Origin: Daejeonella sp. H1SJ63
GTDB lineage: Bacteria; Bacteroidota; Bacteroidia; Sphingobacteriales; Sphingobacteriaceae
Length of the DNA stretch: 64,000 nt
NCBI RefSeq assembly: GCF_029360775.1
Contig: NZ_JARKMZ010000028.1
Coordinates: 434,001-498,000, forward strand
Direction of reading: 5' to 3'
The notes under the pieces were generated by a model. The model made no database searches. It was not told where the DNA came from and was given only the letters and a program-made list of their open reading frames with translations. How positions within the stretch are numbered: position 1 is the first letter of the stretch; each line of letters starts with the position of its first letter. Of this stretch, positions 1 to 64,000 are shown piece after piece. The position numbers and the translations under genes are program-made.

Positions 1-1
1 A

Positions 2-151
2 AAGGTTAATGAAGATAACTGGCAAAGCCAAAGCCAAACGGTTTGGGATTGGCAATTGCTGGCCGGCCTGAATACAATTAAGGTTCGTACCAAAAATACC
101 CGCGGTATACTTGGCCCGGTAAGCGAGATTCAGGTAAGTTATAATCCATAA
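2..151 (+). CDS. C-terminal end of a transglutaminase-like protein (partial)
   Basis: Only the last 49 codons and the TAA stop are in the window; the start lies upstream. The tail (LLAGLNTIKVRTKNTRG, ending VSEIQVSYNP) lines up residue for residue in pattern with the tail of the transglutaminase-like protein further downstream (LVEGNNTIEIKSVDALG, ending VSGLKISYLGVN). It therefore most likely carries the same C-terminal beta-sandwich, in which a loop ending in NTI leads into two closing strands. It sits 51 bp before the M28 peptidase on the same strand and probably belongs to the same operon. The catalytic part cannot be seen, so calling the whole protein transglutaminase-like is inference from one domain. 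Confidence 0.55.
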   Translation, partial: KVNEDNWQSQSQTVWDWQLLAGLNTIKVRTKNTRGILGPVSEIQVSYNP

Positions 152-202
152 TAATTCAGAATAATCCCGGGCAGTTTAATACGGACCGGATCAGTCGGGA
201 AA

Positions 203-1447
203 ATGAATAAGATGATAAAAGACAGGAAACTTCAAAGGAGTGAATTTATAAAATTTACAGGCGGACTGGCATTTCTGTTGCTTGGCAGTAAGTGGCTGTT
301 TGCTGATCCTACCTCTGCAGCTGATCTGGTCAGCACCGCACAGAAACGACAGTCTTATACCCTGGGTTTGTTGAAGAAGCTGGTCACAGACATCGGTCCG
401 AAGCCAAGCGGAAGTAAAGCCTATGCCAAAGCTGCCCGGATTGTTTTTCAGGAGATGCGCCGGTCCATGGCAAAGGTTAATTATGATAAGTATGAATTTG
501 ATAATTGGGAGCCCATCAAGTGGACCAATCTCCTGGTTGGCGGACAAGCTATTGAAGCAGTACCTCAGAAAAGAGGATTTGGAACTTCGCCTCAGGGAAT
601 TAATGGAATTATTGCAAAACGTGGTACTGGATTTGCCATTCTGAATGAGCAAAACGGGGATGTTCTGGCTTATTTTTCTGTCAATCAGTATGGGAAAGCT
701 ATTGCCGGGTCAGGCCCCGGAGATCTTGACAAATCAGTTCCGGTTTTTGGTATCGGAAAGCAGGATATTCCTTTATTGGATAGAAGTGCCCTGAATAAAT
801 TACCGGCCGGTATCAGTGCAGAGTATCATCCTTTGCATAAGGCTCCCGGCATCAATGTCATTGGTCAGATCCCCGGAAAAAGTAAAAAGGAAATTCTGGT
901 CATTGCTCATTTAGATACCATTTTTAATACTCCCGGAGCGAATGATAATACGGCATCGGTCATTGTGATGCTGATGCTTGCCCATGCAGCATCCGGAAGG
1001 CAAAATAACCATACCCTTACTTTTGTTGCTTCTGATTCGGAGGAGTATGTTTATGAAGGTGCTTATCATTATGCTAAGGGACGTATCGCAAACAATACGA
1101 TTGAAGATATCCGGTATGTTCTGAATTTCGACTCATTGACTTATGGCCCGAATTTATGGATAAATTCTAAAGATCAGGGAGTTAAAGATCTGATCCGGGA
1201 TATTCATCGGGATCTTAAGCTTCAAACTACCCCGATCTACTCTGAGAATGATGGGTTCGTCATGGACTCACTTCCTTTCAGGCCATCAGGTGCCAAAGCC
1301 CTGCACGCAAACAGCAGGGGGTATGATGAAAAAACACTGCCTGTTTATCACCGGCCTGATGATACCGCAGATAAAGTACCTCTTGATTGCGTAGAAATCG
1401 CCTTTCAGGTGTTTGACGAATTTATCAGGAGAATAGATAAAGAATGA
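203..1447 (+). CDS. M28-family zinc metallopeptidase, exported
   Basis: Predicted to be a periplasmic exopeptidase or amidase of the M28 (aminopeptidase Y/S) type. The co-catalytic zinc ligands are visible in order: H236-x-D238 (IAHLDT), D248 (GANDN), the general-base pair E280-E281 (SDSEEY), D310 (NFDS) and H383 (VYHRPDD). The N terminus QRSEFIKFTGGLAFLLL looks like a Tat leader that has kept only one of its two arginines, so export by Sec or Tat is uncertain. Length (414 aa) suits the family. The ATG used is followed by a second in-frame ATG three codons later, which is equally possible. It opens a run of closely spaced plus-strand genes with DUF4861, ceramidase-like and heparinase-like products. 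This suggests it removes peptide or amide substituents from the glycan; the true substrate is unknown. Confidence 0.85.
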   Translation: MNKMIKDRKLQRSEFIKFTGGLAFLLLGSKWLFADPTSAADLVSTAQKRQSYTLGLLKKLVTDIGPKPSGSKAYAKAARIVFQEMRRSMAKVNYDKYEFDNWEPIKWTNLLVGGQAIEAVPQKRGFGTSPQGINGIIAKRGTGFAILNEQNGDVLAYFSVNQYGKAIAGSGPGDLDKSVPVFGIGKQDIPLLDRSALNKLPAGISAEYHPLHKAPGINVIGQIPGKSKKEILVIAHLDTIFNTPGANDNTASVIVMLMLAHAASGRQNNHTLTFVASDSEEYVYEGAYHYAKGRIANNTIEDIRYVLNFDSLTYGPNLWINSKDQGVKDLIRDIHRDLKLQTTPIYSENDGFVMDSLPFRPSGAKALHANSRGYDEKTLPVYHRPDDTADKVPLDCVEIAFQVFDEFIRRIDKE

Positions 1448-1496
1448 TTTAATGTTTAATAAGACAATTACCAAATACACAATTAATAATTATACT

Positions 1497-2861
1497 ATGT
1501 TTTTTAAATTCAAGAAGAAGATCGCCGTATTAGGCTTGCTGATGCTGTCAGCAGGTATGGCAGATGCCCAGTCCAAAGCAGGATGGTACACAGAGGGAAA
1601 GGATTACGCACCTACCAGAAGGATCAAAATCAATGTAAGCAATCCTTTAAGTATTGCAGTAAAAGGAGCTCCGGTAGTAGTTCCAAGAAAGAGCCTTCCG
1701 TTTCAGAATATTCCTGAACGCTGGATAGGCATAGTTGATCCCAATGGCCCTTCTGATCCTGAACCAACGATGGAAGAATTGAAAAAGAATAGTGGTTATG
1801 TTAGAAGAAAGGAAACCTACGGACATTATGTAGAACTTCAGGTTGACGATAAGGATAAAGATGGTGTCTGGGATGAGATTTTTTTCATGACCGATCTTGC
1901 ACCAAGAGAATCCAAAGATTTTTATATCTATATCGATCATTATGAGCGTGGAATGTATGAGCATAAGGTTCATGCCAACATTGCCAATTATGGACGCCAT
2001 ACTGTGCCGCTGTGGGAATCAAAGGATATGGGATGGAAATTATGGTATCCTCATGAGGTTGATCTTCATGGTAAAAGAGCACCGATGCTGACTGCCTATT
2101 ATGAATATTCTACCAATAAATCAGGTTATTATATGCCCTGGGAGATGGGAACAGACATCATGACTGTAGCCAGCACATTTGGTGCAGGTGGTATGGCCGT
2201 GTTTGAAAATCCGAATGACATGGAAAATCCATCACGTGCCTATCATTCTCCATTTAAGAATAAAGGACCGTTTGATGATAGCCGTTTCACTTTCGACGTA
2301 GTTTACAATGGGCCGCTTCGCAGTATGATCAAGGTTACTACCACCAACTGGAATTCCGGTAAGGGATTCTATGAACTGGAACAATATTATACTGCGATGG
2401 CAGGAAAAAGCTGGACTACTGTTGAAAACAAGTTTACCAAATTTCTTCCTCCAAATGCCGATGCGAATTTTGGTGCCGGTATCAGAAAAATCATGAATGA
2501 GTATACCTCTGTCAATAAAAAGGGGATTGCAATTTCAATGGGTAAGGATATTGAAGCCAGAATCCCTGATGAGGATATTGGTGAGGAAGTACTGATGGTG
2601 CCATGGCAGGGGATTGGTATGGTGATCCGTGATAAATACAAGCCTGAATACAAAAGCATTAAAAACTTTGGAGGTAACCATGTGTTTAAGATGCCGGTTA
2701 CCAGCGATCTGAGTTTTGAATACATGCTGCTTGGTGCATGGAGTCACGGGGAGGTAAACAAGAATGAGAAGGAATTTGTGAAATATGTAGATGATGAAGC
2801 TGTGAAATACAATAATCCGCCAATCATCAAGGTGTTCGAATTTGAAACAAAATCTAAATAA
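1497..2861 (+). CDS. DUF4861-family secreted protein
   Basis: A 454-residue exported protein. The first residues MFFKFKKKIAVLGLLMLSAG, ending in MADAQ before S, are a textbook Sec signal peptide, so this ATG is preferred over an upstream in-frame one that adds 15 unhelpful residues. The body matches my recollection of DUF4861, a beta-sandwich family common in Bacteroidota glycan loci: a conserved N-terminal strand RIKINVSNPLS, then a calcium-loop-like VDDKDKDGVWDE at about residues 110-121 (numbered from this start), a YYMPWEMG segment, and a C-terminal FEYMLLGAWSHGE. No catalytic activity is known to me for the family. It lies 49 bp after the peptidase gene, and a hairpin separates it from the ceramidase-like gene. 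A role in binding or trimming the glycan is inference. Confidence 0.7.
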   Translation: MFFKFKKKIAVLGLLMLSAGMADAQSKAGWYTEGKDYAPTRRIKINVSNPLSIAVKGAPVVVPRKSLPFQNIPERWIGIVDPNGPSDPEPTMEELKKNSGYVRRKETYGHYVELQVDDKDKDGVWDEIFFMTDLAPRESKDFYIYIDHYERGMYEHKVHANIANYGRHTVPLWESKDMGWKLWYPHEVDLHGKRAPMLTAYYEYSTNKSGYYMPWEMGTDIMTVASTFGAGGMAVFENPNDMENPSRAYHSPFKNKGPFDDSRFTFDVVYNGPLRSMIKVTTTNWNSGKGFYELEQYYTAMAGKSWTTVENKFTKFLPPNADANFGAGIRKIMNEYTSVNKKGIAISMGKDIEARIPDEDIGEEVLMVPWQGIGMVIRDKYKPEYKSIKNFGGNHVFKMPVTSDLSFEYMLLGAWSHGEVNKNEKEFVKYVDDEAVKYNNPPIIKVFEFETKSK

Positions 2862-2872
2862 TAAAACTGATC

Positions 2873-2892
2873 GGGGGAGCTGATACTCCCCC
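2873..2892 (+). terminator. Intercistronic GC-rich hairpin
   Basis: GGGGGAG and CTCCCCC form a perfect 7-bp stem around the 6-nt loop CTGATA, 11 bp after the DUF4861 stop. No T-run follows (AATTC), so this is more likely a partial terminator, mRNA-stabilising end or processing site inside the operon than a full terminator. Confidence 0.5.
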
Positions 2893-2923
2893 AATTCAGA
2901 AATCCTGCTTTAAAGTCTATTTT

Positions 2924-4399
2924 ATGAAAAACACCTGTTTAAAAAAGATAGGGCTCCTTACGATGATGATGGCGCTTAATCTGTCACTGATTGCTCAGAT
3001 TAAAGTTGGAGTTGCTGAAGCGATCATAACACCACCTAACCCCATAGGAGTAAAGATGGCAGGTTATGACAGGGGCACCAATACTTCTACGGGTGTTCAC
3101 GATGATTTGTATGCCAGAGCTCTGGTTGTTGAAGGAGAAGATGGTACCGGTTCGGCCATGATTACTGTGGCTCTGGTCAATATGAATGAAGCAGTGATGG
3201 ATCTGATCCGTACCGGTGTTAATAAGGAAACCGGTATTCCGTTTAAAAATGTGATTGTTTCTTCAACTCACACCCATTCCGGACCGATGATGGGTCCGCC
3301 GGATGATCCTTATGTCAAATTCTTTATCAGCAGGGCAATTAAGAGTGCTTCAGATGCCTGGAAGGGTAGGGTCTTGGGAAAGATCGGTGTTGGTTCTACT
3401 GAAGTTTTCGGTATGGCCCAGAACGACCGTCGTATGGAGTATGGAGGACTTCCTTCAGATCCTGAAGCCGCCGTAATCAAAGTTGAAAATGCAGCCGGTA
3501 AATTACTGGGTATCTTTTTTAATTATTCCTGTCATCCTTCAGTACTTGATCTTCATAACCTGAAGTTCACTGAGGACTGGCCTTATTTTACGATTAAGGG
3601 TATCAAGGAAAAGCTGCCTAAAGGGGTGATTGTTGGATATTTTCAGTCGGCTCAGGGCGATGCTAAAGTTGGATATCTTGCTGAATTATCGGCTGTCGGA
3701 GCTTATATGCAGGGTGTCAGAAGTTTTGAGTTTGCAGAAAAGAAAGGCAGAGTTTTAACAGATGCTGTTTTAAAGACAATTCCGGGAATAACTACCTCGG
3801 GAAAAATCGGTGTGAAAGTAGCTTATGATAAATTCAGTGTACCCAGAAGAACAACTTTCCCTATTTCACATGCCGAAGCCTTGATCTGGCAGGAAAAAGC
3901 CAAAGCCACGCTCGCTGAAAAGGAAAAACTGGTTTTATACTATCCAAAAGATCAGAATGGGGTGGATAAGTTGCAGGAAGCTGCGCGTGAGCTTTATGCC
4001 AATGGAAATCCCGGTAAATATATCGGTCCCCGTACCCTGGATAAGTTTAAAGTTGATTTATGGCTGGCAACCCAGGCCGTTAATCAGTCGAAAATGATTG
4101 AGTCCCTTCCTCCTAATCCCGCACCTTTTATGCTGCCAATGCAGGCTATCCGACTGGGAAATACGGTATTTGTTACTTTCCCTGCCGAAGTATTTTCAGA
4201 CATCGGTGTCTCAGTTAAGAATCAGTCGCCATTTCCAAATACATTCATATTTGGTGTTGCAGGCGGCTATAACGGCTATATCGCAAGTGCTGCAGAGTTT
4301 CTTGAAGGGGGCTATGCAGTAAATGGCAGTCCCTATGCACCGCAGGCAGAGAAGGCAATTATTGATGCTTCCCTGGAATTAATCAGAAGAGTCAAATAA
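2924..4399 (+). CDS. Neutral ceramidase-like amidohydrolase, exported
   Basis: The fold is that of the neutral/alkaline non-lysosomal ceramidase N-terminal domain. The signal peptide ends at ...LSLIAQ, and the domain starts immediately with KVGVAEAIITPP. Zinc ligands of the family are present: H116-x-H118 in STHTHSGP and H204 in NYSCHPS. However, the segment that carries the nucleophilic serine in true ceramidases (GDVSPN) reads QSAQGDAKVG here, around D246, so classical ceramide hydrolysis is doubtful. The protein is 491 residues, shorter than true ceramidases, and lacks their C-terminal Ig-like domain. Its neighbours are a lyase, a peptidase and an amidohydrolase, so it probably cleaves an N-acyl or ester group on a sugar; that is inference. 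A second divergent copy lies about 8 kb downstream. Confidence 0.8.
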   Translation: MKNTCLKKIGLLTMMMALNLSLIAQIKVGVAEAIITPPNPIGVKMAGYDRGTNTSTGVHDDLYARALVVEGEDGTGSAMITVALVNMNEAVMDLIRTGVNKETGIPFKNVIVSSTHTHSGPMMGPPDDPYVKFFISRAIKSASDAWKGRVLGKIGVGSTEVFGMAQNDRRMEYGGLPSDPEAAVIKVENAAGKLLGIFFNYSCHPSVLDLHNLKFTEDWPYFTIKGIKEKLPKGVIVGYFQSAQGDAKVGYLAELSAVGAYMQGVRSFEFAEKKGRVLTDAVLKTIPGITTSGKIGVKVAYDKFSVPRRTTFPISHAEALIWQEKAKATLAEKEKLVLYYPKDQNGVDKLQEAARELYANGNPGKYIGPRTLDKFKVDLWLATQAVNQSKMIESLPPNPAPFMLPMQAIRLGNTVFVTFPAEVFSDIGVSVKNQSPFPNTFIFGVAGGYNGYIASAAEFLEGGYAVNGSPYAPQAEKAIIDASLELIRRVK

Positions 4400-4453
4400 G
4401 TTTAAAGATAATTCATACCTCACCTCAGTAAAAAGATCCCCCGACATCTACCT

Positions 4454-7400
4454 ATGAAAAAAATATTCATACTGGCTTTAACAATTGCTGCGCTTAGTCA
4501 GGCAGCATTTGCACAGGATAAGACAAAGCATGTTCCCTATACAATTTATGACAATTTTGATACCGGGGAGATGTTTACCTGGGAACCTTATCCTTATCAG
4601 CAGGACACAGGTTATGACCCATTGTTCGGAACAAAGAAAGAACCCGCTTTTGGGGGTAAAGGCAGTTCGCTTTCACGCTTGACCAAACCAAATGATGCCA
4701 ATGATCTGACTCAGGGCTTTACCAAGCGTATTGATCTTTATTCTTTGCCTGATACGCGTTTAAAGTTTGCCTATTATTTCATGAGCGACCGAAAGCCGGA
4801 AAAGCTGGATGTTTCCCTGGGCACATTCGATGGAAGACTATTCACCCATACCATTTCTTCACCTAAAGCAAATACATGGGTTGAGGTAGATATTCCGCTT
4901 GAGTCATTCCTGCTCAATGAGAAGTCATTGAAAGACGGGGTGCGTTTGCAGGTGGTCGTGATGAAGGCCTTTTATCCGGTTGTGAATCATTTACCAAGTT
5001 ACAGCATACTGATCGACGAGTTTAAACTTAATGGTGAGCGTTCCAGGCAGTTTATTGCCGAATCTCCAAAATCAACCTGGTTTGAGCAGTTTGGCCTCGC
5101 GGTATTGAATAAACATTATTCAAACGGAGAAACCATTTCCCTGAATATCAGTCCTGAGGCAGGTGAATCATTAAAAGAAGTCAGTGCTGAACTGATTAGC
5201 CCGGATCAAAAAGTAGTCTTAAGCAATATTAAATTTTACGATGATGGAAGTCATGGTGACCGGAAGGCAGGGGATGGTATCTGGTCAAACAATTCGGTTT
5301 ATACCATTAAAGCATCAGACCCCCGCGGACAATGGAAGATCCGTACAACATCCGGAACCGGAATCAGTCAGTTTTCATGGGATCTTGGATTTATTGTACC
5401 GGTATCTGGTCTGGCAGCCGGAGTTCATCCCAGAGTATTCCATTCAGAGGCTCAGCTGGCAGCCCGTATGGCAGGACCGGAGCCAGAGCCTGCCAGGCGA
5501 TTGTTGAATAACCTTATTCAGAGCTATAAGCCTTCCACGCTGGATATTAATACGCTTCCTGCGCAAAATATGACAGCTCCTGAGTCTGTAACCGGAGGCC
5601 CCTATGCAAGTGCCAGTATGGGCGGCTGGTATAATACCCAGAATGCACTGGCCAGAGTAATTAATAATGAAGCCTGGCAGTTTGCACTCACCAAAAATAA
5701 TGAGGCCGCAGAAAGAGCGAAAGCTGCGCTGTTAAAGCTAAGTGTTTTACCTTCCTGGAATCATCCCTGGATGGAAGCCAACGGGAATCATACCTATTAT
5801 CCGGGTGCTCCTGCGGCCATTGCTGCAGGTATAGGATACGACCTTTTGTATCAGGTACTCAGTGATGAAGAACGCAAAACCGTCCGTAAAGGAATTATGG
5901 ATAAGTCGATCAAGCCATTTTATCGGGATATGGTCGAACTGAACCGGATGCCAACCAGTAATTCGAATCATATCGGGGTAATTCTTTCCGGTGTGGGCAT
6001 TGCTGCAATGGCTGTTGCGAATGATGATCCCGATTTACCCGGTCTGGAACCTTATTTATCAGGTATTCTGGCTAAAACCAAACAGTTTATCGATCGCACC
6101 ATGCTTCCTGAAGGAAGTTATAATGAGCCTTATACCTATCAGGAAATGGGGTACCGGGAACTGGTAGAGTTCCTGTATTCTTTAGAAAGAAATTTTGGTG
6201 TCGATTATACCTCTACCACTTATCTGAAAGAGTTCTATCAATATCCGATTTATGTGACACAGGCTAAAGACGGAGCTTATCAGGATCTGGGCGACGTTTC
6301 ACACACCTATAGTTTTACTCAGCAGCCTATGCAATGGCTGGTTTATAAAATGAAGGATCCCTTCATGTATAAGTACGTCAAGCCGGCATGGGATTCAGGA
6401 AAGGCCAGAGGAGGGATTATTCCCTACTTATGGTATACTGAAGGGATTAAACCAATCGGTCGCGAAACTTTGCCTTTGTCCAAGCATTTTGAAGGCAGGG
6501 GGCATTTGGTGAGCAGAACTTCATGGGAAGACTCCGGAAGTATCCTGATTTTCAAATCCGGACCTAACGGTAATCATTTTCATGCCGATCAGGGTACTAT
6601 TCTGTTAAGCCATAATGGGGAGGAGCTTCTGAGCGATGCCGGACATAGCAGTGATTATTATGCGAACCTTTATTTCCCGGGTTATTATACCCAGGCTATC
6701 GGACATAATGTGATGCTGGTGGATATGAATGCAGAGAGCCAGGCTGTGGGAGATTTTGAAAATGGGATTGCCGCACTCCGGACTTACCCTAAAATGATCC
6801 ATGCTTTTGCAGGAAACAATGCAAGTGCCGCTGAAGGTGATCTGACCAGCGTTTATAAAGGTAAAGTGTCTAAATATACCCGTACTCTGTTGAGCTCTAA
6901 AAACGGACCGATATTTCTGTTTGATCAGGTGAAAAGCCCGGAGGCACATTCTTATAACTGGTTATTTCATGCGGAGCATACCAATGGAAAAAGCTCAATT
7001 ACATATTCGGGTAATCGTATGACTATTAACCGGCCTCATGCCCGTCTAACAATGGATGTGCTTTCACCGGAAGCTTTAACACATAGAATCAGAAATTCAG
7101 ACAGGGATGAAAGCTTTATTGCGATATCCTCAGAAAAGATGAAAGATGCTCGTTTTCTGGCGGTAATGATGCCTGAGTCTAAACCATCTTCCGGCGACTA
7201 TATCCCAAGGCCTCAAGCTAAGCGTATAGACTCAAATGGATGGATTGGTGCTGTTCTGAACGATTCCAAAGCCGATTATTATGGGTTTTTCAGATCAGAT
7301 GTGTCATCATCTGCAGATATTCAGGGCTTTAAAACCGATGCTTCCAGATTTACTGCGGCTGTTTCAGGCGGGAAACTAACTGAGACTTATTTTGAAGGGA

Positions 7401-7651
7401 AAAGTTTTGAAGGATATGGTTCAGGATTGAAATTTAGTGTTCCGGTTGCCGCTTCGGCTACGCTTAATGATTCAGGAACAGATTTGGAGATTAAATCTGA
7501 AAATTCTGCTGAACTTTTGATTTCGAAATCATCAAAGCCTGTATCAGTAATTCTGAACGGAATAAGTATAAATAACTGGAAATATGATCAGAATAGCAGG
7601 ACAGTTTCAGTTGTTGTTCCCAAAGGACGGTCTAAAATGAGTATTAAATAG
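4454..7651 (+). CDS. Heparinase II/III-family polysaccharide lyase, multidomain (copy 1)
   Basis: Exported lyase predicted to cleave uronate-containing polysaccharide by beta-elimination. Order of parts: Sec signal (to about residue 20, ...QAAFAQ); an N-terminal carbohydrate-binding-like beta domain (about 30-200, ends DEFKLNGERSRQF); an Ig-like domain with the loop DDGSHGDRKAGDG (about 215-315); an alpha/alpha toroid starting at GVHPRVF with the conserved N505-H506 (SNSNHIGV) and a Tyr-rich PYTYQE segment; then the beta-sandwich heparinase II/III C-terminal domain with H708-x-H710-x-D712 (NHFHADQG). These residues match the family's neutraliser and base/acid set. The PL family cannot be assigned by eye. 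Copy 2 in this window is close over its full length; copy 3 is more distant. Confidence 0.88.
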   Translation: MKKIFILALTIAALSQAAFAQDKTKHVPYTIYDNFDTGEMFTWEPYPYQQDTGYDPLFGTKKEPAFGGKGSSLSRLTKPNDANDLTQGFTKRIDLYSLPDTRLKFAYYFMSDRKPEKLDVSLGTFDGRLFTHTISSPKANTWVEVDIPLESFLLNEKSLKDGVRLQVVVMKAFYPVVNHLPSYSILIDEFKLNGERSRQFIAESPKSTWFEQFGLAVLNKHYSNGETISLNISPEAGESLKEVSAELISPDQKVVLSNIKFYDDGSHGDRKAGDGIWSNNSVYTIKASDPRGQWKIRTTSGTGISQFSWDLGFIVPVSGLAAGVHPRVFHSEAQLAARMAGPEPEPARRLLNNLIQSYKPSTLDINTLPAQNMTAPESVTGGPYASASMGGWYNTQNALARVINNEAWQFALTKNNEAAERAKAALLKLSVLPSWNHPWMEANGNHTYYPGAPAAIAAGIGYDLLYQVLSDEERKTVRKGIMDKSIKPFYRDMVELNRMPTSNSNHIGVILSGVGIAAMAVANDDPDLPGLEPYLSGILAKTKQFIDRTMLPEGSYNEPYTYQEMGYRELVEFLYSLERNFGVDYTSTTYLKEFYQYPIYVTQAKDGAYQDLGDVSHTYSFTQQPMQWLVYKMKDPFMYKYVKPAWDSGKARGGIIPYLWYTEGIKPIGRETLPLSKHFEGRGHLVSRTSWEDSGSILIFKSGPNGNHFHADQGTILLSHNGEELLSDAGHSSDYYANLYFPGYYTQAIGHNVMLVDMNAESQAVGDFENGIAALRTYPKMIHAFAGNNASAAEGDLTSVYKGKVSKYTRTLLSSKNGPIFLFDQVKSPEAHSYNWLFHAEHTNGKSSITYSGNRMTINRPHARLTMDVLSPEALTHRIRNSDRDESFIAISSEKMKDARFLAVMMPESKPSSGDYIPRPQAKRIDSNGWIGAVLNDSKADYYGFFRSDVSSSADIQGFKTDASRFTAAVSGGKLTETYFEGKSFEGYGSGLKFSVPVAASATLNDSGTDLEIKSENSAELLISKSSKPVSVILNGISINNWKYDQNSRTVSVVVPKGRSKMSIK

Positions 7652-7662
7652 ATTTAACTGAG

Positions 7663-7686
7663 TAGCGGTAGGATCTTATCCCGCTA
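7663..7686 (+). terminator. Weak hairpin after lyase gene
   Basis: TAGCGG and CCGCTA can pair around a 12-nt loop, 11 bp after the stop. No T-run follows. It could mark a processing site before the CBM9-like gene; its function is uncertain. Confidence 0.3.
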
Positions 7687-7719
7687 AATCAAAGAGTTTT
7701 AAATCAATAAATTATAAAA

Positions 7720-8451
7720 ATGATGAAAAAAATAGCCGCTGTTCTGCTTGTTGCATGGATTTTCATGCTTTCTGCTTCTTTTGCTTCCGATAAGCCCCTT
7801 GTATATAAGGTTAAGAAACTGAAAAGAGGGTTGAAAATTGATGCAAACTGGGATAAAGCACAGTGGAAGAATATCAATGAAATTCCGATCTCCAGATTTA
7901 TGGGTGATTTACCGGCATTTCAGCCGGTGGTAAAAGCCAAAATGATGTATGATCAGGATAATCTGTATCTGATCTATAAAGTAGAAGATAAGCATGTCAG
8001 AATTCAAAATACGAAGTTCAACAGCTCGGTATCTACCGATGCCTGTGTGGAGTTCTTTTTCTCTCCTGATGTGGAATGGCCTTTGCGCTATTTTAATCTG
8101 GAAATCAATGCAGGTGGTACCGGTTTGATGGCTTATCATATCGAAGGCAAGCGAATTAATCTGAAGGAAGAGGACTTTAAGGGGGTGGAAATTGCTCATA
8201 CCTTACCCAAATATCTTGAGAAGGAGATTGCTGAACCGGTAACCTGGTATCTGGAAGTGAAACTGCCTTTAGAAATGCTCAGGAAATACGGAAATGTTAC
8301 GCAACCCCAAAAAGGGGTGACCTGGAAAGCCAATTTCTATAAAACATCAAGCAGAAGTACGAATCCGCATTATATCACCTGGTCTGAGGTAAAAAATCCC
8401 AAACCACAGTTTCATTTGCCGCAGTTTTTTGGGAGTATAATTTTTAAATAA
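7720..8451 (+). CDS. CBM9-like carbohydrate-binding protein, exported
   Basis: A 243-residue exported protein. After a Sec signal (MMKKIAAVLL...SASFAS) it is made of one domain of the family 9-like carbohydrate-binding type. The evidence is the opening strand LKIDANWDKAQWKNI, the segment VKAKMMYDQDNLYLIYKVED, the acidic pair in DACVEFFFSP, and the closing VTWKANFYKTS. Family members bind reducing ends or internal sugar units and often accompany lyases in Bacteroidota. Two ATG codons are adjacent at the start; the first is used. It follows the lyase by 68 bp and probably belongs to the same transcript. A direct role in holding the lyase substrate is inference. Confidence 0.8.
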   Translation: MMKKIAAVLLVAWIFMLSASFASDKPLVYKVKKLKRGLKIDANWDKAQWKNINEIPISRFMGDLPAFQPVVKAKMMYDQDNLYLIYKVEDKHVRIQNTKFNSSVSTDACVEFFFSPDVEWPLRYFNLEINAGGTGLMAYHIEGKRINLKEEDFKGVEIAHTLPKYLEKEIAEPVTWYLEVKLPLEMLRKYGNVTQPQKGVTWKANFYKTSSRSTNPHYITWSEVKNPKPQFHLPQFFGSIIFK

Positions 8452-8700
8452 GCGGTATAGGATCTGATTCAGGTTGATAAGCCGCATAATCCTGATTTAA
8501 TATGAAAATAATAATCGGGTAGAAATTAATTTTAAGAAATCAATAAACTCAAATTTTTCAAGAACAGGTTTTTAAATTTCAACTCATATTTTAATTAATT
8601 TTTAAATTCAAACTTCTTTTGTAAGTCTTTTAACCTATTCAGATCAACCTTTCGGGAAAGAACAGAACAAAATTTTCAAAATAAATTAAATAAATATTCA

Positions 8701-10455
8701 ATGTATAAATCCAGACGCGAATTCATTAAAAAGAATTCAATTACTTTACTTGGAACTACTGTATTATCAAGCACTTCAGGAAGTTTACTGGCATCAACAG
8801 CTGATTTTCTGGCGCCTCAGAATAAAGACCTGATGTTTTTTGATGCCTTTTCCCGTATCGGTCCGAGGAGGTATAAACACCCCGGCGAGAAATGGAAGCT
8901 GGAGGATCTGATCAAGGAACTGAACCATTGTTCCGTATCCGGTGCACTGGTAGCCTCTACTTTGTCACTGAGCTATGATGCGATGTATTCCAATCTGGAA
9001 TTAAGCAATAATTTAAAACCTTATCCCAATCTCTTTGCGATCTGGAACGTATTACCACACCATACCAACGAATGTCTTCCTCCGGCTCAGTTAAAACTGA
9101 AAATGACGGAGCATAATGTACGGGCGGTTACCATCCATCCCAATTCCAATGGCTGGGACTGGAGTGCTCAGTCCAGTCAGGAGCTGATGAAGTATCTGAA
9201 TGACAATAAAATCTTCACCATTACTACCGTCTCTGAAATTGGTGGCTGGAAAGAGTTGAACGAGTTTTTAGGCAGGTATAAATCCATTCCATTGCTGGTT
9301 TCCGGAATCAGCTGGGGAGAGCAGCGTTATGCGATAGGTTTACTGAAAGACCATCCGAATATGCATATCAGCTTTGACCGTCTGCAGATTAATGAAGGGC
9401 TTGAATTTTTATATAAAAGAGGACATATCAATCAATTGATCTTTGCTACCGATGCCCCAACCATGTCGGTAGGAGCGCACCGTACATATATCGACTATGC
9501 CGATATTCCGGATGAAGCCAAAGCCAAAATTGCCGGAGGAAACCTGGTTCGTCTCCTGAACGGTCAGCGTCCTCCGAAAGTTCATACCAATAAATCGGAA
9601 GATATTTTGATGACTGCCGTGCGTAACGGTAAACCGGTGCCGGTACCTGTGATTGATATGCACATGCACATGCTGCATGAAGGTATCAACGGAGCCGGAG
9701 GAACCGGTTATCACATGGAAAATGGCGGTCCGAAGGGTATTTTCAAAATGATGGAACGGATCGGTTGCGTGGGCGGCGGTTTCATGAGCTGGAACGGGGT
9801 AGTGAGTAATGACTCTGTACAGGGAAATAAACTGGTGAAAGAGGCTTTGGATGTTTCTCCGAAAGGTTTCTGGGGACTGGCAACTATGAGTCCGACACAC
9901 TATACCCAGGAAGAGTTAGCTGTCATGATTCCTCAGGTTTATTCCGACAAACGTATTATTGGTATGAAACCTTATCATTTTTACGGAATGGAATACCATA
10001 ATCCGGCTTATGATATCTGGTGGGAGTATGGAAGTAAAAATGGTTTATATGCATTGATTCATCCATCCCGTTCCGATTTATTGGAAGTTGAAAAGCTTGC
10101 CGCTAAATACCCGAATGTTCGCTGGGTGATTGCTCATGCCGGAGGCAGCTATAAAATGGCAGATATGGCCATTGCTGCAATGAAGAAATATCCGAATGTA
10201 TTTGCTGAACTGACTTTAACCCCGGTTCCTTTGGGTGTGATTGAATACATGGTTGCGGCAGTAGGAGATGACCGCTTGTTGTATGGTTCCGACTTACCGA
10301 TGCGCGATCCGCGTCAGCAATTGGGCTGGGTGGTATTCTCCAATCTTCCATTGGAAAGTAAGAAGCGGATTCTGGGAGAGAATGCCTATAAAGTAGTTGA
10401 GCCTTGTCTGAAGAATATGCCGGAACACAATATTCCGGTAGCATTCAGGAGGTAA
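8701..10455 (+). CDS. Tat-exported tandem amidohydrolase-2 protein (two fused TIM barrels)
   Basis: The leader SRREFIKKNS is a clear twin-arginine signal. Two amidohydrolase-type barrels follow. The first (about residues 40-290) opens with FFDAFSRIG, lacking the usual HxH, but keeps the strand-8-like FATDAP; it looks non-catalytic. The second (about 315-570) has H321-x-H323 (VIDMHMHM), an IAHAGG segment and LLYGSDLP, so it has the complete metal site. Two separate genes about 5 kb downstream encode the same two barrel types as individual proteins. The family hydrolyses amides, esters or lactones and can decarboxylate; the substrate is unknown. About 250 bp of AT-rich sequence with no gene precedes it, so it may have its own promoter. 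Confidence 0.82.
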   Translation: MYKSRREFIKKNSITLLGTTVLSSTSGSLLASTADFLAPQNKDLMFFDAFSRIGPRRYKHPGEKWKLEDLIKELNHCSVSGALVASTLSLSYDAMYSNLELSNNLKPYPNLFAIWNVLPHHTNECLPPAQLKLKMTEHNVRAVTIHPNSNGWDWSAQSSQELMKYLNDNKIFTITTVSEIGGWKELNEFLGRYKSIPLLVSGISWGEQRYAIGLLKDHPNMHISFDRLQINEGLEFLYKRGHINQLIFATDAPTMSVGAHRTYIDYADIPDEAKAKIAGGNLVRLLNGQRPPKVHTNKSEDILMTAVRNGKPVPVPVIDMHMHMLHEGINGAGGTGYHMENGGPKGIFKMMERIGCVGGGFMSWNGVVSNDSVQGNKLVKEALDVSPKGFWGLATMSPTHYTQEELAVMIPQVYSDKRIIGMKPYHFYGMEYHNPAYDIWWEYGSKNGLYALIHPSRSDLLEVEKLAAKYPNVRWVIAHAGGSYKMADMAIAAMKKYPNVFAELTLTPVPLGVIEYMVAAVGDDRLLYGSDLPMRDPRQQLGWVVFSNLPLESKKRILGENAYKVVEPCLKNMPEHNIPVAFRR

Positions 10456-10490
10456 TCATACATGCGGATGGATGGGGTTTATAGTAGGGG

Positions 10491-10751
10491 AATGGGATCG
10501 ATATTCGCCCGGATGTAATTTATCGTATTAAGAATGGGGTCGCGGCATTCGCCAAGGTATCAGTTTGAATAGCTGGAATTGGTTTTTGGCATTTGTTACG
10601 ATGTAAGTTTGGATATGAAGAATGAGTTTTAGGTATCAGCCAAGATGTAAATTTGAATTTTAGAATGGGGTTTTGGCATGCATTACGATGCAAAATCGAA
10701 TTTTAAGAATGGGGTCGCGGCATTCGCCACGATGACATTTCGTTATTTTAG
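10491..10751 (+). repeat. Degenerate 44-bp tandem repeat, six units
   Basis: Six head-to-tail units of 42, 44, 44, 43, 44 and 44 bp begin at 10491, 10533, 10577, 10621, 10664 and 10708. Each starts with AATGGG or a variant, followed by (G)GTYGCGGCATTCGCC-like sequence, an ACGATG-like core and a T-rich end. Units 2 and 6 share AATGGGGTCGCGGCATTCGC exactly; the others have drifted. No unit is separated by spacer. The region between the two flanking genes has no credible ORF. The function is unknown; the array may be a slipped non-coding repeat or a protein-binding array. Confidence 0.8.
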
Positions 10752-10760
10752 GGGTGGGGA

Positions 10761-10784
10761 GATTCCGGCTCGGGGGCCGGAATC
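10761..10784 (+). terminator. Perfect 9-bp hairpin after the tandem repeat
   Basis: GATTCCGGC and GCCGGAATC pair perfectly around the loop TCGGGG. No T-run follows. It could end transcripts from the amidohydrolase gene or form part of the repeat-rich spacer. Confidence 0.5.
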
Positions 10785-10879
10785 TGAAATCCGATAATAT
10801 CATTCCGGACTTATATTAAATAATCAGATTGCGCCCATCCGGCCAAAGAACAAATTATAGATACGCAGAATTGCATCAA

Positions 10880-12232
10880 ATGAATACATTAATGAGAAAT
10901 CTTGTCGTGGCCAGTATGCTTTTTTCATCATCTGCTCTTGCTCAGATGCAGGTAGGTGTGGCTAAAGCCGATATTAGTCCTCAGGAATCTGTTCCGCTGG
11001 CAGGATATGGTGGCAAAACCCGTATGTCGCAGGAAATTGTTCATCCGATCTGGCTGAAGGCGATGGCTATTCGCGATGAACTCGGACAAACTTCTGTGAT
11101 CGTTACCGCCGATCTGGTGGGAATGAGCGACAAAATGGTGGATATCATTGCTGAAAATGCATTTAAAAAGTACCGGCTACCCAGAGAACGTTTGATTCTC
11201 AATACTTCTCATAATCATTCCTGTCCGGTGACCGAAGATGTCCTATGGATCTATTACGAGTTTAGCGATCAGGAACTGGCAGCAAAAGACCGCTATACCC
11301 AAATGGTTTATCAGCGTTATGATGAAGTCATTGCCGCAGCTTTAAAAAATCTTAAACCGGCAGAGATCAGCTTTGAGCAGGGACTGGCCGGTATTGCTGT
11401 TAACAGAAGGAGATCACGCGGACCCGAAACCCGGGCTTTCGGCGGACAGGTGGATCAGGATGTTCCTGTACTGGCGGTCAAATCAGAAGGAAAACTCCGT
11501 GCCATTCTTTTCGGATATTCATGCCATACCACCGCACTGGGTGGCTTAAGCATCAGCGGCGATTATGCCGGCTTTGCACAGATCGAACTGGAGAAGCAAT
11601 ATCCGGGATCACTGGCCATGTTCGTTCAGAATTGTGGTGGTGATGCCAATCCGCTGCCCCGGATACGCGGGAATGAGGCTGAAGCAGTAAAACTCACTTC
11701 CATGTACGGACATATACTTGCCGAAGCGGTTAAGCAGGTGATTGCTGCACCGATGAAAGCCATCAGCGGTCCGGTAAAAGCGGTAATGGGAGAGACCGAG
11801 CTTTTCCTCAGACCCGGATTATCCCTTGCCGAGCTTCAGCAGAAATTACCGGGCCTCAGCGGGATGGCTAAAACCGAGATTGAGCATCAGATCAATCAAT
11901 ACAAAACCCTGGGAGCACCACCTGATCGCGTGAACTACCCGATCCAGGTATGGAGGTTTGGATCCGGCTTTACTTTTATTGCACTGACCGGTGAGACAGT
12001 AGTCGATTACTCTCTGAAATTCAAAGGCTTATACGGCTGGAACGATACCTGGGTATTTGGCTATAACAATGATTTGTTAAGCTATGTTCCCAGTCTGCGA
12101 GTACTGAAAGAAGGTGGTTATGAGGGCGATGCAGGAATGGCAGAATACGGTCACCGTGCACCCTATACCGAAACCGTAGAAAAGCAGATCAGCGATAAAG
12201 TGGAAGAGCTGGTGAAGAAATCGAGGGAATAG
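10880..12232 (+). CDS. Neutral ceramidase-like hydrolase, exported (second copy)
   Basis: A 450-residue relative of the first ceramidase-like protein but well diverged. I choose the ATG giving MNTLMRNLVVASMLFSSSAL...AQ, a good Sec signal; an upstream TTG adds 17 residues with no signal character, and an ATG four codons later is also possible. Zinc ligands: H111-x-H113 (TSHNHSCP) and H216 (GYSCHTTA). At the nucleophile position it reads QNCGGDANPL around D255, again without the GDVSPN serine of real ceramidases. It closes with the family's GYNNDLLSYVPS. It stands alone between the tandem repeat and a REP-like region. Amidase or esterase activity on a glycan substituent is likely but unproven. 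Confidence 0.78.
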   Translation: MNTLMRNLVVASMLFSSSALAQMQVGVAKADISPQESVPLAGYGGKTRMSQEIVHPIWLKAMAIRDELGQTSVIVTADLVGMSDKMVDIIAENAFKKYRLPRERLILNTSHNHSCPVTEDVLWIYYEFSDQELAAKDRYTQMVYQRYDEVIAAALKNLKPAEISFEQGLAGIAVNRRRSRGPETRAFGGQVDQDVPVLAVKSEGKLRAILFGYSCHTTALGGLSISGDYAGFAQIELEKQYPGSLAMFVQNCGGDANPLPRIRGNEAEAVKLTSMYGHILAEAVKQVIAAPMKAISGPVKAVMGETELFLRPGLSLAELQQKLPGLSGMAKTEIEHQINQYKTLGAPPDRVNYPIQVWRFGSGFTFIALTGETVVDYSLKFKGLYGWNDTWVFGYNNDLLSYVPSLRVLKEGGYEGDAGMAEYGHRAPYTETVEKQISDKVEELVKKSRE

Positions 12233-12395
12233 GTCCGGTAGAGATATGATTGTCTTGCCGAGGCGGGATCCTTTACTCATTCCACCACGTCATCCCGACG
12301 AGCGGGCAGCATTTTCATTCCTACCTGTATTCTTCCGTGAGGAGAGATTCTGTTGCCAATTGAGCAGGAAAAAGAGACGATCAATTGACTTGAAG

Positions 12396-12441
12396 AGGCA
12401 TTGCAAATGCCTTTCTCGCTCATCCGCGTTGCAAACGCGGA
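12396..12441. repeat. Paired REP-like palindromes with shared GCA loop
   Basis: Two hairpins of the same design lie 10 bp apart. The first pairs AGGCATT with AATGCCT (12396-12412). The second pairs TCCGCGTT with AACGCGGA (12423-12441). Both have the 3-nt loop GCA and the same TT/AA closing pairs. The spacer is TTCTCGCTCA. This paired layout is typical of REP/BIME elements mobilised by RAYT transposases, but no transposase is seen nearby. Confidence 0.6.
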
Positions 12442-12630
12442 CGATAAGATTTTCAGCCGAAGTAGGATTCTAACCAACGTTCATATCAGACAAGCGGTGC
12501 CGAAGGACGTTTCAATCCCCAGTGCCAGAATGATCAAAAAAACAGAAGCTGATTCACTCAAAGTGCAATACCGAGCATTAGGCTTTGGGATCATATGCAG
12601 AGTGCTTTCATGAGGCAATATCCCCCAAAG

Positions 12631-12649
12631 ACAGCGATCGCTGTTTTTT
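12631..12649 (+). terminator. Palindrome with T-run, terminator-like
   Basis: ACAGCGATCGCTGT is a perfect 14-bp palindrome (5-bp stem, GATC loop) running directly into six T residues. It would work as a short intrinsic terminator on the plus strand. The nearest upstream gene ends about 400 bp earlier. Confidence 0.45.
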
Positions 12650-12702
12650 GATGTGGGGTTGGTTTGTGGCCAAAGGCACCTAGGGATTGAAAAAGGCTTT
12701 TG

Positions 12703-12752
12703 GTTACTTTTAGCCTATAAAAGTAACGAGCCCTCCCGGCGATAGAGGGAGG
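12703..12752. repeat. Two adjacent hairpins in the spacer
   Basis: GTTACTTTT and AAAAGTAAC form a 9-bp stem with loop AGCCTAT. Five bases later CCTCCC pairs with GGGAGG across a 9-nt loop. These look like conserved intergenic debris rather than a gene-specific terminator. I recall similar TTACTTTT dyads in related genomes but could not check this. Confidence 0.45.
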
Positions 12753-12924
12753 AATGGTTGTGGAAGTTTGGCTTGTATTTTATTTAAAATTTTGAAACAA
12801 TGCCTTGTTGTAAAGGCTCAAATAAAAATGTTTTCTCTTTACAGGTTTAACCAAACATTAGTTATAGGCATTACAAATACCTTTCTTATTCATTCACCTT
12901 ACAAACCCATACAAGTGAAGTCCT

Positions 12925-13575
12925 CTATAATTTCACCATTCCCACATACCTGCTATTCGCAATCCTCTGCCTGTCGTCAGAAATAAACGAAATCCAGATA
13001 TGATGTTCTATCAAATGTCTAGACCTTTCAATCTTTACGATTTCATGTCCGGCTGAGCGCCTGGCACCGCTCATGGGACCAAAGGAAGCCCTTGTTTCTC
13101 TATCATAAATCATGATCATCACCTGATCATCCTCACGCAAATCTCCGTCTTCACCCGTATCTCCTGAATTATCCCTCCAGGAAATGATCCGCTGATCTTC
13201 CTGTTCCTCAATAGCTGCATCTTCTGCCCCGGGTAAATTACCCATACTGAAACGGAAAGCAGTATAATCGATCTCTCCTTCTTCATTAAAAGCATTCAGC
13301 ATGTTCCATGACTTGGCCGAATTATGTGCAGAATTGTGATTGCGTTTAGCCTCCAGGTTGAACCCGATACGGATAAAAGGTAAAACCGGTCCGAGAAAAT
13401 CTTGCATTTTCGAAAACCTCGACCGGCAGATATTTTGATTGGTTGAGCCTTTCCTGTTCTTAGCGGAGTATTTGGGTAAACCCCGGATTCTCCATTGACC
13501 ATATTGAAAATATCCCACGACGCTTCCGGCCTTGCCGCTGAAGCCTCCATTCGAACCACCATTTAAAATAGCCAT
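12925..13575 (-). CDS. DUF6266 family protein
   Basis: A 216-residue protein that opens with MAILNGGSNGGFSGKAGSV, the glycine-rich start I associate with DUF6266, followed by a VVGYFQYGQWRIRGLPK segment. Such proteins occur in many copies in Sphingobacteriaceae and Flavobacteriia and have no known function to me. The C-terminal half is rich in acidic residues (DTGEDGDLREDDQV) and ends in beta-like segments. There is no signal peptide or membrane helix. It is transcribed against both neighbours, so it is an independent unit inside the patchwork region. A palindrome lies about 90 bp upstream of its start. Confidence 0.72.
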   Translation of the reverse strand: MAILNGGSNGGFSGKAGSVVGYFQYGQWRIRGLPKYSAKNRKGSTNQNICRSRFSKMQDFLGPVLPFIRIGFNLEAKRNHNSAHNSAKSWNMLNAFNEEGEIDYTAFRFSMGNLPGAEDAAIEEQEDQRIISWRDNSGDTGEDGDLREDDQVMIMIYDRETRASFGPMSGARRSAGHEIVKIERSRHLIEHHIWISFISDDRQRIANSRYVGMVKL

Positions 13576-13664
13576 AGATGTTTATTTAAGTGTCTGTATT
13601 AAAGTTAGTTAATCTTAGTTATTCTGCAAATTTTGAACGAAGATTAGATGGATTATAGATGGAG

Positions 13665-13699
13665 TTTGGTCGGGTATAATTGTCATAAATCCGACCAAA
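13665..13699. promoter_or_regulatory. Palindrome upstream of the DUF6266 gene
   Basis: TTTGGTCGG and CCGACCAAA form a perfect 9-bp dyad around 17 nt. Further half-sites follow in direct order (TCCGAATAA, TTCCGACTAAAG). This is a possible operator or hairpin for the divergently placed DUF6266 gene. The remaining sequence up to the membrane-protein gene holds no other gene. Confidence 0.4.
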
Positions 13700-13969
13700 G
13701 TCCGAATAATTTCCGACTAAAGCTCGTCGAAGCTGTGGTAACTTCTTATGCCTTTCTCACCCTTGGGGGTAATGGTTTATAGGTATAGGAGGGAGCTTGG
13801 AATTTTTTCAGGCTTGTTTGCCGATAAAATTTGGATAGAGAAGAACAGAGTGGTTCTGATATTTTCAAATTGAATTAGGTAGTAATACTTATTATTGGCA
13901 TATTTAATGTTGGGCGGAAGATGTTCCTCAAGCTTAGTGATTTGGGTGGCTTAGGGAAGTTTTGGTATC

Positions 13970-13989
13970 CTTGTATACAAGTTACCTGC
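13970..13989. repeat. Left flank element of the MBL cassette
   Basis: CTTGTATACAAG is a perfect 12-bp palindrome. It overlaps GTTACCTGC, whose exact reverse complement GCAGGTAAC occurs just after the two-gene cassette. The element lies 39 bp before the GTG start of the membrane-protein gene and marks a visible change to AT-rich sequence. Confidence 0.5.
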
Positions 13990-14028
13990 AAGCGTAGAGA
14001 AACGAACTGACAACAAAAAAATACTACA

Positions 14029-14514
14029 GTGAAAGACATTATAAACAAAATTTCATCGTACAACATATTTAACTACCTTTTTCCAGGAGTTTTGTTCGTA
14101 GTTATTGCAAAGAGTTTGACGGAATATAATTTTATTCAAGAGGACAACATTTTAGGTGCGTTCTTGTACTATTTTATCGGAATGGTAATCAGTAGATTTG
14201 GCTCTGTCATTATTGAACCTTTTCTTAAGAAAGTAAAATTTTTAAAATTTAGAGAATATCACAAATATATGAGTGTATCAAAAAAGGATTCAAAAATTGA
14301 ACTTTTATCAGAGGTAAATAACACTTACAGGACTTTAAATTCAATGATAGTTCTTTTACTTCTAACGAAGTTATTTAATTATCTATCAATAAAGTTTCAA
14401 TTTGATAATTCGGTGTCAATAGTAACATTGACAATATTAATTTTTATACTATTCATTTTCTCGTACAGAAAGCAAACCAATTATATCACCAAACGAATAG
14501 ACGCAAATGAATAA
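14029..14514 (+). CDS. Four-helix membrane protein paired with MBL hydrolase
   Basis: A 161-residue inner-membrane protein of no family I can name. Four hydrophobic helices are visible at about 14-30, 41-62, 104-120 and 129-146. They are split two plus two by a charged loop (63-103, LKKVKFLKFREYHKYMSVSK) that should be cytoplasmic. No catalytic motif is seen. The start is GTG (MKDIINKISS). Its last codons overlap the start of the next gene by 8 bp, so the two proteins are probably made in equal amounts and act together. Composition is clearly more AT-rich than the flanking glycan genes, which suggests horizontal acquisition. It could be a membrane anchor or pore-forming effector of a small defence or stress module; this is inference. 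Confidence 0.7.
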   Translation: MKDIINKISSYNIFNYLFPGVLFVVIAKSLTEYNFIQEDNILGAFLYYFIGMVISRFGSVIIEPFLKKVKFLKFREYHKYMSVSKKDSKIELLSEVNNTYRTLNSMIVLLLLTKLFNYLSIKFQFDNSVSIVTLTILIFILFIFSYRKQTNYITKRIDANE

Positions 14515-15412
14515 TCAACATTATAATATGAGTATAGTAAAATCATTATCTGTTGGGAATGGTGACATGTTCTATATTAAACATAACACTGACAATTTCA
14601 CTATAATTGACTGCAATATTACTGGGACAGATGATAACAAAAAAAGAATAGTTGATGAATTGATTAAAGAATCTGCATCAAAAACATTGACTAGGTTCAT
14701 TTCTACGCATCCTGATGGAGACCATTTTGGTGGAATAGAATATTTAAATAGTAGAATGCCAATAGTGAATTTCTATTGTGTAAAAAATAGTGCGACAAAA
14801 GAAATTGAGACTAATGATTTTAAAAAATATTGTGAATTACGCGATTCAGCTAAAGCATTCAATATTTACAAAGGGTGTTCAAGAAAATGGATGAATGAAA
14901 GCGATGAGACTAGAAAACAAGCAGGAATAAGTATTCTTTGGCCAGACACTTCGAATCAATTTTATAAAGACGCATTAAAAATTGCAAATGAAGGAGGCAG
15001 CCCTAATAACATTTCAGCAATGATAAAATACGGTATGCAAGATAGTGCGACAATTGTTTGGGTGGGAGATGTTGAAACAGATTTCATGAATAATATTGAA
15101 GCAGACTTGAAACTTCCTAAAACTGACATTTTGTTCGCACCACATCATGGACGTAAAACCGGTAAAATACCAAAATCTATTCTTGACGTTGTTAAACCCA
15201 AGATAATTGTAATTGGGGAAGCTGATGCTGAATATTTAGATTACTATCAAGGTTACAACACAATTACCCAAAATACAGGCGGTGACATAACATTTGAATG
15301 TGTGGAAAATTGGGTTCATATTTATTCTTCAAATGAAAATTATAGTGTAAACTTTCTGACAAATAAAAACCAATCAACTTTTAAACACTATATCGGTTCG
15401 TTAGCAGTATGA
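14507..15412 (+). CDS. Stand-alone ComEC-type metallo-beta-lactamase-fold hydrolase
   Basis: A 301-residue soluble protein with the metal-site motifs of the ComEC/Rec2 branch of the MBL fold: S66-T-H68-P-D-G-D72-H73-FGG, then GGSPNNISAM, V-G-D188-V-E, and P-H213-H214-G-R-K-T. The DNA-channel and OB parts of ComEC are missing, so it is not a competence protein. Free proteins of this type are thought to be nucleases or phosphodiesterases. There is no signal peptide, so it should act in the cytoplasm next to its membrane partner, with which it overlaps by 8 bp. An internal ATG (MSIVKSLSVG, residue 8) is an alternative start that removes the overlap. AT-rich codon use differs from neighbours. A role in phage or plasmid defence is plausible but not shown. 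Confidence 0.82.
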   Translation: MNNQHYNMSIVKSLSVGNGDMFYIKHNTDNFTIIDCNITGTDDNKKRIVDELIKESASKTLTRFISTHPDGDHFGGIEYLNSRMPIVNFYCVKNSATKEIETNDFKKYCELRDSAKAFNIYKGCSRKWMNESDETRKQAGISILWPDTSNQFYKDALKIANEGGSPNNISAMIKYGMQDSATIVWVGDVETDFMNNIEADLKLPKTDILFAPHHGRKTGKIPKSILDVVKPKIIVIGEADAEYLDYYQGYNTITQNTGGDITFECVENWVHIYSSNENYSVNFLTNKNQSTFKHYIGSLAV

Positions 15413-15420
15413 CAGACAGA

Positions 15421-15506
15421 ATAACGCCAGCAGGTAACAGCAGCTACCCAAAAGGCGGGGTTTCGTGTCCAACTGTCCGTAGATTTAAGCGCAGCGTCTC
15501 TACGGA
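15421..15506. other. Right flank element of the MBL cassette, foldable
   Basis: Begins 9 bp after the hydrolase stop. It contains GCAGGTAAC (15430-15438), the reverse complement of the left-flank GTTACCTGC. It also contains CGCC...GGCG pairing across 25 bp, and an 8-bp dyad TCCGTAGA/TCTACGGA with a 15-nt loop (15476-15506). The layout resembles folded recombination sites of gene cassettes, but no integrase is in the window. The rest of the spacer to the next gene has no ORF. Confidence 0.45.
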
Positions 15507-15619
15507 TTATCAAATGAATAACAGTCGTGCAACTCGTCTACTCCCAATACCGGTATTTATTTCTCCATAATTAATATTGCACCATACGGACCGGAGGTTC
15601 CCGATGGATGGAGTCGAAA

Positions 15620-15649
15620 TTTGAAACAATCTAACCTAATCTACTTTTT
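15620..15649 (+). promoter_or_regulatory. Possible Bacteroidota-type promoter
   Basis: TTTG and TACTTTTT are separated by 18 bp, close to the Bacteroidota -33 TTTG / -7 TAnnTTTG pattern but with an imperfect -7 box. It lies about 90 bp before the split amidohydrolase genes, where a new transcript is expected. Confidence 0.3.
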
Positions 15650-15740
15650 TCAACATATTTTTTTTTCTGAATGGGGCTTTTTTCTTTTTGCGGGTCATTA
15701 ATTTGTTTAATGGTTAAAAAAGAGAATTAAACTGCCATTC

Positions 15741-16691
15741 ATGAAAAATCGAACTGATTTTGGCTTAAATCGTAGGGCATTTTTAAGTACCGGTGGTCTC
15801 GGACTATTGGGTGCTTCCATGTCGGGGGTATTGTGTAATGTGCCTTCAAAAGAAGAAACTGAGCAGGCCTCCAATACCTTTCAGAAGGATGGCTGGAAGG
15901 CCATTATGGAATCGGCAAAGAAATATCCCAAGCTGGATGCGCATAATCACGTGTGGACCGGCAGCAATGCGGCGCAGGTGGATGAGAGCTGTGAAGCATT
16001 GGGTATTACCAAAGCAGCCTGCTCCATTCCGGGAGGGAAAACGGTGGCTGAAATCCGTGCCAATAATGATATTATCATCCAGGCCATGAAGTCGCATCCC
16101 AAGCGCATCATGGGACAATGCTATATCAACCCTTTGTTTAAAAAAGAAGCGCTGGATGAAATCGACCGTTGTGTAGACAATGGGATGGTGATGCTTGGCG
16201 AATTATATGATGCCGTAAAGATCAGTGATCCCTTATATTATCCGATAGTGGAGCGATGCATCAAGCATAAAATTCCATTGATGCTGCATGGTGTAACCAC
16301 CCTTGGCAACTGGCGTCCGGGTTATTTGCCAACCAATCCGCCAAACTCATCGGTTCCTGAAGATTTTGTTGAAATCGCCAACCGCTATCCTGAAGCCATG
16401 ATCATTTGCGGTCATATTGGTGGGGGTGGTAACTGGGAATACATGTGCCGGATTTTAAAGAAGGCGCCTACTTTATACCTGGATACCAGTGGCAGTGTCA
16501 GTGATGAGGGGATGATCGACATGGCGGTGAAATACCTTGGTGCGGATCGTTTGCTGTTCGCTACTGATATGAACTACGAAACCGGCGTGGGTAAAATTAT
16601 GTGGGCTGATCTGACTGAAGCAGACAGGAAAAAGATATTCTTTGAAAACTTTAACAATCTATTGAGAAAGGCGGGTAATCATGCTGCTTGA
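15741..16691 (+). CDS. Tat-exported amidohydrolase-2 family protein (metal-binding partner)
   Basis: A single TIM-barrel amidohydrolase of 316 residues. The leader NRRAFLSTGGLG is a twin-arginine signal; a Cys follows at SGVLCN, so a lipid anchor is possible. Metal-site features: H68-x-H70 (LDAHNHVW), MLHGVTT, ICGHIGGGG and D276 (LLFATDMN). It corresponds to the second, catalytic barrel of the fused amidohydrolase upstream. The next gene starts 11 bp before its stop, so the two are translationally linked. The reaction (amide, ester or lactone hydrolysis, or decarboxylation) and the substrate are unknown. Location between lyase genes suggests processing of a released uronate derivative. Confidence 0.82.
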   Translation: MKNRTDFGLNRRAFLSTGGLGLLGASMSGVLCNVPSKEETEQASNTFQKDGWKAIMESAKKYPKLDAHNHVWTGSNAAQVDESCEALGITKAACSIPGGKTVAEIRANNDIIIQAMKSHPKRIMGQCYINPLFKKEALDEIDRCVDNGMVMLGELYDAVKISDPLYYPIVERCIKHKIPLMLHGVTTLGNWRPGYLPTNPPNSSVPEDFVEIANRYPEAMIICGHIGGGGNWEYMCRILKKAPTLYLDTSGSVSDEGMIDMAVKYLGADRLLFATDMNYETGVGKIMWADLTEADRKKIFFENFNNLLRKAGNHAA

Positions 16692-17493
16692 TATTAATGC
16701 ATTCGTGGGCCACTGGCCATTCAGAAATTTAAGAGGGAATAATCTTAAAGATCTGCTGAAACGTATGAATACCTATGGGGTGGATAAGGCTATTGTATCT
16801 AACCTGAACGGGATCTTCTATGTAGACGGACAGATTGCCAATGAAGAGTTATTTGCAGAGCTGAATTCAGATCCATTGTTTAAAGATCGTTTTATTGCTT
16901 TTGCAACTATTAACCCGGTTTTGCCCTGGTGGAGAGATGCGCTGGAAACCTGTCACAAAGAGTTTGGGATGAAAGGAGTACGGATATTTCCGGTATATCA
17001 TCATTACAAACTTACCGATAATGCCTGCATCGAAATGGTGAAGGCTGCCAGAGATCTGGGTATGGTTGTTTCCATTCCGCTTCGTATGACTGATCTGAGA
17101 GAAAGATCCTGGCTGGATGTGGATAAGGCGATCAGCTATAATGATGTTGCAGCATTGGTTGCTAAGGTGCCTGATGCCAAATACATGATTCTGGAAGCCA
17201 GAATTACCGACGGACAGGAGCCTACCACGGCTGAGTCTGTTAAAATACTGAAGGCTGCTGATGTGCTTTTTGATACCTCAAGAGGCAGCGGAGTGGCTGT
17301 AAAGGGTCCTAACAGCGAAAGCCTGACCTATTTACTGGAGAATTTCGGCGCAGATAAACTGGCTTTTGGTACGGAAACTCCTTTTGTGGATTATACCTCC
17401 CCGTTTTTAAGACTCGGAGTTTTTAAGGCCATTGATGAGAATACCAAACAAAAGGTATGGTCGGGGAATGCCCTGCGCATGCTTAAACTTTAA
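16681..17493 (+). CDS. Degenerate amidohydrolase-2 barrel, likely partner subunit
   Basis: A 270-residue barrel that starts directly with MLLDINAFVGHWPFRN. The usual HxH is absent, and the strand-8 segment reads FGTETPF rather than xxxD, so metal catalysis is unlikely. It matches the first, non-catalytic barrel of the fused amidohydrolase. It has no signal peptide although its overlapping partner carries a Tat leader. Because Tat exports folded complexes, it may travel as a passenger; otherwise the protein would remain in the cytoplasm. The start is fixed by the 11-bp overlap with the preceding gene. It is followed after 58 bp by the second lyase. Confidence 0.75.
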   Translation: MLLDINAFVGHWPFRNLRGNNLKDLLKRMNTYGVDKAIVSNLNGIFYVDGQIANEELFAELNSDPLFKDRFIAFATINPVLPWWRDALETCHKEFGMKGVRIFPVYHHYKLTDNACIEMVKAARDLGMVVSIPLRMTDLRERSWLDVDKAISYNDVAALVAKVPDAKYMILEARITDGQEPTTAESVKILKAADVLFDTSRGSGVAVKGPNSESLTYLLENFGADKLAFGTETPFVDYTSPFLRLGVFKAIDENTKQKVWSGNALRMLKL

Positions 17494-17551
17494 AAAATTA
17501 AACCCAACAACAATCCCGCATATGCGGAAATTAACTACAAATAATATCCAA

Positions 17552-20500
17552 ATGAAAAAACAATTCCTTTTACAACTCGCAGCAATTTGCATGATTTTTA
17601 ATCTTGCGTATGCTCAGAATCCGGTTGGCAGGACTCCCTACACTTTGTCCAATGATTTTGAGACAGGGGAGCTTTTCGGCTGGGAAACTTATCCTTATGC
17701 TCAGGATATAGCCTTTGATGCGCTGTATTTTGCGGTTAAGTCGCCTACTTATAAAGACAGCAAATACGCGCTGGCCCGTCCTTTTAAAGCGCATGATGTG
17801 ACTGAACTCTATCAGGGTTTTACCAGACGTCTGAATATGTATACCATTGCCGGCAGTAGGGTAAAAGCTGCGATTTATTTTCAGGGCGACCGTAATCCGG
17901 AATCTCTGGAGCTTTCATTAGGTACTTTTGAGGGTAAACGTTATTTCCATACCATCAAAAACCCTAAAGCCAATTCCTGGCTGGAGCTTGATCTTCCGAT
18001 ATCTGAATTTAAGCTGAATGGCCAAGCACTTGGAGCTAATGAGCATATTCAGGTGATCACACTGAAAGGAACTTATCCTATTGTAAACTACCTGTACACT
18101 TACACCATTCTGATGGATGATTTCAGCTTCAATGGTGAACGCGACAGACAATTTGTATCAACGAGCCCTGCATCTACCAATCTGGACATGTTTGATGTTT
18201 CCATTTTAAACAAGCATTTTTTCTATGGAGATAATGTAAGCCTTAAAGTGGCCCCTGAAGGAAATCTGAACCTGAAACAGGTAAAAGGTACTTTGGTTGA
18301 CAGTAAAGGCAAAATTGTGAAAGACAATATCGCTTTCACCCGCAGCGGTAATGAATGGTCTAATCAGGCTATTTATAAGCTTTCTGAGAAGGATGCCCGC
18401 GGACAATGGGAGATCCGTTTGAAAGGGGACGACGGACAGGGAGGAGAGCTGAGCTGGGCTATTCGTTTCCTGATGCCGGGTAAGCAGATCAACGGTCACC
18501 CGAGATTGTATTTCTCTGCTGAGGAGCTTAAAAACCGTTTGGCAAATGAGAAATCGCCGGTAGCGAAAAAGATTCTTGACAATGCACTGGCTCATAAGGA
18601 TTTCATGAAGGTCAATGTAGATGAGATCAAAGAAGGGGTAGACATGACTGCAGAGAATCTGGTAGGTGGCCCTCATTCTAAAACAGCAGTAGGATTTGGT
18701 TCTTATGCTTTATGGAATAATCCAAATTCAACACTGGGTAATGTCATTGAAGAGGGAAGTCTTCAGTATGCCTTCACCGGAGACCGTGCGGCAGGTGAGC
18801 AGGCTAAAAAAGCATTGTTAAAATTATGTTCGTTTAAGAAATGGAATGCCGACTGGATGCTGGAGCGTAAGTTCTGGACTTATTATCCGGTAGGCTATAC
18901 CATTAAACCTGTGGCTTATGGTTATGATATGCTGTATGATTTGTTATCAGATTCAGAGCGTGCATTTGTAAGACAGGCTATTATGGATAAAGGATTGAAG
19001 ATGTTCCACCGTGATATGGTTGAGATGAACCGTATGCCTTCTAACCAGACCAATCATATCGCTGTTCTTGCAGGTGGTATGGGATTAGCTGCAACTGCTA
19101 TTTATGGAGATGATCCTTCAAACCCGAATCTGGAGCCTTATATCTCAGGTATTTTGACTAAAACGAAGACTTTTATCGATCGTACTTATTATGAAGATGG
19201 AAGTTATGGAGAGCCAAAAAGTGGTTATATGCACATGGCAAGCCGTGATATGGGAGAGTTGCTTCCGGCATTGGAGCGTAATTTCGGGGTAGATTATTCT
19301 ACAACTACAGCATTTAAAGATTTCTACAAATATCCGATGCAGGCCAGCTATTCTAATGGTTTAATGCAGGATTACGGAGATGGCGGTGGCGCTAAAGGTT
19401 CACGTGTTGATATGGGAAGCCAGATCCACGCCTGGTGGTTAGCCTACCGTACTAAAAATCCATACATCTACAGCTATGTAAAACCATTCTGGGAAGCCGG
19501 AAAAGGTGGATACCTGAGTTATTTATGGTATACTGATGGTATTACTCCTGCTTCAAGAGAGAGTCTTCCTCCATCTAAATTCTTCTCTGCCCAGGGTATG
19601 GTGATGCGTTCTGGATGGGATGATCAGTCGATGATCCTGAGTACTCGCGTTGGTCCGAATGCCAATCACTACCATTACGATCAGGGTAGTTTCCAGATCA
19701 TGAAAAACGGAGAAACTTTATTGACTGACCCTGCTTATGGTCCTTTGGGATATTATGCGAATCTCGAGTATTTGAGTTATAGCGTTCAGGCGAATGCTCA
19801 TAACGTGATGCTGGTTGATCACGATCCTGAAAGTCAGGCTCCTGCTCATTATGATAATGGTATCAAAGCTTTACGTGAATGGCCAAAGGTGCTGCATTTG
19901 TTCAACGGTAAAGATGCCGACGGAATGGAGAGTGAACTAAGCTCTGTGTACAAGGATAAGCTTGAAAAATACTCACGTACCTTGCTTTATACCAAAACCG
20001 GACCGATCTTCTTATTTGATGAAGTGAAAAGTAAATCGCCAAAAGGCCATGTTTACGATTGGTTGTTTCATGCTCCTCCGGGTGAAAACAATCAGACTGC
20101 CATCAGTTATGATAAAGGACGTATGATTATTGACCGTCCAAATGCTAAACTGACGATGGATGTAGTGACTCCGGAAATTGTTGCCTCTAAGATTTATGAT
20201 AAGAGTGCAGGTATCGGTAAATCATTCTATGAGTCATTCCTGGATCTGGCAAGTAAACCGGATCTGAATCAGGTAAATTTCCTTGCAGTTATTTTACCGG
20301 AGTCTAAACCGTCTTCAGGTCCTGCACCTGTAACCACTAAGCTGGAAGCAGCGGGATGGATTGGTGCGAAGATGGAGCATGCCAATGGTTCTGATATCGG
20401 CTTCTTCAGAGTAGGATCAGAAAATGGGGTAGCTGCAGGATTTACGACAGATGCGAAAAGATTTACTGCATCCTACGATAAATCAGGTGCGCTTCAGAAG

Positions 20501-20770
20501 ATTTATTATGAAGGAACTGCCATATCAGGTAATGGATTGGGATTAAACACGGATGCCGGAACCAGAGGTACTATTGCTTTGGTTTCTTCAGGTATAGATG
20601 CAGAAATCAAATCATGGAAAGGTTGTACTGCGAAAGTTCTGGTAGCCGGAAACCCTTCATCTGTACAGGTGGCAGGTCAGTCGGTTAAAGACTGGACTTA
20701 TGATGCGGCTTCAAAAACCGTTTCTGTGAAATTACCGGGTGGAACAGTTGCTTTAAAAATCAATAAATAA
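17552..20770 (+). CDS. Heparinase II/III-family polysaccharide lyase, multidomain (copy 2)
   Basis: A 1072-residue exported lyase with the same domain order as copy 1: Sec signal (MKKQFLLQLAAICMIF...AYAQ), N-terminal beta domain ending DDFSFNGERDRQF, Ig-like domain, alpha/alpha toroid from INGHPRLYF, and heparinase C-terminal domain. Key residues are N501-H502 (NQTNHIAV), a Tyr in KSGYMHM, and H706-x-H708-x-D710 (NHYHYDQG). An in-frame ATG 40 codons upstream overlaps the previous gene and gives a poor N terminus, so it is rejected. Copies 1 and 2 are similar along their full length and probably arose by duplication with the amidohydrolase genes. A strong terminator follows. Confidence 0.88.
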   Translation: MKKQFLLQLAAICMIFNLAYAQNPVGRTPYTLSNDFETGELFGWETYPYAQDIAFDALYFAVKSPTYKDSKYALARPFKAHDVTELYQGFTRRLNMYTIAGSRVKAAIYFQGDRNPESLELSLGTFEGKRYFHTIKNPKANSWLELDLPISEFKLNGQALGANEHIQVITLKGTYPIVNYLYTYTILMDDFSFNGERDRQFVSTSPASTNLDMFDVSILNKHFFYGDNVSLKVAPEGNLNLKQVKGTLVDSKGKIVKDNIAFTRSGNEWSNQAIYKLSEKDARGQWEIRLKGDDGQGGELSWAIRFLMPGKQINGHPRLYFSAEELKNRLANEKSPVAKKILDNALAHKDFMKVNVDEIKEGVDMTAENLVGGPHSKTAVGFGSYALWNNPNSTLGNVIEEGSLQYAFTGDRAAGEQAKKALLKLCSFKKWNADWMLERKFWTYYPVGYTIKPVAYGYDMLYDLLSDSERAFVRQAIMDKGLKMFHRDMVEMNRMPSNQTNHIAVLAGGMGLAATAIYGDDPSNPNLEPYISGILTKTKTFIDRTYYEDGSYGEPKSGYMHMASRDMGELLPALERNFGVDYSTTTAFKDFYKYPMQASYSNGLMQDYGDGGGAKGSRVDMGSQIHAWWLAYRTKNPYIYSYVKPFWEAGKGGYLSYLWYTDGITPASRESLPPSKFFSAQGMVMRSGWDDQSMILSTRVGPNANHYHYDQGSFQIMKNGETLLTDPAYGPLGYYANLEYLSYSVQANAHNVMLVDHDPESQAPAHYDNGIKALREWPKVLHLFNGKDADGMESELSSVYKDKLEKYSRTLLYTKTGPIFLFDEVKSKSPKGHVYDWLFHAPPGENNQTAISYDKGRMIIDRPNAKLTMDVVTPEIVASKIYDKSAGIGKSFYESFLDLASKPDLNQVNFLAVILPESKPSSGPAPVTTKLEAAGWIGAKMEHANGSDIGFFRVGSENGVAAGFTTDAKRFTASYDKSGALQKIYYEGTAISGNGLGLNTDAGTRGTIALVSSGIDAEIKSWKGCTAKVLVAGNPSSVQVAGQSVKDWTYDAASKTVSVKLPGGTVALKINK

Positions 20771-20816
20771 GTTTATTTCTGTCAATCAGAAATAGTTTTC
20801 TTTTCATACCAATATT

Positions 20817-20858
20817 CCGGATCTTCATCAGTAAACTGGTGAAGATCCGGTGTTTTTT
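20817..20858 (+). terminator. Strong intrinsic terminator after lyase copy 2
   Basis: CCGGATCTTCA and TGAAGATCCGG give an 11-bp perfect stem, extended inside by a T-G wobble and CAG/CTG with loop TAAA. A T-run follows (TGTTTTTT). It ends the amidohydrolase/lyase transcript. Confidence 0.88.
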
Positions 20859-20914
20859 ATCGACTGGCAATCAATACCGTTCAAAACTTATTCATTCGCC
20901 GATTTAGGTAAATT

Positions 20915-23158
20915 ATGATTCAAAAACTTTATTTCAGGTCTGTCTTTACTGTTCTTGTTTTCCTCCTGGGTGCCGGAAACGGTTTTTCTTCTATTGTTCA
21001 GGGAGCATCCCATGCCGGACTCCGATATAGCCATTCAGACCAGGGCAGAGATACCCTGAACAGAAAGGCTGAGAAATGGACAGCTGCAGAATTATGGACT
21101 CAATCGGTTTCTCAGAACCTGAAGCTGGTAAACAATGCCATCGTATTGGAGGATAATCTTCTGATTGAAAACGATGCGGCAGCATTAGGTTCTATTCGTT
21201 CAGAAGCCTGGGATACGCTTGCCAGAGGAGTGGTCATCAGGAAATACCTGAACCTGACGGTGCTGCCTGATCAGAATGCATGGATCAGTATGCTGATTTA
21301 TCCGATGGTACCGGCTGAGCCGATGAGTGGAGGGAAGCTTGAATTCAGGGTGAACGGAAATAAACCGATTGTTTATGAATTGAAGCATTTCTGGACTTCA
21401 GTTCCTGTGCCTGTTTCCTATCTGAAGAAGGGTAAAAATCAGATCGAAGTCAGGGTGCATAATCCCGATGAAAAATTCAGGATTCCAATGGCATTGAGTT
21501 CTGTTGTGAAAACCATTATTGGTCAGCCAACATCTTATACAGGGAATAGCGAGCGAAGCAATGACCAGGGTAAGACATGGACATATGCCGGTACCAGTGC
21601 TAACATTGCAGAATATCCAATCCGCTTGAAAATTCAGGCGAGCGACAAGAGAGGATGGCTTCAAACGCCGGTTATTAATCTGGCAGACAAAGGGGCAGGG
21701 GACCTGATGTATTTGCCGGTTAAAATGGAATCAGCAGGGATGAAGCCGGATACCCTGAATGCCGGAGGTTCAGGCTGGCAAACCCGAATCAGAACCGGTA
21801 ATACCCATTTACCTGAAGCAGGTGAGTGGACAGACTGGCGGAATTTTAATGGGACTTTATTGCCTGTTGACCTGAATCACCGTTTTGTTCAGCTTGAATT
21901 TAGCTTTGGGTCAAATACAGCGGGTAAATCTCCACAGATTAGAGGTCTTGGACTGGAAAGTCGCTGGCGTTCAGTTTCATCAAAGGATAAGATTGTTATT
22001 TCAGAGGTCAGGAATTATCCTCTGATTCGTTCATCTTTTCATTTTGTGCATGAGAATCCTGCCTTACCGGAACTGCAGGACTTTCGCCGCCAGTTTAAGC
22101 TGGATCAGGTAGTAGAAGGTGCAAAAACAGAATGGGAGAAAATTAAGCTTCTAAGGGCCTGGACAGCCGCAAGTTGGGACTGGTTTCTTCCGAATTCGGA
22201 GTTTGATGATCTTTTAAGCTGGGATGCACAGAAAATACTCAGTGGCCCTTTGGCCAAAGGTAATCTATCAAAAAAGGGAGGTAATTGCCTTCATTATGCC
22301 ATTGTGTTTGCACAGGCTTGTCAAAGTTTCGGAATACCGGCAAGGATTGTAAATACCAATTATGCCATCTGGGGAGGGCATGAGCTGGTGGAGGTCTGGT
22401 CGCGCGATTATGGCAAATGGATCATGGCCGATCCCAACTTCGATTCGATGTTCTACGATAAGAAAACCGGTATTCCTTTAAATATTCTTGAATTGCATGA
22501 TCTTTTTCTCCAGACTTATTATCCTGACGGAGAAGTAATTGACAGAGATCAGTGGTCGTTTGAAGACCGCGATCGCCGTGCCAACCGGATTGATCCTGAT
22601 AAACTTCCTATTGCCATGGAGGTTGGTGGAAAAGCCTTTTCAGGGAAAATTAATCAGGATTACGTCTGGTGGAAAGTAACCATGAATAAAGAAAATTCAG
22701 GTTATTCAGGAGGATATGGATTCTATAATACCGCAGAAGTGCGCTGGGTACCGCGCAGCAACTGGTTGAGTCAGAAACTGCCCTTACCCGTAACCCATGG
22801 CAGGACGCACTGGGGTTGGGATGGATATTATGCCTGGACTGATCCGCAAACACCCGAAACACCTGAGCATCGTTACTATGTGAGAAGGGCTTCAGATATG
22901 TATGGCCGGCTTTGCAGTGTAGATTTCAGTGTGCAATACCTCAATGAGGGACGAATCAAAATAAATATGGCCACAGAAACTCCCGGATTCAGTCATTTTA
23001 GTTTGGTAGTGAACGGTATTCAGATTACTGAAAAGGGTAATTCGGCTTTTGTGAATTTGGTTGAGGGTAATAATACTATTGAAATTAAAAGTGTGGATGC
23101 TTTGGGGAATGCTGGGGTAGTTAGCGGTTTGAAAATTAGTTATTTGGGAGTTAATTGA
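20915..23158 (+). CDS. Transglutaminase-like cysteine hydrolase, exported
   Basis: A 747-residue exported protein with a transglutaminase/protease-like core. The triad is visible: C458 in KGGNCLHYA, H489 in GGHELVEVWS and D506 in MADPNFD. A hydrophobic signal (FLLGAGNGFSS) is at the N terminus. The first 400 residues are beta-rich (PVSYLKKGKNQIEVRV suggests a jelly-roll). The C-terminal 90 residues form a beta-sandwich shared with the truncated protein at the left edge of the window. In bacteria this fold usually hydrolyses amide or peptide bonds rather than cross-linking. It lies between a terminator and a regulatory gene set, so it forms its own unit. It could remove amino-acid substituents from the glycan; that is inference. 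Confidence 0.8.
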   Translation: MIQKLYFRSVFTVLVFLLGAGNGFSSIVQGASHAGLRYSHSDQGRDTLNRKAEKWTAAELWTQSVSQNLKLVNNAIVLEDNLLIENDAAALGSIRSEAWDTLARGVVIRKYLNLTVLPDQNAWISMLIYPMVPAEPMSGGKLEFRVNGNKPIVYELKHFWTSVPVPVSYLKKGKNQIEVRVHNPDEKFRIPMALSSVVKTIIGQPTSYTGNSERSNDQGKTWTYAGTSANIAEYPIRLKIQASDKRGWLQTPVINLADKGAGDLMYLPVKMESAGMKPDTLNAGGSGWQTRIRTGNTHLPEAGEWTDWRNFNGTLLPVDLNHRFVQLEFSFGSNTAGKSPQIRGLGLESRWRSVSSKDKIVISEVRNYPLIRSSFHFVHENPALPELQDFRRQFKLDQVVEGAKTEWEKIKLLRAWTAASWDWFLPNSEFDDLLSWDAQKILSGPLAKGNLSKKGGNCLHYAIVFAQACQSFGIPARIVNTNYAIWGGHELVEVWSRDYGKWIMADPNFDSMFYDKKTGIPLNILELHDLFLQTYYPDGEVIDRDQWSFEDRDRRANRIDPDKLPIAMEVGGKAFSGKINQDYVWWKVTMNKENSGYSGGYGFYNTAEVRWVPRSNWLSQKLPLPVTHGRTHWGWDGYYAWTDPQTPETPEHRYYVRRASDMYGRLCSVDFSVQYLNEGRIKINMATETPGFSHFSLVVNGIQITEKGNSAFVNLVEGNNTIEIKSVDALGNAGVVSGLKISYLGVN

Positions 23159-23417
23159 TGTAAGGTAATTCCCTGTATATTAATCAACCCTGTGTTATTA
23201 ATTGGTTAAATAAATGACGTGCCAAGGATAATTTTAGAATATTAGATTTATAGTAATTGAATGTAACTTTTTAGTTATAGATTTATGAAAGTTAAGGTTA
23301 AGTTATAGCATAACAAATCAAACTGGAGATGTGAGTTTATAGGTTAAAGCTCTATAATGAGTTCGAAAACAGTATTTAAACTATCGGAATATTCATATAA
23401 GTTTAGTAAATTTCAAT

Positions 23418-23999
23418 ATGTTAATCGGAAAATCTCATACTGTTGAAGATAGTTTACTTCTTGTTAAACTTGGGCAGGGTTCAGAAGAAGCCTTCGAAGC
23501 AATATATGAAAAGTATTGGAGCAATGTTTTTGATGAAGCCTATAAGAGAATTGGAGACCGGGATATTGCTAAAGATATAGCTCAGGAAGTATTTACATCT
23601 ATGTGGGTTAGAGGCACTGAAATTCCTATTGATAATCTTCCTGCCTGGTTATATACAGTAACAAAAAATAACGTTTACAAACAGATTCAAAAGCAAGAGC
23701 GATTTGTACCTATTTCTGATTTGTTATCTGAATTGCAAAATAATGGGGCTTGGGCAGATGCATTGATTGTTGAGAAACAACTGATTCTAGCATACAAGAC
23801 CTTAATTGATTCACTCCCAAATCAGCAACGCATAATATTTAAAATGCGTTATCAGGATGAGTTTTCTCCGAATGAAATAGCTTTTAAATTGAAACTGTCT
23901 CCCAAAACAGTTCGTAATCATTTAGGCAGAGCTATTGTTAAATTAAAAACAACTTTCTTGATGGTACAGGTAGCCATGATTTTATTAGAAAAGAACTAA
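23418..23999 (+). CDS. ECF-type RNA polymerase sigma factor (set 1)
   Basis: A 193-residue sigma-70 family ECF regulator. Region 2 is at about 25-95 (FEAIYEKYWSNVFDEAYKRI, then DIAQEVFTSMWVR). Region 4 is at about 125-180, with the helix-turn-helix FSPNEIAFKLKLSPKTVRNH. It heads a sigma-FecR-SusC-SusD set in the classic order and should direct transcription of that set when released by the anti-sigma factor. About 260 bp of AT-rich sequence precedes it. No hairpin terminator was seen in that gap. Its own promoter is not obvious. Confidence 0.92.
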   Translation: MLIGKSHTVEDSLLLVKLGQGSEEAFEAIYEKYWSNVFDEAYKRIGDRDIAKDIAQEVFTSMWVRGTEIPIDNLPAWLYTVTKNNVYKQIQKQERFVPISDLLSELQNNGAWADALIVEKQLILAYKTLIDSLPNQQRIIFKMRYQDEFSPNEIAFKLKLSPKTVRNHLGRAIVKLKTTFLMVQVAMILLEKN

Positions 24000-24087
24000 T
24001 AGCTGGCTAAATTTCTTCTAATTCAATTATTTAAATTTTTCAAATTTATTTTTTTGATCACTGGGCAAATTTGCGGGTTGTCTACAC

Positions 24088-25287
24088 ATGTATATAAACG
24101 ATTACATGGATCAATTTAGTAAAGAATATTTTCTTCAGATTATTGAAAAATATCAATCAGGTACAGCTACCAAAGAAGAAATTGACTTTTTGGATGCATA
24201 TTATATTGCATTAGGGGTTCGTAAAAGCTATACCGATTCATTAGATGATTCAAGACGCCAGCTTCTTAAAGAAGATTTGAGAAACTCTGTATCGGTAAAT
24301 ATTCAAAATATTCATAAATCTAAATTAGGCCTGTTCAGCTGGAGTACCTTCAGATGGGCAGTTTCTACTGCAGCTGTGATAGCAGTTGTTGGTTTTTGGG
24401 TATTTTATTCTTCTCAGACTTCGGATATTATCAAGGATACCAATGTTTTACAAACAGTTGAGAATGATATTGTACCGGGAGGGAATAAAGCGTTTCTTAC
24501 TCTTGCCAATGGAAAAAGAATTAGTCTGACCGATGCCAGTAACGGCACTCTTGCAGAACAAGCCGGTATAAAAATTGAAAAAACAACAGACGGTCAGTTG
24601 GTTTATACAGTACTATCAGATCGAAAGCAAACTTTACATTCAGAGAATCTGTATAACATCATAGAAACACCAAAAGGAGGCCGATACCAGATACGGTTAC
24701 CTGATGGTACGAATGTATGGCTTAATGCTGCTTCAAAATTAACATATCCTTCAAGTTTCGCCGGTCGTCAAACACGAAATGTAGAGTTAAGTGGTGAAGC
24801 CTACTTTGAGGTAGCAAGAGATAAAGAACACCCATTTATAGTAAAAACAGTTAAGCAGCAAGTAGTGGTATTGGGCACTCATTTTAATATCAGTTCTTAT
24901 GAAGATGAACCCGCTGTTAAAACTACTTTATTGGAAGGGAGTATAATAGTAAAAGGAACAAATGGTGGTGATAAAATTTTGAAACCAGGTCAACAATCAA
25001 CTTTAACCACGAATAACTTAAAAGTCGAAGATATTAATAATGAACAACTTACGGTTGCATGGAAAGAAGATCAGTTTGTTTTTGATAGTGATGATATCCG
25101 ATATATAATGAGAATGATCGCCCGTTGGTATGATGTGGAAGTAGAATATCAAGGTGAAATTCCTGAAAATAGATTTGGGGGATCTATTTCAAGATTTGAA
25201 AATGTCTCTGAGGTTTTAAAATCATTGGAATCTACCGGAAGAGTTAAGTTTAAAATCGATGGCAGACGTATTATTGTTACGAAATGA
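24088..25287 (+). CDS. FecR-type anti-sigma factor (set 1)
   Basis: A 399-residue single-pass inner-membrane protein. The N-terminal cytoplasmic part (residues 1-85) would hold the sigma factor. A transmembrane helix lies at about 93-110 (AVSTAAVIAVVGFWVFY). The periplasmic FecR domain contains LPDGTNVWLNAASKL and ELSGEAYFEVARDKEHPF. The end (about 320-399) is a DUF4974-like domain, RYIMRMIARWYDVEVEY. This is the usual partner of an STN-bearing SusC. A second ATG six codons in (MDQFSKEYF) is an alternative start. Confidence 0.92.
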   Translation: MYINDYMDQFSKEYFLQIIEKYQSGTATKEEIDFLDAYYIALGVRKSYTDSLDDSRRQLLKEDLRNSVSVNIQNIHKSKLGLFSWSTFRWAVSTAAVIAVVGFWVFYSSQTSDIIKDTNVLQTVENDIVPGGNKAFLTLANGKRISLTDASNGTLAEQAGIKIEKTTDGQLVYTVLSDRKQTLHSENLYNIIETPKGGRYQIRLPDGTNVWLNAASKLTYPSSFAGRQTRNVELSGEAYFEVARDKEHPFIVKTVKQQVVVLGTHFNISSYEDEPAVKTTLLEGSIIVKGTNGGDKILKPGQQSTLTTNNLKVEDINNEQLTVAWKEDQFVFDSDDIRYIMRMIARWYDVEVEYQGEIPENRFGGSISRFENVSEVLKSLESTGRVKFKIDGRRIIVTK

Positions 25288-25366
25288 TTATTTGATACTA
25301 ATTAACCTATTTGTTAACCTAAATTAAGCTTATGAGAGAAAAATATCAGAAAATCTAAGCCGAAAA

Positions 25367-25393
25367 ACCAGAAATGCGATTAACATTTCTGGT
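25367..25393 (+). promoter_or_regulatory. Hairpin between fecR and susC (set 1)
   Basis: ACCAGAAATG and CATTTCTGGT form a perfect 10-bp stem around CGATTAA, in a leader about 100 nt before the SusC start. No T-run follows. Hairpins occupy the same place in the other two sets, so a common regulatory or processing role is likely. Confidence 0.6.
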
Positions 25394-25491
25394 CTATGTT
25401 TGGCAATTGTCAATAATTAATTATCAACTGTTTAACTGCAGATGCCTGAGCTTCGAATCAAGGGCATACTGCTTAAAACCAAACTTTGCAA

Positions 25492-28400
25492 ATGTATAAA
25501 ATTTATACAAATAAATCGGGTATGTCCAAGGGATATATACCTAAAATAGTGCTAATTATGCGACTGACCACTGTTATATTAATAACTACATTCATGCAGG
25601 TCTATGCTGCAGGTTTCGCTCAGAAAATTAGCATGTCACAATCTAATGCACCATTAAAAACAGTGTTAAAGGTGCTAAAGTCTCAGAGTGGATATAATTT
25701 TGTTTACACTGACGATTTATTGAAAATGGCTAAGCCGATTAATATTAATGTTGATCGGGCAGAATTAGGGGATGTTTTAACTCAAATTTTCAGAGAACAG
25801 CCATTAACTTATAGTGTAAATAAAAATACTATTACGCTAAAAGAAAAGTTATTTCTAAGCCTGAATGATAAACTTGAAAATGAGTTAAAGGATATTGTTG
25901 TAAGAGGCAAAATTACTGACTCTAAAGGTGAAACACTTCCTGGAGTAAGTGTTAGAGTTAAGGGAACTACAATTGGTACATCTACAGACATAGATGGCAG
26001 GTATTCCTTAAATGTTAGCGATAATGCTATCCTTGTAATATCTTATATAGGATATCTTTCTAAGGAAGTTGCTGTTAGTGGCAGAAACTCAATAGATATT
26101 GTTTTGGAAGTTTCAACAGCCTCATTAAATGAAGTCGTTGTAACTGCCCTGGGTATTGAAAGAGAAAAAAGATCACTGACTTATAGTACCCAGGCAATCA
26201 GTACGGAAGAACTGTCAGAAGCCCGCGAATTAAATGTGACAACCTCCTTACAGGGTAAGGTACCTGGAATTTCCATTTCTTCGGCTGGAACAGGTGTTGG
26301 AGCTTCTAATCGAATTGTACTTCGTGGAAATCGCTCGATTTCAGGCGATAGCCAACCACTATATGTCATAGATGGTGTTCCGATTATTGGGGATCCTTCT
26401 GATATCAGCCCGGACAATATTGCTTCTTTAAATGTGCTTAAAGGCCCGAATGCAGCAGCCTTGTATGGTTCAGCAGCTCAGAATGGTGTGATCATAATCG
26501 AGACAAAGAAAGGTAAAACCGGAGCAGTTAATTTGAGTCTGAATCAAACCACTCAAATTATGAGCCCGATTCACACAATACCTTTTCAGAATGAGTACGG
26601 ACAGGGAATTGGTGGAGTTTATCAAAAAAATACAGAATCTTCTTGGGGTCCCAAAATGACAGGACAAGCCGTAGATACCTGGTCTATACGTCCTGAAGAT
26701 GCAGGAAAGCAATATAGTTTTAGTCCGCAGCCGAATAATGTAAAGGACGCTTTTCAAATGGGATATAATACCGCAACGAACATTATCGCAAGTGTCGGTA
26801 GTGAAAATATTCAGGGTATGTTCACTTATACCAGGACTGACGCTGCGGGTATTGTAGATGGCAATAAATTGGGAAGAAATAACATGGCAGTCAGATTAAC
26901 TGCACAGTTAACTAAAAGATTAAAGCTTGACACAAAGGTAGATTACATGCAACAGGTTATCAACGATAATCTGGTAGAGGATATTAATAACTTTAATCCG
27001 GCTAAACAGATCTACATGTTGCCACGTAACATCAGAACTGAAGATGCTAAAAATTATACCTATACTAATTCAGCGGGTATTGTATTGCAAAACTTTTGGA
27101 CTCCGGGATCGACACTGGGGTTAAACCCATATTTTTTGATAAACCGCGCCAGCAATATCAGTCCAAGGGAGCGCACAATTGGGATGGCTTCATTAACCTA
27201 TGATATAGCAAAGGATTTAAAATTTATGGCAAGAGTGTCTTTTGATAAAGTAATGAACTCAAATGAGGAGAAGCTTTCAAGAGATTTTTATGCCAGAGCA
27301 CTAAATGGCAGATATACAGTATCTAGTGGTAAATCTTCATTATTCAACAGTGATGCATTGTTATCATACAATAAAAAAGTTAATGAGGATTGGAATTTCA
27401 ATATTAATCTGGGAGGAAATATTCGGAATGACCGTAATTCATCCTTAAGCTCTAATACAGGTGTTGGTATGATAGTACCTGATTTTTGGACATTGTCTAA
27501 TACTCTGGATGGTATCACTTCAAATAATCCCGGACCTAATATTGACGTACATTCTGCTTATGCCTTTGCAAATATTGGATGGAGGAATGCCATATTCCTG
27601 GATATAACTGGCAGAAATGACTGGAGTTCAACTTTACCAAAAGCAAACAGATCCTACTTCTATCCATCAGTTGGACTTAGCGTAATTCTTTCAGATTTGA
27701 TAGAAATGCCTGAATTTTTATCCTTCGCCAAGTTAAGAGGCTCATGGGCAAAGGTTGGTAGTGGCGGTCCGGCATACATGCTTAACCGTACAGCGACATT
27801 TTCTCCTGGAGGAAATAACGGATATTTACAATTAAGCAGTACCCTGCCTAATACTGATTTACGTCCTGAAGAAACAAAGTCTTTAGAATATGGAATTGAT
27901 TTGAGTTTTTTTAATGATCGTATCGGATTCAATGTAACAGGTTATAAAACAAATACCGTAAATCAATTGTTTACTGTTGCTCTGCCTCCGGGATCTGGTG
28001 CAAGTCAGTTTTTTACTAATGGTGGTGATGTTGAGAATAAGGGTGTTGAGTTGGGTCTAACTGGTATACCATTAAAAACTGCAAACTTTAAATGGGAGAA
28101 TAGTTTAACATTTTCAAGAAATCAAAATTTAGTTAACAAACTAAATGATGAACGACCTAAACTTATAGTTGGATCGGATCAGAGTTTCCGTGATTTTGTT
28201 GTGGTTCAAGGTCAACCTTTTGGACAAATTTTTTCTATAGGATGGAGAAGAGATGCAAATGGTAATGTCATTGTGGGTAGTAATGGTGTTCCACTTAACT
28301 CCGGAACAAGAAGTCTGAGTGTGGCAAATGCTATACCGGATTGGATGGGTGGATTTAGTAATACCTTTTCTTTTAAGAACTTAAATCTTAGTTTCCTAAT

Positions 28401-28887
28401 AGATCACCGTCAGGGAGGTACCGCACTATCTGTGACTGATGCAATGTTGAACTTTGAAGGATTAACTGAAAAAACATTAACGGGAAGAGAAGGCGGACTT
28501 ATTTTTGGTCAGAATTTATTTCCTGGTCAAAGGGCTGTTAAACAGGATGGAACTCCAAACGATATTCCTGTAAATGCTCAGACATTCTGGAGAACCACCG
28601 GTGGTGTGGTAAATCCTGTAGGAGAGGCATTTGTAGAAAGTATGACCAATACCCGTCTTAGAGAATTAATGTTAGGTTATACTTTCCCTAAATCTTTGTT
28701 AAGAAACCTGCCGGTTAAAAGTGTTAAACTTTCTGTAGTAGGAAGAAATCTATGGTTCATCTACAGAGCTTCTAAAACAATTGATCCAGATATAACCGCA
28801 GGAACAGGAGTAATATCTGAAGGTCAGTCTGCTTTTGCACCTCCAACGGTTAGATCTTATGGACTCAATTTGAAAGTAGACTTATAA
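25492..28887 (+). CDS. SusC/RagA-family TonB-dependent outer-membrane transporter with STN domain (set 1)
   Basis: A 1131-residue outer-membrane receptor that imports oligosaccharide with its SusD partner. After a long N-terminal signal ending in AAGFAQ come an STN domain (about 45-115, SQSNAPLKTVLKVLKSQSGY), a carboxypeptidase-regulatory-like domain (VRGKITDSKGETLPGVSVR), a TonB-dependent plug (LNEVVVTALG, then IVLRGNRSISG and LYVIDGVPI), and a large beta-barrel ending in a C-terminal strand LNLKVDL. The STN domain is the feature that lets such receptors signal to FecR. The start is the ATG two codons after a TTG that opens the longer frame. Confidence 0.95.
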   Translation: MYKIYTNKSGMSKGYIPKIVLIMRLTTVILITTFMQVYAAGFAQKISMSQSNAPLKTVLKVLKSQSGYNFVYTDDLLKMAKPININVDRAELGDVLTQIFREQPLTYSVNKNTITLKEKLFLSLNDKLENELKDIVVRGKITDSKGETLPGVSVRVKGTTIGTSTDIDGRYSLNVSDNAILVISYIGYLSKEVAVSGRNSIDIVLEVSTASLNEVVVTALGIEREKRSLTYSTQAISTEELSEARELNVTTSLQGKVPGISISSAGTGVGASNRIVLRGNRSISGDSQPLYVIDGVPIIGDPSDISPDNIASLNVLKGPNAAALYGSAAQNGVIIIETKKGKTGAVNLSLNQTTQIMSPIHTIPFQNEYGQGIGGVYQKNTESSWGPKMTGQAVDTWSIRPEDAGKQYSFSPQPNNVKDAFQMGYNTATNIIASVGSENIQGMFTYTRTDAAGIVDGNKLGRNNMAVRLTAQLTKRLKLDTKVDYMQQVINDNLVEDINNFNPAKQIYMLPRNIRTEDAKNYTYTNSAGIVLQNFWTPGSTLGLNPYFLINRASNISPRERTIGMASLTYDIAKDLKFMARVSFDKVMNSNEEKLSRDFYARALNGRYTVSSGKSSLFNSDALLSYNKKVNEDWNFNINLGGNIRNDRNSSLSSNTGVGMIVPDFWTLSNTLDGITSNNPGPNIDVHSAYAFANIGWRNAIFLDITGRNDWSSTLPKANRSYFYPSVGLSVILSDLIEMPEFLSFAKLRGSWAKVGSGGPAYMLNRTATFSPGGNNGYLQLSSTLPNTDLRPEETKSLEYGIDLSFFNDRIGFNVTGYKTNTVNQLFTVALPPGSGASQFFTNGGDVENKGVELGLTGIPLKTANFKWENSLTFSRNQNLVNKLNDERPKLIVGSDQSFRDFVVVQGQPFGQIFSIGWRRDANGNVIVGSNGVPLNSGTRSLSVANAIPDWMGGFSNTFSFKNLNLSFLIDHRQGGTALSVTDAMLNFEGLTEKTLTGREGGLIFGQNLFPGQRAVKQDGTPNDIPVNAQTFWRTTGGVVNPVGEAFVESMTNTRLRELMLGYTFPKSLLRNLPVKSVKLSVVGRNLWFIYRASKTIDPDITAGTGVISEGQSAFAPPTVRSYGLNLKVDL

Positions 28888-28937
28888 TATAAGCTACGCT
28901 CAAATAAATAAATCATTTAATATTTAATTTTTTAAAT

Positions 28938-30557
28938 ATGAAACATTTACAAAATAGAATAGGCCACAGGCTTATCAATTTAGCTATTCTTGCAATTACA
29001 GTCTTACTTGCCAATAGTTGTACAGATAAGTTTGATGATAGAAATATTCCTCAGGATAGGATAGTTGCAGATAAAATGGATGCGAATTTAGCTGGACAAG
29101 CTTTCGCTTTTGCCCAATATAATTCTGTTAGTGGTTTGTCAACATACATATGGAATTCAGCGCTTTATTCAGATAGGTTTGCTCAATATTTTTCAAATAT
29201 TCATCCTGCATTTCAATCAGAACAATATGTTGAAGCAGGAGCCCATAAGGATAGGTTATGGAGCAACTTTTATGATATGGTAGCAACTCAGTTACATTTT
29301 GTTCAGGAGTATACAGCTAAGAATAATTTACCTGTTGAAAATGCAATAACCAAAGTGCAGAAAGTTGCATCTTATCACAGAATGACTGATCATTTTGGAC
29401 CTATGATCTACTCTGAGTTTGGAAGTGGTAAGACAAGTGTTAATTATACCTCGCAGAAGGATATGTACCTTGATTTCTTCAAATTACTGGATGAAGCATC
29501 GGCTGTGTTCAAACAAAATGCCGGAAAGAAAAATGCATTTGGAACAAATGATCAAATGTATAGGGGCGACGTCAATTTATGGGCAAAATTTACTAATTCA
29601 CTAAGGCTCAGACTAGCATTAAGAATTGTTTATGTTGAGCCTGCATTAGCAAAGACACAGGCTGAAAAAGCGGTAGCTGATGGAGTCATGATTAATAATT
29701 CTGAAAGTGGTTTAATTGCATGTACTATTAATTCATTGAATGGTTTGTCTAAAATTACTTACCACGAAGAATGGAGAATGAGTGCAACAATCCATAGTTT
29801 AATGATTGGATATAATGATCCGAGAACTCCCGTTTATATGTCGCAACGTTGGGATGGGGGAGGTTACAGGGGGCTTAGAAATGGGCTGCCCGTAAATCAA
29901 AGAGACCGGGGTGCAATGACTTTAAGTTATTCAGCAATTGGCAACAGGTGGAGACCATTATATACCGGTGCTTGGGGTGATGCAGGAATAAATGCTCCAA
30001 TGGGAGTATTAACAACTTCAGAGGTTTATTTTTTAAGAGCAGAAGGTGCCTTAAGAGGATGGAACATGGGTGGTACTGCTAAAGAGTTGTATGAAAATGG
30101 TATTCGCATGGCAATTTCTTCAATTACAACTGCCACATCTGCTGCCATTGAAACTTATATTAACGGCACTACATTACCTGTTCCCATAAATGATCCTTGG
30201 AATAGCCCTCCGGTAACGAATATTCCAGTCGCTTATCAGTCATCTGGTAGTTTCGAGACACAACTTGAACAAATCATAACTCAGAAATGGATTGCAATTT
30301 TTCCTGATGGATGGGAAGCATGGGCAGAACGTAGAAGAACAGGTTATCCATTAGGCTATGCCATCATAGAATCTCTGAACCCTAATCTAACTAAATTTGA
30401 CCTGGCCAGAAGAAGAGAATATCCTCCAATTGAAGCTTCAGCGAATGCAGAAGGATTTAAAAGTGGTTTAACTTTATTAGGAGGGCCAGACCGTATGGAT
30501 ACCAGACTATGGTGGGATGCAAAACCATTAACCTCATTTAAACAGCCAACGAACTAG
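28938..30557 (+). CDS. SusD-like outer-membrane lipoprotein (set 1)
   Basis: A 539-residue lipoprotein. The lipobox cysteine is C28 (LLANSCTDKF). The body is helical and SusD-like_2 in type: DANLAGQAFAFAQYNSVSG, a TPR-like segment YHRMTDHFGPMIYSE, and the C-terminal TQKWIAIFPDGWEAWAERRR. It caps the SusC transporter and binds glycan at the cell surface. It follows susC by 50 bp and is followed by a strong hairpin. Confidence 0.93.
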   Translation: MKHLQNRIGHRLINLAILAITVLLANSCTDKFDDRNIPQDRIVADKMDANLAGQAFAFAQYNSVSGLSTYIWNSALYSDRFAQYFSNIHPAFQSEQYVEAGAHKDRLWSNFYDMVATQLHFVQEYTAKNNLPVENAITKVQKVASYHRMTDHFGPMIYSEFGSGKTSVNYTSQKDMYLDFFKLLDEASAVFKQNAGKKNAFGTNDQMYRGDVNLWAKFTNSLRLRLALRIVYVEPALAKTQAEKAVADGVMINNSESGLIACTINSLNGLSKITYHEEWRMSATIHSLMIGYNDPRTPVYMSQRWDGGGYRGLRNGLPVNQRDRGAMTLSYSAIGNRWRPLYTGAWGDAGINAPMGVLTTSEVYFLRAEGALRGWNMGGTAKELYENGIRMAISSITTATSAAIETYINGTTLPVPINDPWNSPPVTNIPVAYQSSGSFETQLEQIITQKWIAIFPDGWEAWAERRRTGYPLGYAIIESLNPNLTKFDLARRREYPPIEASANAEGFKSGLTLLGGPDRMDTRLWWDAKPLTSFKQPTN

Positions 30558-30687
30558 ATTTTTAACAACTGGATTTTAATCGAATTCACATATCGGTTAT
30601 TGATTAATGACCTTAATGTAACAAGATCTATTATTGATTAACCTTTATATCAATAATTTGATTATCAGATTTGGTTTAATTCAAATT

Positions 30688-30722
30688 ACTTAAGGGCAGA
30701 TCAGCCTGATCTGCTCTTAAGT
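30688..30722 (+). terminator. Long stem-loop after susD (set 1)
   Basis: A 16-bp stem with one G-T wobble: ACTTAAG/CTTAAGT outside and GCAGATCA/TGATCTGC inside, loop GCC. It lies 131 bp after susD. AAAATTG follows rather than a T-run, so it may protect the 3' end of the transcript or act with Rho. Confidence 0.65.
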
Positions 30723-31049
30723 AAAATTGATTCTTATCAAAATCTTGATTGTTTAACTGTTGCAATTTACCGGTAAATCATAATCAGAGATTCGATTTAA
30801 ACCTCTTTTTGAAGTAATTCTGGGCCGACTTCCATTAGTTTGTTGAAAGCACCATGAACTAATTATCTATTATTTTCTTGAAAGCAATTTATTATATCCT
30901 GATCTGCTTGTCAGGTAATTGCTCTCAGATCATTCCTAAAAGGACTGTCATGTTTCAATGCTGCAATAAGGACAGGCATAGACCTTCCTGTATTGTGAGC
31001 AAAACGATTTGAAATAAATGTTGAATTGATATTATCTAAAATTTAAAAT
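30723..31049. other. Gene-free leader before the AGE-fold genes
   Basis: AT-rich spacer with no ORF of note and no further strong hairpin. It should hold the promoter for the three AGE-fold genes, but I could not identify a convincing -33/-7 pair. Confidence 0.5.
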
Positions 31050-32393
31050 ATGAAGAGTAACGATTTTTCCAGACGTGGTTTTTTAAGAATAAATGCCATG
31101 TCAGCTGCAAGTGTATTACTACTGGGGGCAGCAGGATGTGATGGCAAGAGTTCTGATTCATCAAGTAATACAAATTCTTTAAATGATCCCGGGGATCTGG
31201 ATCTTGAGAAACTTAAAAATAAATACAAGGCAGAGTTATTTGATCGGTTTATCCCTAATATGGATAAATACGTTATAGATCATGAATTAGGCGGATTTAT
31301 GTGTTCTGTAGAGATTGAATCAGGAAAATCTGGTTCAACTGATAAACGATCCTGGTATGAAGGTCGTGGAATGTGGACTTATTCCTTTCTCTATAATAAC
31401 CTCGAGAAAAAGCCTGAATATTTAGAGATTGCTCGTAAGTCAAAGGATTTTATTTTAAAGTCACAGCCCAAAGATAACAGGTTTTGGACTACTTCATTTA
31501 CCAAAGAAGGTAAACCCTTATCAGAGGATGAAGGAGATATTTACAGTAGCCTTTTCATTGCAGAAGGATTGGCTGAATATTCAAAAGCTTCTGGTGAAAG
31601 TCAATATATGACTCTTGCAAAGACTATTCTTTTTTCTTGTCTGGATCGTTTTGATAGCCCTGATTATGAATACCATGTTGCATATTTAACCAAAGACTCA
31701 CCCAAAGTTCTTGCTCCAAGAGTATTGGGGCATTGGATGGTATTTTTAAGAGCAGCCACTCAGCTTCTTGAAAATGCACCGGATACTAAAGTTGAAAAGT
31801 TAGCAGATCGTTGTGTTGATGCGATAATGAATTATCATCTCAACCCTGACTATCATCTTGTTAATGAGTTGCTAAATCATGATTTAACCAGACCTGAGAA
31901 TGAATTTAATCAATTTTCATATTTGGGTCATGGTATTGAAACCTTATGGATGGTATTATTTGAAGCTGCTCGTCGAAAAGACAAAGCTCTTTTTGATCGT
32001 ACGGTTGAGGTTTTTAAGCGACATGTAACTGTTGCAAAAGATTCTGTTTATGGAGGTTATTTCCGTTCACTGGATCATGTAGATAATAATACATGGAAGG
32101 TAGATAAAGTATTATGGCTTCAGGAAGAAGTATTGATTGGAACCTTGTTTATTGCCGAGCATACCGGTGATACATGGGCTAAACAATGTTTTAATGAGAC
32201 TTATGACTACGTATATAAAAATTTCGTCAGAGAAGGCTTTAAATTCTGGCTCTCAGGTGGTGATCGAAAGTTAAAAGAATACAATAAGGTCAGGGCCGAA
32301 CATTATCATCACCCACGTCATTTGATGCTTAATCTTCTTGCTCTCAATCGAATGATTGAAAGAAAAGGTAATGTGTCAAATCTGTTTACCTGA
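31050..32393 (+). CDS. Tat-exported AGE-family epimerase-like protein (copy 1)
   Basis: A 447-residue alpha/alpha-toroid protein of the N-acylglucosamine 2-epimerase / cellobiose 2-epimerase family. Family motifs: RSWYEGRGMWTYSFLYNN, the first catalytic-type histidine H294 in LGHGIETLW, LWLQEEVLIG, and the closing HYHHPRHLMLNLLALNR. The leader SRRGFLR is a clear twin-arginine signal followed by LLLGAAGC, possibly a lipoprotein anchor. AGE enzymes are normally cytoplasmic, so an exported version is unusual. It is followed by two paralogs with short gaps (16 and 70 bp), forming one operon. Possible roles are epimerising a free sugar or oligosaccharide reducing end in the periplasm, or a lyase-like or hydrolase role on the same fold. 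Confidence 0.8.
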   Translation: MKSNDFSRRGFLRINAMSAASVLLLGAAGCDGKSSDSSSNTNSLNDPGDLDLEKLKNKYKAELFDRFIPNMDKYVIDHELGGFMCSVEIESGKSGSTDKRSWYEGRGMWTYSFLYNNLEKKPEYLEIARKSKDFILKSQPKDNRFWTTSFTKEGKPLSEDEGDIYSSLFIAEGLAEYSKASGESQYMTLAKTILFSCLDRFDSPDYEYHVAYLTKDSPKVLAPRVLGHWMVFLRAATQLLENAPDTKVEKLADRCVDAIMNYHLNPDYHLVNELLNHDLTRPENEFNQFSYLGHGIETLWMVLFEAARRKDKALFDRTVEVFKRHVTVAKDSVYGGYFRSLDHVDNNTWKVDKVLWLQEEVLIGTLFIAEHTGDTWAKQCFNETYDYVYKNFVREGFKFWLSGGDRKLKEYNKVRAEHYHHPRHLMLNLLALNRMIERKGNVSNLFT

Positions 32394-32409
32394 TAAAACC
32401 TGAAGAGTT

Positions 32410-33762
32410 ATGAAAAGTACAGGTTTTTCCAGACGTGACTTTCTGCATTCAAACTCATTTTATGGATTATTAGGCACTATTTTTCTTAATAATTCATTTA
32501 CCGATAAGTTTGATTCATCAAAGATTGCGGTAGATATCTTATTAGAGCAAAAGAATAGAGCTGGATTCATTGATATATCTGCACTTATTGAATTAAGAGC
32601 TAAATATCGTTCTGAATTGTTCGGTAATTTTTTGCCCAATATGAATAAATTGATAATCGATCATGAATTAGGTGGATTCATGTGTGATATTGATAACAAA
32701 AAAGGTAAACTTTTATCAACAAAGAAGCGTGCCTGGTTTGAAGGGAGAGGAATTTGGCTTTATTCATTTTTATATAACAATTTTGGTAAGGACCCCAGTT
32801 ATTTAGAGATTGCAACTAAATCAAAGAATTTTATCCTAAAACATCTTCCACCTGATGAGAATTTTTGGATTTCATCCTTTACAAAAGAAGGGCATCCATT
32901 ACCCGGCGAGGGAGACATATTTTCTAATCTGTACATCGCTGAAGGTTTAGCTGAATATTCAAAAGCTTCCGGTGAAATTGAATATTTCAACCTTGCTAAG
33001 AAATTATTACTTCAATGTGTTACTGTATACGATAAAGAGGACTACGAATATGCTTCTGAAAAATCAATTAAGGGTCCCAGAGTTTTAAATCACTGGATGA
33101 TCATGTTGGGCAATTCTACCCAAATGCTCAACTACAAACAGGATAATGAAATTGAATTATTGGCCCAAAGGTGCGTGGATGCAATTTTAAATGATCATTT
33201 CAATCCTGATTGGCAACTATTAGATGTGATGCTTTCTCATGATTTAACAAGATTGTCAGATTCAGAATCAGCACAAAAAGTAAGTTTTGGATTAGGAGTT
33301 CAAGCTTTATGGATGATATTATCTGAGGCTTTAAGGAAAAAAGATTTAATACTTTTTGAAAAAGCTAAAAAACTCCTTAAAAGACATATTGAAGTAGCGA
33401 AGGATAAAGTCTACGGAGGATATTACTGGTCTATTGAGAATGTCAGTTCAAATACTTTTAAGCTTGGCAAAGTACTTTCATTGCACGATGAAATTTTAAT
33501 TGGTTCCCTTTTATTAGTTGAACATCAGGCAGATCAATGGGCCTTGGGCTGTTTTTCTGAGACGTATAATTATATAAAGAATAATTTTATGAAGAAGGAT
33601 TATGTATTTCCCGTGGAAAATGGGGATCGTAAAATTGTTAACTTTTCGGATAAGGGTATGGGCATATATCATCATCCAAGGCAGCTGGTACTAAACCTGC
33701 TGGCAATAGAAAGAATTATTGATCGCAATGGGAAGAGCTCTAATGTTTTTGCCACAGATTAA
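32410..33762 (+). CDS. Tat-exported AGE-family-like protein lacking a key histidine (copy 2)
   Basis: A 450-residue paralog of its neighbours with twin-arginine leader SRRDFLHS. It keeps RAWFEGRGIWLYSF and IYHHPRQLVLNLLAIER. However, the position of the first catalytic-type histidine is L295 (FGLGVQALW instead of GHGIETLW), and LQEE is LHDE. It is the most diverged of the three and could be a non-catalytic partner, a binding protein, or an enzyme with altered chemistry. The short gap to the first copy supports coexpression. Confidence 0.75.
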   Translation: MKSTGFSRRDFLHSNSFYGLLGTIFLNNSFTDKFDSSKIAVDILLEQKNRAGFIDISALIELRAKYRSELFGNFLPNMNKLIIDHELGGFMCDIDNKKGKLLSTKKRAWFEGRGIWLYSFLYNNFGKDPSYLEIATKSKNFILKHLPPDENFWISSFTKEGHPLPGEGDIFSNLYIAEGLAEYSKASGEIEYFNLAKKLLLQCVTVYDKEDYEYASEKSIKGPRVLNHWMIMLGNSTQMLNYKQDNEIELLAQRCVDAILNDHFNPDWQLLDVMLSHDLTRLSDSESAQKVSFGLGVQALWMILSEALRKKDLILFEKAKKLLKRHIEVAKDKVYGGYYWSIENVSSNTFKLGKVLSLHDEILIGSLLLVEHQADQWALGCFSETYNYIKNNFMKKDYVFPVENGDRKIVNFSDKGMGIYHHPRQLVLNLLAIERIIDRNGKSSNVFATD

Positions 33763-33832
33763 CATTATTTAGGGTGCAATATCCTTTTTAAGGGATAAAC
33801 ACTGAATTATTTCAATCATTAATTTAAATAAA

Positions 33833-35176
33833 ATGAAAAGATATTCTAGACGCGATTTTTTTAAGAAGAATTCAATGGCAGGCATTGGGATAATTGGTGC
33901 CGGGTCAGTTTTGAGTACAATGATTTCAACGGATGTATTGGCTTATATACCTGAAAAGCCAGACCATCTTACCAAGATCTCTGATTTGAACCTTAAAAAT
34001 CTTCGAAAAACTTATAAAGAGGCATTACTGGATAAATTTATTCCCAATATGGATAAATATGTGATTGACCATGAACTTGGTGGATTTATGTGCTCAGTAG
34101 ACATTTTGACGAAAAAACTTGTCAATACTAATAAAAGAGCCTGGTTTGAAGGCAGAGGGATGTGGACTTATTCCTTTCTCTATAATAACATCGATAAAAA
34201 TCCGAGGTATTTAGAGATTGCCAGAAAGTCTAAGGATTTTATTTTAAAACTATTGCCGTCAGATGGAAGTTATTATATTTCAGGGTTTACCAAAGAAGGA
34301 AAACCTTTATCTGATGTTGAAGGCGATATTTATGGTAATTTATTTGTCGCTGAAGGTTTGGCTGAATTTGCAAAAGCCAGTAATCAGATTAAATATCTTG
34401 ATCTTGCCAAAGAAATTACTTTAAGAGCTGTAAAACGTTACGACAGGCCGGAATTTACCTATCCTTATAAAGCACAAGAGCGGATTGAAGGACCAAGGAT
34501 ATTGGGACATTGGATGATTCTTTTAAGCCTATCTACCCAAATGCTCAGACAAAGACCAGATAAGGAAATAAGTCAATTAGCTGATCGTTGCGTTGATGCG
34601 ATAATGAATCACCATCTAAATCCTGAATATAAATTACTAAATGAAGCTCTGGCTCATGATCTAGGTCCTTTATCAGATCCTATAGCATCACAGTTTGGAG
34701 ATATTGGACATGGTTGCGAGACATTAGCTTTTGTGTTAAATTATGCTGTTTTAACAAAGGATAAAAATTTATTTGACCGGGCCGCAAAGGAATTTAAGAG
34801 ACATGTTGATGTTGCCTGGGATGATGTTTATGGAGGACACTTTCATGTACTTGAAAATGTAAGTTCTAATATCTGGACTTTAAATAAAGTTAGATGGCTT
34901 CAGGAAGAAATTTTAATTGGGGCTATGATTCTTATTGAACACAGGGGAGATGAATGGGCTCTGAACTGTTATTCAAAAACAGAGGCTTTTATCAGACAAA
35001 AGTACGTTCGCCCGGAATATGCTTTTATTATTGATAGTGGTGACCGTAAGATGGAAAAGCATTCACAAGTAAGAGCAGAGCATTATCATTTCCCTAGACA
35101 ATTGATGGTTGGGATATTGGCAATTGATAGGATTATTGAAAGAGGTGAGAAACCTTCGGGATTACTTGGACAGTGA
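33833..35176 (+). CDS. Tat-exported AGE-family epimerase-like protein (copy 3)
   Basis: A 447-residue paralog with twin-arginine leader SRRDFFKKNS. The active-site motifs are present again: RAWFEGRGMWTYSF, H293 in IGHGCETLA, RWLQEEILIG and HYHFPRQLMVGILA. It is closer to copy 1 than to copy 2 at these sites. It ends the AGE-fold cluster; an IS982 element begins 75 bp after its stop. No terminator was seen between them. Confidence 0.78.
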   Translation: MKRYSRRDFFKKNSMAGIGIIGAGSVLSTMISTDVLAYIPEKPDHLTKISDLNLKNLRKTYKEALLDKFIPNMDKYVIDHELGGFMCSVDILTKKLVNTNKRAWFEGRGMWTYSFLYNNIDKNPRYLEIARKSKDFILKLLPSDGSYYISGFTKEGKPLSDVEGDIYGNLFVAEGLAEFAKASNQIKYLDLAKEITLRAVKRYDRPEFTYPYKAQERIEGPRILGHWMILLSLSTQMLRQRPDKEISQLADRCVDAIMNHHLNPEYKLLNEALAHDLGPLSDPIASQFGDIGHGCETLAFVLNYAVLTKDKNLFDRAAKEFKRHVDVAWDDVYGGHFHVLENVSSNIWTLNKVRWLQEEILIGAMILIEHRGDEWALNCYSKTEAFIRQKYVRPEYAFIIDSGDRKMEKHSQVRAEHYHFPRQLMVGILAIDRIIERGEKPSGLLGQ

Positions 35177-35251
35177 TTAAGATAAATTTTAGTTGTTTTT
35201 ATCATTTTATTAATGAGCATGTTGACTCGATTTGGTAAATTTTCTTATTAA

Positions 35252-36253
35252 CCTGAGTTCGATTAATAATTATTGAAATTTTAATGTAAAATAGCGGGCG
35301 GATATTTATATTTAATTATCTGATAATAAAATAGTTAGTAACAAAATTCGCTATGGTTACTTACGATAAAGTTACCGATATTTTCTGTATAGTCGATGAG
35401 TTCTGCAAGAACTTTGATAATACCACCCAACACTTCATTTTAGGGAAGCCATCCAAACGGGCCCCTAAGATGGCCAAAAGCGAGGTGATGTGCATCATTA
35501 TGCTTTTCCATTTAAGCGGCTTCCGGTGCTTCAAACATTTCTATCTTTTCTATGTGGAATGTCATATGCAAAGCGATTTTCCTCAAACAGTGTCCTACAA
35601 CCGGTTTGTAGAGCTTAGCCAAGGTGTGATACTGCCGATGGCCATCTTCCTTAAAACCTGTTGTTTAGGCAAGTGTACCGGGATATCCTTTGTGGATTCG
35701 ACCCCTATCCGGGTTTGTAAAAATAAACGGAACAAGGTTTTCAAAGGCACGGCTACGGTAGGCCAATCCACAATGGGCTGGTTCTATGGTTTTAAACTGC
35801 ACATCGTAATTAATGACAAGGGCGAGATCCTGAATTTTGCCGTTTCACAGGCCAATGTCGATGATCGGGACCCCTTGAAAAATGAGGAGTTCCTGAAAAA
35901 CGTGTTTGGAAAGCTCTTCGCCGATAAAGGGTACATTTCCAAAAAGTTGGTGGAAATCCTGTTTACCGATGGCGTACGGTTAGTCACAGGAATCCGTAAC
36001 AACATGAAAAACTGCTTAATGAGCATGAACGACAAGATTATGTTACGCAAAAGATCTGTAATAGTAACCGTTAATGACGAACTAAAGAATATCTGCCAGG
36101 TAGAACATTCAAGACACCGTTCTTTTGTAAACTTCATTGTAAACATTATCGCTGGATTGGCAGTATACAGCTTTTTCCCAAAAAAAGCCCTCGATCAGGT
36201 ACGAAACTGTAAAAACAAATCAATTATATGCTTTTTGATTAATCGAACGCAGG
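35252..36253 (+). mobile_element. IS982-family insertion sequence
   Basis: A 1002-bp element, the usual size for IS982. Its ends are 16-bp inverted repeats, CCTGAGTTCGATTAAT on the left and ATTAATCGAACGCAGG on the right, with one mismatch. The flanks begin CTTATTAA (left) and CTTATAGG (right), sharing only CTTAT, so a target duplication is not clear. One transposase gene fills the element. A 60-bp fragment of the same right end sits 11 kb away in opposite orientation. Confidence 0.88.
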
Positions 36254-36294
36254 CTTATAGGAATTGTTTCGTTTACGGGTTAAAGCAACAATGA
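35353..36294 (+). CDS. IS982-family transposase with C-terminal frameshift
   Basis: A 313-residue DDE transposase. The catalytic acids sit in SFVDSTPIRVC, the LFADKGYISKKL segment and a later VEHSRHRSF. Near the C terminus the frame ...SFFPKKALDQVRN runs past the right inverted repeat into host DNA. If one A is removed from the run after CCC, the reading becomes PKKPSIRYETVKTNQLYAF and stops with TGA at 36236-36238, exactly where the inverted repeat begins. That is the ending I expect for the family. This copy therefore carries a +1 A in the A-run, from mutation or a read error, and its last residues are foreign. Activity is uncertain. Confidence 0.85.
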   Translation: MVTYDKVTDIFCIVDEFCKNFDNTTQHFILGKPSKRAPKMAKSEVMCIIMLFHLSGFRCFKHFYLFYVECHMQSDFPQTVSYNRFVELSQGVILPMAIFLKTCCLGKCTGISFVDSTPIRVCKNKRNKVFKGTATVGQSTMGWFYGFKLHIVINDKGEILNFAVSQANVDDRDPLKNEEFLKNVFGKLFADKGYISKKLVEILFTDGVRLVTGIRNNMKNCLMSMNDKIMLRKRSVIVTVNDELKNICQVEHSRHRSFVNFIVNIIAGLAVYSFFPKKALDQVRNCKNKSIICFLINRTQAYRNCFVYGLKQQ

Positions 36295-36322
36295 TTTGAG
36301 ATCAAATTCTACAGCAAGTATG

Positions 36323-39300
36323 TTATTTCTTTTTAAGTTCAGATAAATAAGCAAGTAAATCTGCCAGTTCCTGATTACTCATTGTTTCATGCAAACCGGA
36401 AGGCATCATCGATTCGGTAAGTTCTTTTTTAGATTTCACATCACTGGTTTTGATCTTTTGTTTTACCCCAGCCGGATATTTCAGGTCGATGTCGCTTTCT
36501 GTTTTACTGGCAATAATACCGGTGAGTACTGATCCATCTTTCATACTTAGTTGCCAGCCCTCATAGCCGAAATTGATACCTGCTGAAGGTTGAACAATGG
36601 CTTCTAAAACAGCTTCTTTAGGTAATTTTGTCCCTATTTCAGAAAGATTCGGGCCAAAATCATAGCCTTCATTATTTACCCGGTGACAAACAAAGCAATT
36701 GTTTTTAAATACTGCTTTGCCTTTTTCAGCACTGGCATTTAAAGTCTCTATTTCTTTTATAGTTGGTATTTTCTTTTTCTGTACAGATTTGCCTCCATCA
36801 GGTAAATAGGTTCTGGCTTCTAAATAAATCGCTTTGCGCCAGGCTCCTTTCAAACCGTCAACAAAATTCGGGATCATTTCCTTTGAGATCTTTTTATCCC
36901 TCAATAACTGCAACACTTTGTCTTCACCACTCATACTGCCGCCCATTTTACTGGCAGCTTTTAAGCGGATAGGTTTATTGTATGATGATGAAAAAGCTAC
37001 ATTCTGTAAAATGTCGATGGATTGTTTGCTGCCAACACCTCTCAAAGCAGTTATTACTTTCATCGATTTAGAGGTGTCGCTATTGCTGATGGCATTACGT
37101 ACCAGATCGGAGCCTTTTAAGTCTAATAATAAAGAAATTGCAGCACGTCCCAGTGGTATATCAGCTTTTGATATAGCAAGATCCATCAGTTTTGGTTTTT
37201 CGCTTTTAAGTTCATACCTGCGAACCAGGTCTATATATTCTTCAGTGCCATAAACTGATTTCAATACTTCAGTGACAGCTTTTTTAGCGATTTCAGATTG
37301 TTGTACCGTTTTAAGATCCAGATGATTTAAAACCAGTTTATTCAGTTCGGGATTGCTGGTTTTGTTGCTTTCAATCATGGCTAAAAGGTACCTGGCTTTT
37401 GCCGGTCCCGTATTAAAATCAAAAGCACGGAAATATCTTAATCGTGATTTAAGACTGACTCTTTGGTCTGAAGCAAGCTGAGCCAGGTAAGGGATAGCCT
37501 TATCTGTTCTGGCACGCCAAACAATATCTTTCCCTGCCTGATTTTTTAAAGGATTTTTTACGAGTTTGTTATATGCTGAAAAGCAGGCATCCCATTGACC
37601 ATCGGCACCAATTCCCAGAGCTTCCAGATACCAGCGGTCTTTTCCATCGTGCTGATTTGCCAATGTTGCCCAAAATTTTGGCATTTCAGAAGATTTATTA
37701 TGCCTCAAAGCGATGGCGCATTCACGTCTGACCTGCGGATCTTTATCAGTAACTAACTGCCCAATAACCCCGATTACATTTGAATTAACTTGTCTGGCTG
37801 CTCTCAATCCCATTATTCTTAAATCAGGATTGTCTTCTTTGATAGCCTCATTGATGTATTTATCGGCACGGACTATCTTAACCAGCACCCAAAAAGCTCT
37901 GGCACGCATCCGCGGATTTGGAGAGGACTTCCAAACTTTCTCTAACGCTGGGACAGCGGTTCCTCCAAGGCGTGTTAATGCTTCCCAGGCGTGATGACGG
38001 ACCGCCAGATTTGGACTTTGCAAAGCAGTTACAGCTCCGGCAGCGGTATTGAAATCTTGTTTTGGAATGCTGAATTTTGAACCTTTTGGAGCAATGCGAT
38101 AGATTCGCCCTTTCTGCTGATCACCAGCCTGATGACCACCCACTCCAGGGTCATACCAGTCGGCAATTATTAATGAACCATCCGGTGCAACGCAAACATC
38201 CGCCGGACGGAACCACTGATCACGTTCTCCTTTCAGGATATTGATAATTTCGGCTGTATATCCTGCGCCGGCTTTCTTAACAGGATAAGATCGAACCACG
38301 TTCGGTCCCGGATCAGAATGGATTATTTGATTTCGAAATTGTGAAGGCAGTAAAGATCCTTCGTAAATAACTATTCCGGTAGGAGAGCCGGCGCCCGTTT
38401 GTAAAAGATTTGGGATCACACCCGGATCATTTAAATGCCAGTGGCGTAATGGGATGGAATCTTCAATGTTCGTACGGTTTGCCGACCAGGAAGCGCCGGT
38501 CATTTCATCCTTATAGCCATAGTTACCGTAATCCATTACATAATTTATGCGGGTTGCCCGGTTGCCATCATCGTCGTTATCGCTTTGCCACATGGTACCG
38601 TAACTATCTACAGCAAGCTCATAATTATTCCTGAAGTTATGAGCCATACACTCTACCTGGGTACCATCCGGGTTACAACGGAAGATCATTCCCTGGGTAT
38701 ATTTTCCTGGCCCGATTTCATCGCCATCCTGATCTTTAACAGGATTTCCATTCTTATCCCTTAAGGTCTTTCCTTCGTTACCAAAATTGAAATACAGTTT
38801 TCCATCCGGCCCGAATGTAAATGTATGCATTCCATGGTCATGCTGTACACCACCAATTCCCTGAAATAATATTTCTTTACGATCGGCCTTGTCATCGCCA
38901 TTGTCATCATAAAAAGCCCAAACATAAGGGCTCTGAGAAATCAGGATCCGGTTTCCCAGCACACAAATACCCAGAGGCGCATTGATCTCGGGTCCCTGAT
39001 AAAAGACCTTAGTGGTATCAGAAACACCATCCCCATTTTTATCTTCCAGAATGATAATACGGTCGCCTTTTACAGTGGTGGGATTAGCATTTATTTCCGG
39101 GCGATAATTATAAGCCTCGGTAACCCAAATTCTTCCCCGCTCATCAACATCCATATTGGTTGGATTTTTAAGCATAGGTTCTGTTGCCAGAACCTGAATC
39201 TCTAAACCCGGGTCCGCTACCAGGCCTCTTAATGCATTTTCAGAAAGATGCTTTTGATTTTCATCTAAACCTGGTAAGCTGTCCTGGCCTGTTTTTTTCT

Positions 39301-39403
39301 GATAATCAGAACTACAGGAAGTAAGAAAAACCATTGTATTGAAGAAAATAAAAAAAAAGCTGTTTTTAATGGATGGAAGAATACGGCTAAACTTTATCAT
39401 CAT
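36323..39403 (-). CDS. PVC-type membrane-bound dehydrogenase with c-type haem domain
   Basis: A 1026-residue lipoprotein (lipobox FLTSCSS). Parts in order: a sorbosone/glucose dehydrogenase-like beta-propeller (about 50-430, with ATEPMLKNPTNMDVDERGRIWV and VCVAPDGSLIIADWYDPGVGG), a HEAT-repeat helical region (about 450-860), and a C-terminal cytochrome c domain with C903-F-V-C906-H907 and a likely axial Met in TESMMPSGLHE. Such proteins are thought to oxidise sugars or polyols in the periplasm and pass electrons to the haem. It is the last gene of the minus-strand set. The stop is 70 bp from the end of the IS982 element. Confidence 0.85.
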   Translation of the reverse strand: MMIKFSRILPSIKNSFFFIFFNTMVFLTSCSSDYQKKTGQDSLPGLDENQKHLSENALRGLVADPGLEIQVLATEPMLKNPTNMDVDERGRIWVTEAYNYRPEINANPTTVKGDRIIILEDKNGDGVSDTTKVFYQGPEINAPLGICVLGNRILISQSPYVWAFYDDNGDDKADRKEILFQGIGGVQHDHGMHTFTFGPDGKLYFNFGNEGKTLRDKNGNPVKDQDGDEIGPGKYTQGMIFRCNPDGTQVECMAHNFRNNYELAVDSYGTMWQSDNDDDGNRATRINYVMDYGNYGYKDEMTGASWSANRTNIEDSIPLRHWHLNDPGVIPNLLQTGAGSPTGIVIYEGSLLPSQFRNQIIHSDPGPNVVRSYPVKKAGAGYTAEIINILKGERDQWFRPADVCVAPDGSLIIADWYDPGVGGHQAGDQQKGRIYRIAPKGSKFSIPKQDFNTAAGAVTALQSPNLAVRHHAWEALTRLGGTAVPALEKVWKSSPNPRMRARAFWVLVKIVRADKYINEAIKEDNPDLRIMGLRAARQVNSNVIGVIGQLVTDKDPQVRRECAIALRHNKSSEMPKFWATLANQHDGKDRWYLEALGIGADGQWDACFSAYNKLVKNPLKNQAGKDIVWRARTDKAIPYLAQLASDQRVSLKSRLRYFRAFDFNTGPAKARYLLAMIESNKTSNPELNKLVLNHLDLKTVQQSEIAKKAVTEVLKSVYGTEEYIDLVRRYELKSEKPKLMDLAISKADIPLGRAAISLLLDLKGSDLVRNAISNSDTSKSMKVITALRGVGSKQSIDILQNVAFSSSYNKPIRLKAASKMGGSMSGEDKVLQLLRDKKISKEMIPNFVDGLKGAWRKAIYLEARTYLPDGGKSVQKKKIPTIKEIETLNASAEKGKAVFKNNCFVCHRVNNEGYDFGPNLSEIGTKLPKEAVLEAIVQPSAGINFGYEGWQLSMKDGSVLTGIIASKTESDIDLKYPAGVKQKIKTSDVKSKKELTESMMPSGLHETMSNQELADLLAYLSELKKK

Positions 39404-39445
39404 GGATTAAAATTACAGTTAGAATATTAGGGATTAATTTTGGTA

Positions 39446-40342
39446 TTAAACTACATCACAAATCTGGACTCCTTGTTTTAAGGAGGCTAATTTATCAGGC
39501 CTTTTCGGAATAAATTCCTGTGCTACATGGCCTTTAAAGCCAGTTTCTATGATAGCTTTCATAATTGCCGGGTAATTTAATTCCTGTGTATCGTCTATTT
39601 CGTTTCTTCCGGGTACACCACCTGTATGGTAATGGGAAATGTATTTGCTGTATTGTTTTATGGTAGCAATTACATCACCTTCCATTATCTGCATGTGGTA
39701 AATATCATAAAGCAATTTAAACCTGTCTGAGCCCACTTCATCACATAAAGCAACGCCCCATTTAGTATGATCGCATTGATAATCATGATGATTTACCTTG
39801 CTGTTTAAAAGTTCCATTACCAGGGTTACCTTATGTTTTTCAGCCACATTGATCAGTCGTTTTAAACCGATAGCAGAATTTTTAATTCCCTGCCCGTCAT
39901 CCAAACCATTACGGTTTCCTGAGAAACAAATTATTTGGTTATAGCCAGCTGCGGCTGCTTTAGGAATAATATCTTCATAACTTTTTACAAGTTCATCATG
40001 ATATTTCAAATCATTAAAGCCTTTGGTGATGCCCTTACCTGCCCCCCAGGGCAGAGCAGAAGTAAGTCCGTATTTTTTAAGTATTGGCCATTCATCCGGG
40101 CCAACCAATTCAATAGACGAAAGCCCTATATTTTTGGCAGCCTTGCACAGATCTTCCAAAGGGATAGAATCATAGCACCAGCGGCAAACGGAATGATTTA
40201 CTTTTCCTTTTAAATTGGATTCTAAAACGGCTTCTGCTGCAGAAATGCGATTAAATAAACCGTTGCCAACAATTGCAGCAGTAGTAGCAGCGGCCATTTT
40301 TAAAGCGGTTCTTCTTGAGAAACCTTGCAGATTTTGTTTCAT
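39446..40342 (-). CDS. Tat-exported TIM-barrel sugar isomerase/epimerase-like protein
   Basis: A 298-residue AP-endonuclease-2-type TIM barrel, as in hydroxypyruvate isomerase and sugar phosphate isomerase/epimerase families. Metal-site segments: VMELLNSKVNHHDYQCDH, LLYDIYHMQIMEGD, ISHYHTGG and a terminal HVAQEFIP. The leader FSRRTALKMAAATTAAIVG is twin-arginine. The start is the inner ATG (MKQNLQGFSRR), because the longer frame would overlap susD. It lies between susD and the haem dehydrogenase on the same strand; in other Bacteroidota, pairs of this kind are linked to oxidised (keto-) sugar handling. The exact substrate is unknown. Confidence 0.82.
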   Translation of the reverse strand: MKQNLQGFSRRTALKMAAATTAAIVGNGLFNRISAAEAVLESNLKGKVNHSVCRWCYDSIPLEDLCKAAKNIGLSSIELVGPDEWPILKKYGLTSALPWGAGKGITKGFNDLKYHDELVKSYEDIIPKAAAAGYNQIICFSGNRNGLDDGQGIKNSAIGLKRLINVAEKHKVTLVMELLNSKVNHHDYQCDHTKWGVALCDEVGSDRFKLLYDIYHMQIMEGDVIATIKQYSKYISHYHTGGVPGRNEIDDTQELNYPAIMKAIIETGFKGHVAQEFIPKRPDKLASLKQGVQICDVV

Positions 40343-40358
40343 GACTGGTCTGTAAAGA

Positions 40359-42158
40359 TTAATATAAAGGGTTCTGGACAAGTTTACTGTTTCTGTTCAT
40401 TTCATCCTTCTTGATAGGAAGAAAATAAAAACGCGGATTCCATGCTCTGGCCTGCGCTGTTATATTTGAATAGGTACGTACTGGCTGAATGGCACCATTT
40501 CCATCCATTAAACCGTCAACCCTTACTCCCTGTGCATTCTGATAAGCAACATCTGCAATCATCCAGCGACGTACGTCAAAATAACGCAGATCTTCAAATG
40601 CCAGTTCAATACGGCGCTCATTACGGTAACGGTCAATTAAAGCTTGTCCGCTTTCATTAACCTGAGGCATACCAACACGTGTTCTGATCATATTAATGTG
40701 AGTGCGGGCTTCCTGCTCCTGACCTAAAGCAAGGCATGCTTCTGCGTAATTCAATATAATTTCTGAATAACGTATGAAACGCCATGGAAGATCCTGCTTT
40801 ACAAACTGAGCATTTAGGGTTGGATCAATAAACTTACGCATATAATAGCCTGTATAAGTGCCATTCCAGTCTTCAATCGGACTATTCCTTGTATCCAGAC
40901 CTGGAACTACAGTACCATCAGGTTTTTTATAATATCCTACCTGGATAATCCCAATTGGGTCTTTTCCCGCTACATCTGAAGGACGCGGTCTCCAGACAGC
41001 TCCTTCATAATTGATACTGGCATAAAAACGAGGGTCACGGTTTGCATACGGAGCAGCCTTGTGGGCAGGATTGTTCCAGTCAAATTTAGAACCATCCGCC
41101 ATTTCATACGCATCTACCATTTGACCAACCGGAGTATTGCTACCCCATCCATGCCAGCCATTGGGATTGTTATATAACCCAGGATTATAGCCGTCCCAGT
41201 TTTCATCAACTTTTGGTGTAAATAAGCGCAAAAATATATCTTCAGATGTTTCTTTAGACAGAAAAATATCCGCATAGTTTTTAATAGCCTCAGATGCTGA
41301 AGCCGGAGTTCCCGCTTTATAAATGCTATAAACTCCTAAATCCATTACCGCTTTTGCTGCATTTTTTGCTGCCTGCCAACGGGCAATTCTATCTCCTCCT
41401 ACATATCCAACAAGTTCTTTATTAGTTCCACCTCCCCATGCAGCATCGCTATTGTATAAATCGCTTGCTGCGTATAATAATACTCTTGATTTTAAAGCCA
41501 GCGCAGCACCTTTAGTTGCACGTCCTTTATTATTCCCGGATTGTGTAAGCGGCAATAAAGCAGCTGCCGAATCCAATTGAGATGTTATAAACTTAATGCA
41601 ATTTTCATAGCTGTCGCGAGGCGCAGTAAAGTCATCCGCAAGGCCATATGCCTTTGTTATAATAGGTACGCCGCCGTACATGGAAACTAAGTTATGATAC
41701 AGATTGCCTCTTAAAAAGTATACTTCCCCCTTAATTCGATTTTTATCTGCCTGATTGTCAAAAGGGACTTTATCTATATTCGCAAAGAAAACATTGGCAG
41801 ACCTGATGAATTTGTATACACGTGCCCAATTCATACCCCTTTGCCTGTTACCAGACCAGAAATTTTCGTCAAATATGGATAAGTCGCTGGGTGTTATAAG
41901 GCTCTTAGTTACGTTACTGCTTCCAAAGTCAGCATTGTATGTGGTTTCATCAACCATGGATGACATCATAATGTTACTAAAGCCATGGGGTATTCCAAAG
42001 TATATATTGTTTACAAATGCCTGAGCAAGAGCGGGGTCGCTCCAAACTGCCTCTTCCGAATACTTATCCGAAGGTGTCTGATCCAGAAAATCTTTCTTAC
42101 ACGAAATGGTATTTGTCAGGACGAATATCCCTAATAGTATATAATAAATTTTTTTCAT
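40359..42158 (-). CDS. SusD/RagB outer-membrane lipoprotein (set 2)
   Basis: A 599-residue lipoprotein with lipobox cysteine C20 (TNTISCKKDFLDQTP). The body is the standard SusD arrangement: N-terminal SusD-like repeats (IRSANVFFANIDKV, YFLRGNLYHNLVSMYGG) and a C-terminal RagB/SusD domain (LPWRFIRYSEIILNYAEACLALG, RIELAFEDLRYFDVRRW). It differs in subfamily from the other two SusD proteins here. It follows susC by 23 bp. Confidence 0.95.
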   Translation of the reverse strand: MKKIYYILLGIFVLTNTISCKKDFLDQTPSDKYSEEAVWSDPALAQAFVNNIYFGIPHGFSNIMMSSMVDETTYNADFGSSNVTKSLITPSDLSIFDENFWSGNRQRGMNWARVYKFIRSANVFFANIDKVPFDNQADKNRIKGEVYFLRGNLYHNLVSMYGGVPIITKAYGLADDFTAPRDSYENCIKFITSQLDSAAALLPLTQSGNNKGRATKGAALALKSRVLLYAASDLYNSDAAWGGGTNKELVGYVGGDRIARWQAAKNAAKAVMDLGVYSIYKAGTPASASEAIKNYADIFLSKETSEDIFLRLFTPKVDENWDGYNPGLYNNPNGWHGWGSNTPVGQMVDAYEMADGSKFDWNNPAHKAAPYANRDPRFYASINYEGAVWRPRPSDVAGKDPIGIIQVGYYKKPDGTVVPGLDTRNSPIEDWNGTYTGYYMRKFIDPTLNAQFVKQDLPWRFIRYSEIILNYAEACLALGQEQEARTHINMIRTRVGMPQVNESGQALIDRYRNERRIELAFEDLRYFDVRRWMIADVAYQNAQGVRVDGLMDGNGAIQPVRTYSNITAQARAWNPRFYFLPIKKDEMNRNSKLVQNPLY

Positions 42159-42181
42159 GACGACTGATTTATAAAAAATGT

Positions 42182-45100
42182 TTAAAAAGTAACAGATAAA
42201 CCACCATTTACTATTTTTTGTAAAGGATAACCTTGGCCTGAGCCAGATCCTAATTCAGGGTCGAAATCCTTCAAATCAGGGCTATAGGTTAACAGGTTAT
42301 ATCCATTTATGTATACGCGAAGGTTTTTAAGTCCGGCACGACGGATCATGGATGAGGGTATGCTGTAGCCTAATTCCAGGTTTTTGAGTCTCAAATAATC
42401 TGTTTTATGGACCCAAAAGGTGTTAGACTGACCTACCCAATATTCATTACCACGGTTAAAAGTACGGGGTCCGCTTGCATCCGGATTTTGAGGGGTCCAG
42501 CGATTATCAGCAAAATCTTTCAGGAAGTTTCCTATTTCGCCGGATTCAGTGGATATATATTGTATAGCTCCTGCTGCACCCTGAACTAATGCTGCAAAAT
42601 CAAAGGCTTTGTAGCGCAGATTCATTGTGAAACCGCCATTAAGTGTAGGGGTAGTATTTTTATTAAATCTAACCCTGTCATCTACAGTGATTTTTCCATC
42701 TTTGTTATAATCTTCAAATATCACGTCTCCGGGGCGGGCATTACTTAAGTGCGGATATTTATCTATAGCAGCCTGGTCTTTGAAAATGCCCATTGCATTG
42801 TAATAAATATTGCTAAACATAGGGCGGCCGGTGGTTCTTTGATAATCAGGAGCGCCAGCAGGCTCATCCCAAAACAAAACTTTATTCTTTTGATATCCAC
42901 CGTTAATGCCAAACTGGTAAGACAATTCGCCTGCTTTTCCGTTATATCCTACGCTGAAATCAAATCCTTTATTACCAACTTTACCAATATTTTCTCTAGG
43001 TAATTGAATACCTGTGGATGAGGGAACAGAGGCATTTCTAAACCACAGGATCTGAGAACGTGTGTAATTAAAGTAATCAGCAGTTACAGAGATCTTATCG
43101 TTTAATAAAGTTGCATCAAAACCAATATTAGCCTGATTTGCAACTTCCCAGGTAACTTCCTTATTTGGCAATACGGTCTCATATAATGCTGGGTTTTCAA
43201 CATTGCCATTAGTTATAAATGTCAGTGCAGGATTCCATGTTTGCGCTCTGATTCCACCAAGTCCGTACATTGCCAAATATTGATATTCATCAATCTGGTC
43301 GTTACCTGTTTGTCCCCAGGAAGCGCGAAGTTTAAGGGAATTAACAGCCGCTATCTTGTCTTTCCAGAACTTTTCTTCGGATATTCTGTAACCTAAAGAA
43401 ATCCCCGGGAAGAAGCCGAATCGGCTCTCTTTAGGGAAGATATAAGAACCCTGGTATCTCCATACAAATTCAGCCAGGTACTTTTGCTTATAATCATAGT
43501 TTACCCGGCCGAAGTAGTTTAATCTTGCCTGGGAATAAGCCCGACCATCATTTGACATAAACTGATCAGTAGCACCTGCAAACATTTGATCAAGTAATGG
43601 TGAAGTGAAATTTTTACGATAAGCGCTATAATTATCCCCCCTTCCCGTTATCTTTTCAACACCTGCCAAAAAATTGATATTATGGTCAGTAAGGAATTTA
43701 GTTTCATAATTAATAAGTCCATTGAGGAGAATATTCTGGTTATCTTCTGTTCTCAGTGTAAGGGCAGGGCTGTCGAATCCTCTTTTTGACTTTTGAAGTA
43801 TAGGCTGGTTATTTGCATCAAACCCATTAAAAGAATACAAATACCATGGGGTCTGCCAGGTTTTTTGAAAACGAAAATTTTTATCGACGGCGGCATTTCC
43901 AGTTAAAGATAGCCCTTTCACCCATGGAATTTTTACATTTAGTCTGATATTGCTATTCACCACATATCGCTTATCATGATCATAGCCGGTAGCTTTGGTA
44001 CTTACTACAACCGGATTATCCCCGTATTCGATATCAGGGCCGGGAACTCCGTTAGGCCAGTAAGCAGTCATGGTAGGTTTACCACGCATTACCATTCTGA
44101 AAATGCTGCCTGCACTACGGGTAGGATAGTTACGATCCTCCGTACGGCCTGCAACATCGAAAGTAAGGCTGATATTTTTATTTATCTTTCCGTCTAAATT
44201 TGTACGGAAATCGTATTGATTATACTTGGTTCCGCTATTGTAATAAAATCCTTCCTGGCCTGTTTTTCCTAAAGAAATAAGATATTTAACGCTCTCGCTT
44301 CCTCCGGAAACAGAAGTATTAAGGTAGTTTTGGCCAGACCATGGTTTTAAAACTTCTTTAAACCAGTCTGTATTAGGATAGTTCCAGGGATCTGAGCCAT
44401 CAGCAAACGTTTGAATTTGCTTGTCACTATAGACAGGTGTATAGCCACCCGGATTTTTATAATAAGCAATTTCATTCACCATGGTAGCATAGGTTGGTGC
44501 ATCTGCCATTTCAGGGAGCCTTGTTGGCCTGCCATAGCCCTGATTAAAGCTGGCTGTAATGGACGGGGCTCCTATTTTACCTCTTTTAGTAGTAACCAGG
44601 ATAACCCCATTCGCTGCCTGGGCTCCGTATATTGCTGCAGAGGCATCCTTCAACACTGAAATGCTTTCGATCGTGCTCGGATCAAGACGGTCTAATGAAC
44701 GGCCGGGAATACCGTCCACAACAATTAATGGGTCATTATTATTTAAAGTATTCATCCCGCGAATTCTTAAAATAGTGCGGTCTGCTCCAGGCTCGCTGCT
44801 TGGAGTTACAGCAACCAGACCTGGTAAACGTCCGGCTAAGCTATTACTTACGTTAATTGTAGGAGACTGAAGAATTTCCGATCCCTTAACGGAAGTAACA
44901 GAACCGGTTAAAGTCGCTTTCTTTTGTATACCATAACCCACCACCACAACTTCATCTAACTGACTATTTGCGGGGTTAAGCATAACACTTAATCTGGTTT
45001 GTCCTGAAAATCTTATTTCGTAGGTTTCAAAACCCAAATAAGAAAATATCAATGTCGCATTTTCAGGAGTACTAATTGAGAATTCACCATTGATATCTGT

Positions 45101-45565
45101 ACTGGCACCAATATTAGTCCCTTTAATTTTTACCGATACACCAATTAATGGTTCACCCTGGCTATCGGTCACCTTTCCGCTTACTACAATATCGGCTTTA
45201 GAAGATTCAGTCTTTTGAATCGCTATAAGCTCGTTGTTGATAAATTGATAACCGAGCCCTGAGTTTTTCAGTAATTCCTTTAATGTATGTTCAATACTGG
45301 CATCTTCAAGATTAACAGATACTTTTTTCTTTATCTCATCCAGATTCTGATTATACAGAAATCTGTAAGAAGATTGTTCTTCAATCTGGCTTATTGCATG
45401 AGCTATTGCTGATTTATTTACCTTTAGATTAATTTTGTTCTGTGAAAATACTGTGGCTGAAGCACTTATCGAAAACAGAAGTGCCAAAATTGCAGTTAGA
45501 TTCATACTAATAAGAACAAGATTAGAAGAGAACGATTTTCTTGAAATCGTAAAAAAACTTTTCAT
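42182..45565 (-). CDS. SusC/RagA-family TonB-dependent transporter with STN domain (set 2)
   Basis: A 1127-residue outer-membrane receptor. Signal sequence ends near SASATVFSQ; an STN domain follows (AISQIEEQSSYRFLYNQNL), then the carboxypeptidase-regulatory-like VSGKVTDSQGEPLIGVSVK, plug (VVVVGYGIQKKATLTGSV, ILRIRGMNTLNNN, LIVVDGIPG) and barrel ending IVNGGLSVTF. It belongs to the more common SusC branch (VGYG motif), unlike sets 1 and 3 (VTALG / VTAFG), so its ligand probably differs. Confidence 0.95.
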   Translation of the reverse strand: MKSFFTISRKSFSSNLVLISMNLTAILALLFSISASATVFSQNKINLKVNKSAIAHAISQIEEQSSYRFLYNQNLDEIKKKVSVNLEDASIEHTLKELLKNSGLGYQFINNELIAIQKTESSKADIVVSGKVTDSQGEPLIGVSVKIKGTNIGASTDINGEFSISTPENATLIFSYLGFETYEIRFSGQTRLSVMLNPANSQLDEVVVVGYGIQKKATLTGSVTSVKGSEILQSPTINVSNSLAGRLPGLVAVTPSSEPGADRTILRIRGMNTLNNNDPLIVVDGIPGRSLDRLDPSTIESISVLKDASAAIYGAQAANGVILVTTKRGKIGAPSITASFNQGYGRPTRLPEMADAPTYATMVNEIAYYKNPGGYTPVYSDKQIQTFADGSDPWNYPNTDWFKEVLKPWSGQNYLNTSVSGGSESVKYLISLGKTGQEGFYYNSGTKYNQYDFRTNLDGKINKNISLTFDVAGRTEDRNYPTRSAGSIFRMVMRGKPTMTAYWPNGVPGPDIEYGDNPVVVSTKATGYDHDKRYVVNSNIRLNVKIPWVKGLSLTGNAAVDKNFRFQKTWQTPWYLYSFNGFDANNQPILQKSKRGFDSPALTLRTEDNQNILLNGLINYETKFLTDHNINFLAGVEKITGRGDNYSAYRKNFTSPLLDQMFAGATDQFMSNDGRAYSQARLNYFGRVNYDYKQKYLAEFVWRYQGSYIFPKESRFGFFPGISLGYRISEEKFWKDKIAAVNSLKLRASWGQTGNDQIDEYQYLAMYGLGGIRAQTWNPALTFITNGNVENPALYETVLPNKEVTWEVANQANIGFDATLLNDKISVTADYFNYTRSQILWFRNASVPSSTGIQLPRENIGKVGNKGFDFSVGYNGKAGELSYQFGINGGYQKNKVLFWDEPAGAPDYQRTTGRPMFSNIYYNAMGIFKDQAAIDKYPHLSNARPGDVIFEDYNKDGKITVDDRVRFNKNTTPTLNGGFTMNLRYKAFDFAALVQGAAGAIQYISTESGEIGNFLKDFADNRWTPQNPDASGPRTFNRGNEYWVGQSNTFWVHKTDYLRLKNLELGYSIPSSMIRRAGLKNLRVYINGYNLLTYSPDLKDFDPELGSGSGQGYPLQKIVNGGLSVTF

Positions 45566-45632
45566 ACTTTTGAATTAGGTTAAATTAAATAATCCAACTT
45601 TTCGCAGGGTTGGGGTTTTTGTTTAATCGATC

Positions 45633-45664
45633 ATAACGGAGCATGCGTCAACATTCTCCGTTAT
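45633..45664 (-). promoter_or_regulatory. Hairpin between fecR and susC (set 2)
   Basis: ATAACGGAG and CTCCGTTAT pair over 9 bp. An inner ATG/CAT pairing with loop TTGACG extends the stem after one mismatch. It lies about 70 bp before the SusC start on the minus strand, matching the hairpin position in the other two sets. Confidence 0.6.
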
Positions 45665-45684
45665 TTATTTATATCGGGTATAAC

Positions 45685-46773
45685 TTATTCAAGTGATCTA
45701 ATAAATATTTCACGTCCTTGTATATTAAAATTGAATGCACCTACTTTTTGAAGGGCATTAAATGCCTGTTCTGCAGTTTCTTTCTCAAAGGAGCCATTAA
45801 ATGTTAATGCTTTCACATCATCATCTTCAAACTCTATTTTAACATTATACCAGCGCTCGAGTTTTCCGGCTAATTCTTCAAATGTTTCACCCCTAAACTC
45901 AACTCTGTTGTAAATCCATGCTGTTTCAATTCGCTCCGTCTCTTGAAGTTTCGCATCCAGGTTAACCAGTTCGTAGGTTTTATCTGGTGCAGATTTCTCA
46001 GTTTTTGATGGCTCTTTCTGGGGGATGATAAGCTTCTGATTGGGGACAAGAAAAACAGATGGCTTAGCTTTATTTGTATTATCTGTTACCTCGATTTGGC
46101 CATGCAGAAGGGTTGCTTCTATATTTTTGTCTCCCTGATAATATTTAACATTAAATACGGTACCATGTACTATAATGTCAATTTTCCCGGCATGAACAAT
46201 AAAAGGTCTGTCTTTTTGCTTTACTACATCAAAAAATGCTTCACCATCCAAGCGTACTTCGCGTTGTGTACCCGAGAATTCATAATCGTAGTATAGTTTG
46301 GAGCCCCCATTAAGCCAAACAGTGGTACCATCAGATAAAAGTACCTTACTTCTGCTGCCATTTTGAGCTGAAATAACTTGTTCTTCGGCAGTATTTACTT
46401 CTTGTTTTGATTTGCCTATAAAAAGTACCACAGCCACAGCCACAGAAGCTGCACAAGTATATATTAATCTTTTTGAAAATAGCCGTTGAATAAAGGGCTG
46501 TAGATTTCTTTGTGATATTTTATTGGCGTTTTGACGATCAATCTCTGCTTTACAGATAATTTTTTTGAAAAGAGTTTCTTCATTATTTTCTTCCTCTAAA
46601 ACATCGTCCTGAGTAAAACTCTTATTCCAGAGTTTTTTTAACAAGGAATACCGATGATTCAGATGCAGATCAAGTTTTAGTAGGGAGTGTAACTCTTTTT
46701 GTTCATCAGCAGAGATTTCACCGCTCAATGAGCGACCCATCATTATCCATATTTTATCATTGCTGTCTATCAT
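45685..46773 (-). CDS. FecR-type anti-sigma factor (set 2)
   Basis: A 362-residue inner-membrane anti-sigma factor. Cytoplasmic N terminus (DEQKELHSLLKLDLHLNHRY), a transmembrane helix at about 106-122 (YTCAASVAVAVVLFIG), FecR domain with LSDGTTVWLNGGSKL and VRLDGEAFFDVVKQKDRPF, and a C-terminal DUF4974-like FEELAGKLERWYNVKIEF. It should bind the sigma factor encoded 60 bp upstream and be controlled by the STN domain of the set-2 SusC. Confidence 0.92.
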   Translation of the reverse strand: MIDSNDKIWIMMGRSLSGEISADEQKELHSLLKLDLHLNHRYSLLKKLWNKSFTQDDVLEEENNEETLFKKIICKAEIDRQNANKISQRNLQPFIQRLFSKRLIYTCAASVAVAVVLFIGKSKQEVNTAEEQVISAQNGSRSKVLLSDGTTVWLNGGSKLYYDYEFSGTQREVRLDGEAFFDVVKQKDRPFIVHAGKIDIIVHGTVFNVKYYQGDKNIEATLLHGQIEVTDNTNKAKPSVFLVPNQKLIIPQKEPSKTEKSAPDKTYELVNLDAKLQETERIETAWIYNRVEFRGETFEELAGKLERWYNVKIEFEDDDVKALTFNGSFEKETAEQAFNALQKVGAFNFNIQGREIFIRSLE

Positions 46774-46832
46774 TAAGCAGGAGGCTCTTTTTAATAAAGA
46801 CAGCAGAATGAACGAAATCTACTAAAAGGATT

Positions 46833-47438
46833 TTATTTTTTTTTCTCTGTAAGCTGAGAAACTTTATTTCCGGATTGGATATTTAAAGCAGCGCATAATC
46901 GCTTAACCGCAATTGCCATTTGTGTGTCGATAGTGTTTACGGAAATATTAAGGATCTCTGAAACTTCCTTATATTGCAATTGGTCTTCTCTTACCAATTG
47001 AAATATAAGCTTACAGCGCGGCGGTAAAGATTCTATTGCGCTTTGAACCGATTGCATTAATTCTGAAGTAACCAATAGATCATGCGGAGTATTATTTTCT
47101 GAATGAACATCGTATTCAGTAACTTCTAATAATTCAGTAACCACTCTTCGTGCTTCCTGAGAAAGGGCATTTAAAGATTGGTGTTTTACAGAGGTGTATA
47201 AATAAACCTTCAGGTTTTTAATCTGAGTTACATTTTCACGGTTATACCATAGTTTTACAAAAACATCCTCTACTATTTCTTCAGCCAGTTCTTTAAACTC
47301 AGTATAATTCCTGGAGAATGATATTAATTTTTTATGATAATGATTGTAAATCTTTTCAAAGGCTTGTTCATTGCCTTCTGAAACCAATTGCTGATATTCA
47401 GGCAAGCAATCAGGGAAAGGTTTTTTATATAACTTCAT
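46833..47438 (-). CDS. ECF-type RNA polymerase sigma factor (set 2)
   Basis: A 201-residue sigma-70 ECF regulator. Region 2: AFEKIYNHYHKKLISFSRNY and LAEEIVEDVFVKLWYNRE. Region 4: LPPRCKLIFQLVREDQLQYKEVSE has been read as ending in the helix-turn-helix ILNISVNTIDTQMAIAVKRL. It is the first gene of the only minus-strand operon. About 630 bp of gene-free DNA separates it from the divergent nagA, and an IS982 fragment lies in that gap. Confidence 0.92.
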   Translation of the reverse strand: MKLYKKPFPDCLPEYQQLVSEGNEQAFEKIYNHYHKKLISFSRNYTEFKELAEEIVEDVFVKLWYNRENVTQIKNLKVYLYTSVKHQSLNALSQEARRVVTELLEVTEYDVHSENNTPHDLLVTSELMQSVQSAIESLPPRCKLIFQLVREDQLQYKEVSEILNISVNTIDTQMAIAVKRLCAALNIQSGNKVSQLTEKKK

Positions 47439-48069
47439 AATTGAAATTACTCCAAATTAACACTCTGAGAATTGAAGAGATTTGTTGGTAATCTTTGAAC
47501 ATTTCTCATTGTTTAAAATTTGCCAGCTTCTGTAATATCAATGTTACTGATTTAACATTAGGTTTCAAAATTTCTTTTCCCCCCAATTTATATAGCCAAT
47601 GCCAGAATCATAGTAGTTTAATGCCGTGTTAAAAGCCCTGGGTTTTAGGGAAGAAATATTTTGTGCGGCGGCTACAATTTGCAAACCTGAGTTCTATTAA
47701 TCAAAAAGTATATAATTGCTTTGTTTTTACAGTTTCGTACCTGATATATGGGGCTGATTTGCGTCTGATAAAATATTTCAGACAAAATAGTGATGTAGGG
47801 GAAATAATCAGAATTGTTAAACCATAATCAGATTTTTCTCCGGATATGGCTTTAGTAGGAACTATAACATATTGATGAAAACAACCAAATTAGCTTATAT
47901 CAATATATATTTATCATCAATAGGACATTTTATATTTTATGAGTCATAATAAATGTAGCTGTTTCTTTAATTTTTGAAACACAAAGTTTACAAACCAAAA
48001 CACATAATAAATAATTAGGTTCTGTTATTTTTCTAATTTAGGCAATCTGAATAACAGACAGTAAATCGT
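47439..48069. other. Divergent intergenic region between sigma factor (set 2) and nagA
   Basis: About 630 bp with no gene. It must hold promoters for both directions, but no clear Bacteroidota promoter pair was found. The one recognisable item is the IS982 end fragment listed separately. The part next to nagA is very AT-rich. Confidence 0.6.
47686..47745 (-). mobile_element. IS982 right-end remnant (60 bp)
   Basis: These 60 bp match the reverse complement of the right end of the intact IS982 at 56 of 60 positions by my count, beginning with the inverted-repeat tip (CCTGAGTTCTATTAATC) and then losing similarity abruptly after CGTACCTGAT. The tip points left, towards the minus-strand operon. 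The rest of this copy is gone. Confidence 0.85.
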
Positions 48070-49257
48070 ATGGAAAGAGTATTAAAAATACACAATGGTA
48101 AAATTTTAACTCCCTACAGAATATTTGAGGGAACAGTGATTGTTGAGGGATCAAAAATCCGTGAAGTTGTTGAAGGGAATATAGAAGTGGCGGGGGCTAC
48201 AGAGATTGATGCAAAAGGCAAATATATTTCTCCGGGCTTTATTGATATTCACGTTCATGGTGGCGGTGGGCATGATTTTATGGATGGCTCAGAAGAGGCA
48301 TTCCTTAAGATTGCAGAAACACATGCCAAATATGGCACTACAGGCTTAATGCCAACCACTCTGACCAGTGAGTTGGATGAATTATACAATACACTTGAAT
48401 TATACAAGCAGGCAGATAAGAATAATACCAAGGGAGCACAATTTTTAGGGATGCATCTTGAGGGGCCTTATTTTGCAATGACTCAGCGTGGTGCTCAGGA
48501 TCCAAGATATATCAGGAATCCGGATCCAAAAGAGTACATGGATATTCTTTCACGTTCGTCAGATATCAAGAGATGGAGTGCTGCACCTGAATTAAAGGGG
48601 GCAATTGAATTTGGGAATCATCTAAGATCCAAGGGAATTCTTGTTGCAATGGCTCATACTGATGCGATCTATGAGGAAGCTTTGGAAGCATTTGAAGCCG
48701 GATTTACGCTTGCAACACATTTCTATTCATGCATGTCGGGGGTTTCTCGCCGAAATTGTTTCCGTTATGCGGGAGTGATTGAAACAGCCTACCTCCTTGA
48801 TGAGATGGATGTTGAAATTATTGCTGATGGAATTCACCTTCCTGCACCATTGCTCAAATTGATTTATAAAATCAAAGGTCCTGACCGTATTGCACTGATT
48901 ACTGATTCTATGCGTGCTGCAGGCATGCCTCCGGGAGACAGTATTCTGGGCAGCAAGCACAACGGACTTAAAGTTCTTGTTGAAGATGGTGTAGCGAAAT
49001 TACCTGATCGCAAATCTTTTGCAGGAAGTGTTGCTACATGTGATCGCCTGGTTCGTAACATGATCAATATGGCTGATGTTCCATTACTTGAAGCAGTGAA
49101 AATGGCAGCTCAAACCCCGGCAAATATATTGGGACTTGGTTCTTCTAAAGGATCAATCATCACCGGAAAAGATGCTGATATTATCATTTTTGACGATAAC
49201 ATCAATATAAGTACCACCATTGTGGGAGGAAGAGTGATATATAATAAAGAGAACTAA
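48070..49257 (+). CDS. nagA: N-acetylglucosamine-6-phosphate deacetylase
   Basis: A 395-residue cytoplasmic amidohydrolase that removes acetate from GlcNAc-6-phosphate. The metal site is complete: H61-x-H63 (IDIHVHGGGG), E131 (HLEGPY), H196 (AMAHTD), H217 (ATHFYSC) and catalytic D279 (ITDSMRA). The HxH is of the two-metal (Bacillus-like) type. It is followed after 26 bp by the deaminase gene and then a sugar transporter, forming an aminosugar operon. No GlcNAc kinase is in the window; it must be elsewhere. Confidence 0.92.
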   Translation: MERVLKIHNGKILTPYRIFEGTVIVEGSKIREVVEGNIEVAGATEIDAKGKYISPGFIDIHVHGGGGHDFMDGSEEAFLKIAETHAKYGTTGLMPTTLTSELDELYNTLELYKQADKNNTKGAQFLGMHLEGPYFAMTQRGAQDPRYIRNPDPKEYMDILSRSSDIKRWSAAPELKGAIEFGNHLRSKGILVAMAHTDAIYEEALEAFEAGFTLATHFYSCMSGVSRRNCFRYAGVIETAYLLDEMDVEIIADGIHLPAPLLKLIYKIKGPDRIALITDSMRAAGMPPGDSILGSKHNGLKVLVEDGVAKLPDRKSFAGSVATCDRLVRNMINMADVPLLEAVKMAAQTPANILGLGSSKGSIITGKDADIIIFDDNINISTTIVGGRVIYNKEN

Positions 49258-49283
49258 TATTTACAGAATACAAAAATACCTTC

Positions 49284-50039
49284 ATGAGAGAGATTAAAAA
49301 AGATAAGTTAACCGCTAAAATTTATAGTGGAAGACCCGAGTTAGGAGCTGCAGCTGCAGAAGAACTTACAGCAAGAATTGCTGAATTACTTAAAACAAAA
49401 GAATACGTAAATATAATCTTTGCTTCGGCACCTTCTCAGAACGAGTTTCTTGCTGAATTACTGAAGAAAGATATCGAATGGGGTAGAATCAATGCATTCC
49501 ACATGGATGAATACATTGGTTTAGATCCGGATGCGCCACAGGGATTTGGTAACTTTCTTAAGGACAGACTTTTTAGTTTTGTTAGCTGTCGCACAGTCAA
49601 TTATTTAAATGGAAATGAAGCAGATCCACAGGATGAATGTAAAAGATATTCAGACCTGCTGATCAAATATCCAACAGATATCGTTTGTCTGGGCATTGGC
49701 GAAAATACTCATCTGGCATTTAATGATCCTCATGTGGCTGATTTTAATGACCCATTGATCGTTAAGGTTGTTGATCTTGATCAGGCATGTCGTGTTCAGC
49801 AGGTTAATGATGGTTGTTTTGCCGGTATCGATCAGGTCCCAACCCATGCATTGACTATTACAATGCCGGCTTTGTTTAAATCAACTTATGCCATTGCAAT
49901 TGTACCGGGTAAATTTAAAGCGGATGCAATTTACCATACCATTAACAGTGAAATCAGTGAGAATTATCCCTCAACGATTCTTAGAAGACATGATCATGCC
50001 ATCTTATTTATTGACGAAGACAGTGCATCCAAATTATAA
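49284..50039 (+). CDS. nagB: Glucosamine-6-phosphate deaminase (NagB family)
   Basis: A 251-residue cytoplasmic isomerase/deaminase predicted to turn glucosamine-6-phosphate into fructose-6-phosphate and ammonia. Catalytic segments: D75 (FHMDEYIGL) and N141-T-H143 (GIGENTHLAFNDP). The Asp of E. coli NagB is Asn here, as in some Gram-positive enzymes, and the usual Gly of GENGH is Thr. The family also includes 6-phosphogluconolactonase, but position after nagA and the full DEYIGL motif favour the deaminase. The gene is 26 bp from nagA and 95 bp from the transporter. Confidence 0.85.
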   Translation: MREIKKDKLTAKIYSGRPELGAAAAEELTARIAELLKTKEYVNIIFASAPSQNEFLAELLKKDIEWGRINAFHMDEYIGLDPDAPQGFGNFLKDRLFSFVSCRTVNYLNGNEADPQDECKRYSDLLIKYPTDIVCLGIGENTHLAFNDPHVADFNDPLIVKVVDLDQACRVQQVNDGCFAGIDQVPTHALTITMPALFKSTYAIAIVPGKFKADAIYHTINSEISENYPSTILRRHDHAILFIDEDSASKL

Positions 50040-50134
50040 GATAAATTAGGACTGAACAATTAAAATAATATATTTAGAAAATTAAGACTTTAAGGTCGGG
50101 ATTAAACGGAAACCTAGGATTAACAAAAAATAAA

Positions 50135-51454
50135 ATGAGTAACAACAAAACAGTATCAGTAGGATCTTTAAGTCAGCGTGATACCATAACAGGTATGGTG
50201 ATCATTGCGTTCATGTTCTTCATGTTTGGATTTACATCATGGATCAATGCAATCTTAATTCCGTATTTTAAAATTTCATTCGAGCTTTCACACGTTCAGT
50301 CTTATCTCGTAACATTCGCTTTTTACATTTCTTATTTGCTCTTTTCTGTTCCAGCATCTTATCTCCTGAAAAATGTAGGGTTTAAGAAAGGAATGATGAT
50401 TGGTTTCTGGATCATGTCTACCGGAGCTTTCCTCTTCGTTCCGGCTGCAATAACTATGACTTATGAATTGTTTCTTTTGGGTTTGTTCTCAATCGGTGCC
50501 GGATTAGCCCTGCTTCAGTCGGCCGCTAATCCATACATTACTATTTTAGGTCCTAAAGAAAGTGCTGCTCAGCGTTTCAGTATTATGGGTATCTGTAATA
50601 AAGGAGCAGGAATTCTGGCACCTTTATTATTCGCGGCAGTTATTTTCAAAGCAACAGACAGTGCGATGCTGGATAATATCAGCTCCATGACTCAGGCAGA
50701 AAAAGATACTGTCTTCCATGAACTGATTCAGAGGGTTATTGTTCCTTATGCATGTGTCGGTACATTCCTGTTTCTGATTGGTTTGTTTATTCGCTATTCA
50801 CCGCTTCCTGAGATTGATACAGAGCACGAAAGCGAAGAGTTAGCACAGGCTAATTCATCTAAAACGAGTATTATGCAATTTCCTCATCTTGTATTAGGAG
50901 CATTTGCAATATTTCTGCACGTAGGAACTCAGGTAATTTCTATCGATACGGTGATTAGTTACGCAGCAACTATGAACCTGAATCTTATCGAAGCGAAGGT
51001 GTTTCCTTCATATACTTTAACCGCTCAGATTTGCGCATATCTGGTTGGTATATTTTTTATTCCAAAATTTCTCTCTCAGTTAACAGCGTTAAAAGTTAGT
51101 ACGATATTTGGAGCTATCCTCACCCTTCTCATTATTTACGCAAAAGGAGATGTAACATTCCTTGGTCATACCAATGATATTTCCCTTTGGTTTGTAGTAA
51201 TGCTTGGTCTTGCAAATTCTTTGGTTTGGGCAGGTATCTGGCCATTGGCTTTAGATGGTCTGGGACGTTTTACCAAGGTAGGTGCTTCCCTGATGGTGAT
51301 GGGTTTGGCAGGTAATGCAATACTTCCATTGATTTACGGATACTTTGTTGATGTGTTAGATGCACGTCATGCATATTGGGTATTGTTTCCATGCTATATG
51401 TATCTCATATTTTATGCGTTCCGAGGCTATCGCTTACGCAAATGGACCAGTTAA
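50135..51454 (+). CDS. Sugar MFS transporter (FucP/NagP-like)
   Basis: A 439-residue inner-membrane symporter with about 12 helices, of the fucose/glucose/N-acetylglucosamine proton-symporter branch. Recognisable segments: FMFGFTSWINAILIPYFK in helix 1, LLQSAANPYITILGP in helix 4, ICNKGAGILAPLL, and GLANSLVWAGIWPLALDGLG near the end. Placed after nagA and nagB, its likely cargo is GlcNAc or a related monomer released in the periplasm. This is inferred from context; the sequence alone does not separate sugars. Confidence 0.88.
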   Translation: MSNNKTVSVGSLSQRDTITGMVIIAFMFFMFGFTSWINAILIPYFKISFELSHVQSYLVTFAFYISYLLFSVPASYLLKNVGFKKGMMIGFWIMSTGAFLFVPAAITMTYELFLLGLFSIGAGLALLQSAANPYITILGPKESAAQRFSIMGICNKGAGILAPLLFAAVIFKATDSAMLDNISSMTQAEKDTVFHELIQRVIVPYACVGTFLFLIGLFIRYSPLPEIDTEHESEELAQANSSKTSIMQFPHLVLGAFAIFLHVGTQVISIDTVISYAATMNLNLIEAKVFPSYTLTAQICAYLVGIFFIPKFLSQLTALKVSTIFGAILTLLIIYAKGDVTFLGHTNDISLWFVVMLGLANSLVWAGIWPLALDGLGRFTKVGASLMVMGLAGNAILPLIYGYFVDVLDARHAYWVLFPCYMYLIFYAFRGYRLRKWTS

Positions 51455-51702
51455 ATCATTAATTTTCAATTCATTTAATGCTTAATTGTATCCTTATGGG
51501 TTGATATGGTAACGTACCCGTTTTTAAAGCCATTACAACTGATTTGATGAGTTTATATTCAGCTTTGATTTTGAATAATAGAAAAGTATAAGAATTTGAT
51601 ATAATCTTTTTTACGATGAAACCATCACGATTTTGCCAAAACCCGCAGGGGGTATGATGATTAAATCATGATCAATTCATCACCATTAAAAAAAATAAAC
51701 GG

Positions 51703-54700
51703 ATGAAAAACCTATTATGTTTATTAAGCCTTGTAACCGGATTTAGTGCAAATTCAGTTCTGGCTCAAACTGCAAATTCGCAACAGGTAGCCATTGAGCC
51801 CTGGTCATATTCAGAAAATTTTGAAGACAGGGAACTTGGAGCATGGGCATCTTATCCGCATTGGCAGGATATTGCTTATAACCAGGATTTCAGACCCAAA
51901 GAGATGGTATCCGGAGATCCTAATATATCTGTTGTTCAGAAGGTAACGGCTTTTACAAATGTTGATGCGTATGCAGGTGCTCAAAAGCTTCTGGATATGT
52001 ATCTTGTTCCGGGCGCTAAGTTGAATTTCAGATTTTACTTAAAGTCAAATACGCCGTCAGAGTTTTATAAAGTAAGATTTGCAGCCGGAGATCTGGGTAA
52101 AATCGAATATACGATCAGCAATCCTGAACGAAATAAATGGGTTAATGCATCAGTAAGTTTTGAGGATCTGCTTAAAGCAAATCCGAAAATTTCAGGAATG
52201 GATAAGGTTAGGATTTATGCCCTTGCATTTATTGCTAAATTCCCGATGGCAGATCCGGCAATGCCTATTTATTTTGGGATAGATGATATTGCATTCGCTG
52301 CTGCCCGTGAAACTGCTTTCCGTTTCAATACTCCAGAGATGTATAAACTGCCTGAATACGCACAGTATATACCAAAGAAACATTATTTCGCAGGAGATAA
52401 TTTTGTGCTGAATGGTCAGTGGCCGCTGGATGCAAAAAAGGTAAGTGTCGAGATCTTTTCTTTTGCAGATCAAAAGAAATCATTTTATAAAGCTGATCTG
52501 GTGAAAAATGGTTCAGACTGGAGTTTGAAGCCATTGAAGCTTAATTTTCCGGTAGGACTTTACCTGGCTAAGCTAAATGCAAGCAATGGTACTTCAGGTA
52601 TTGCCACTACAGAGTTTACAATTCATATTGCTCCGGCAAATATGGCCGGAAAGCATCCACGTTTATTATTTGATGCCGATAAAAAGAAATTGCTTGATGC
52701 TAAGTTTAAGCAACCTGAATTTGCGAAGGTTTATGATGATATTCTGAAAAATGCAAAGGAACAGAGAGAAAAGATTCCTGTAAATACATTGATCTTTGAT
52801 CTGGATCAGTTTCCTAAAGAAGATTGGTTGCCAACCTGGAATGCCTGGGGTAACAAAATTTATCATACAGGAGAAGCCTTAAGATTAAATGCGAGAGCTT
52901 ATGCATTTCATGGTGATCGTGAGGCAGGTACATATGTGAAAGATGTATTGATTAAACTTTCTTCCTGGCCAAACTGGACACACCCATGGCAAACGAATAG
53001 GGGCAGATACAGCGAACACCGTACCGGTAGCTGGGCACATCGTGTGGCTGAGGCTTATGATCTTACTTACGATTTAATGAGTGCTGATGAAAGCAGGCAG
53101 ATCCGCAAGGCTATCATGGCCAATATTGTAGATGGAGCACATCGTACTTATGTATTTAATGATGATGTAACAGCGGCCACTTCAAACTGGCTGGCAATGA
53201 TTCTTGGTGGTTCATTAATGAATATGGCTTCAGTTTATGCTGACGGGCCGGATACAGAAAACCTTGAGCCATATTTCACCGGCGCGATCATTAAATATAA
53301 CAAATTTATAAACCGTGTAGTGGATCAGAAAGACGGAGCATGGGGTGAAGGATATGGATATAACAGTTATTCCTTCTCTAATATGGCATACAGTTTACCA
53401 TCACTGGATAATGTATTCAAGGTAGATTTAACTGCTCCGCTGGTGGGTAGTTATAACGAATTTATATGGGGCGGATTAATTAAAGATAAACTTTGGTTTG
53501 AATATGGTGATTCAGGAGGCCCGATGGGACCCGCAACATTCTGGAGTTTCCTTCTTGAAAAGAGAAGAGAACCAAGATTAAGCTGGTTCTATAATTTCAT
53601 GAAGAAGGGAGAAAATTATGAGGATGTAATTTTCAACACCAAAGGAATTCAGGAAGATAGTCCGTTTGATGAAAATCCGGTAAAAATATTCCGAGAAGTA
53701 GGAACTACGGTATTTAAAGGTGGATGGGAAAAGGATGATTTCTCATTTGTAATGCGCTCAGGGGCATTCTATAATCATCAGCATATTGATCAGGGAAGTT
53801 TCTGGCTTGCTGATAAAGGAGTGATCTTTATAGAAGAACGTCATTTGAAAAACTCTACTTATTACGATGATCCTATTTATCAGTCTAAATTAATTCAGCC
53901 TGTTGGTCATTCAACGATTTTGATTAATGATAATGAGCAGAGTCAGCGTACCGGAGATCATCTTTACCATGCTCCCGGATTTAACGATCAGGCATACATC
54001 GCAAACTTTCTGGATGGAAAAGACGCTGCATTCTCTGCAGGTAATATTGGTGAATTGTATTTCGACAAAGTAAAGGATCTGAGCAGAAATGTTCTTTTCA
54101 TCAAACCAAGAACTCTATTGATGCTTGATACTGCTGTTCCGTCTGATCAAGATGCAAAAGTTACATTATTGTATCAGACTGCTGAGCTTGAGCATATCAA
54201 GGCGGGAAATGATGTTTCTAACATTACTAAAAAGGGGGTGACCTTAAACATTATGCACCTTGCTCCAAAGGCTGTTGAAACTAAAGCTGTTGAAACCCCT
54301 CATTATCTTTATACCCTTCAGCGTGAGCGTCACCTGAAGAAAGAAGGAATGCTTACAGTTTCTGCAAGCACAAAGAATAAACAGCCACTGGTTATTGCCA
54401 ATCTCTTAACCACCGATGGAAGTAACGGGGTTTCGGAAGTAATAACTGAAGAAGGAAATGGATTTGTGAGTGGTGTGGCATCGGGTAAAAAGTTTGCTTT
54501 CAGTACTAAACCAGGCAATACTTATCAGGCAGCAGGTATGGAAACAGATGCTGCAGCAATTACCTGGTCTGATGACAGAATCTTCCTGGCACTTGTTTCA
54601 ACTTTTAGAAGTAAAGATGGTTCAAAAGTAATCAGCTCAAGCAGTCCGGTGAGTTTGGAGATTTCTTCAGAAGGGATCAAATATGGCAGCAATGCATCAG

Positions 54701-54843
54701 CTAAGTTAAATATTGCATCTGCTTCAAGACCTAAAGCAGTATTATTAAATGGAAAGGCTGTCAGCAATTATACTTACGACAATGCTAAAAAACAAGTTTC
54801 TATACAGATTGCTGAAGGTGAAGGACTAATTAAGATTAATTGA
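51703..54843 (+). CDS. Heparinase II/III-family polysaccharide lyase (copy 3, divergent)
   Basis: A 1046-residue exported protein: Sec signal (NSVLAQ), N-terminal beta domain (ENFEDRELGAWASYPHWQD, ends FGIDDIAFAAARETAF), Ig-like domain, toroid from GKHPRLLFD, and heparinase C-terminal domain. It retains N495, but the following residue is Trp (TSNWLAM) where copies 1 and 2 have the conserved His. The Tyr-rich GYGYNSYSF and H692-x-H694-x-D696 (NHQHIDQG) are kept. This pattern resembles lyases that use Asn as the only neutraliser, so a different uronate epimer or linkage is probable. It lies between the aminosugar and uronate catabolic genes. Confidence 0.85.
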   Translation: MKNLLCLLSLVTGFSANSVLAQTANSQQVAIEPWSYSENFEDRELGAWASYPHWQDIAYNQDFRPKEMVSGDPNISVVQKVTAFTNVDAYAGAQKLLDMYLVPGAKLNFRFYLKSNTPSEFYKVRFAAGDLGKIEYTISNPERNKWVNASVSFEDLLKANPKISGMDKVRIYALAFIAKFPMADPAMPIYFGIDDIAFAAARETAFRFNTPEMYKLPEYAQYIPKKHYFAGDNFVLNGQWPLDAKKVSVEIFSFADQKKSFYKADLVKNGSDWSLKPLKLNFPVGLYLAKLNASNGTSGIATTEFTIHIAPANMAGKHPRLLFDADKKKLLDAKFKQPEFAKVYDDILKNAKEQREKIPVNTLIFDLDQFPKEDWLPTWNAWGNKIYHTGEALRLNARAYAFHGDREAGTYVKDVLIKLSSWPNWTHPWQTNRGRYSEHRTGSWAHRVAEAYDLTYDLMSADESRQIRKAIMANIVDGAHRTYVFNDDVTAATSNWLAMILGGSLMNMASVYADGPDTENLEPYFTGAIIKYNKFINRVVDQKDGAWGEGYGYNSYSFSNMAYSLPSLDNVFKVDLTAPLVGSYNEFIWGGLIKDKLWFEYGDSGGPMGPATFWSFLLEKRREPRLSWFYNFMKKGENYEDVIFNTKGIQEDSPFDENPVKIFREVGTTVFKGGWEKDDFSFVMRSGAFYNHQHIDQGSFWLADKGVIFIEERHLKNSTYYDDPIYQSKLIQPVGHSTILINDNEQSQRTGDHLYHAPGFNDQAYIANFLDGKDAAFSAGNIGELYFDKVKDLSRNVLFIKPRTLLMLDTAVPSDQDAKVTLLYQTAELEHIKAGNDVSNITKKGVTLNIMHLAPKAVETKAVETPHYLYTLQRERHLKKEGMLTVSASTKNKQPLVIANLLTTDGSNGVSEVITEEGNGFVSGVASGKKFAFSTKPGNTYQAAGMETDAAAITWSDDRIFLALVSTFRSKDGSKVISSSSPVSLEISSEGIKYGSNASAKLNIASASRPKAVLLNGKAVSNYTYDNAKKQVSIQIAEGEGLIKIN

Positions 54844-55019
54844 TAGCTTGTTGATTTATTGCAATCAGATTTGAGTTATTTATCATTAAACTGATAAATT
54901 TACACCAATCCTGATAACAGATAATAGTATCAGGTATCAAGATGGAGGCAGCAAATAATGGAATGAACTGCTCTTTCCGATAACAGATAACAGGCAACAG
55001 AAAACAGATAACACAAAAA

Positions 55020-55835
55020 ATGGAAGAATTCTCATTAAAGGATAAAGTAATAATAGTTACAGGAGGTACCGGCATTCTGGGCAATTCATTTATAAACGGA
55101 ATTGTCAAAGCTGGGGGTACAGTTGGTATTCTTGGGAGGAATAAAGATGTGGCTAATGAACGGGCTGATGCAATTAATAAGAATGGTGGTTGTGCAATAG
55201 CCCTGATTGCAGATGCTATGGATGAAGCTCAGCTTATTGATGCAAAGAATAAAGTGCTTGATACATATGGACGTATTGATGGATTGGTAAATGGTGCCGG
55301 TGGAAATCAGCCACATGGAGTTTTATTGCCTGGTGATGATATCTTCAAAATGAACCTTGATGGGATGAAGCAGGTTATGGACCTGAATACCTGGGGAACC
55401 CTGATACCAACCCAGATATTTGGAGAAGCCATGGTTAATACGGTAGAGAAGGGGAGTATTGTTAATATATCATCCATGAATTCTAAACGTGCCATTACAC
55501 GCGTACTAGGTTATAATATGGGTAAGGCAGCTGTAGATTGTTATAATCAGTGGTTTGCTGTTGAACTTGCTAATCGTTATGGCGATCGGATACGTATGAA
55601 TGCTCTGGCTCCGGGGTTCTTCCTGACTGAGCAGAACAGAAATCTTCTGACTAATCCGGATGGTACTTTTACTGAGCGCGGTGAAAAAGTGATCAGAAAT
55701 ACACCGTTTAAGAGATTTGGCCATCCTGATGAATTACAGGGGGCTTTGGTATGGTTATTAAGTGATGCATCCAAATTCGTTACCGGATCTATGGTATGTG
55801 TGGATGGTGGATTTTCAATTTTTGGCGGAGTATAA
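55020..55835 (+). CDS. uxuB: SDR-family D-mannonate oxidoreductase (fructuronate reductase)
   Basis: A 271-residue cytoplasmic short-chain dehydrogenase. The NAD-binding TGGTGILG is at 14-21, NGAG at 91-94, and the catalytic S152, Y165 and K169 (YNMGK). In Bacteroidota this SDR type interconverts D-fructuronate and D-mannonate and replaces the unrelated E. coli UxuB. The assignment rests on its 1-bp TAATG overlap with mannonate dehydratase. KduD-type activity on a diketo-uronate is the main alternative. The symbol is functional, not based on homology to E. coli UxuB. Confidence 0.8.
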
Positions 55836-57037
55836 TGAACACTAATAATACAATTGACACAGCATTTGCTATGCAGCAAACTATGCGCTGGTACGGTCCG
55901 AATGATCCGGTAAGCCTTTCTGATATCCGACAGGCGGGTTGCTCAGGAATTGTTTCTGCCTTACATCATATCCCTAACGGGGAAGTATGGACGGTTGAAG
56001 AGATCGAGAAAAGACGAATAGAAGTCTGGAACGCCGGAATGATCTGGAGTGTAGTTGAAAGTGTACCTGTACATGAAAATATCAAAACTCAAACCGGGCT
56101 TTATCTTAAATACATTGAAAACTACAAGCAAAGTATCAGAAATTTAGCTGCATGCGGTATTAAATGCATTACGTATAATTTTATGCCGGTGCTTGACTGG
56201 ACCAGAACTGATCTGGCTTACACTGTTGAAGATGGTTCAAAAGCACTCCGGTTTGAAAAGGCAGCTTTTATGGCCTTTGATTTATTTATTTTAAAGCGGC
56301 CGGGTTCAGAATCAGATTACACTCCCGAAGAAAGGGAGCGTGCCAGAGTTCGTTTTGCCGGTATGAGTGATCAGGATAAACATCAGCTTACCAGAAATAT
56401 TATTGCAGGTTTGCCAGGAAGTGAAGAAAGTTTCACCATTGAGCAATTCCAGCAGGCTTTGGATACTTATAAAGGAATTGATGCTGCACAACTTCGTCAG
56501 AACCTCATCTATTTTCTTTCTGAAATTATTCCGGTAGCTGATGAATGTGGTGTCAAAATGGTGATTCATCCTGATGATCCTCCTTATGCAATATTAGGGC
56601 TTCCAAGAGTGGTTAGTACAGCAGACGATATCAGTAAACTTATCAGCGCTGTTCCTTCGCTTTCTAATGGACTTTGTTTTTGTACAGGGTCATTTGGTGT
56701 ACGTCAGGATAATGATTTACCGGCGATGGTTGAACAGTTTGCAGATCGAATTAATTTTATTCATCTGAGAAGTACCCGAAGGAATGAACTTGGGGATTTT
56801 TATGAAGATAATCACCTTGACGGTGATGTAGATATGTATGCAGTTGTTAAGCAGCTGGTACAAATATCACAGGCCAGAAAAGTCTCTATTCCAATGAGAC
56901 CGGATCATGGGCACCAGATGCTGGATGATTTGAAGAAAAAAACCAATCCGGGCTATTCAGCAATTGGCAGGCTGCGTGGTTTGGCAGAGTTGAGAGGATT
57001 AGAGTATGGAATAATGCATGGTTTAAATCAGAATTAA
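55835..57037 (+). CDS. uxuA: Mannonate dehydratase
   Basis: A 400-residue TIM-barrel dehydratase that converts D-mannonate to 2-keto-3-deoxygluconate. Family marks: [16 protein letters not shown] at the N terminus, [50 protein letters not shown] and MRPDHGHQM, which supply the metal ligands. The start is the ATG sharing one base with the uxuB stop. A strong terminator follows. KDG kinase and aldolase are not in the window. Confidence 0.93.
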
Positions 57038-57116
57038 TATTTTTTTCTTAAAAGTTAATATTTAAAAGTTAATATTGAATTAATATAGCCGTATTTAACA
57101 TATTAAAATAATTCAG

Positions 57117-57154
57117 ATCTCCGGTATTCGTGGTAATAACCGGAGATTTTTTTT
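57117..57154 (+). terminator. Intrinsic terminator after uxuA
   Basis: ATCTCCGGT and ACCGGAGAT form a 9-bp stem around a 13-nt loop, running into eight T residues. It ends the uxuB-uxuA transcript before the third regulatory set. Confidence 0.88.
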
Positions 57155-57277
57155 GAATCCGGATAAAGGATAAGAAGATCGTTTTTGCTTGAAAATATTC
57201 TGTAAATGGTTGATTAATTATATATTAGGAATCAATGAAATTGCATAATCTATGGGAACTATTTTTATTGTTAAATA

Positions 57278-57844
57278 ATGAATCATAATCATTCGGAGTT
57301 TAAATTTTGGAATGCTGATGTGAAAGAATTTGAGTTATTATTCAAATCTCATTATGTAAAACTTACTTTTTACGCTAATAAGTTTTTAAACGATATAGAT
57401 ATTTCTAAGGAAATTGCCTCGGAAGCATTAACTTTTCTTTGGGAGAAGAGAGGATCATTGTCATTTACGACTTCAGTTACAGCTTATCTATATAAAATGG
57501 TTCAGAATAAATGCCTGAATTATTTAAAACATCAGCGTATTGAAAATGAATACGTAAGTTACATGATCAGGAATAAACTTCTTGATGAAGTACCTGAACA
57601 TGAAACCAACCCCTATCATGAAAAGGAACTTGCCGAACAGATCAGAAAGGCAATAGATACACTCCCTGAAAAATGCAAGCTTGTATTTGAGATGAGCCGC
57701 TTTGAATATCTGAAGAACAGGGAAATAGCCGAAAAACTCAATATTTCGCAGAATACTGTTGAAAGGCACATCACAATAGCTATTGAAAAGCTTAGAATAA
57801 GCCTTGGGTATACAATCAGTATTCTAATTGCTATGGCCCAATAA
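57278..57844 (+). CDS. ECF-type RNA polymerase sigma factor (set 3)
   Basis: A 188-residue ECF sigma factor. Region 2: FELLFKSHYVKLTFYANKFL and EIASEALTFLWEKRG. Region 4: the helix-turn-helix LKNREIAEKLNISQNTVERH. It starts the third sigma-FecR-SusC-SusD set, about 120 bp after a strong terminator, so it is a new transcription unit. A promoter was not recognised. Confidence 0.92.
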   Translation: MNHNHSEFKFWNADVKEFELLFKSHYVKLTFYANKFLNDIDISKEIASEALTFLWEKRGSLSFTTSVTAYLYKMVQNKCLNYLKHQRIENEYVSYMIRNKLLDEVPEHETNPYHEKELAEQIRKAIDTLPEKCKLVFEMSRFEYLKNREIAEKLNISQNTVERHITIAIEKLRISLGYTISILIAMAQ

Positions 57845-57983
57845 TTTTCCTAAACCATTAATTTTTTATTCCTGAAATGTTAGTATGGAATATACCTTCC
57901 TTCGGAAATAATAACAAAATCTTAATAATAATTTAATATGTGTTGGGGGTACAGCAGTAAACAGTTGTCTTTAATTAACAAGC

Positions 57984-59075
57984 ATGAAAGAAATCGACAA
58001 AGTTTTAATTACTAAGTATGTAACAAGGCAAGCTAACGAGGAGGAAGTTGCCCTGGCTAAGTATTTAATCAGCACCAGTGAAATTCATGAAGAATTCTAT
58101 ATACAGGTATATGAGTCATGGCAGCAGTCTTTACATTATAAGATAGGCTATATTGATTCGGAGAAGGCGTATACTGAATTTATGCACAAATCGAATACCA
58201 GAGATTCAGGCAAAGGCATCATTAAGCAGATGAGCTGGAGAAAGCTCTCGATTGCTGCCGTTTTGCTTGTTTTATGTGCTGTTTCACCTTATTATTTTGA
58301 TAAAAGGCAGTTTAAAGTTAATTCCACATCAGAAATGGCCTTTTCCGAAATTAAAGTCCCTAAAGGATTTGTAAGGAAGCTTGTGCTGCCTGATGGAACA
58401 AAGGTTTCTGTAAATGCAGGGAGTACCCTGAAATATAATATTGACTTTGGTAAAAAAACAAGAACTGTTCATCTGAGCGGTGAAGCCTATTTCGATATTG
58501 CAAAAGGCGATGTACCGTTTATTGTTAATACCGATAACTATACAATCAGGGATATTGGTACTGTATTTAATGTTAAAGCCTATTCAGATGACCTCTCTTT
58601 TGAAACGATGGTTGTTGAAGGAGAAGTGCAGATCGAGGGGAAATTAACAATAGACTCAGATAAGCCACAGAAAGTTTCGGTCAAAAAACAACAGGTTTTC
58701 AAATTGAATTATGCTTCCGGAGAAACTGTTCAGAACCTCTCTGCTAATGATTTTTCAGATATCATTGAGGTTAAGGTTCAGAAACTCACCCCTTCACAGG
58801 TAGAAGAGTATGCCGGGTGGACAGAAGATTTACTGGTATTTGAAGGAAAGTCTTTCCATGAAATAATAAAAATTATGGAAAGAAGGTACGATGTAGACAT
58901 TGTGCTGGAAGACAGTAATCTTAGAAATTATGAATATACAGGAAGCTTTAGAAATATTGATAGTGTAGAGAAAGCATTGAAAATAATGAAAGAAACCACA
59001 GATATAGAATATAATAAAAAGGGTAGGGAAATAACCATTCGCCGGATTGATAACTTAAATGATGAAGGACTATGA
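57984..59075 (+). CDS. FecR-type anti-sigma factor (set 3)
   Basis: A 363-residue inner-membrane anti-sigma factor. Cytoplasmic N terminus, a transmembrane helix at about 88-104 (LSIAAVLLVLCAVSPYYF), FecR domain with LPDGTKVSVNAGSTL and VHLSGEAYFDIAKGDVPF, and C-terminal FHEIIKIMERRYDVDIVLE (DUF4974-like). It should respond to the STN domain of the next SusC. Confidence 0.92.
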   Translation: MKEIDKVLITKYVTRQANEEEVALAKYLISTSEIHEEFYIQVYESWQQSLHYKIGYIDSEKAYTEFMHKSNTRDSGKGIIKQMSWRKLSIAAVLLVLCAVSPYYFDKRQFKVNSTSEMAFSEIKVPKGFVRKLVLPDGTKVSVNAGSTLKYNIDFGKKTRTVHLSGEAYFDIAKGDVPFIVNTDNYTIRDIGTVFNVKAYSDDLSFETMVVEGEVQIEGKLTIDSDKPQKVSVKKQQVFKLNYASGETVQNLSANDFSDIIEVKVQKLTPSQVEEYAGWTEDLLVFEGKSFHEIIKIMERRYDVDIVLEDSNLRNYEYTGSFRNIDSVEKALKIMKETTDIEYNKKGREITIRRIDNLNDEGL

Positions 59076-59100
59076 TATAATAACAACGAATAAAAAATAA

Positions 59101-59124
59101 CCGGAAGTGCGCTAACACTCCCGG
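59101..59124 (+). promoter_or_regulatory. Hairpin between fecR and susC (set 3)
   Basis: CCGG/CCGG and AGTG/CACT pair around CGCTAA with one A-C mismatch. It lies 64 bp before the SusC start, in the same position as the hairpins in sets 1 and 2. Its loop resembles the CGATTAA loop of set 1. Confidence 0.5.
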
Positions 59125-59188
59125 CCGTTCAGTAGTAGCTAATACCCATTGCTTGGGAAGCCAGTATTAACTAATAACACACAAAACT

Positions 59189-62100
59189 ATGAAAATTCTT
59201 TATCAAAATGCAGAATTCGTCTGTCTATTGCGGCGAAAAACCATCCGGGCTATGAAATTAATAGCAATTTTTACTTTAGCAGCAATCTTTCAGCTACGCG
59301 CCGAAGTTCATTCTCAATCATTCAATTTTAATGAAACCAATACGACTGTCAGACAGATGTTTAAACAGATCGAAAAGAATAGTAAATATTCAATTTTTTA
59401 TCGTTTAGATCAGGTTGATCTTGATCAAAAGGTTAATGTGATTACTAATGGTGGAACGATTGAAAATGTTATGAGTCAGGTTTTGCGTAATCAACCATTA
59501 ACTTTTGAGGTGGTTGATCAGGTTGTGGTTATTAAGCTGATTAATACTTCAATTTCGGATGCCAAAGCTATTGTTAAAGGTTTGGTTGTAGATTCTAAAG
59601 GTGAGACTTTGCCCGGAGTTAGTGTAAGAATAAAGGGGACCGCTACAGGTACAACAACAGATATATCGGGAGCTTATAGTCTGAATGCTCCTGATAAAAG
59701 TATTTTGGTTTTTACATATATAGGATATGTAACTCAGGAAGTATCAGTAGATGGAAGAACAAATATTAATGTTACCATGCTTGAAAACCGGCAGTCGCTG
59801 ACTGAAGTTGTGGTGACCGCTTTTGGTGTAACCAAAGCAAAAAGAGGATTAGGTTATGCAGTTCAGGAGGTTCGTGGTCAGGAATTCACTGAGGCCCGAA
59901 TGAATAATGTTGCAAGTGCTTTAACCGGTAAGATTGCAGGAGTTGATGCTACCCAGGTAAACTCTGGGCCCGGAAGTTCCAGCCGTGTAATTATCAGGGG
60001 TAATACCTCATTAAATGGCAATCAGCAGCCTTTATACATAGTTGATGGTATGCCTATTAATAATACAAATCGTGGTGCCGCAACTAATGCTCAGGGTTTG
60101 AATGTTGACCGTGGGGATGGTATTTCGAGTATGAATCCTGATGACATAGCGACTATATCAGTTTTGAAGGGTGGTGCTGCAGCTGCTCTGTATGGCAGTC
60201 AGGCTGCAAATGGAGTTATACTGATTACAACAAAAAGAGGGTATACTCAAAAAGGAGTTGGTATTGAGCTTAGCTCTGATGCGAATTTCGGAGCTCCCTC
60301 TGTTTTCCCAAATTTTCAATATGAATATGGTTCCGGAAATGATGGTGTAAAACCAGCTACTATAGCTGCTGCATTGAGTGCGGGCCGTATATCATTTGGG
60401 GCTAAAATGGATGGCTCAAGTGTGATACAGTTCGACGGGGTAATGCGGCCTTATTCTCCTGTTTACGTTAAACAGAATATTTTGAGTTATTATCAAACAA
60501 GTCAGAATATATCCAATACAGTAGCTTTCAATGCCGGTAATCAGAATATGCAAATGAGATTATCAGTAAGTGATCTTCGTTCAAAAGATAATCAACCTAA
60601 TTCTAAATTTTACAGAAAAACTGTCAACCTGAATGTACAGGGTAAGATGGGTAAAAACGATTTTATAAAACTTGAATCTGGTGTTCAGTATAACATTGTC
60701 CAGGGTGTAAACAGACCCAATGTTGGTTATGCTGAAAGTGCAGCATGGCCTGTTTACCTGGCAGCAAGTACTGTTGATGTCCGGAACTTCAGAGGGCAGG
60801 ATCCGAACCGGCCTGGAATTAATGTAGCAACCGGTAATGAACTGTTGTGGAATCCTGTTCTTCAGGCAACCAACCCTTATTTTACGGCTTATCAAATGGG
60901 TAACAACGACGATCAGCAGCGTTTGATTGGCAGAGCAAGTGTTCAGGTTAATATTTTGCCAAAACTGTTCATTAAAGGAACTGTTGCCAGAGATTTCAGT
61001 TATTATACAGAATCTAATTATGTACCTAAAGGACATGGATTCAGACCTCTTGGCTATTACAATTCTGCGACAGATCAGACTAATAAAACAAATTTCCAGG
61101 CTATAGTAAATTATAATACAAAGTTCCTCTCAGATAAGATCGGATTTAATTTAATGGCAGGTGGAAACAGGGATAAAAATTACAGTGAAAGAAATACTGC
61201 GAATGGTACCGAATGGGTAGTTCCTAATTTTTATAGTGTTTCAAACCTTGTTAACAGAGAACTGGTAAACATTGGACAGGGAGCAGAAGGTATCAATTCT
61301 CTTTTTGGAGAAGCTAATATTGACTATAAAAATGTCCTTTATTTAACTGTAACCGGACGGCAGGACTGGTTTTCAGTATTGAACCCTGGTTTTAATTCTA
61401 TCTTTTATCCGTCTATAGGAGGAGGATTAATTCTTTCTGATGTAGTTAAACTTCCAAAGCTATTTAATTATGCTAAACTTCGTTCTTCATGGGCGCAGGT
61501 TGGAAGTGCTACAGTTGGTGCAGGAAGTATTAACAGGACTTATGCGCTTAATACGGTTAATGCAGATGGTCTTCCTGTTTTAAGTACTCCTAATGAATTG
61601 CAAAATCCAAACATCCGGCCTGTAACTGTAACAACGCTGGAAGGTGGATTCGAAGTCCAAATGCTTGATAGCCGCATAGGTTTAGATGTGAACTATTATT
61701 CAAGAAGAACGACCAACGATATACTTTCACCGCCAATATCCCAGACAACCGGATATTCTGCCGGAAGACAGAATATGGGACTTATCACCAATAAAGGCTG
61801 GGAGATCAGTTTAAATGGTTCTCCGATCAGGAAAGATAATTTCAGCTGGGATATCAATTATAACTTTGGGTATAACCAAAGTAAAATTGTTGAGCTTGCA
61901 GAGGGAATCTCTGTATTGTCATTGGGAACCGGAATTGGTGGTACCAACATGATTAATGCAGTTGGCCTGCCATATTCAACCTTAAGGTCATTTGTAATGA
62001 AGAGAGATGCAAATGGAGTGTTGGTTTATAATAAAGCAACCGGATATGAAGAAAGGGTTGAACAAGATATGGGTGTTGGAAATCCTCCATATTTGATGGG

Positions 62101-62620
62101 TATAGGTAATAATTTCAGATACAAAGCTTTTTCATTAACAATTGATATAGATTCTAAATTTGGTGCTGTAGGTTACAGTAACCTGATTCAATATGCGACC
62201 AGATTTGGCAGTACTCCATTGACTCTTCCGGGAAGAGAGTCGGGTTTAACTGTTAGTGGAGTTGATGTGACTGGTGCACCCTATACAAAGGTATGGTCTG
62301 TTGTAGATCTGGATACGTACTATAATAATTTTGGAAGTGCCTATCCTGGTCAGTTTGTTTACAAAACAGATTTTGTTAAGCTTCGCAGAGCCGTCTTTAA
62401 ATATAATCTTCCTCCAAATCTTCTGAAATATATAAAGGTTCAGGCGGCTTCCTTAGGTATAACAGGATTGAATCTGGCAACACTTTATCAGGATAAGCGC
62501 ATTAAAGAAGCTGGTGTTGATCCTGAAATACAGTCAACCGTAGGTAACGCACAGGGAACCCAGGGAGTTGCCGGACCGAGAACCAGAAATATAGGCTTTA
62601 ATCTGAATGTAAGATTCTAA
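59189..62620 (+). CDS. SusC/RagA-family TonB-dependent transporter with STN domain (set 3)
   Basis: A 1143-residue outer-membrane receptor. Signal ends near AEVHSQ; STN domain (VRQMFKQIEKNSKYSIFYRL), carboxypeptidase-regulatory-like VKGLVVDSKGETLPGVSVR, plug (LTEVVVTAFGVTKAKRG, RVIIRGNTSLNGN, LYIVDGMPINN) and barrel ending NIGFNLNVRF. It is closer to the set-1 SusC (same SKGETLPGVSVR and VTALG/VTAFG motifs) than to set 2. An inner ATG at residue 22 (MKLIAIFTLAA) is an alternative start. Confidence 0.95.
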   Translation: MKILYQNAEFVCLLRRKTIRAMKLIAIFTLAAIFQLRAEVHSQSFNFNETNTTVRQMFKQIEKNSKYSIFYRLDQVDLDQKVNVITNGGTIENVMSQVLRNQPLTFEVVDQVVVIKLINTSISDAKAIVKGLVVDSKGETLPGVSVRIKGTATGTTTDISGAYSLNAPDKSILVFTYIGYVTQEVSVDGRTNINVTMLENRQSLTEVVVTAFGVTKAKRGLGYAVQEVRGQEFTEARMNNVASALTGKIAGVDATQVNSGPGSSSRVIIRGNTSLNGNQQPLYIVDGMPINNTNRGAATNAQGLNVDRGDGISSMNPDDIATISVLKGGAAAALYGSQAANGVILITTKRGYTQKGVGIELSSDANFGAPSVFPNFQYEYGSGNDGVKPATIAAALSAGRISFGAKMDGSSVIQFDGVMRPYSPVYVKQNILSYYQTSQNISNTVAFNAGNQNMQMRLSVSDLRSKDNQPNSKFYRKTVNLNVQGKMGKNDFIKLESGVQYNIVQGVNRPNVGYAESAAWPVYLAASTVDVRNFRGQDPNRPGINVATGNELLWNPVLQATNPYFTAYQMGNNDDQQRLIGRASVQVNILPKLFIKGTVARDFSYYTESNYVPKGHGFRPLGYYNSATDQTNKTNFQAIVNYNTKFLSDKIGFNLMAGGNRDKNYSERNTANGTEWVVPNFYSVSNLVNRELVNIGQGAEGINSLFGEANIDYKNVLYLTVTGRQDWFSVLNPGFNSIFYPSIGGGLILSDVVKLPKLFNYAKLRSSWAQVGSATVGAGSINRTYALNTVNADGLPVLSTPNELQNPNIRPVTVTTLEGGFEVQMLDSRIGLDVNYYSRRTTNDILSPPISQTTGYSAGRQNMGLITNKGWEISLNGSPIRKDNFSWDINYNFGYNQSKIVELAEGISVLSLGTGIGGTNMINAVGLPYSTLRSFVMKRDANGVLVYNKATGYEERVEQDMGVGNPPYLMGIGNNFRYKAFSLTIDIDSKFGAVGYSNLIQYATRFGSTPLTLPGRESGLTVSGVDVTGAPYTKVWSVVDLDTYYNNFGSAYPGQFVYKTDFVKLRRAVFKYNLPPNLLKYIKVQAASLGITGLNLATLYQDKRIKEAGVDPEIQSTVGNAQGTQGVAGPRTRNIGFNLNVRF

Positions 62621-62637
62621 ACATTAAATCTAAGAAG

Positions 62638-64000
62638 ATGAAAATATTATCTATAAGAATGATATATGTGTCGATAGCCATTATCATTTTGTTCGCATTC
62701 CAGTCTTGTAATGACAAGGAATTAACGGATATGAATAAAAATCCGAATGTAATTGAATATGCTATACCTGCATATACGTTTACAGCTGCCGTACATAATA
62801 GTATCCCTGGTCAGAGCTACAGAGCACTTGGCGGAGGATTGCAATATTTCGCTGTTTACAGAGAGGTAAATGGATCAGGAGATAAATTCTATGATTTTGG
62901 AGGTACTGCGGGTAGTTTTGATGTTTATAATAATCAGTGGAACAGGCTTCTGCAGCTTAATGAGCAGATACCCGGCCCTGAAAATGTAAACAAAAGGGCT
63001 GCAATTGAGATTTTAAGAATATTAGCTATTCATCAGGTAACTGATGTGATTGGCGACATGCCTTATACCGAGGCCATGAAGGGTTTGGCTAATCTTAAAC
63101 CTAAATATGATACCCAGAAAAGTATCTACACAGCAATGTTAAACGAACTTGATATTGCTCTGAAATCTATGGATTTGACTAAACCAAATGTATTTGGCAA
63201 TGCAGATCCATATTTTAAAGGTGACATAAGCAAGTGGAAAAAATTCGGTTACACACTGATGATGCGTTTAGGAATGCGTTTGTCGGACGTGGAGCCTGCT
63301 ACAGCCAAAACATGGGTTGAAAAAGCAGTTGCCGGAGGTGTTATGAGCGCTAATACTGATATTGCTTATCGTAAATTTGCAAATATTACAGGTCAGACTA
63401 ATCCAAGGGTGGATGGGCTAATTGCCGGTGATTTCGTCACTCCGGGAGGAGATAATGTGTTTGGAGGTAAATGGTCAGCAAAGTTTATCGATCATTTGAA
63501 AAATACGCAGGATCCTCGTTTACCTATTGTATCAGTAGTTTGGGTGCCTTCAGGCAATACCTATGTTGCAGATAATACCGTTGCAAAGCAGCGTGGAATG
63601 ATAAATGGAAGTCTGAATACTAAACCGACAGATTTTGATACCTACTCTGAACCATCATTGCTTTATTTGGATCGTGGTTCACCAATTATTACAATGGGGC
63701 CTGCAGAAGCATATCTTCTTCTGGCAGAAGCAGCATTAAGAGGTTGGAATGTTGGTACAACTGCAAAGGCGGCTTATGAGAATGGTGTTCGTGCTGCAAT
63801 GGCTCAATGGGCATTATGGCCAACTGTGGCCCCTCATTCCGGGGTTATTTCTGCTACTGCAGTAGATACCTATTTAACGAACAATCCATATTTAACAGGC
63901 GGAACATTTGAACAACAGCTTGAGCAGATTTCAACTCAGAAATGGGTATCTATGTTAGGGGATGATTTTGAAATTTTTTCAAATTGGCGCCGTACTAAAT
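62638..64000 (+). CDS. SusD-like outer-membrane lipoprotein (set 3, runs off the window)
   Basis: Begins 17 bp after susC and continues past the right edge; 454 codons are visible. The leader MKILSIRMIYVSIAIIILF ends in a lipobox with C24 (FAFQSCNDKE). The body is SusD-like_2 in type, like set 1: IPAYTFTAAVHNSIPGQ, a QVTDVIGDMPYTEAM segment and, near the edge, EQISTQKWVSMLGDDFEIF. It is the surface glycan-binding partner of the set-3 SusC. Confidence 0.93.
   Translation, partial: MKILSIRMIYVSIAIIILFAFQSCNDKELTDMNKNPNVIEYAIPAYTFTAAVHNSIPGQSYRALGGGLQYFAVYREVNGSGDKFYDFGGTAGSFDVYNNQWNRLLQLNEQIPGPENVNKRAAIEILRILAIHQVTDVIGDMPYTEAMKGLANLKPKYDTQKSIYTAMLNELDIALKSMDLTKPNVFGNADPYFKGDISKWKKFGYTLMMRLGMRLSDVEPATAKTWVEKAVAGGVMSANTDIAYRKFANITGQTNPRVDGLIAGDFVTPGGDNVFGGKWSAKFIDHLKNTQDPRLPIVSVVWVPSGNTYVADNTVAKQRGMINGSLNTKPTDFDTYSEPSLLYLDRGSPIITMGPAEAYLLLAEAALRGWNVGTTAKAAYENGVRAAMAQWALWPTVAPHSGVISATAVDTYLTNNPYLTGGTFEQQLEQISTQKWVSMLGDDFEIFSNWRRTK

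Follow-up and report, generated by a model that had tools for sequence, protein, structure and literature searches.

The Sec pathway threads unfolded chains, and a bound partner cannot be carried along with such a chain. The FAD glucose dehydrogenase of B. cepacia is reportedly a Tat hitchhiker complex. According to two reports, the Tat pathway moves folded complexes, and hydrogenase 2 (HybO-HybC), PaoABC and formate dehydrogenase of E. coli are such hitchhikers (PMC4273604, PMC10924467). For PaoABC, the subunits are reported to be interdependent (PMC4273604). It is also stated in the second of the two reports that leaderless passengers, which are tail-anchored in that study, are hard to detect from sequence (PMC10924467). 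The gene pair described here resembles the Tat hitchhiker complexes in that one subunit has a predicted Tat leader, the partner is leaderless and the genes lie together. The known hitchhikers, as far as these sources describe them, catalyse redox reactions and hold metal or flavin cofactors, whereas the pair consists of non-redox Amidohydro_2 paralogues, one of them metal-less; unlike in the known complexes, in relatives of the pair it is the other subunit that bears the leader, or the two are fused.

With respect to fold, the best PDB matches of the models of both proteins of the pair belong to the same families, of the gamma-resorcylate decarboxylase and ACMSD types. The fold is shared with gamma-resorcylate decarboxylase, ACMSD and LigJ, and the first protein of the pair also has their HxH, His, His, Asp metal set. 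The solved Amidohydro_2 matches are presumably homo-oligomers of one active chain; in the pair, unlike in those enzymes, the partner is a diverged, metal-less paralogue, and the pair is predicted to be exported. For ACMSD, the title of PDB entry 4ifk states that an arginine from the neighbouring subunit is essential for catalysis. In the literature searched, which is a part of what is in print, no Tat hitchhiker amidohydrolase pair of this kind was found.

The gene pair of Daejeonella

The window is the whole stretch of DNA that was analysed, 64,000 nucleotides of Daejeonella sp. H1SJ63. The features of the pair, in window positions, are the following.

15741..16691, plus strand: ORF1 (P0002), 316 residues, Amidohydro_2 barrel that keeps its metal ligands and has a Tat leader at its N-terminus
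15741..15839, plus strand: residues 1-33 of ORF1, the Tat leader region, of low confidence in the AlphaFold model
15768..15788, plus strand: twin-arginine motif of ORF1, N-R-R-A-F-L-S in the window and kept in relatives
16663..16665, plus strand: TGA in the frame of ORF2, 6 codons before its start, which closes the frame and leaves no room for a leader
16681..17493, plus strand: ORF2 (P0003), 270 residues, Amidohydro_2 barrel without a leader, metal ligands lost
16681..16691, plus strand: 11-nt overlap ATGCTGCTTGA, holding the start of ORF2 and the stop of ORF1, of invariant length in type A relatives

In the N-terminus of ORF1, MKNRTDFGLNRRAFLSTGGLGLLGASMSGVLC, a hydrophobic stretch comes after a twin-arginine motif, which bears out the proposal of the initial annotation that the first gene has a Tat leader. 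In the AlphaFold model, residues 1-33 mostly have a pLDDT below 50, and strand 1 starts at residue 65. ORF1 scores 79.7 bits against Pfam Amidohydro_2 (PF04909), above the curated cut-off of 26.4, and its metal ligands H68, H70, H183, H225 and D276 (HxH, His, His, Asp) are invariant in the 22 aligned relatives. The host genome encodes TatC and has three TatA-family matches, and thus has a Tat translocase.

ORF2 scores 43.8 bits against the same Pfam family (cut-off 26.4) and is 93% identical to its counterpart in Daejeonella sp. JGW-45, Daejeonella being the nearest named relatives. The same annotation had ORF2 beginning at its first β-strand with no leader; this also holds, as the first strand of the model (pTM 0.88) comprises residues 3-9 and the upstream frame is closed. 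The TGA 6 codons upstream leaves no hidden leader within the window, and a stop at the same spacing is found in 52 of 56 relatives. ORF2 is therefore without an export signal, as is the signal-less partner of a hitchhiker complex. The metal set is replaced in the aligned type A degenerate barrels (30 rows), and ORF2 lacks the metal residues; it retains other invariant polar residues, among them H107, D138, R140, W144 and D146.

The Tat leader was also considered as a hallmark of the pair, and this is weakened by the 9 further Amidohydro_2 proteins that the genome encodes: when read by eye, 4 of them have Tat-type leaders, 4 have Sec or lipoprotein leaders and one has none. Because Tat leaders are this common among the Amidohydro_2 proteins of the genome, the leader of ORF1 alone is no evidence of a passenger. 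In other genomes, the leaders of solitary members, as read by eye, are Sec-like, and many of these proteins have no leader. Throughout, leaders are assigned from the motif, the hydrophobicity and inspection by eye, and the leader counts have no trained predictor behind them.

Type A relatives, their overlap and their neighbours

Pairs arranged as in the window are referred to as type A; the set consists of the window, 56 loci that were found by scanning named genomes, and six more. Among the culturable relatives with the pair are Daejeonella lutea DSM 22385 and Niabella aurantiaca DSM 17617 (loci L072, L083 and L071). Many of these loci are closely related, so that the counts concern non-independent events, and the key independent contrasts are three, namely type A, type B and the haloarchaeal fusion (both described below). 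The overlap of the two genes is exactly 11 nt in all 62 examinable loci, and none of these 62 was seen to have a leader on the second gene. A Tat-type motif is present on every type A ORF1 with an intact 5' end (60/60), reading RR in 58 and RK in two (L051 and L130); the hydrophobic stretch of these leaders was measured for most of the 60. Outside this count are L069 and L131, where the contig ends within ORF1, and L035, where ORF1 is not visible. Three loci with a shortened ORF2 (L081, L084 and L086) are absent from the main locus table and were read separately, and the motifs of L055 and L014, missed or misread by the motif pattern of the script, were read by eye. The recurrence of the pair in every examinable relative, with an invariant overlap, makes the architecture more than chance.

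The third base of ORF2 codon 3 is T in 56 of 56 loci, preserving the TGA of ORF1, and the codon itself varies between Ile, Val and Leu. The spacing to the next downstream ORF on the same strand ranges from -4 to 2099 nt (50 loci). We infer from the invariant overlap, set against this variable downstream gap, that there may be selection for translational coupling. It could also be argued that a programmed +1 frameshift within the overlap joins ORF1 and ORF2, so that there is no free second subunit, since the overlap is invariant, ORF2 lies in the +1 frame and a fused orthologue exists. Nevertheless, the first codon of ORF2 is a start codon in all 56 loci (54 ATG, 2 GTG), and ORF1 has GAT, AAT, GGT, GCT, AGT or CGT as its final sense codon, which to our knowledge are unlike known slippery sites. 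Such a frameshift is disfavoured by both observations and is considered very improbable.

Several type A loci depart from the common form. In L079 (5091-6008), the metal-site barrel has lost the HxH motif (KIDSYCTADPQ) and has retained the Tat leader and the paired degenerate barrel. The aligned HxH is missing in 3 of 30 type A metal-site rows; L079 is a true loss, L043 is out of register, and there is one more. Some leaders, among them those of L049, L050, L058 and L132, end in lipobox-like sequences (LAGC, LTGC, VAGC), and some metal-site subunits may thus be Tat lipoproteins. In L013 (1-495), a partial second gene for a metal-site barrel lies directly upstream of a complete pair, which suggests tandem copies.

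Among the frequent leader-bearing neighbours in the 56 loci are ceramidase-like proteins (21), kelch proteins (19), Tat-tagged DegT proteins (18) and heparinase-like proteins (12), and these neighbours suggest that a glycan, or what is derived from it, may be broken down outside the cytoplasm. Beside the pairs of L096 (13040-14428), L051 (6929-8296) and L132 (from 2326) lie DegT/DnrJ-type aminotransferases that carry Tat-type leaders; PLP enzymes of this kind are usually found in the cytoplasm. Upstream of the pair in the window, positions 14029-15412 hold a two-gene cassette that matches PDC-M48A (E 2.3e-66) and PDC-M48B (E 1.8e-141), two models of candidate phage-defence genes, and a DUF6266 protein is encoded at 12925-13575 on the minus strand, within the same apparent insertion. 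In L010-L012, about 100 nt separate ORF1 from the end of a ceramidase-like ORF upstream, and it is for this reason that the stretch of the window with the PDC-M48 cassette and the DUF6266 gene looks inserted.

Orthologous pairs and single-chain forms

In Balneolaceae, the orthologous pair (type B) has the reversed gene order, with the degenerate barrel (P0004) first and the metal-site barrel (P0005) second. In genome G223, P0004 carries the Tat-type leader MNRRRFIKDTLLLAALA and P0005 is leaderless. A degenerate barrel with a Tat-type leader together with a leaderless metal-site barrel is found in all five type B loci with both genes visible; in a sixth, L129, the first gene is cut by the contig end, and this locus is outside the count. 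The last metal ligand is His instead of Asp in P0005 and its relatives (5/5). The type B genes do not overlap, being separated by gaps of 31 to 271 nt, which indicates that coupling is not universal.

Redox-enzyme maturation proteins are encoded beside Tat substrates, and ORF2 could be a dedicated cytoplasmic chaperone or proofreading factor for ORF1 of a comparable kind. This would be consistent with ORF2 being leaderless, devoid of metal ligands, always paired, and coupled to and adjoining the gene of a Tat substrate. Such a factor would be cytoplasmic and leaderless in every lineage; in type B, however, it is the orthologue of ORF2 itself that is Tat-tagged (5/5), with its metal-site partner leaderless. 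This swap of the leader between types A and B argues against a cytoplasmic chaperone role, as do the haloarchaeal proteins described below, in which the two barrels form one chain without a leader, and we regard a chaperone function as unlikely. Export of ORF2 by itself to the periplasm, through an unrecognised leaderless route, has nothing to recommend it beyond the missing leader; type B would need the same route for the other barrel, and the structure of the pair explains export without it, so that this alternative is given hardly any weight.

A tblastn search against plasmids identified haloarchaeal two-barrel proteins of 558-565 residues (6 proteins on 5 records), in which the metal-site barrel precedes the degenerate one, as in the order of the window, and none of the six has a leader. 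Their neighbours include Gfo/Idh oxidoreductases, a ceramidase-like protein on one record and a DegT aminotransferase on another. The N-terminus of this ceramidase-like protein is MTFTPSTLPHEAQL, without a visible leader; the ceramidase-like relative in the window carries a leader. As both the fusion and the ceramidase-like protein are leaderless, at least these two look cytoplasmic in haloarchaea.

The orthology of the three forms is seen in a maximum-likelihood tree of 83 barrels, in which type A, with 59 pairs tabulated, is represented by 14 (in another tree by 30). The metal-site barrels of all three forms, namely type A, type B and the haloarchaeal fusion, cluster together (UFBoot 97), and their degenerate barrels form a second cluster (UFBoot 100). 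The inner branching conflicts, type B joining the haloarchaeal proteins for the metal-site barrels (84) and type A joining them for the degenerate barrels (94). The profile cross-scores agree with the grouping, the barrels of the three forms being mutually best for both barrel kinds; after their own profile, the degenerate barrels of type B score best with that of type A (median 118.9 bits).

Strict pairing is also observed. Among 392 sampled genomes, 5 strong places in 4 genomes match the degenerate-barrel profile, and the metal-site profile finds 5 places in the same 4 genomes, all adjacent to these, plus three fusions of the P0001 type described below; no solo copy of either barrel family was seen in this sample. 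Three weaker matches of the degenerate-barrel profile (E 6e-5 to 1.6e-4), of which two were read and both have HxH, are taken as probable ordinary Amidohydro_2 proteins. It has also to be considered that the two barrels act apart, ORF1 in the periplasm and ORF2 in the cytoplasm, linked by co-regulation only, and one visible leader per pair would be in agreement with this. Against it stand the orthologous single-chain fusion, the invariant overlap, the obligate pairing and the leader that belongs to one barrel in type A and to the other in type B; separate compartments are accordingly rated as quite improbable.

The window itself also encodes a single-chain protein with two barrels.

8701..10455, plus strand: P0001, single chain with a degenerate barrel followed by a metal-site barrel, and one Tat leader (MYKSRREFIKK)

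This protein had been put forward as a fused homologue that exports both barrels with one Tat leader. The protein and its Tat leader are real, but its halves are not orthologues of the two barrels of the pair, and their order is reversed. As a Rosetta stone orthologue it was rejected, its halves falling outside the two families of the pair in the tree and in the profile cross-scores; P0001 and its relatives thus appear as a distant, separate two-barrel lineage. With non-orthologous halves in the opposite order, P0001 is weak support for a passenger. The nine proteins of this type are like the pair in combining a degenerate and a metal-site barrel and, in some, in having one Tat leader; they are unlike it in their separate lineage and reversed order and in being mostly leaderless. 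Tat leaders are present on P0001, L098 and L104, five of the nine have no visible leader (L100, L101, L102 and L103, from other Bacteroidota, are fusions in which no leader is visible), and one is Sec-like: L118 has a hydrophobic, Sec-like N-terminus, as compared with the Tat leaders of the other three.

Proposed export of the assembled pair

The suggestion that a leaderless barrel is carried by its Tat partner appears to fit the comparative evidence best, on grounds other than those originally given. It is favoured by the strict pairing, the invariant overlap, the orthologous pair with the swapped leader and the orthologous fusion. With one leader per pair, borne in each case by the first gene though on opposite barrels in types A and B, and with a single chain in haloarchaea, the simplest explanation would be a two-barrel unit that functions as an assembly and is exported as one. 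From these sequence comparisons, the pair is quite likely an obligate two-barrel enzyme that comes together in the cytoplasm and leaves it as a Tat hitchhiker complex, the leader being supplied by whichever gene stands first.

In the proposed mechanism, ORF1, the metal-dependent barrel, and ORF2, the paralogous barrel whose metal site is lost, would together make up one enzyme. The 11-nt stop/start overlap would couple the translation of ORF2 to that of ORF1, and ORF2 would then bind ORF1 in the cytoplasm. Folded as a heterodimer or in a larger oligomer, the two would be exported by TatA/TatC by means of the ORF1 leader, with ORF2 as the hitchhiker.

More tentatively, and with somewhat more reserve than conviction, it may be suggested that the leader has changed partner in evolution: a non-redox hitchhiker would be fused and leaderless in haloarchaea and exported via opposite subunits in two bacterial lineages. 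The conserved residues R101, H107, R135, D138, R140, W144 and D146 of the degenerate barrel may be part of an active site that it shares with its partner, in which case neither activity nor readiness for export would be expected before assembly.

Orthologous pairs with the leader on opposite partners, together with an orthologous fusion, provide a pointer to a co-exported complex that can be obtained from sequence only. If the reading of ORF2 as a hitchhiker is true, the ORF2 family acts outside the inner membrane, though an annotation based on leaders would place it in the cytoplasm.
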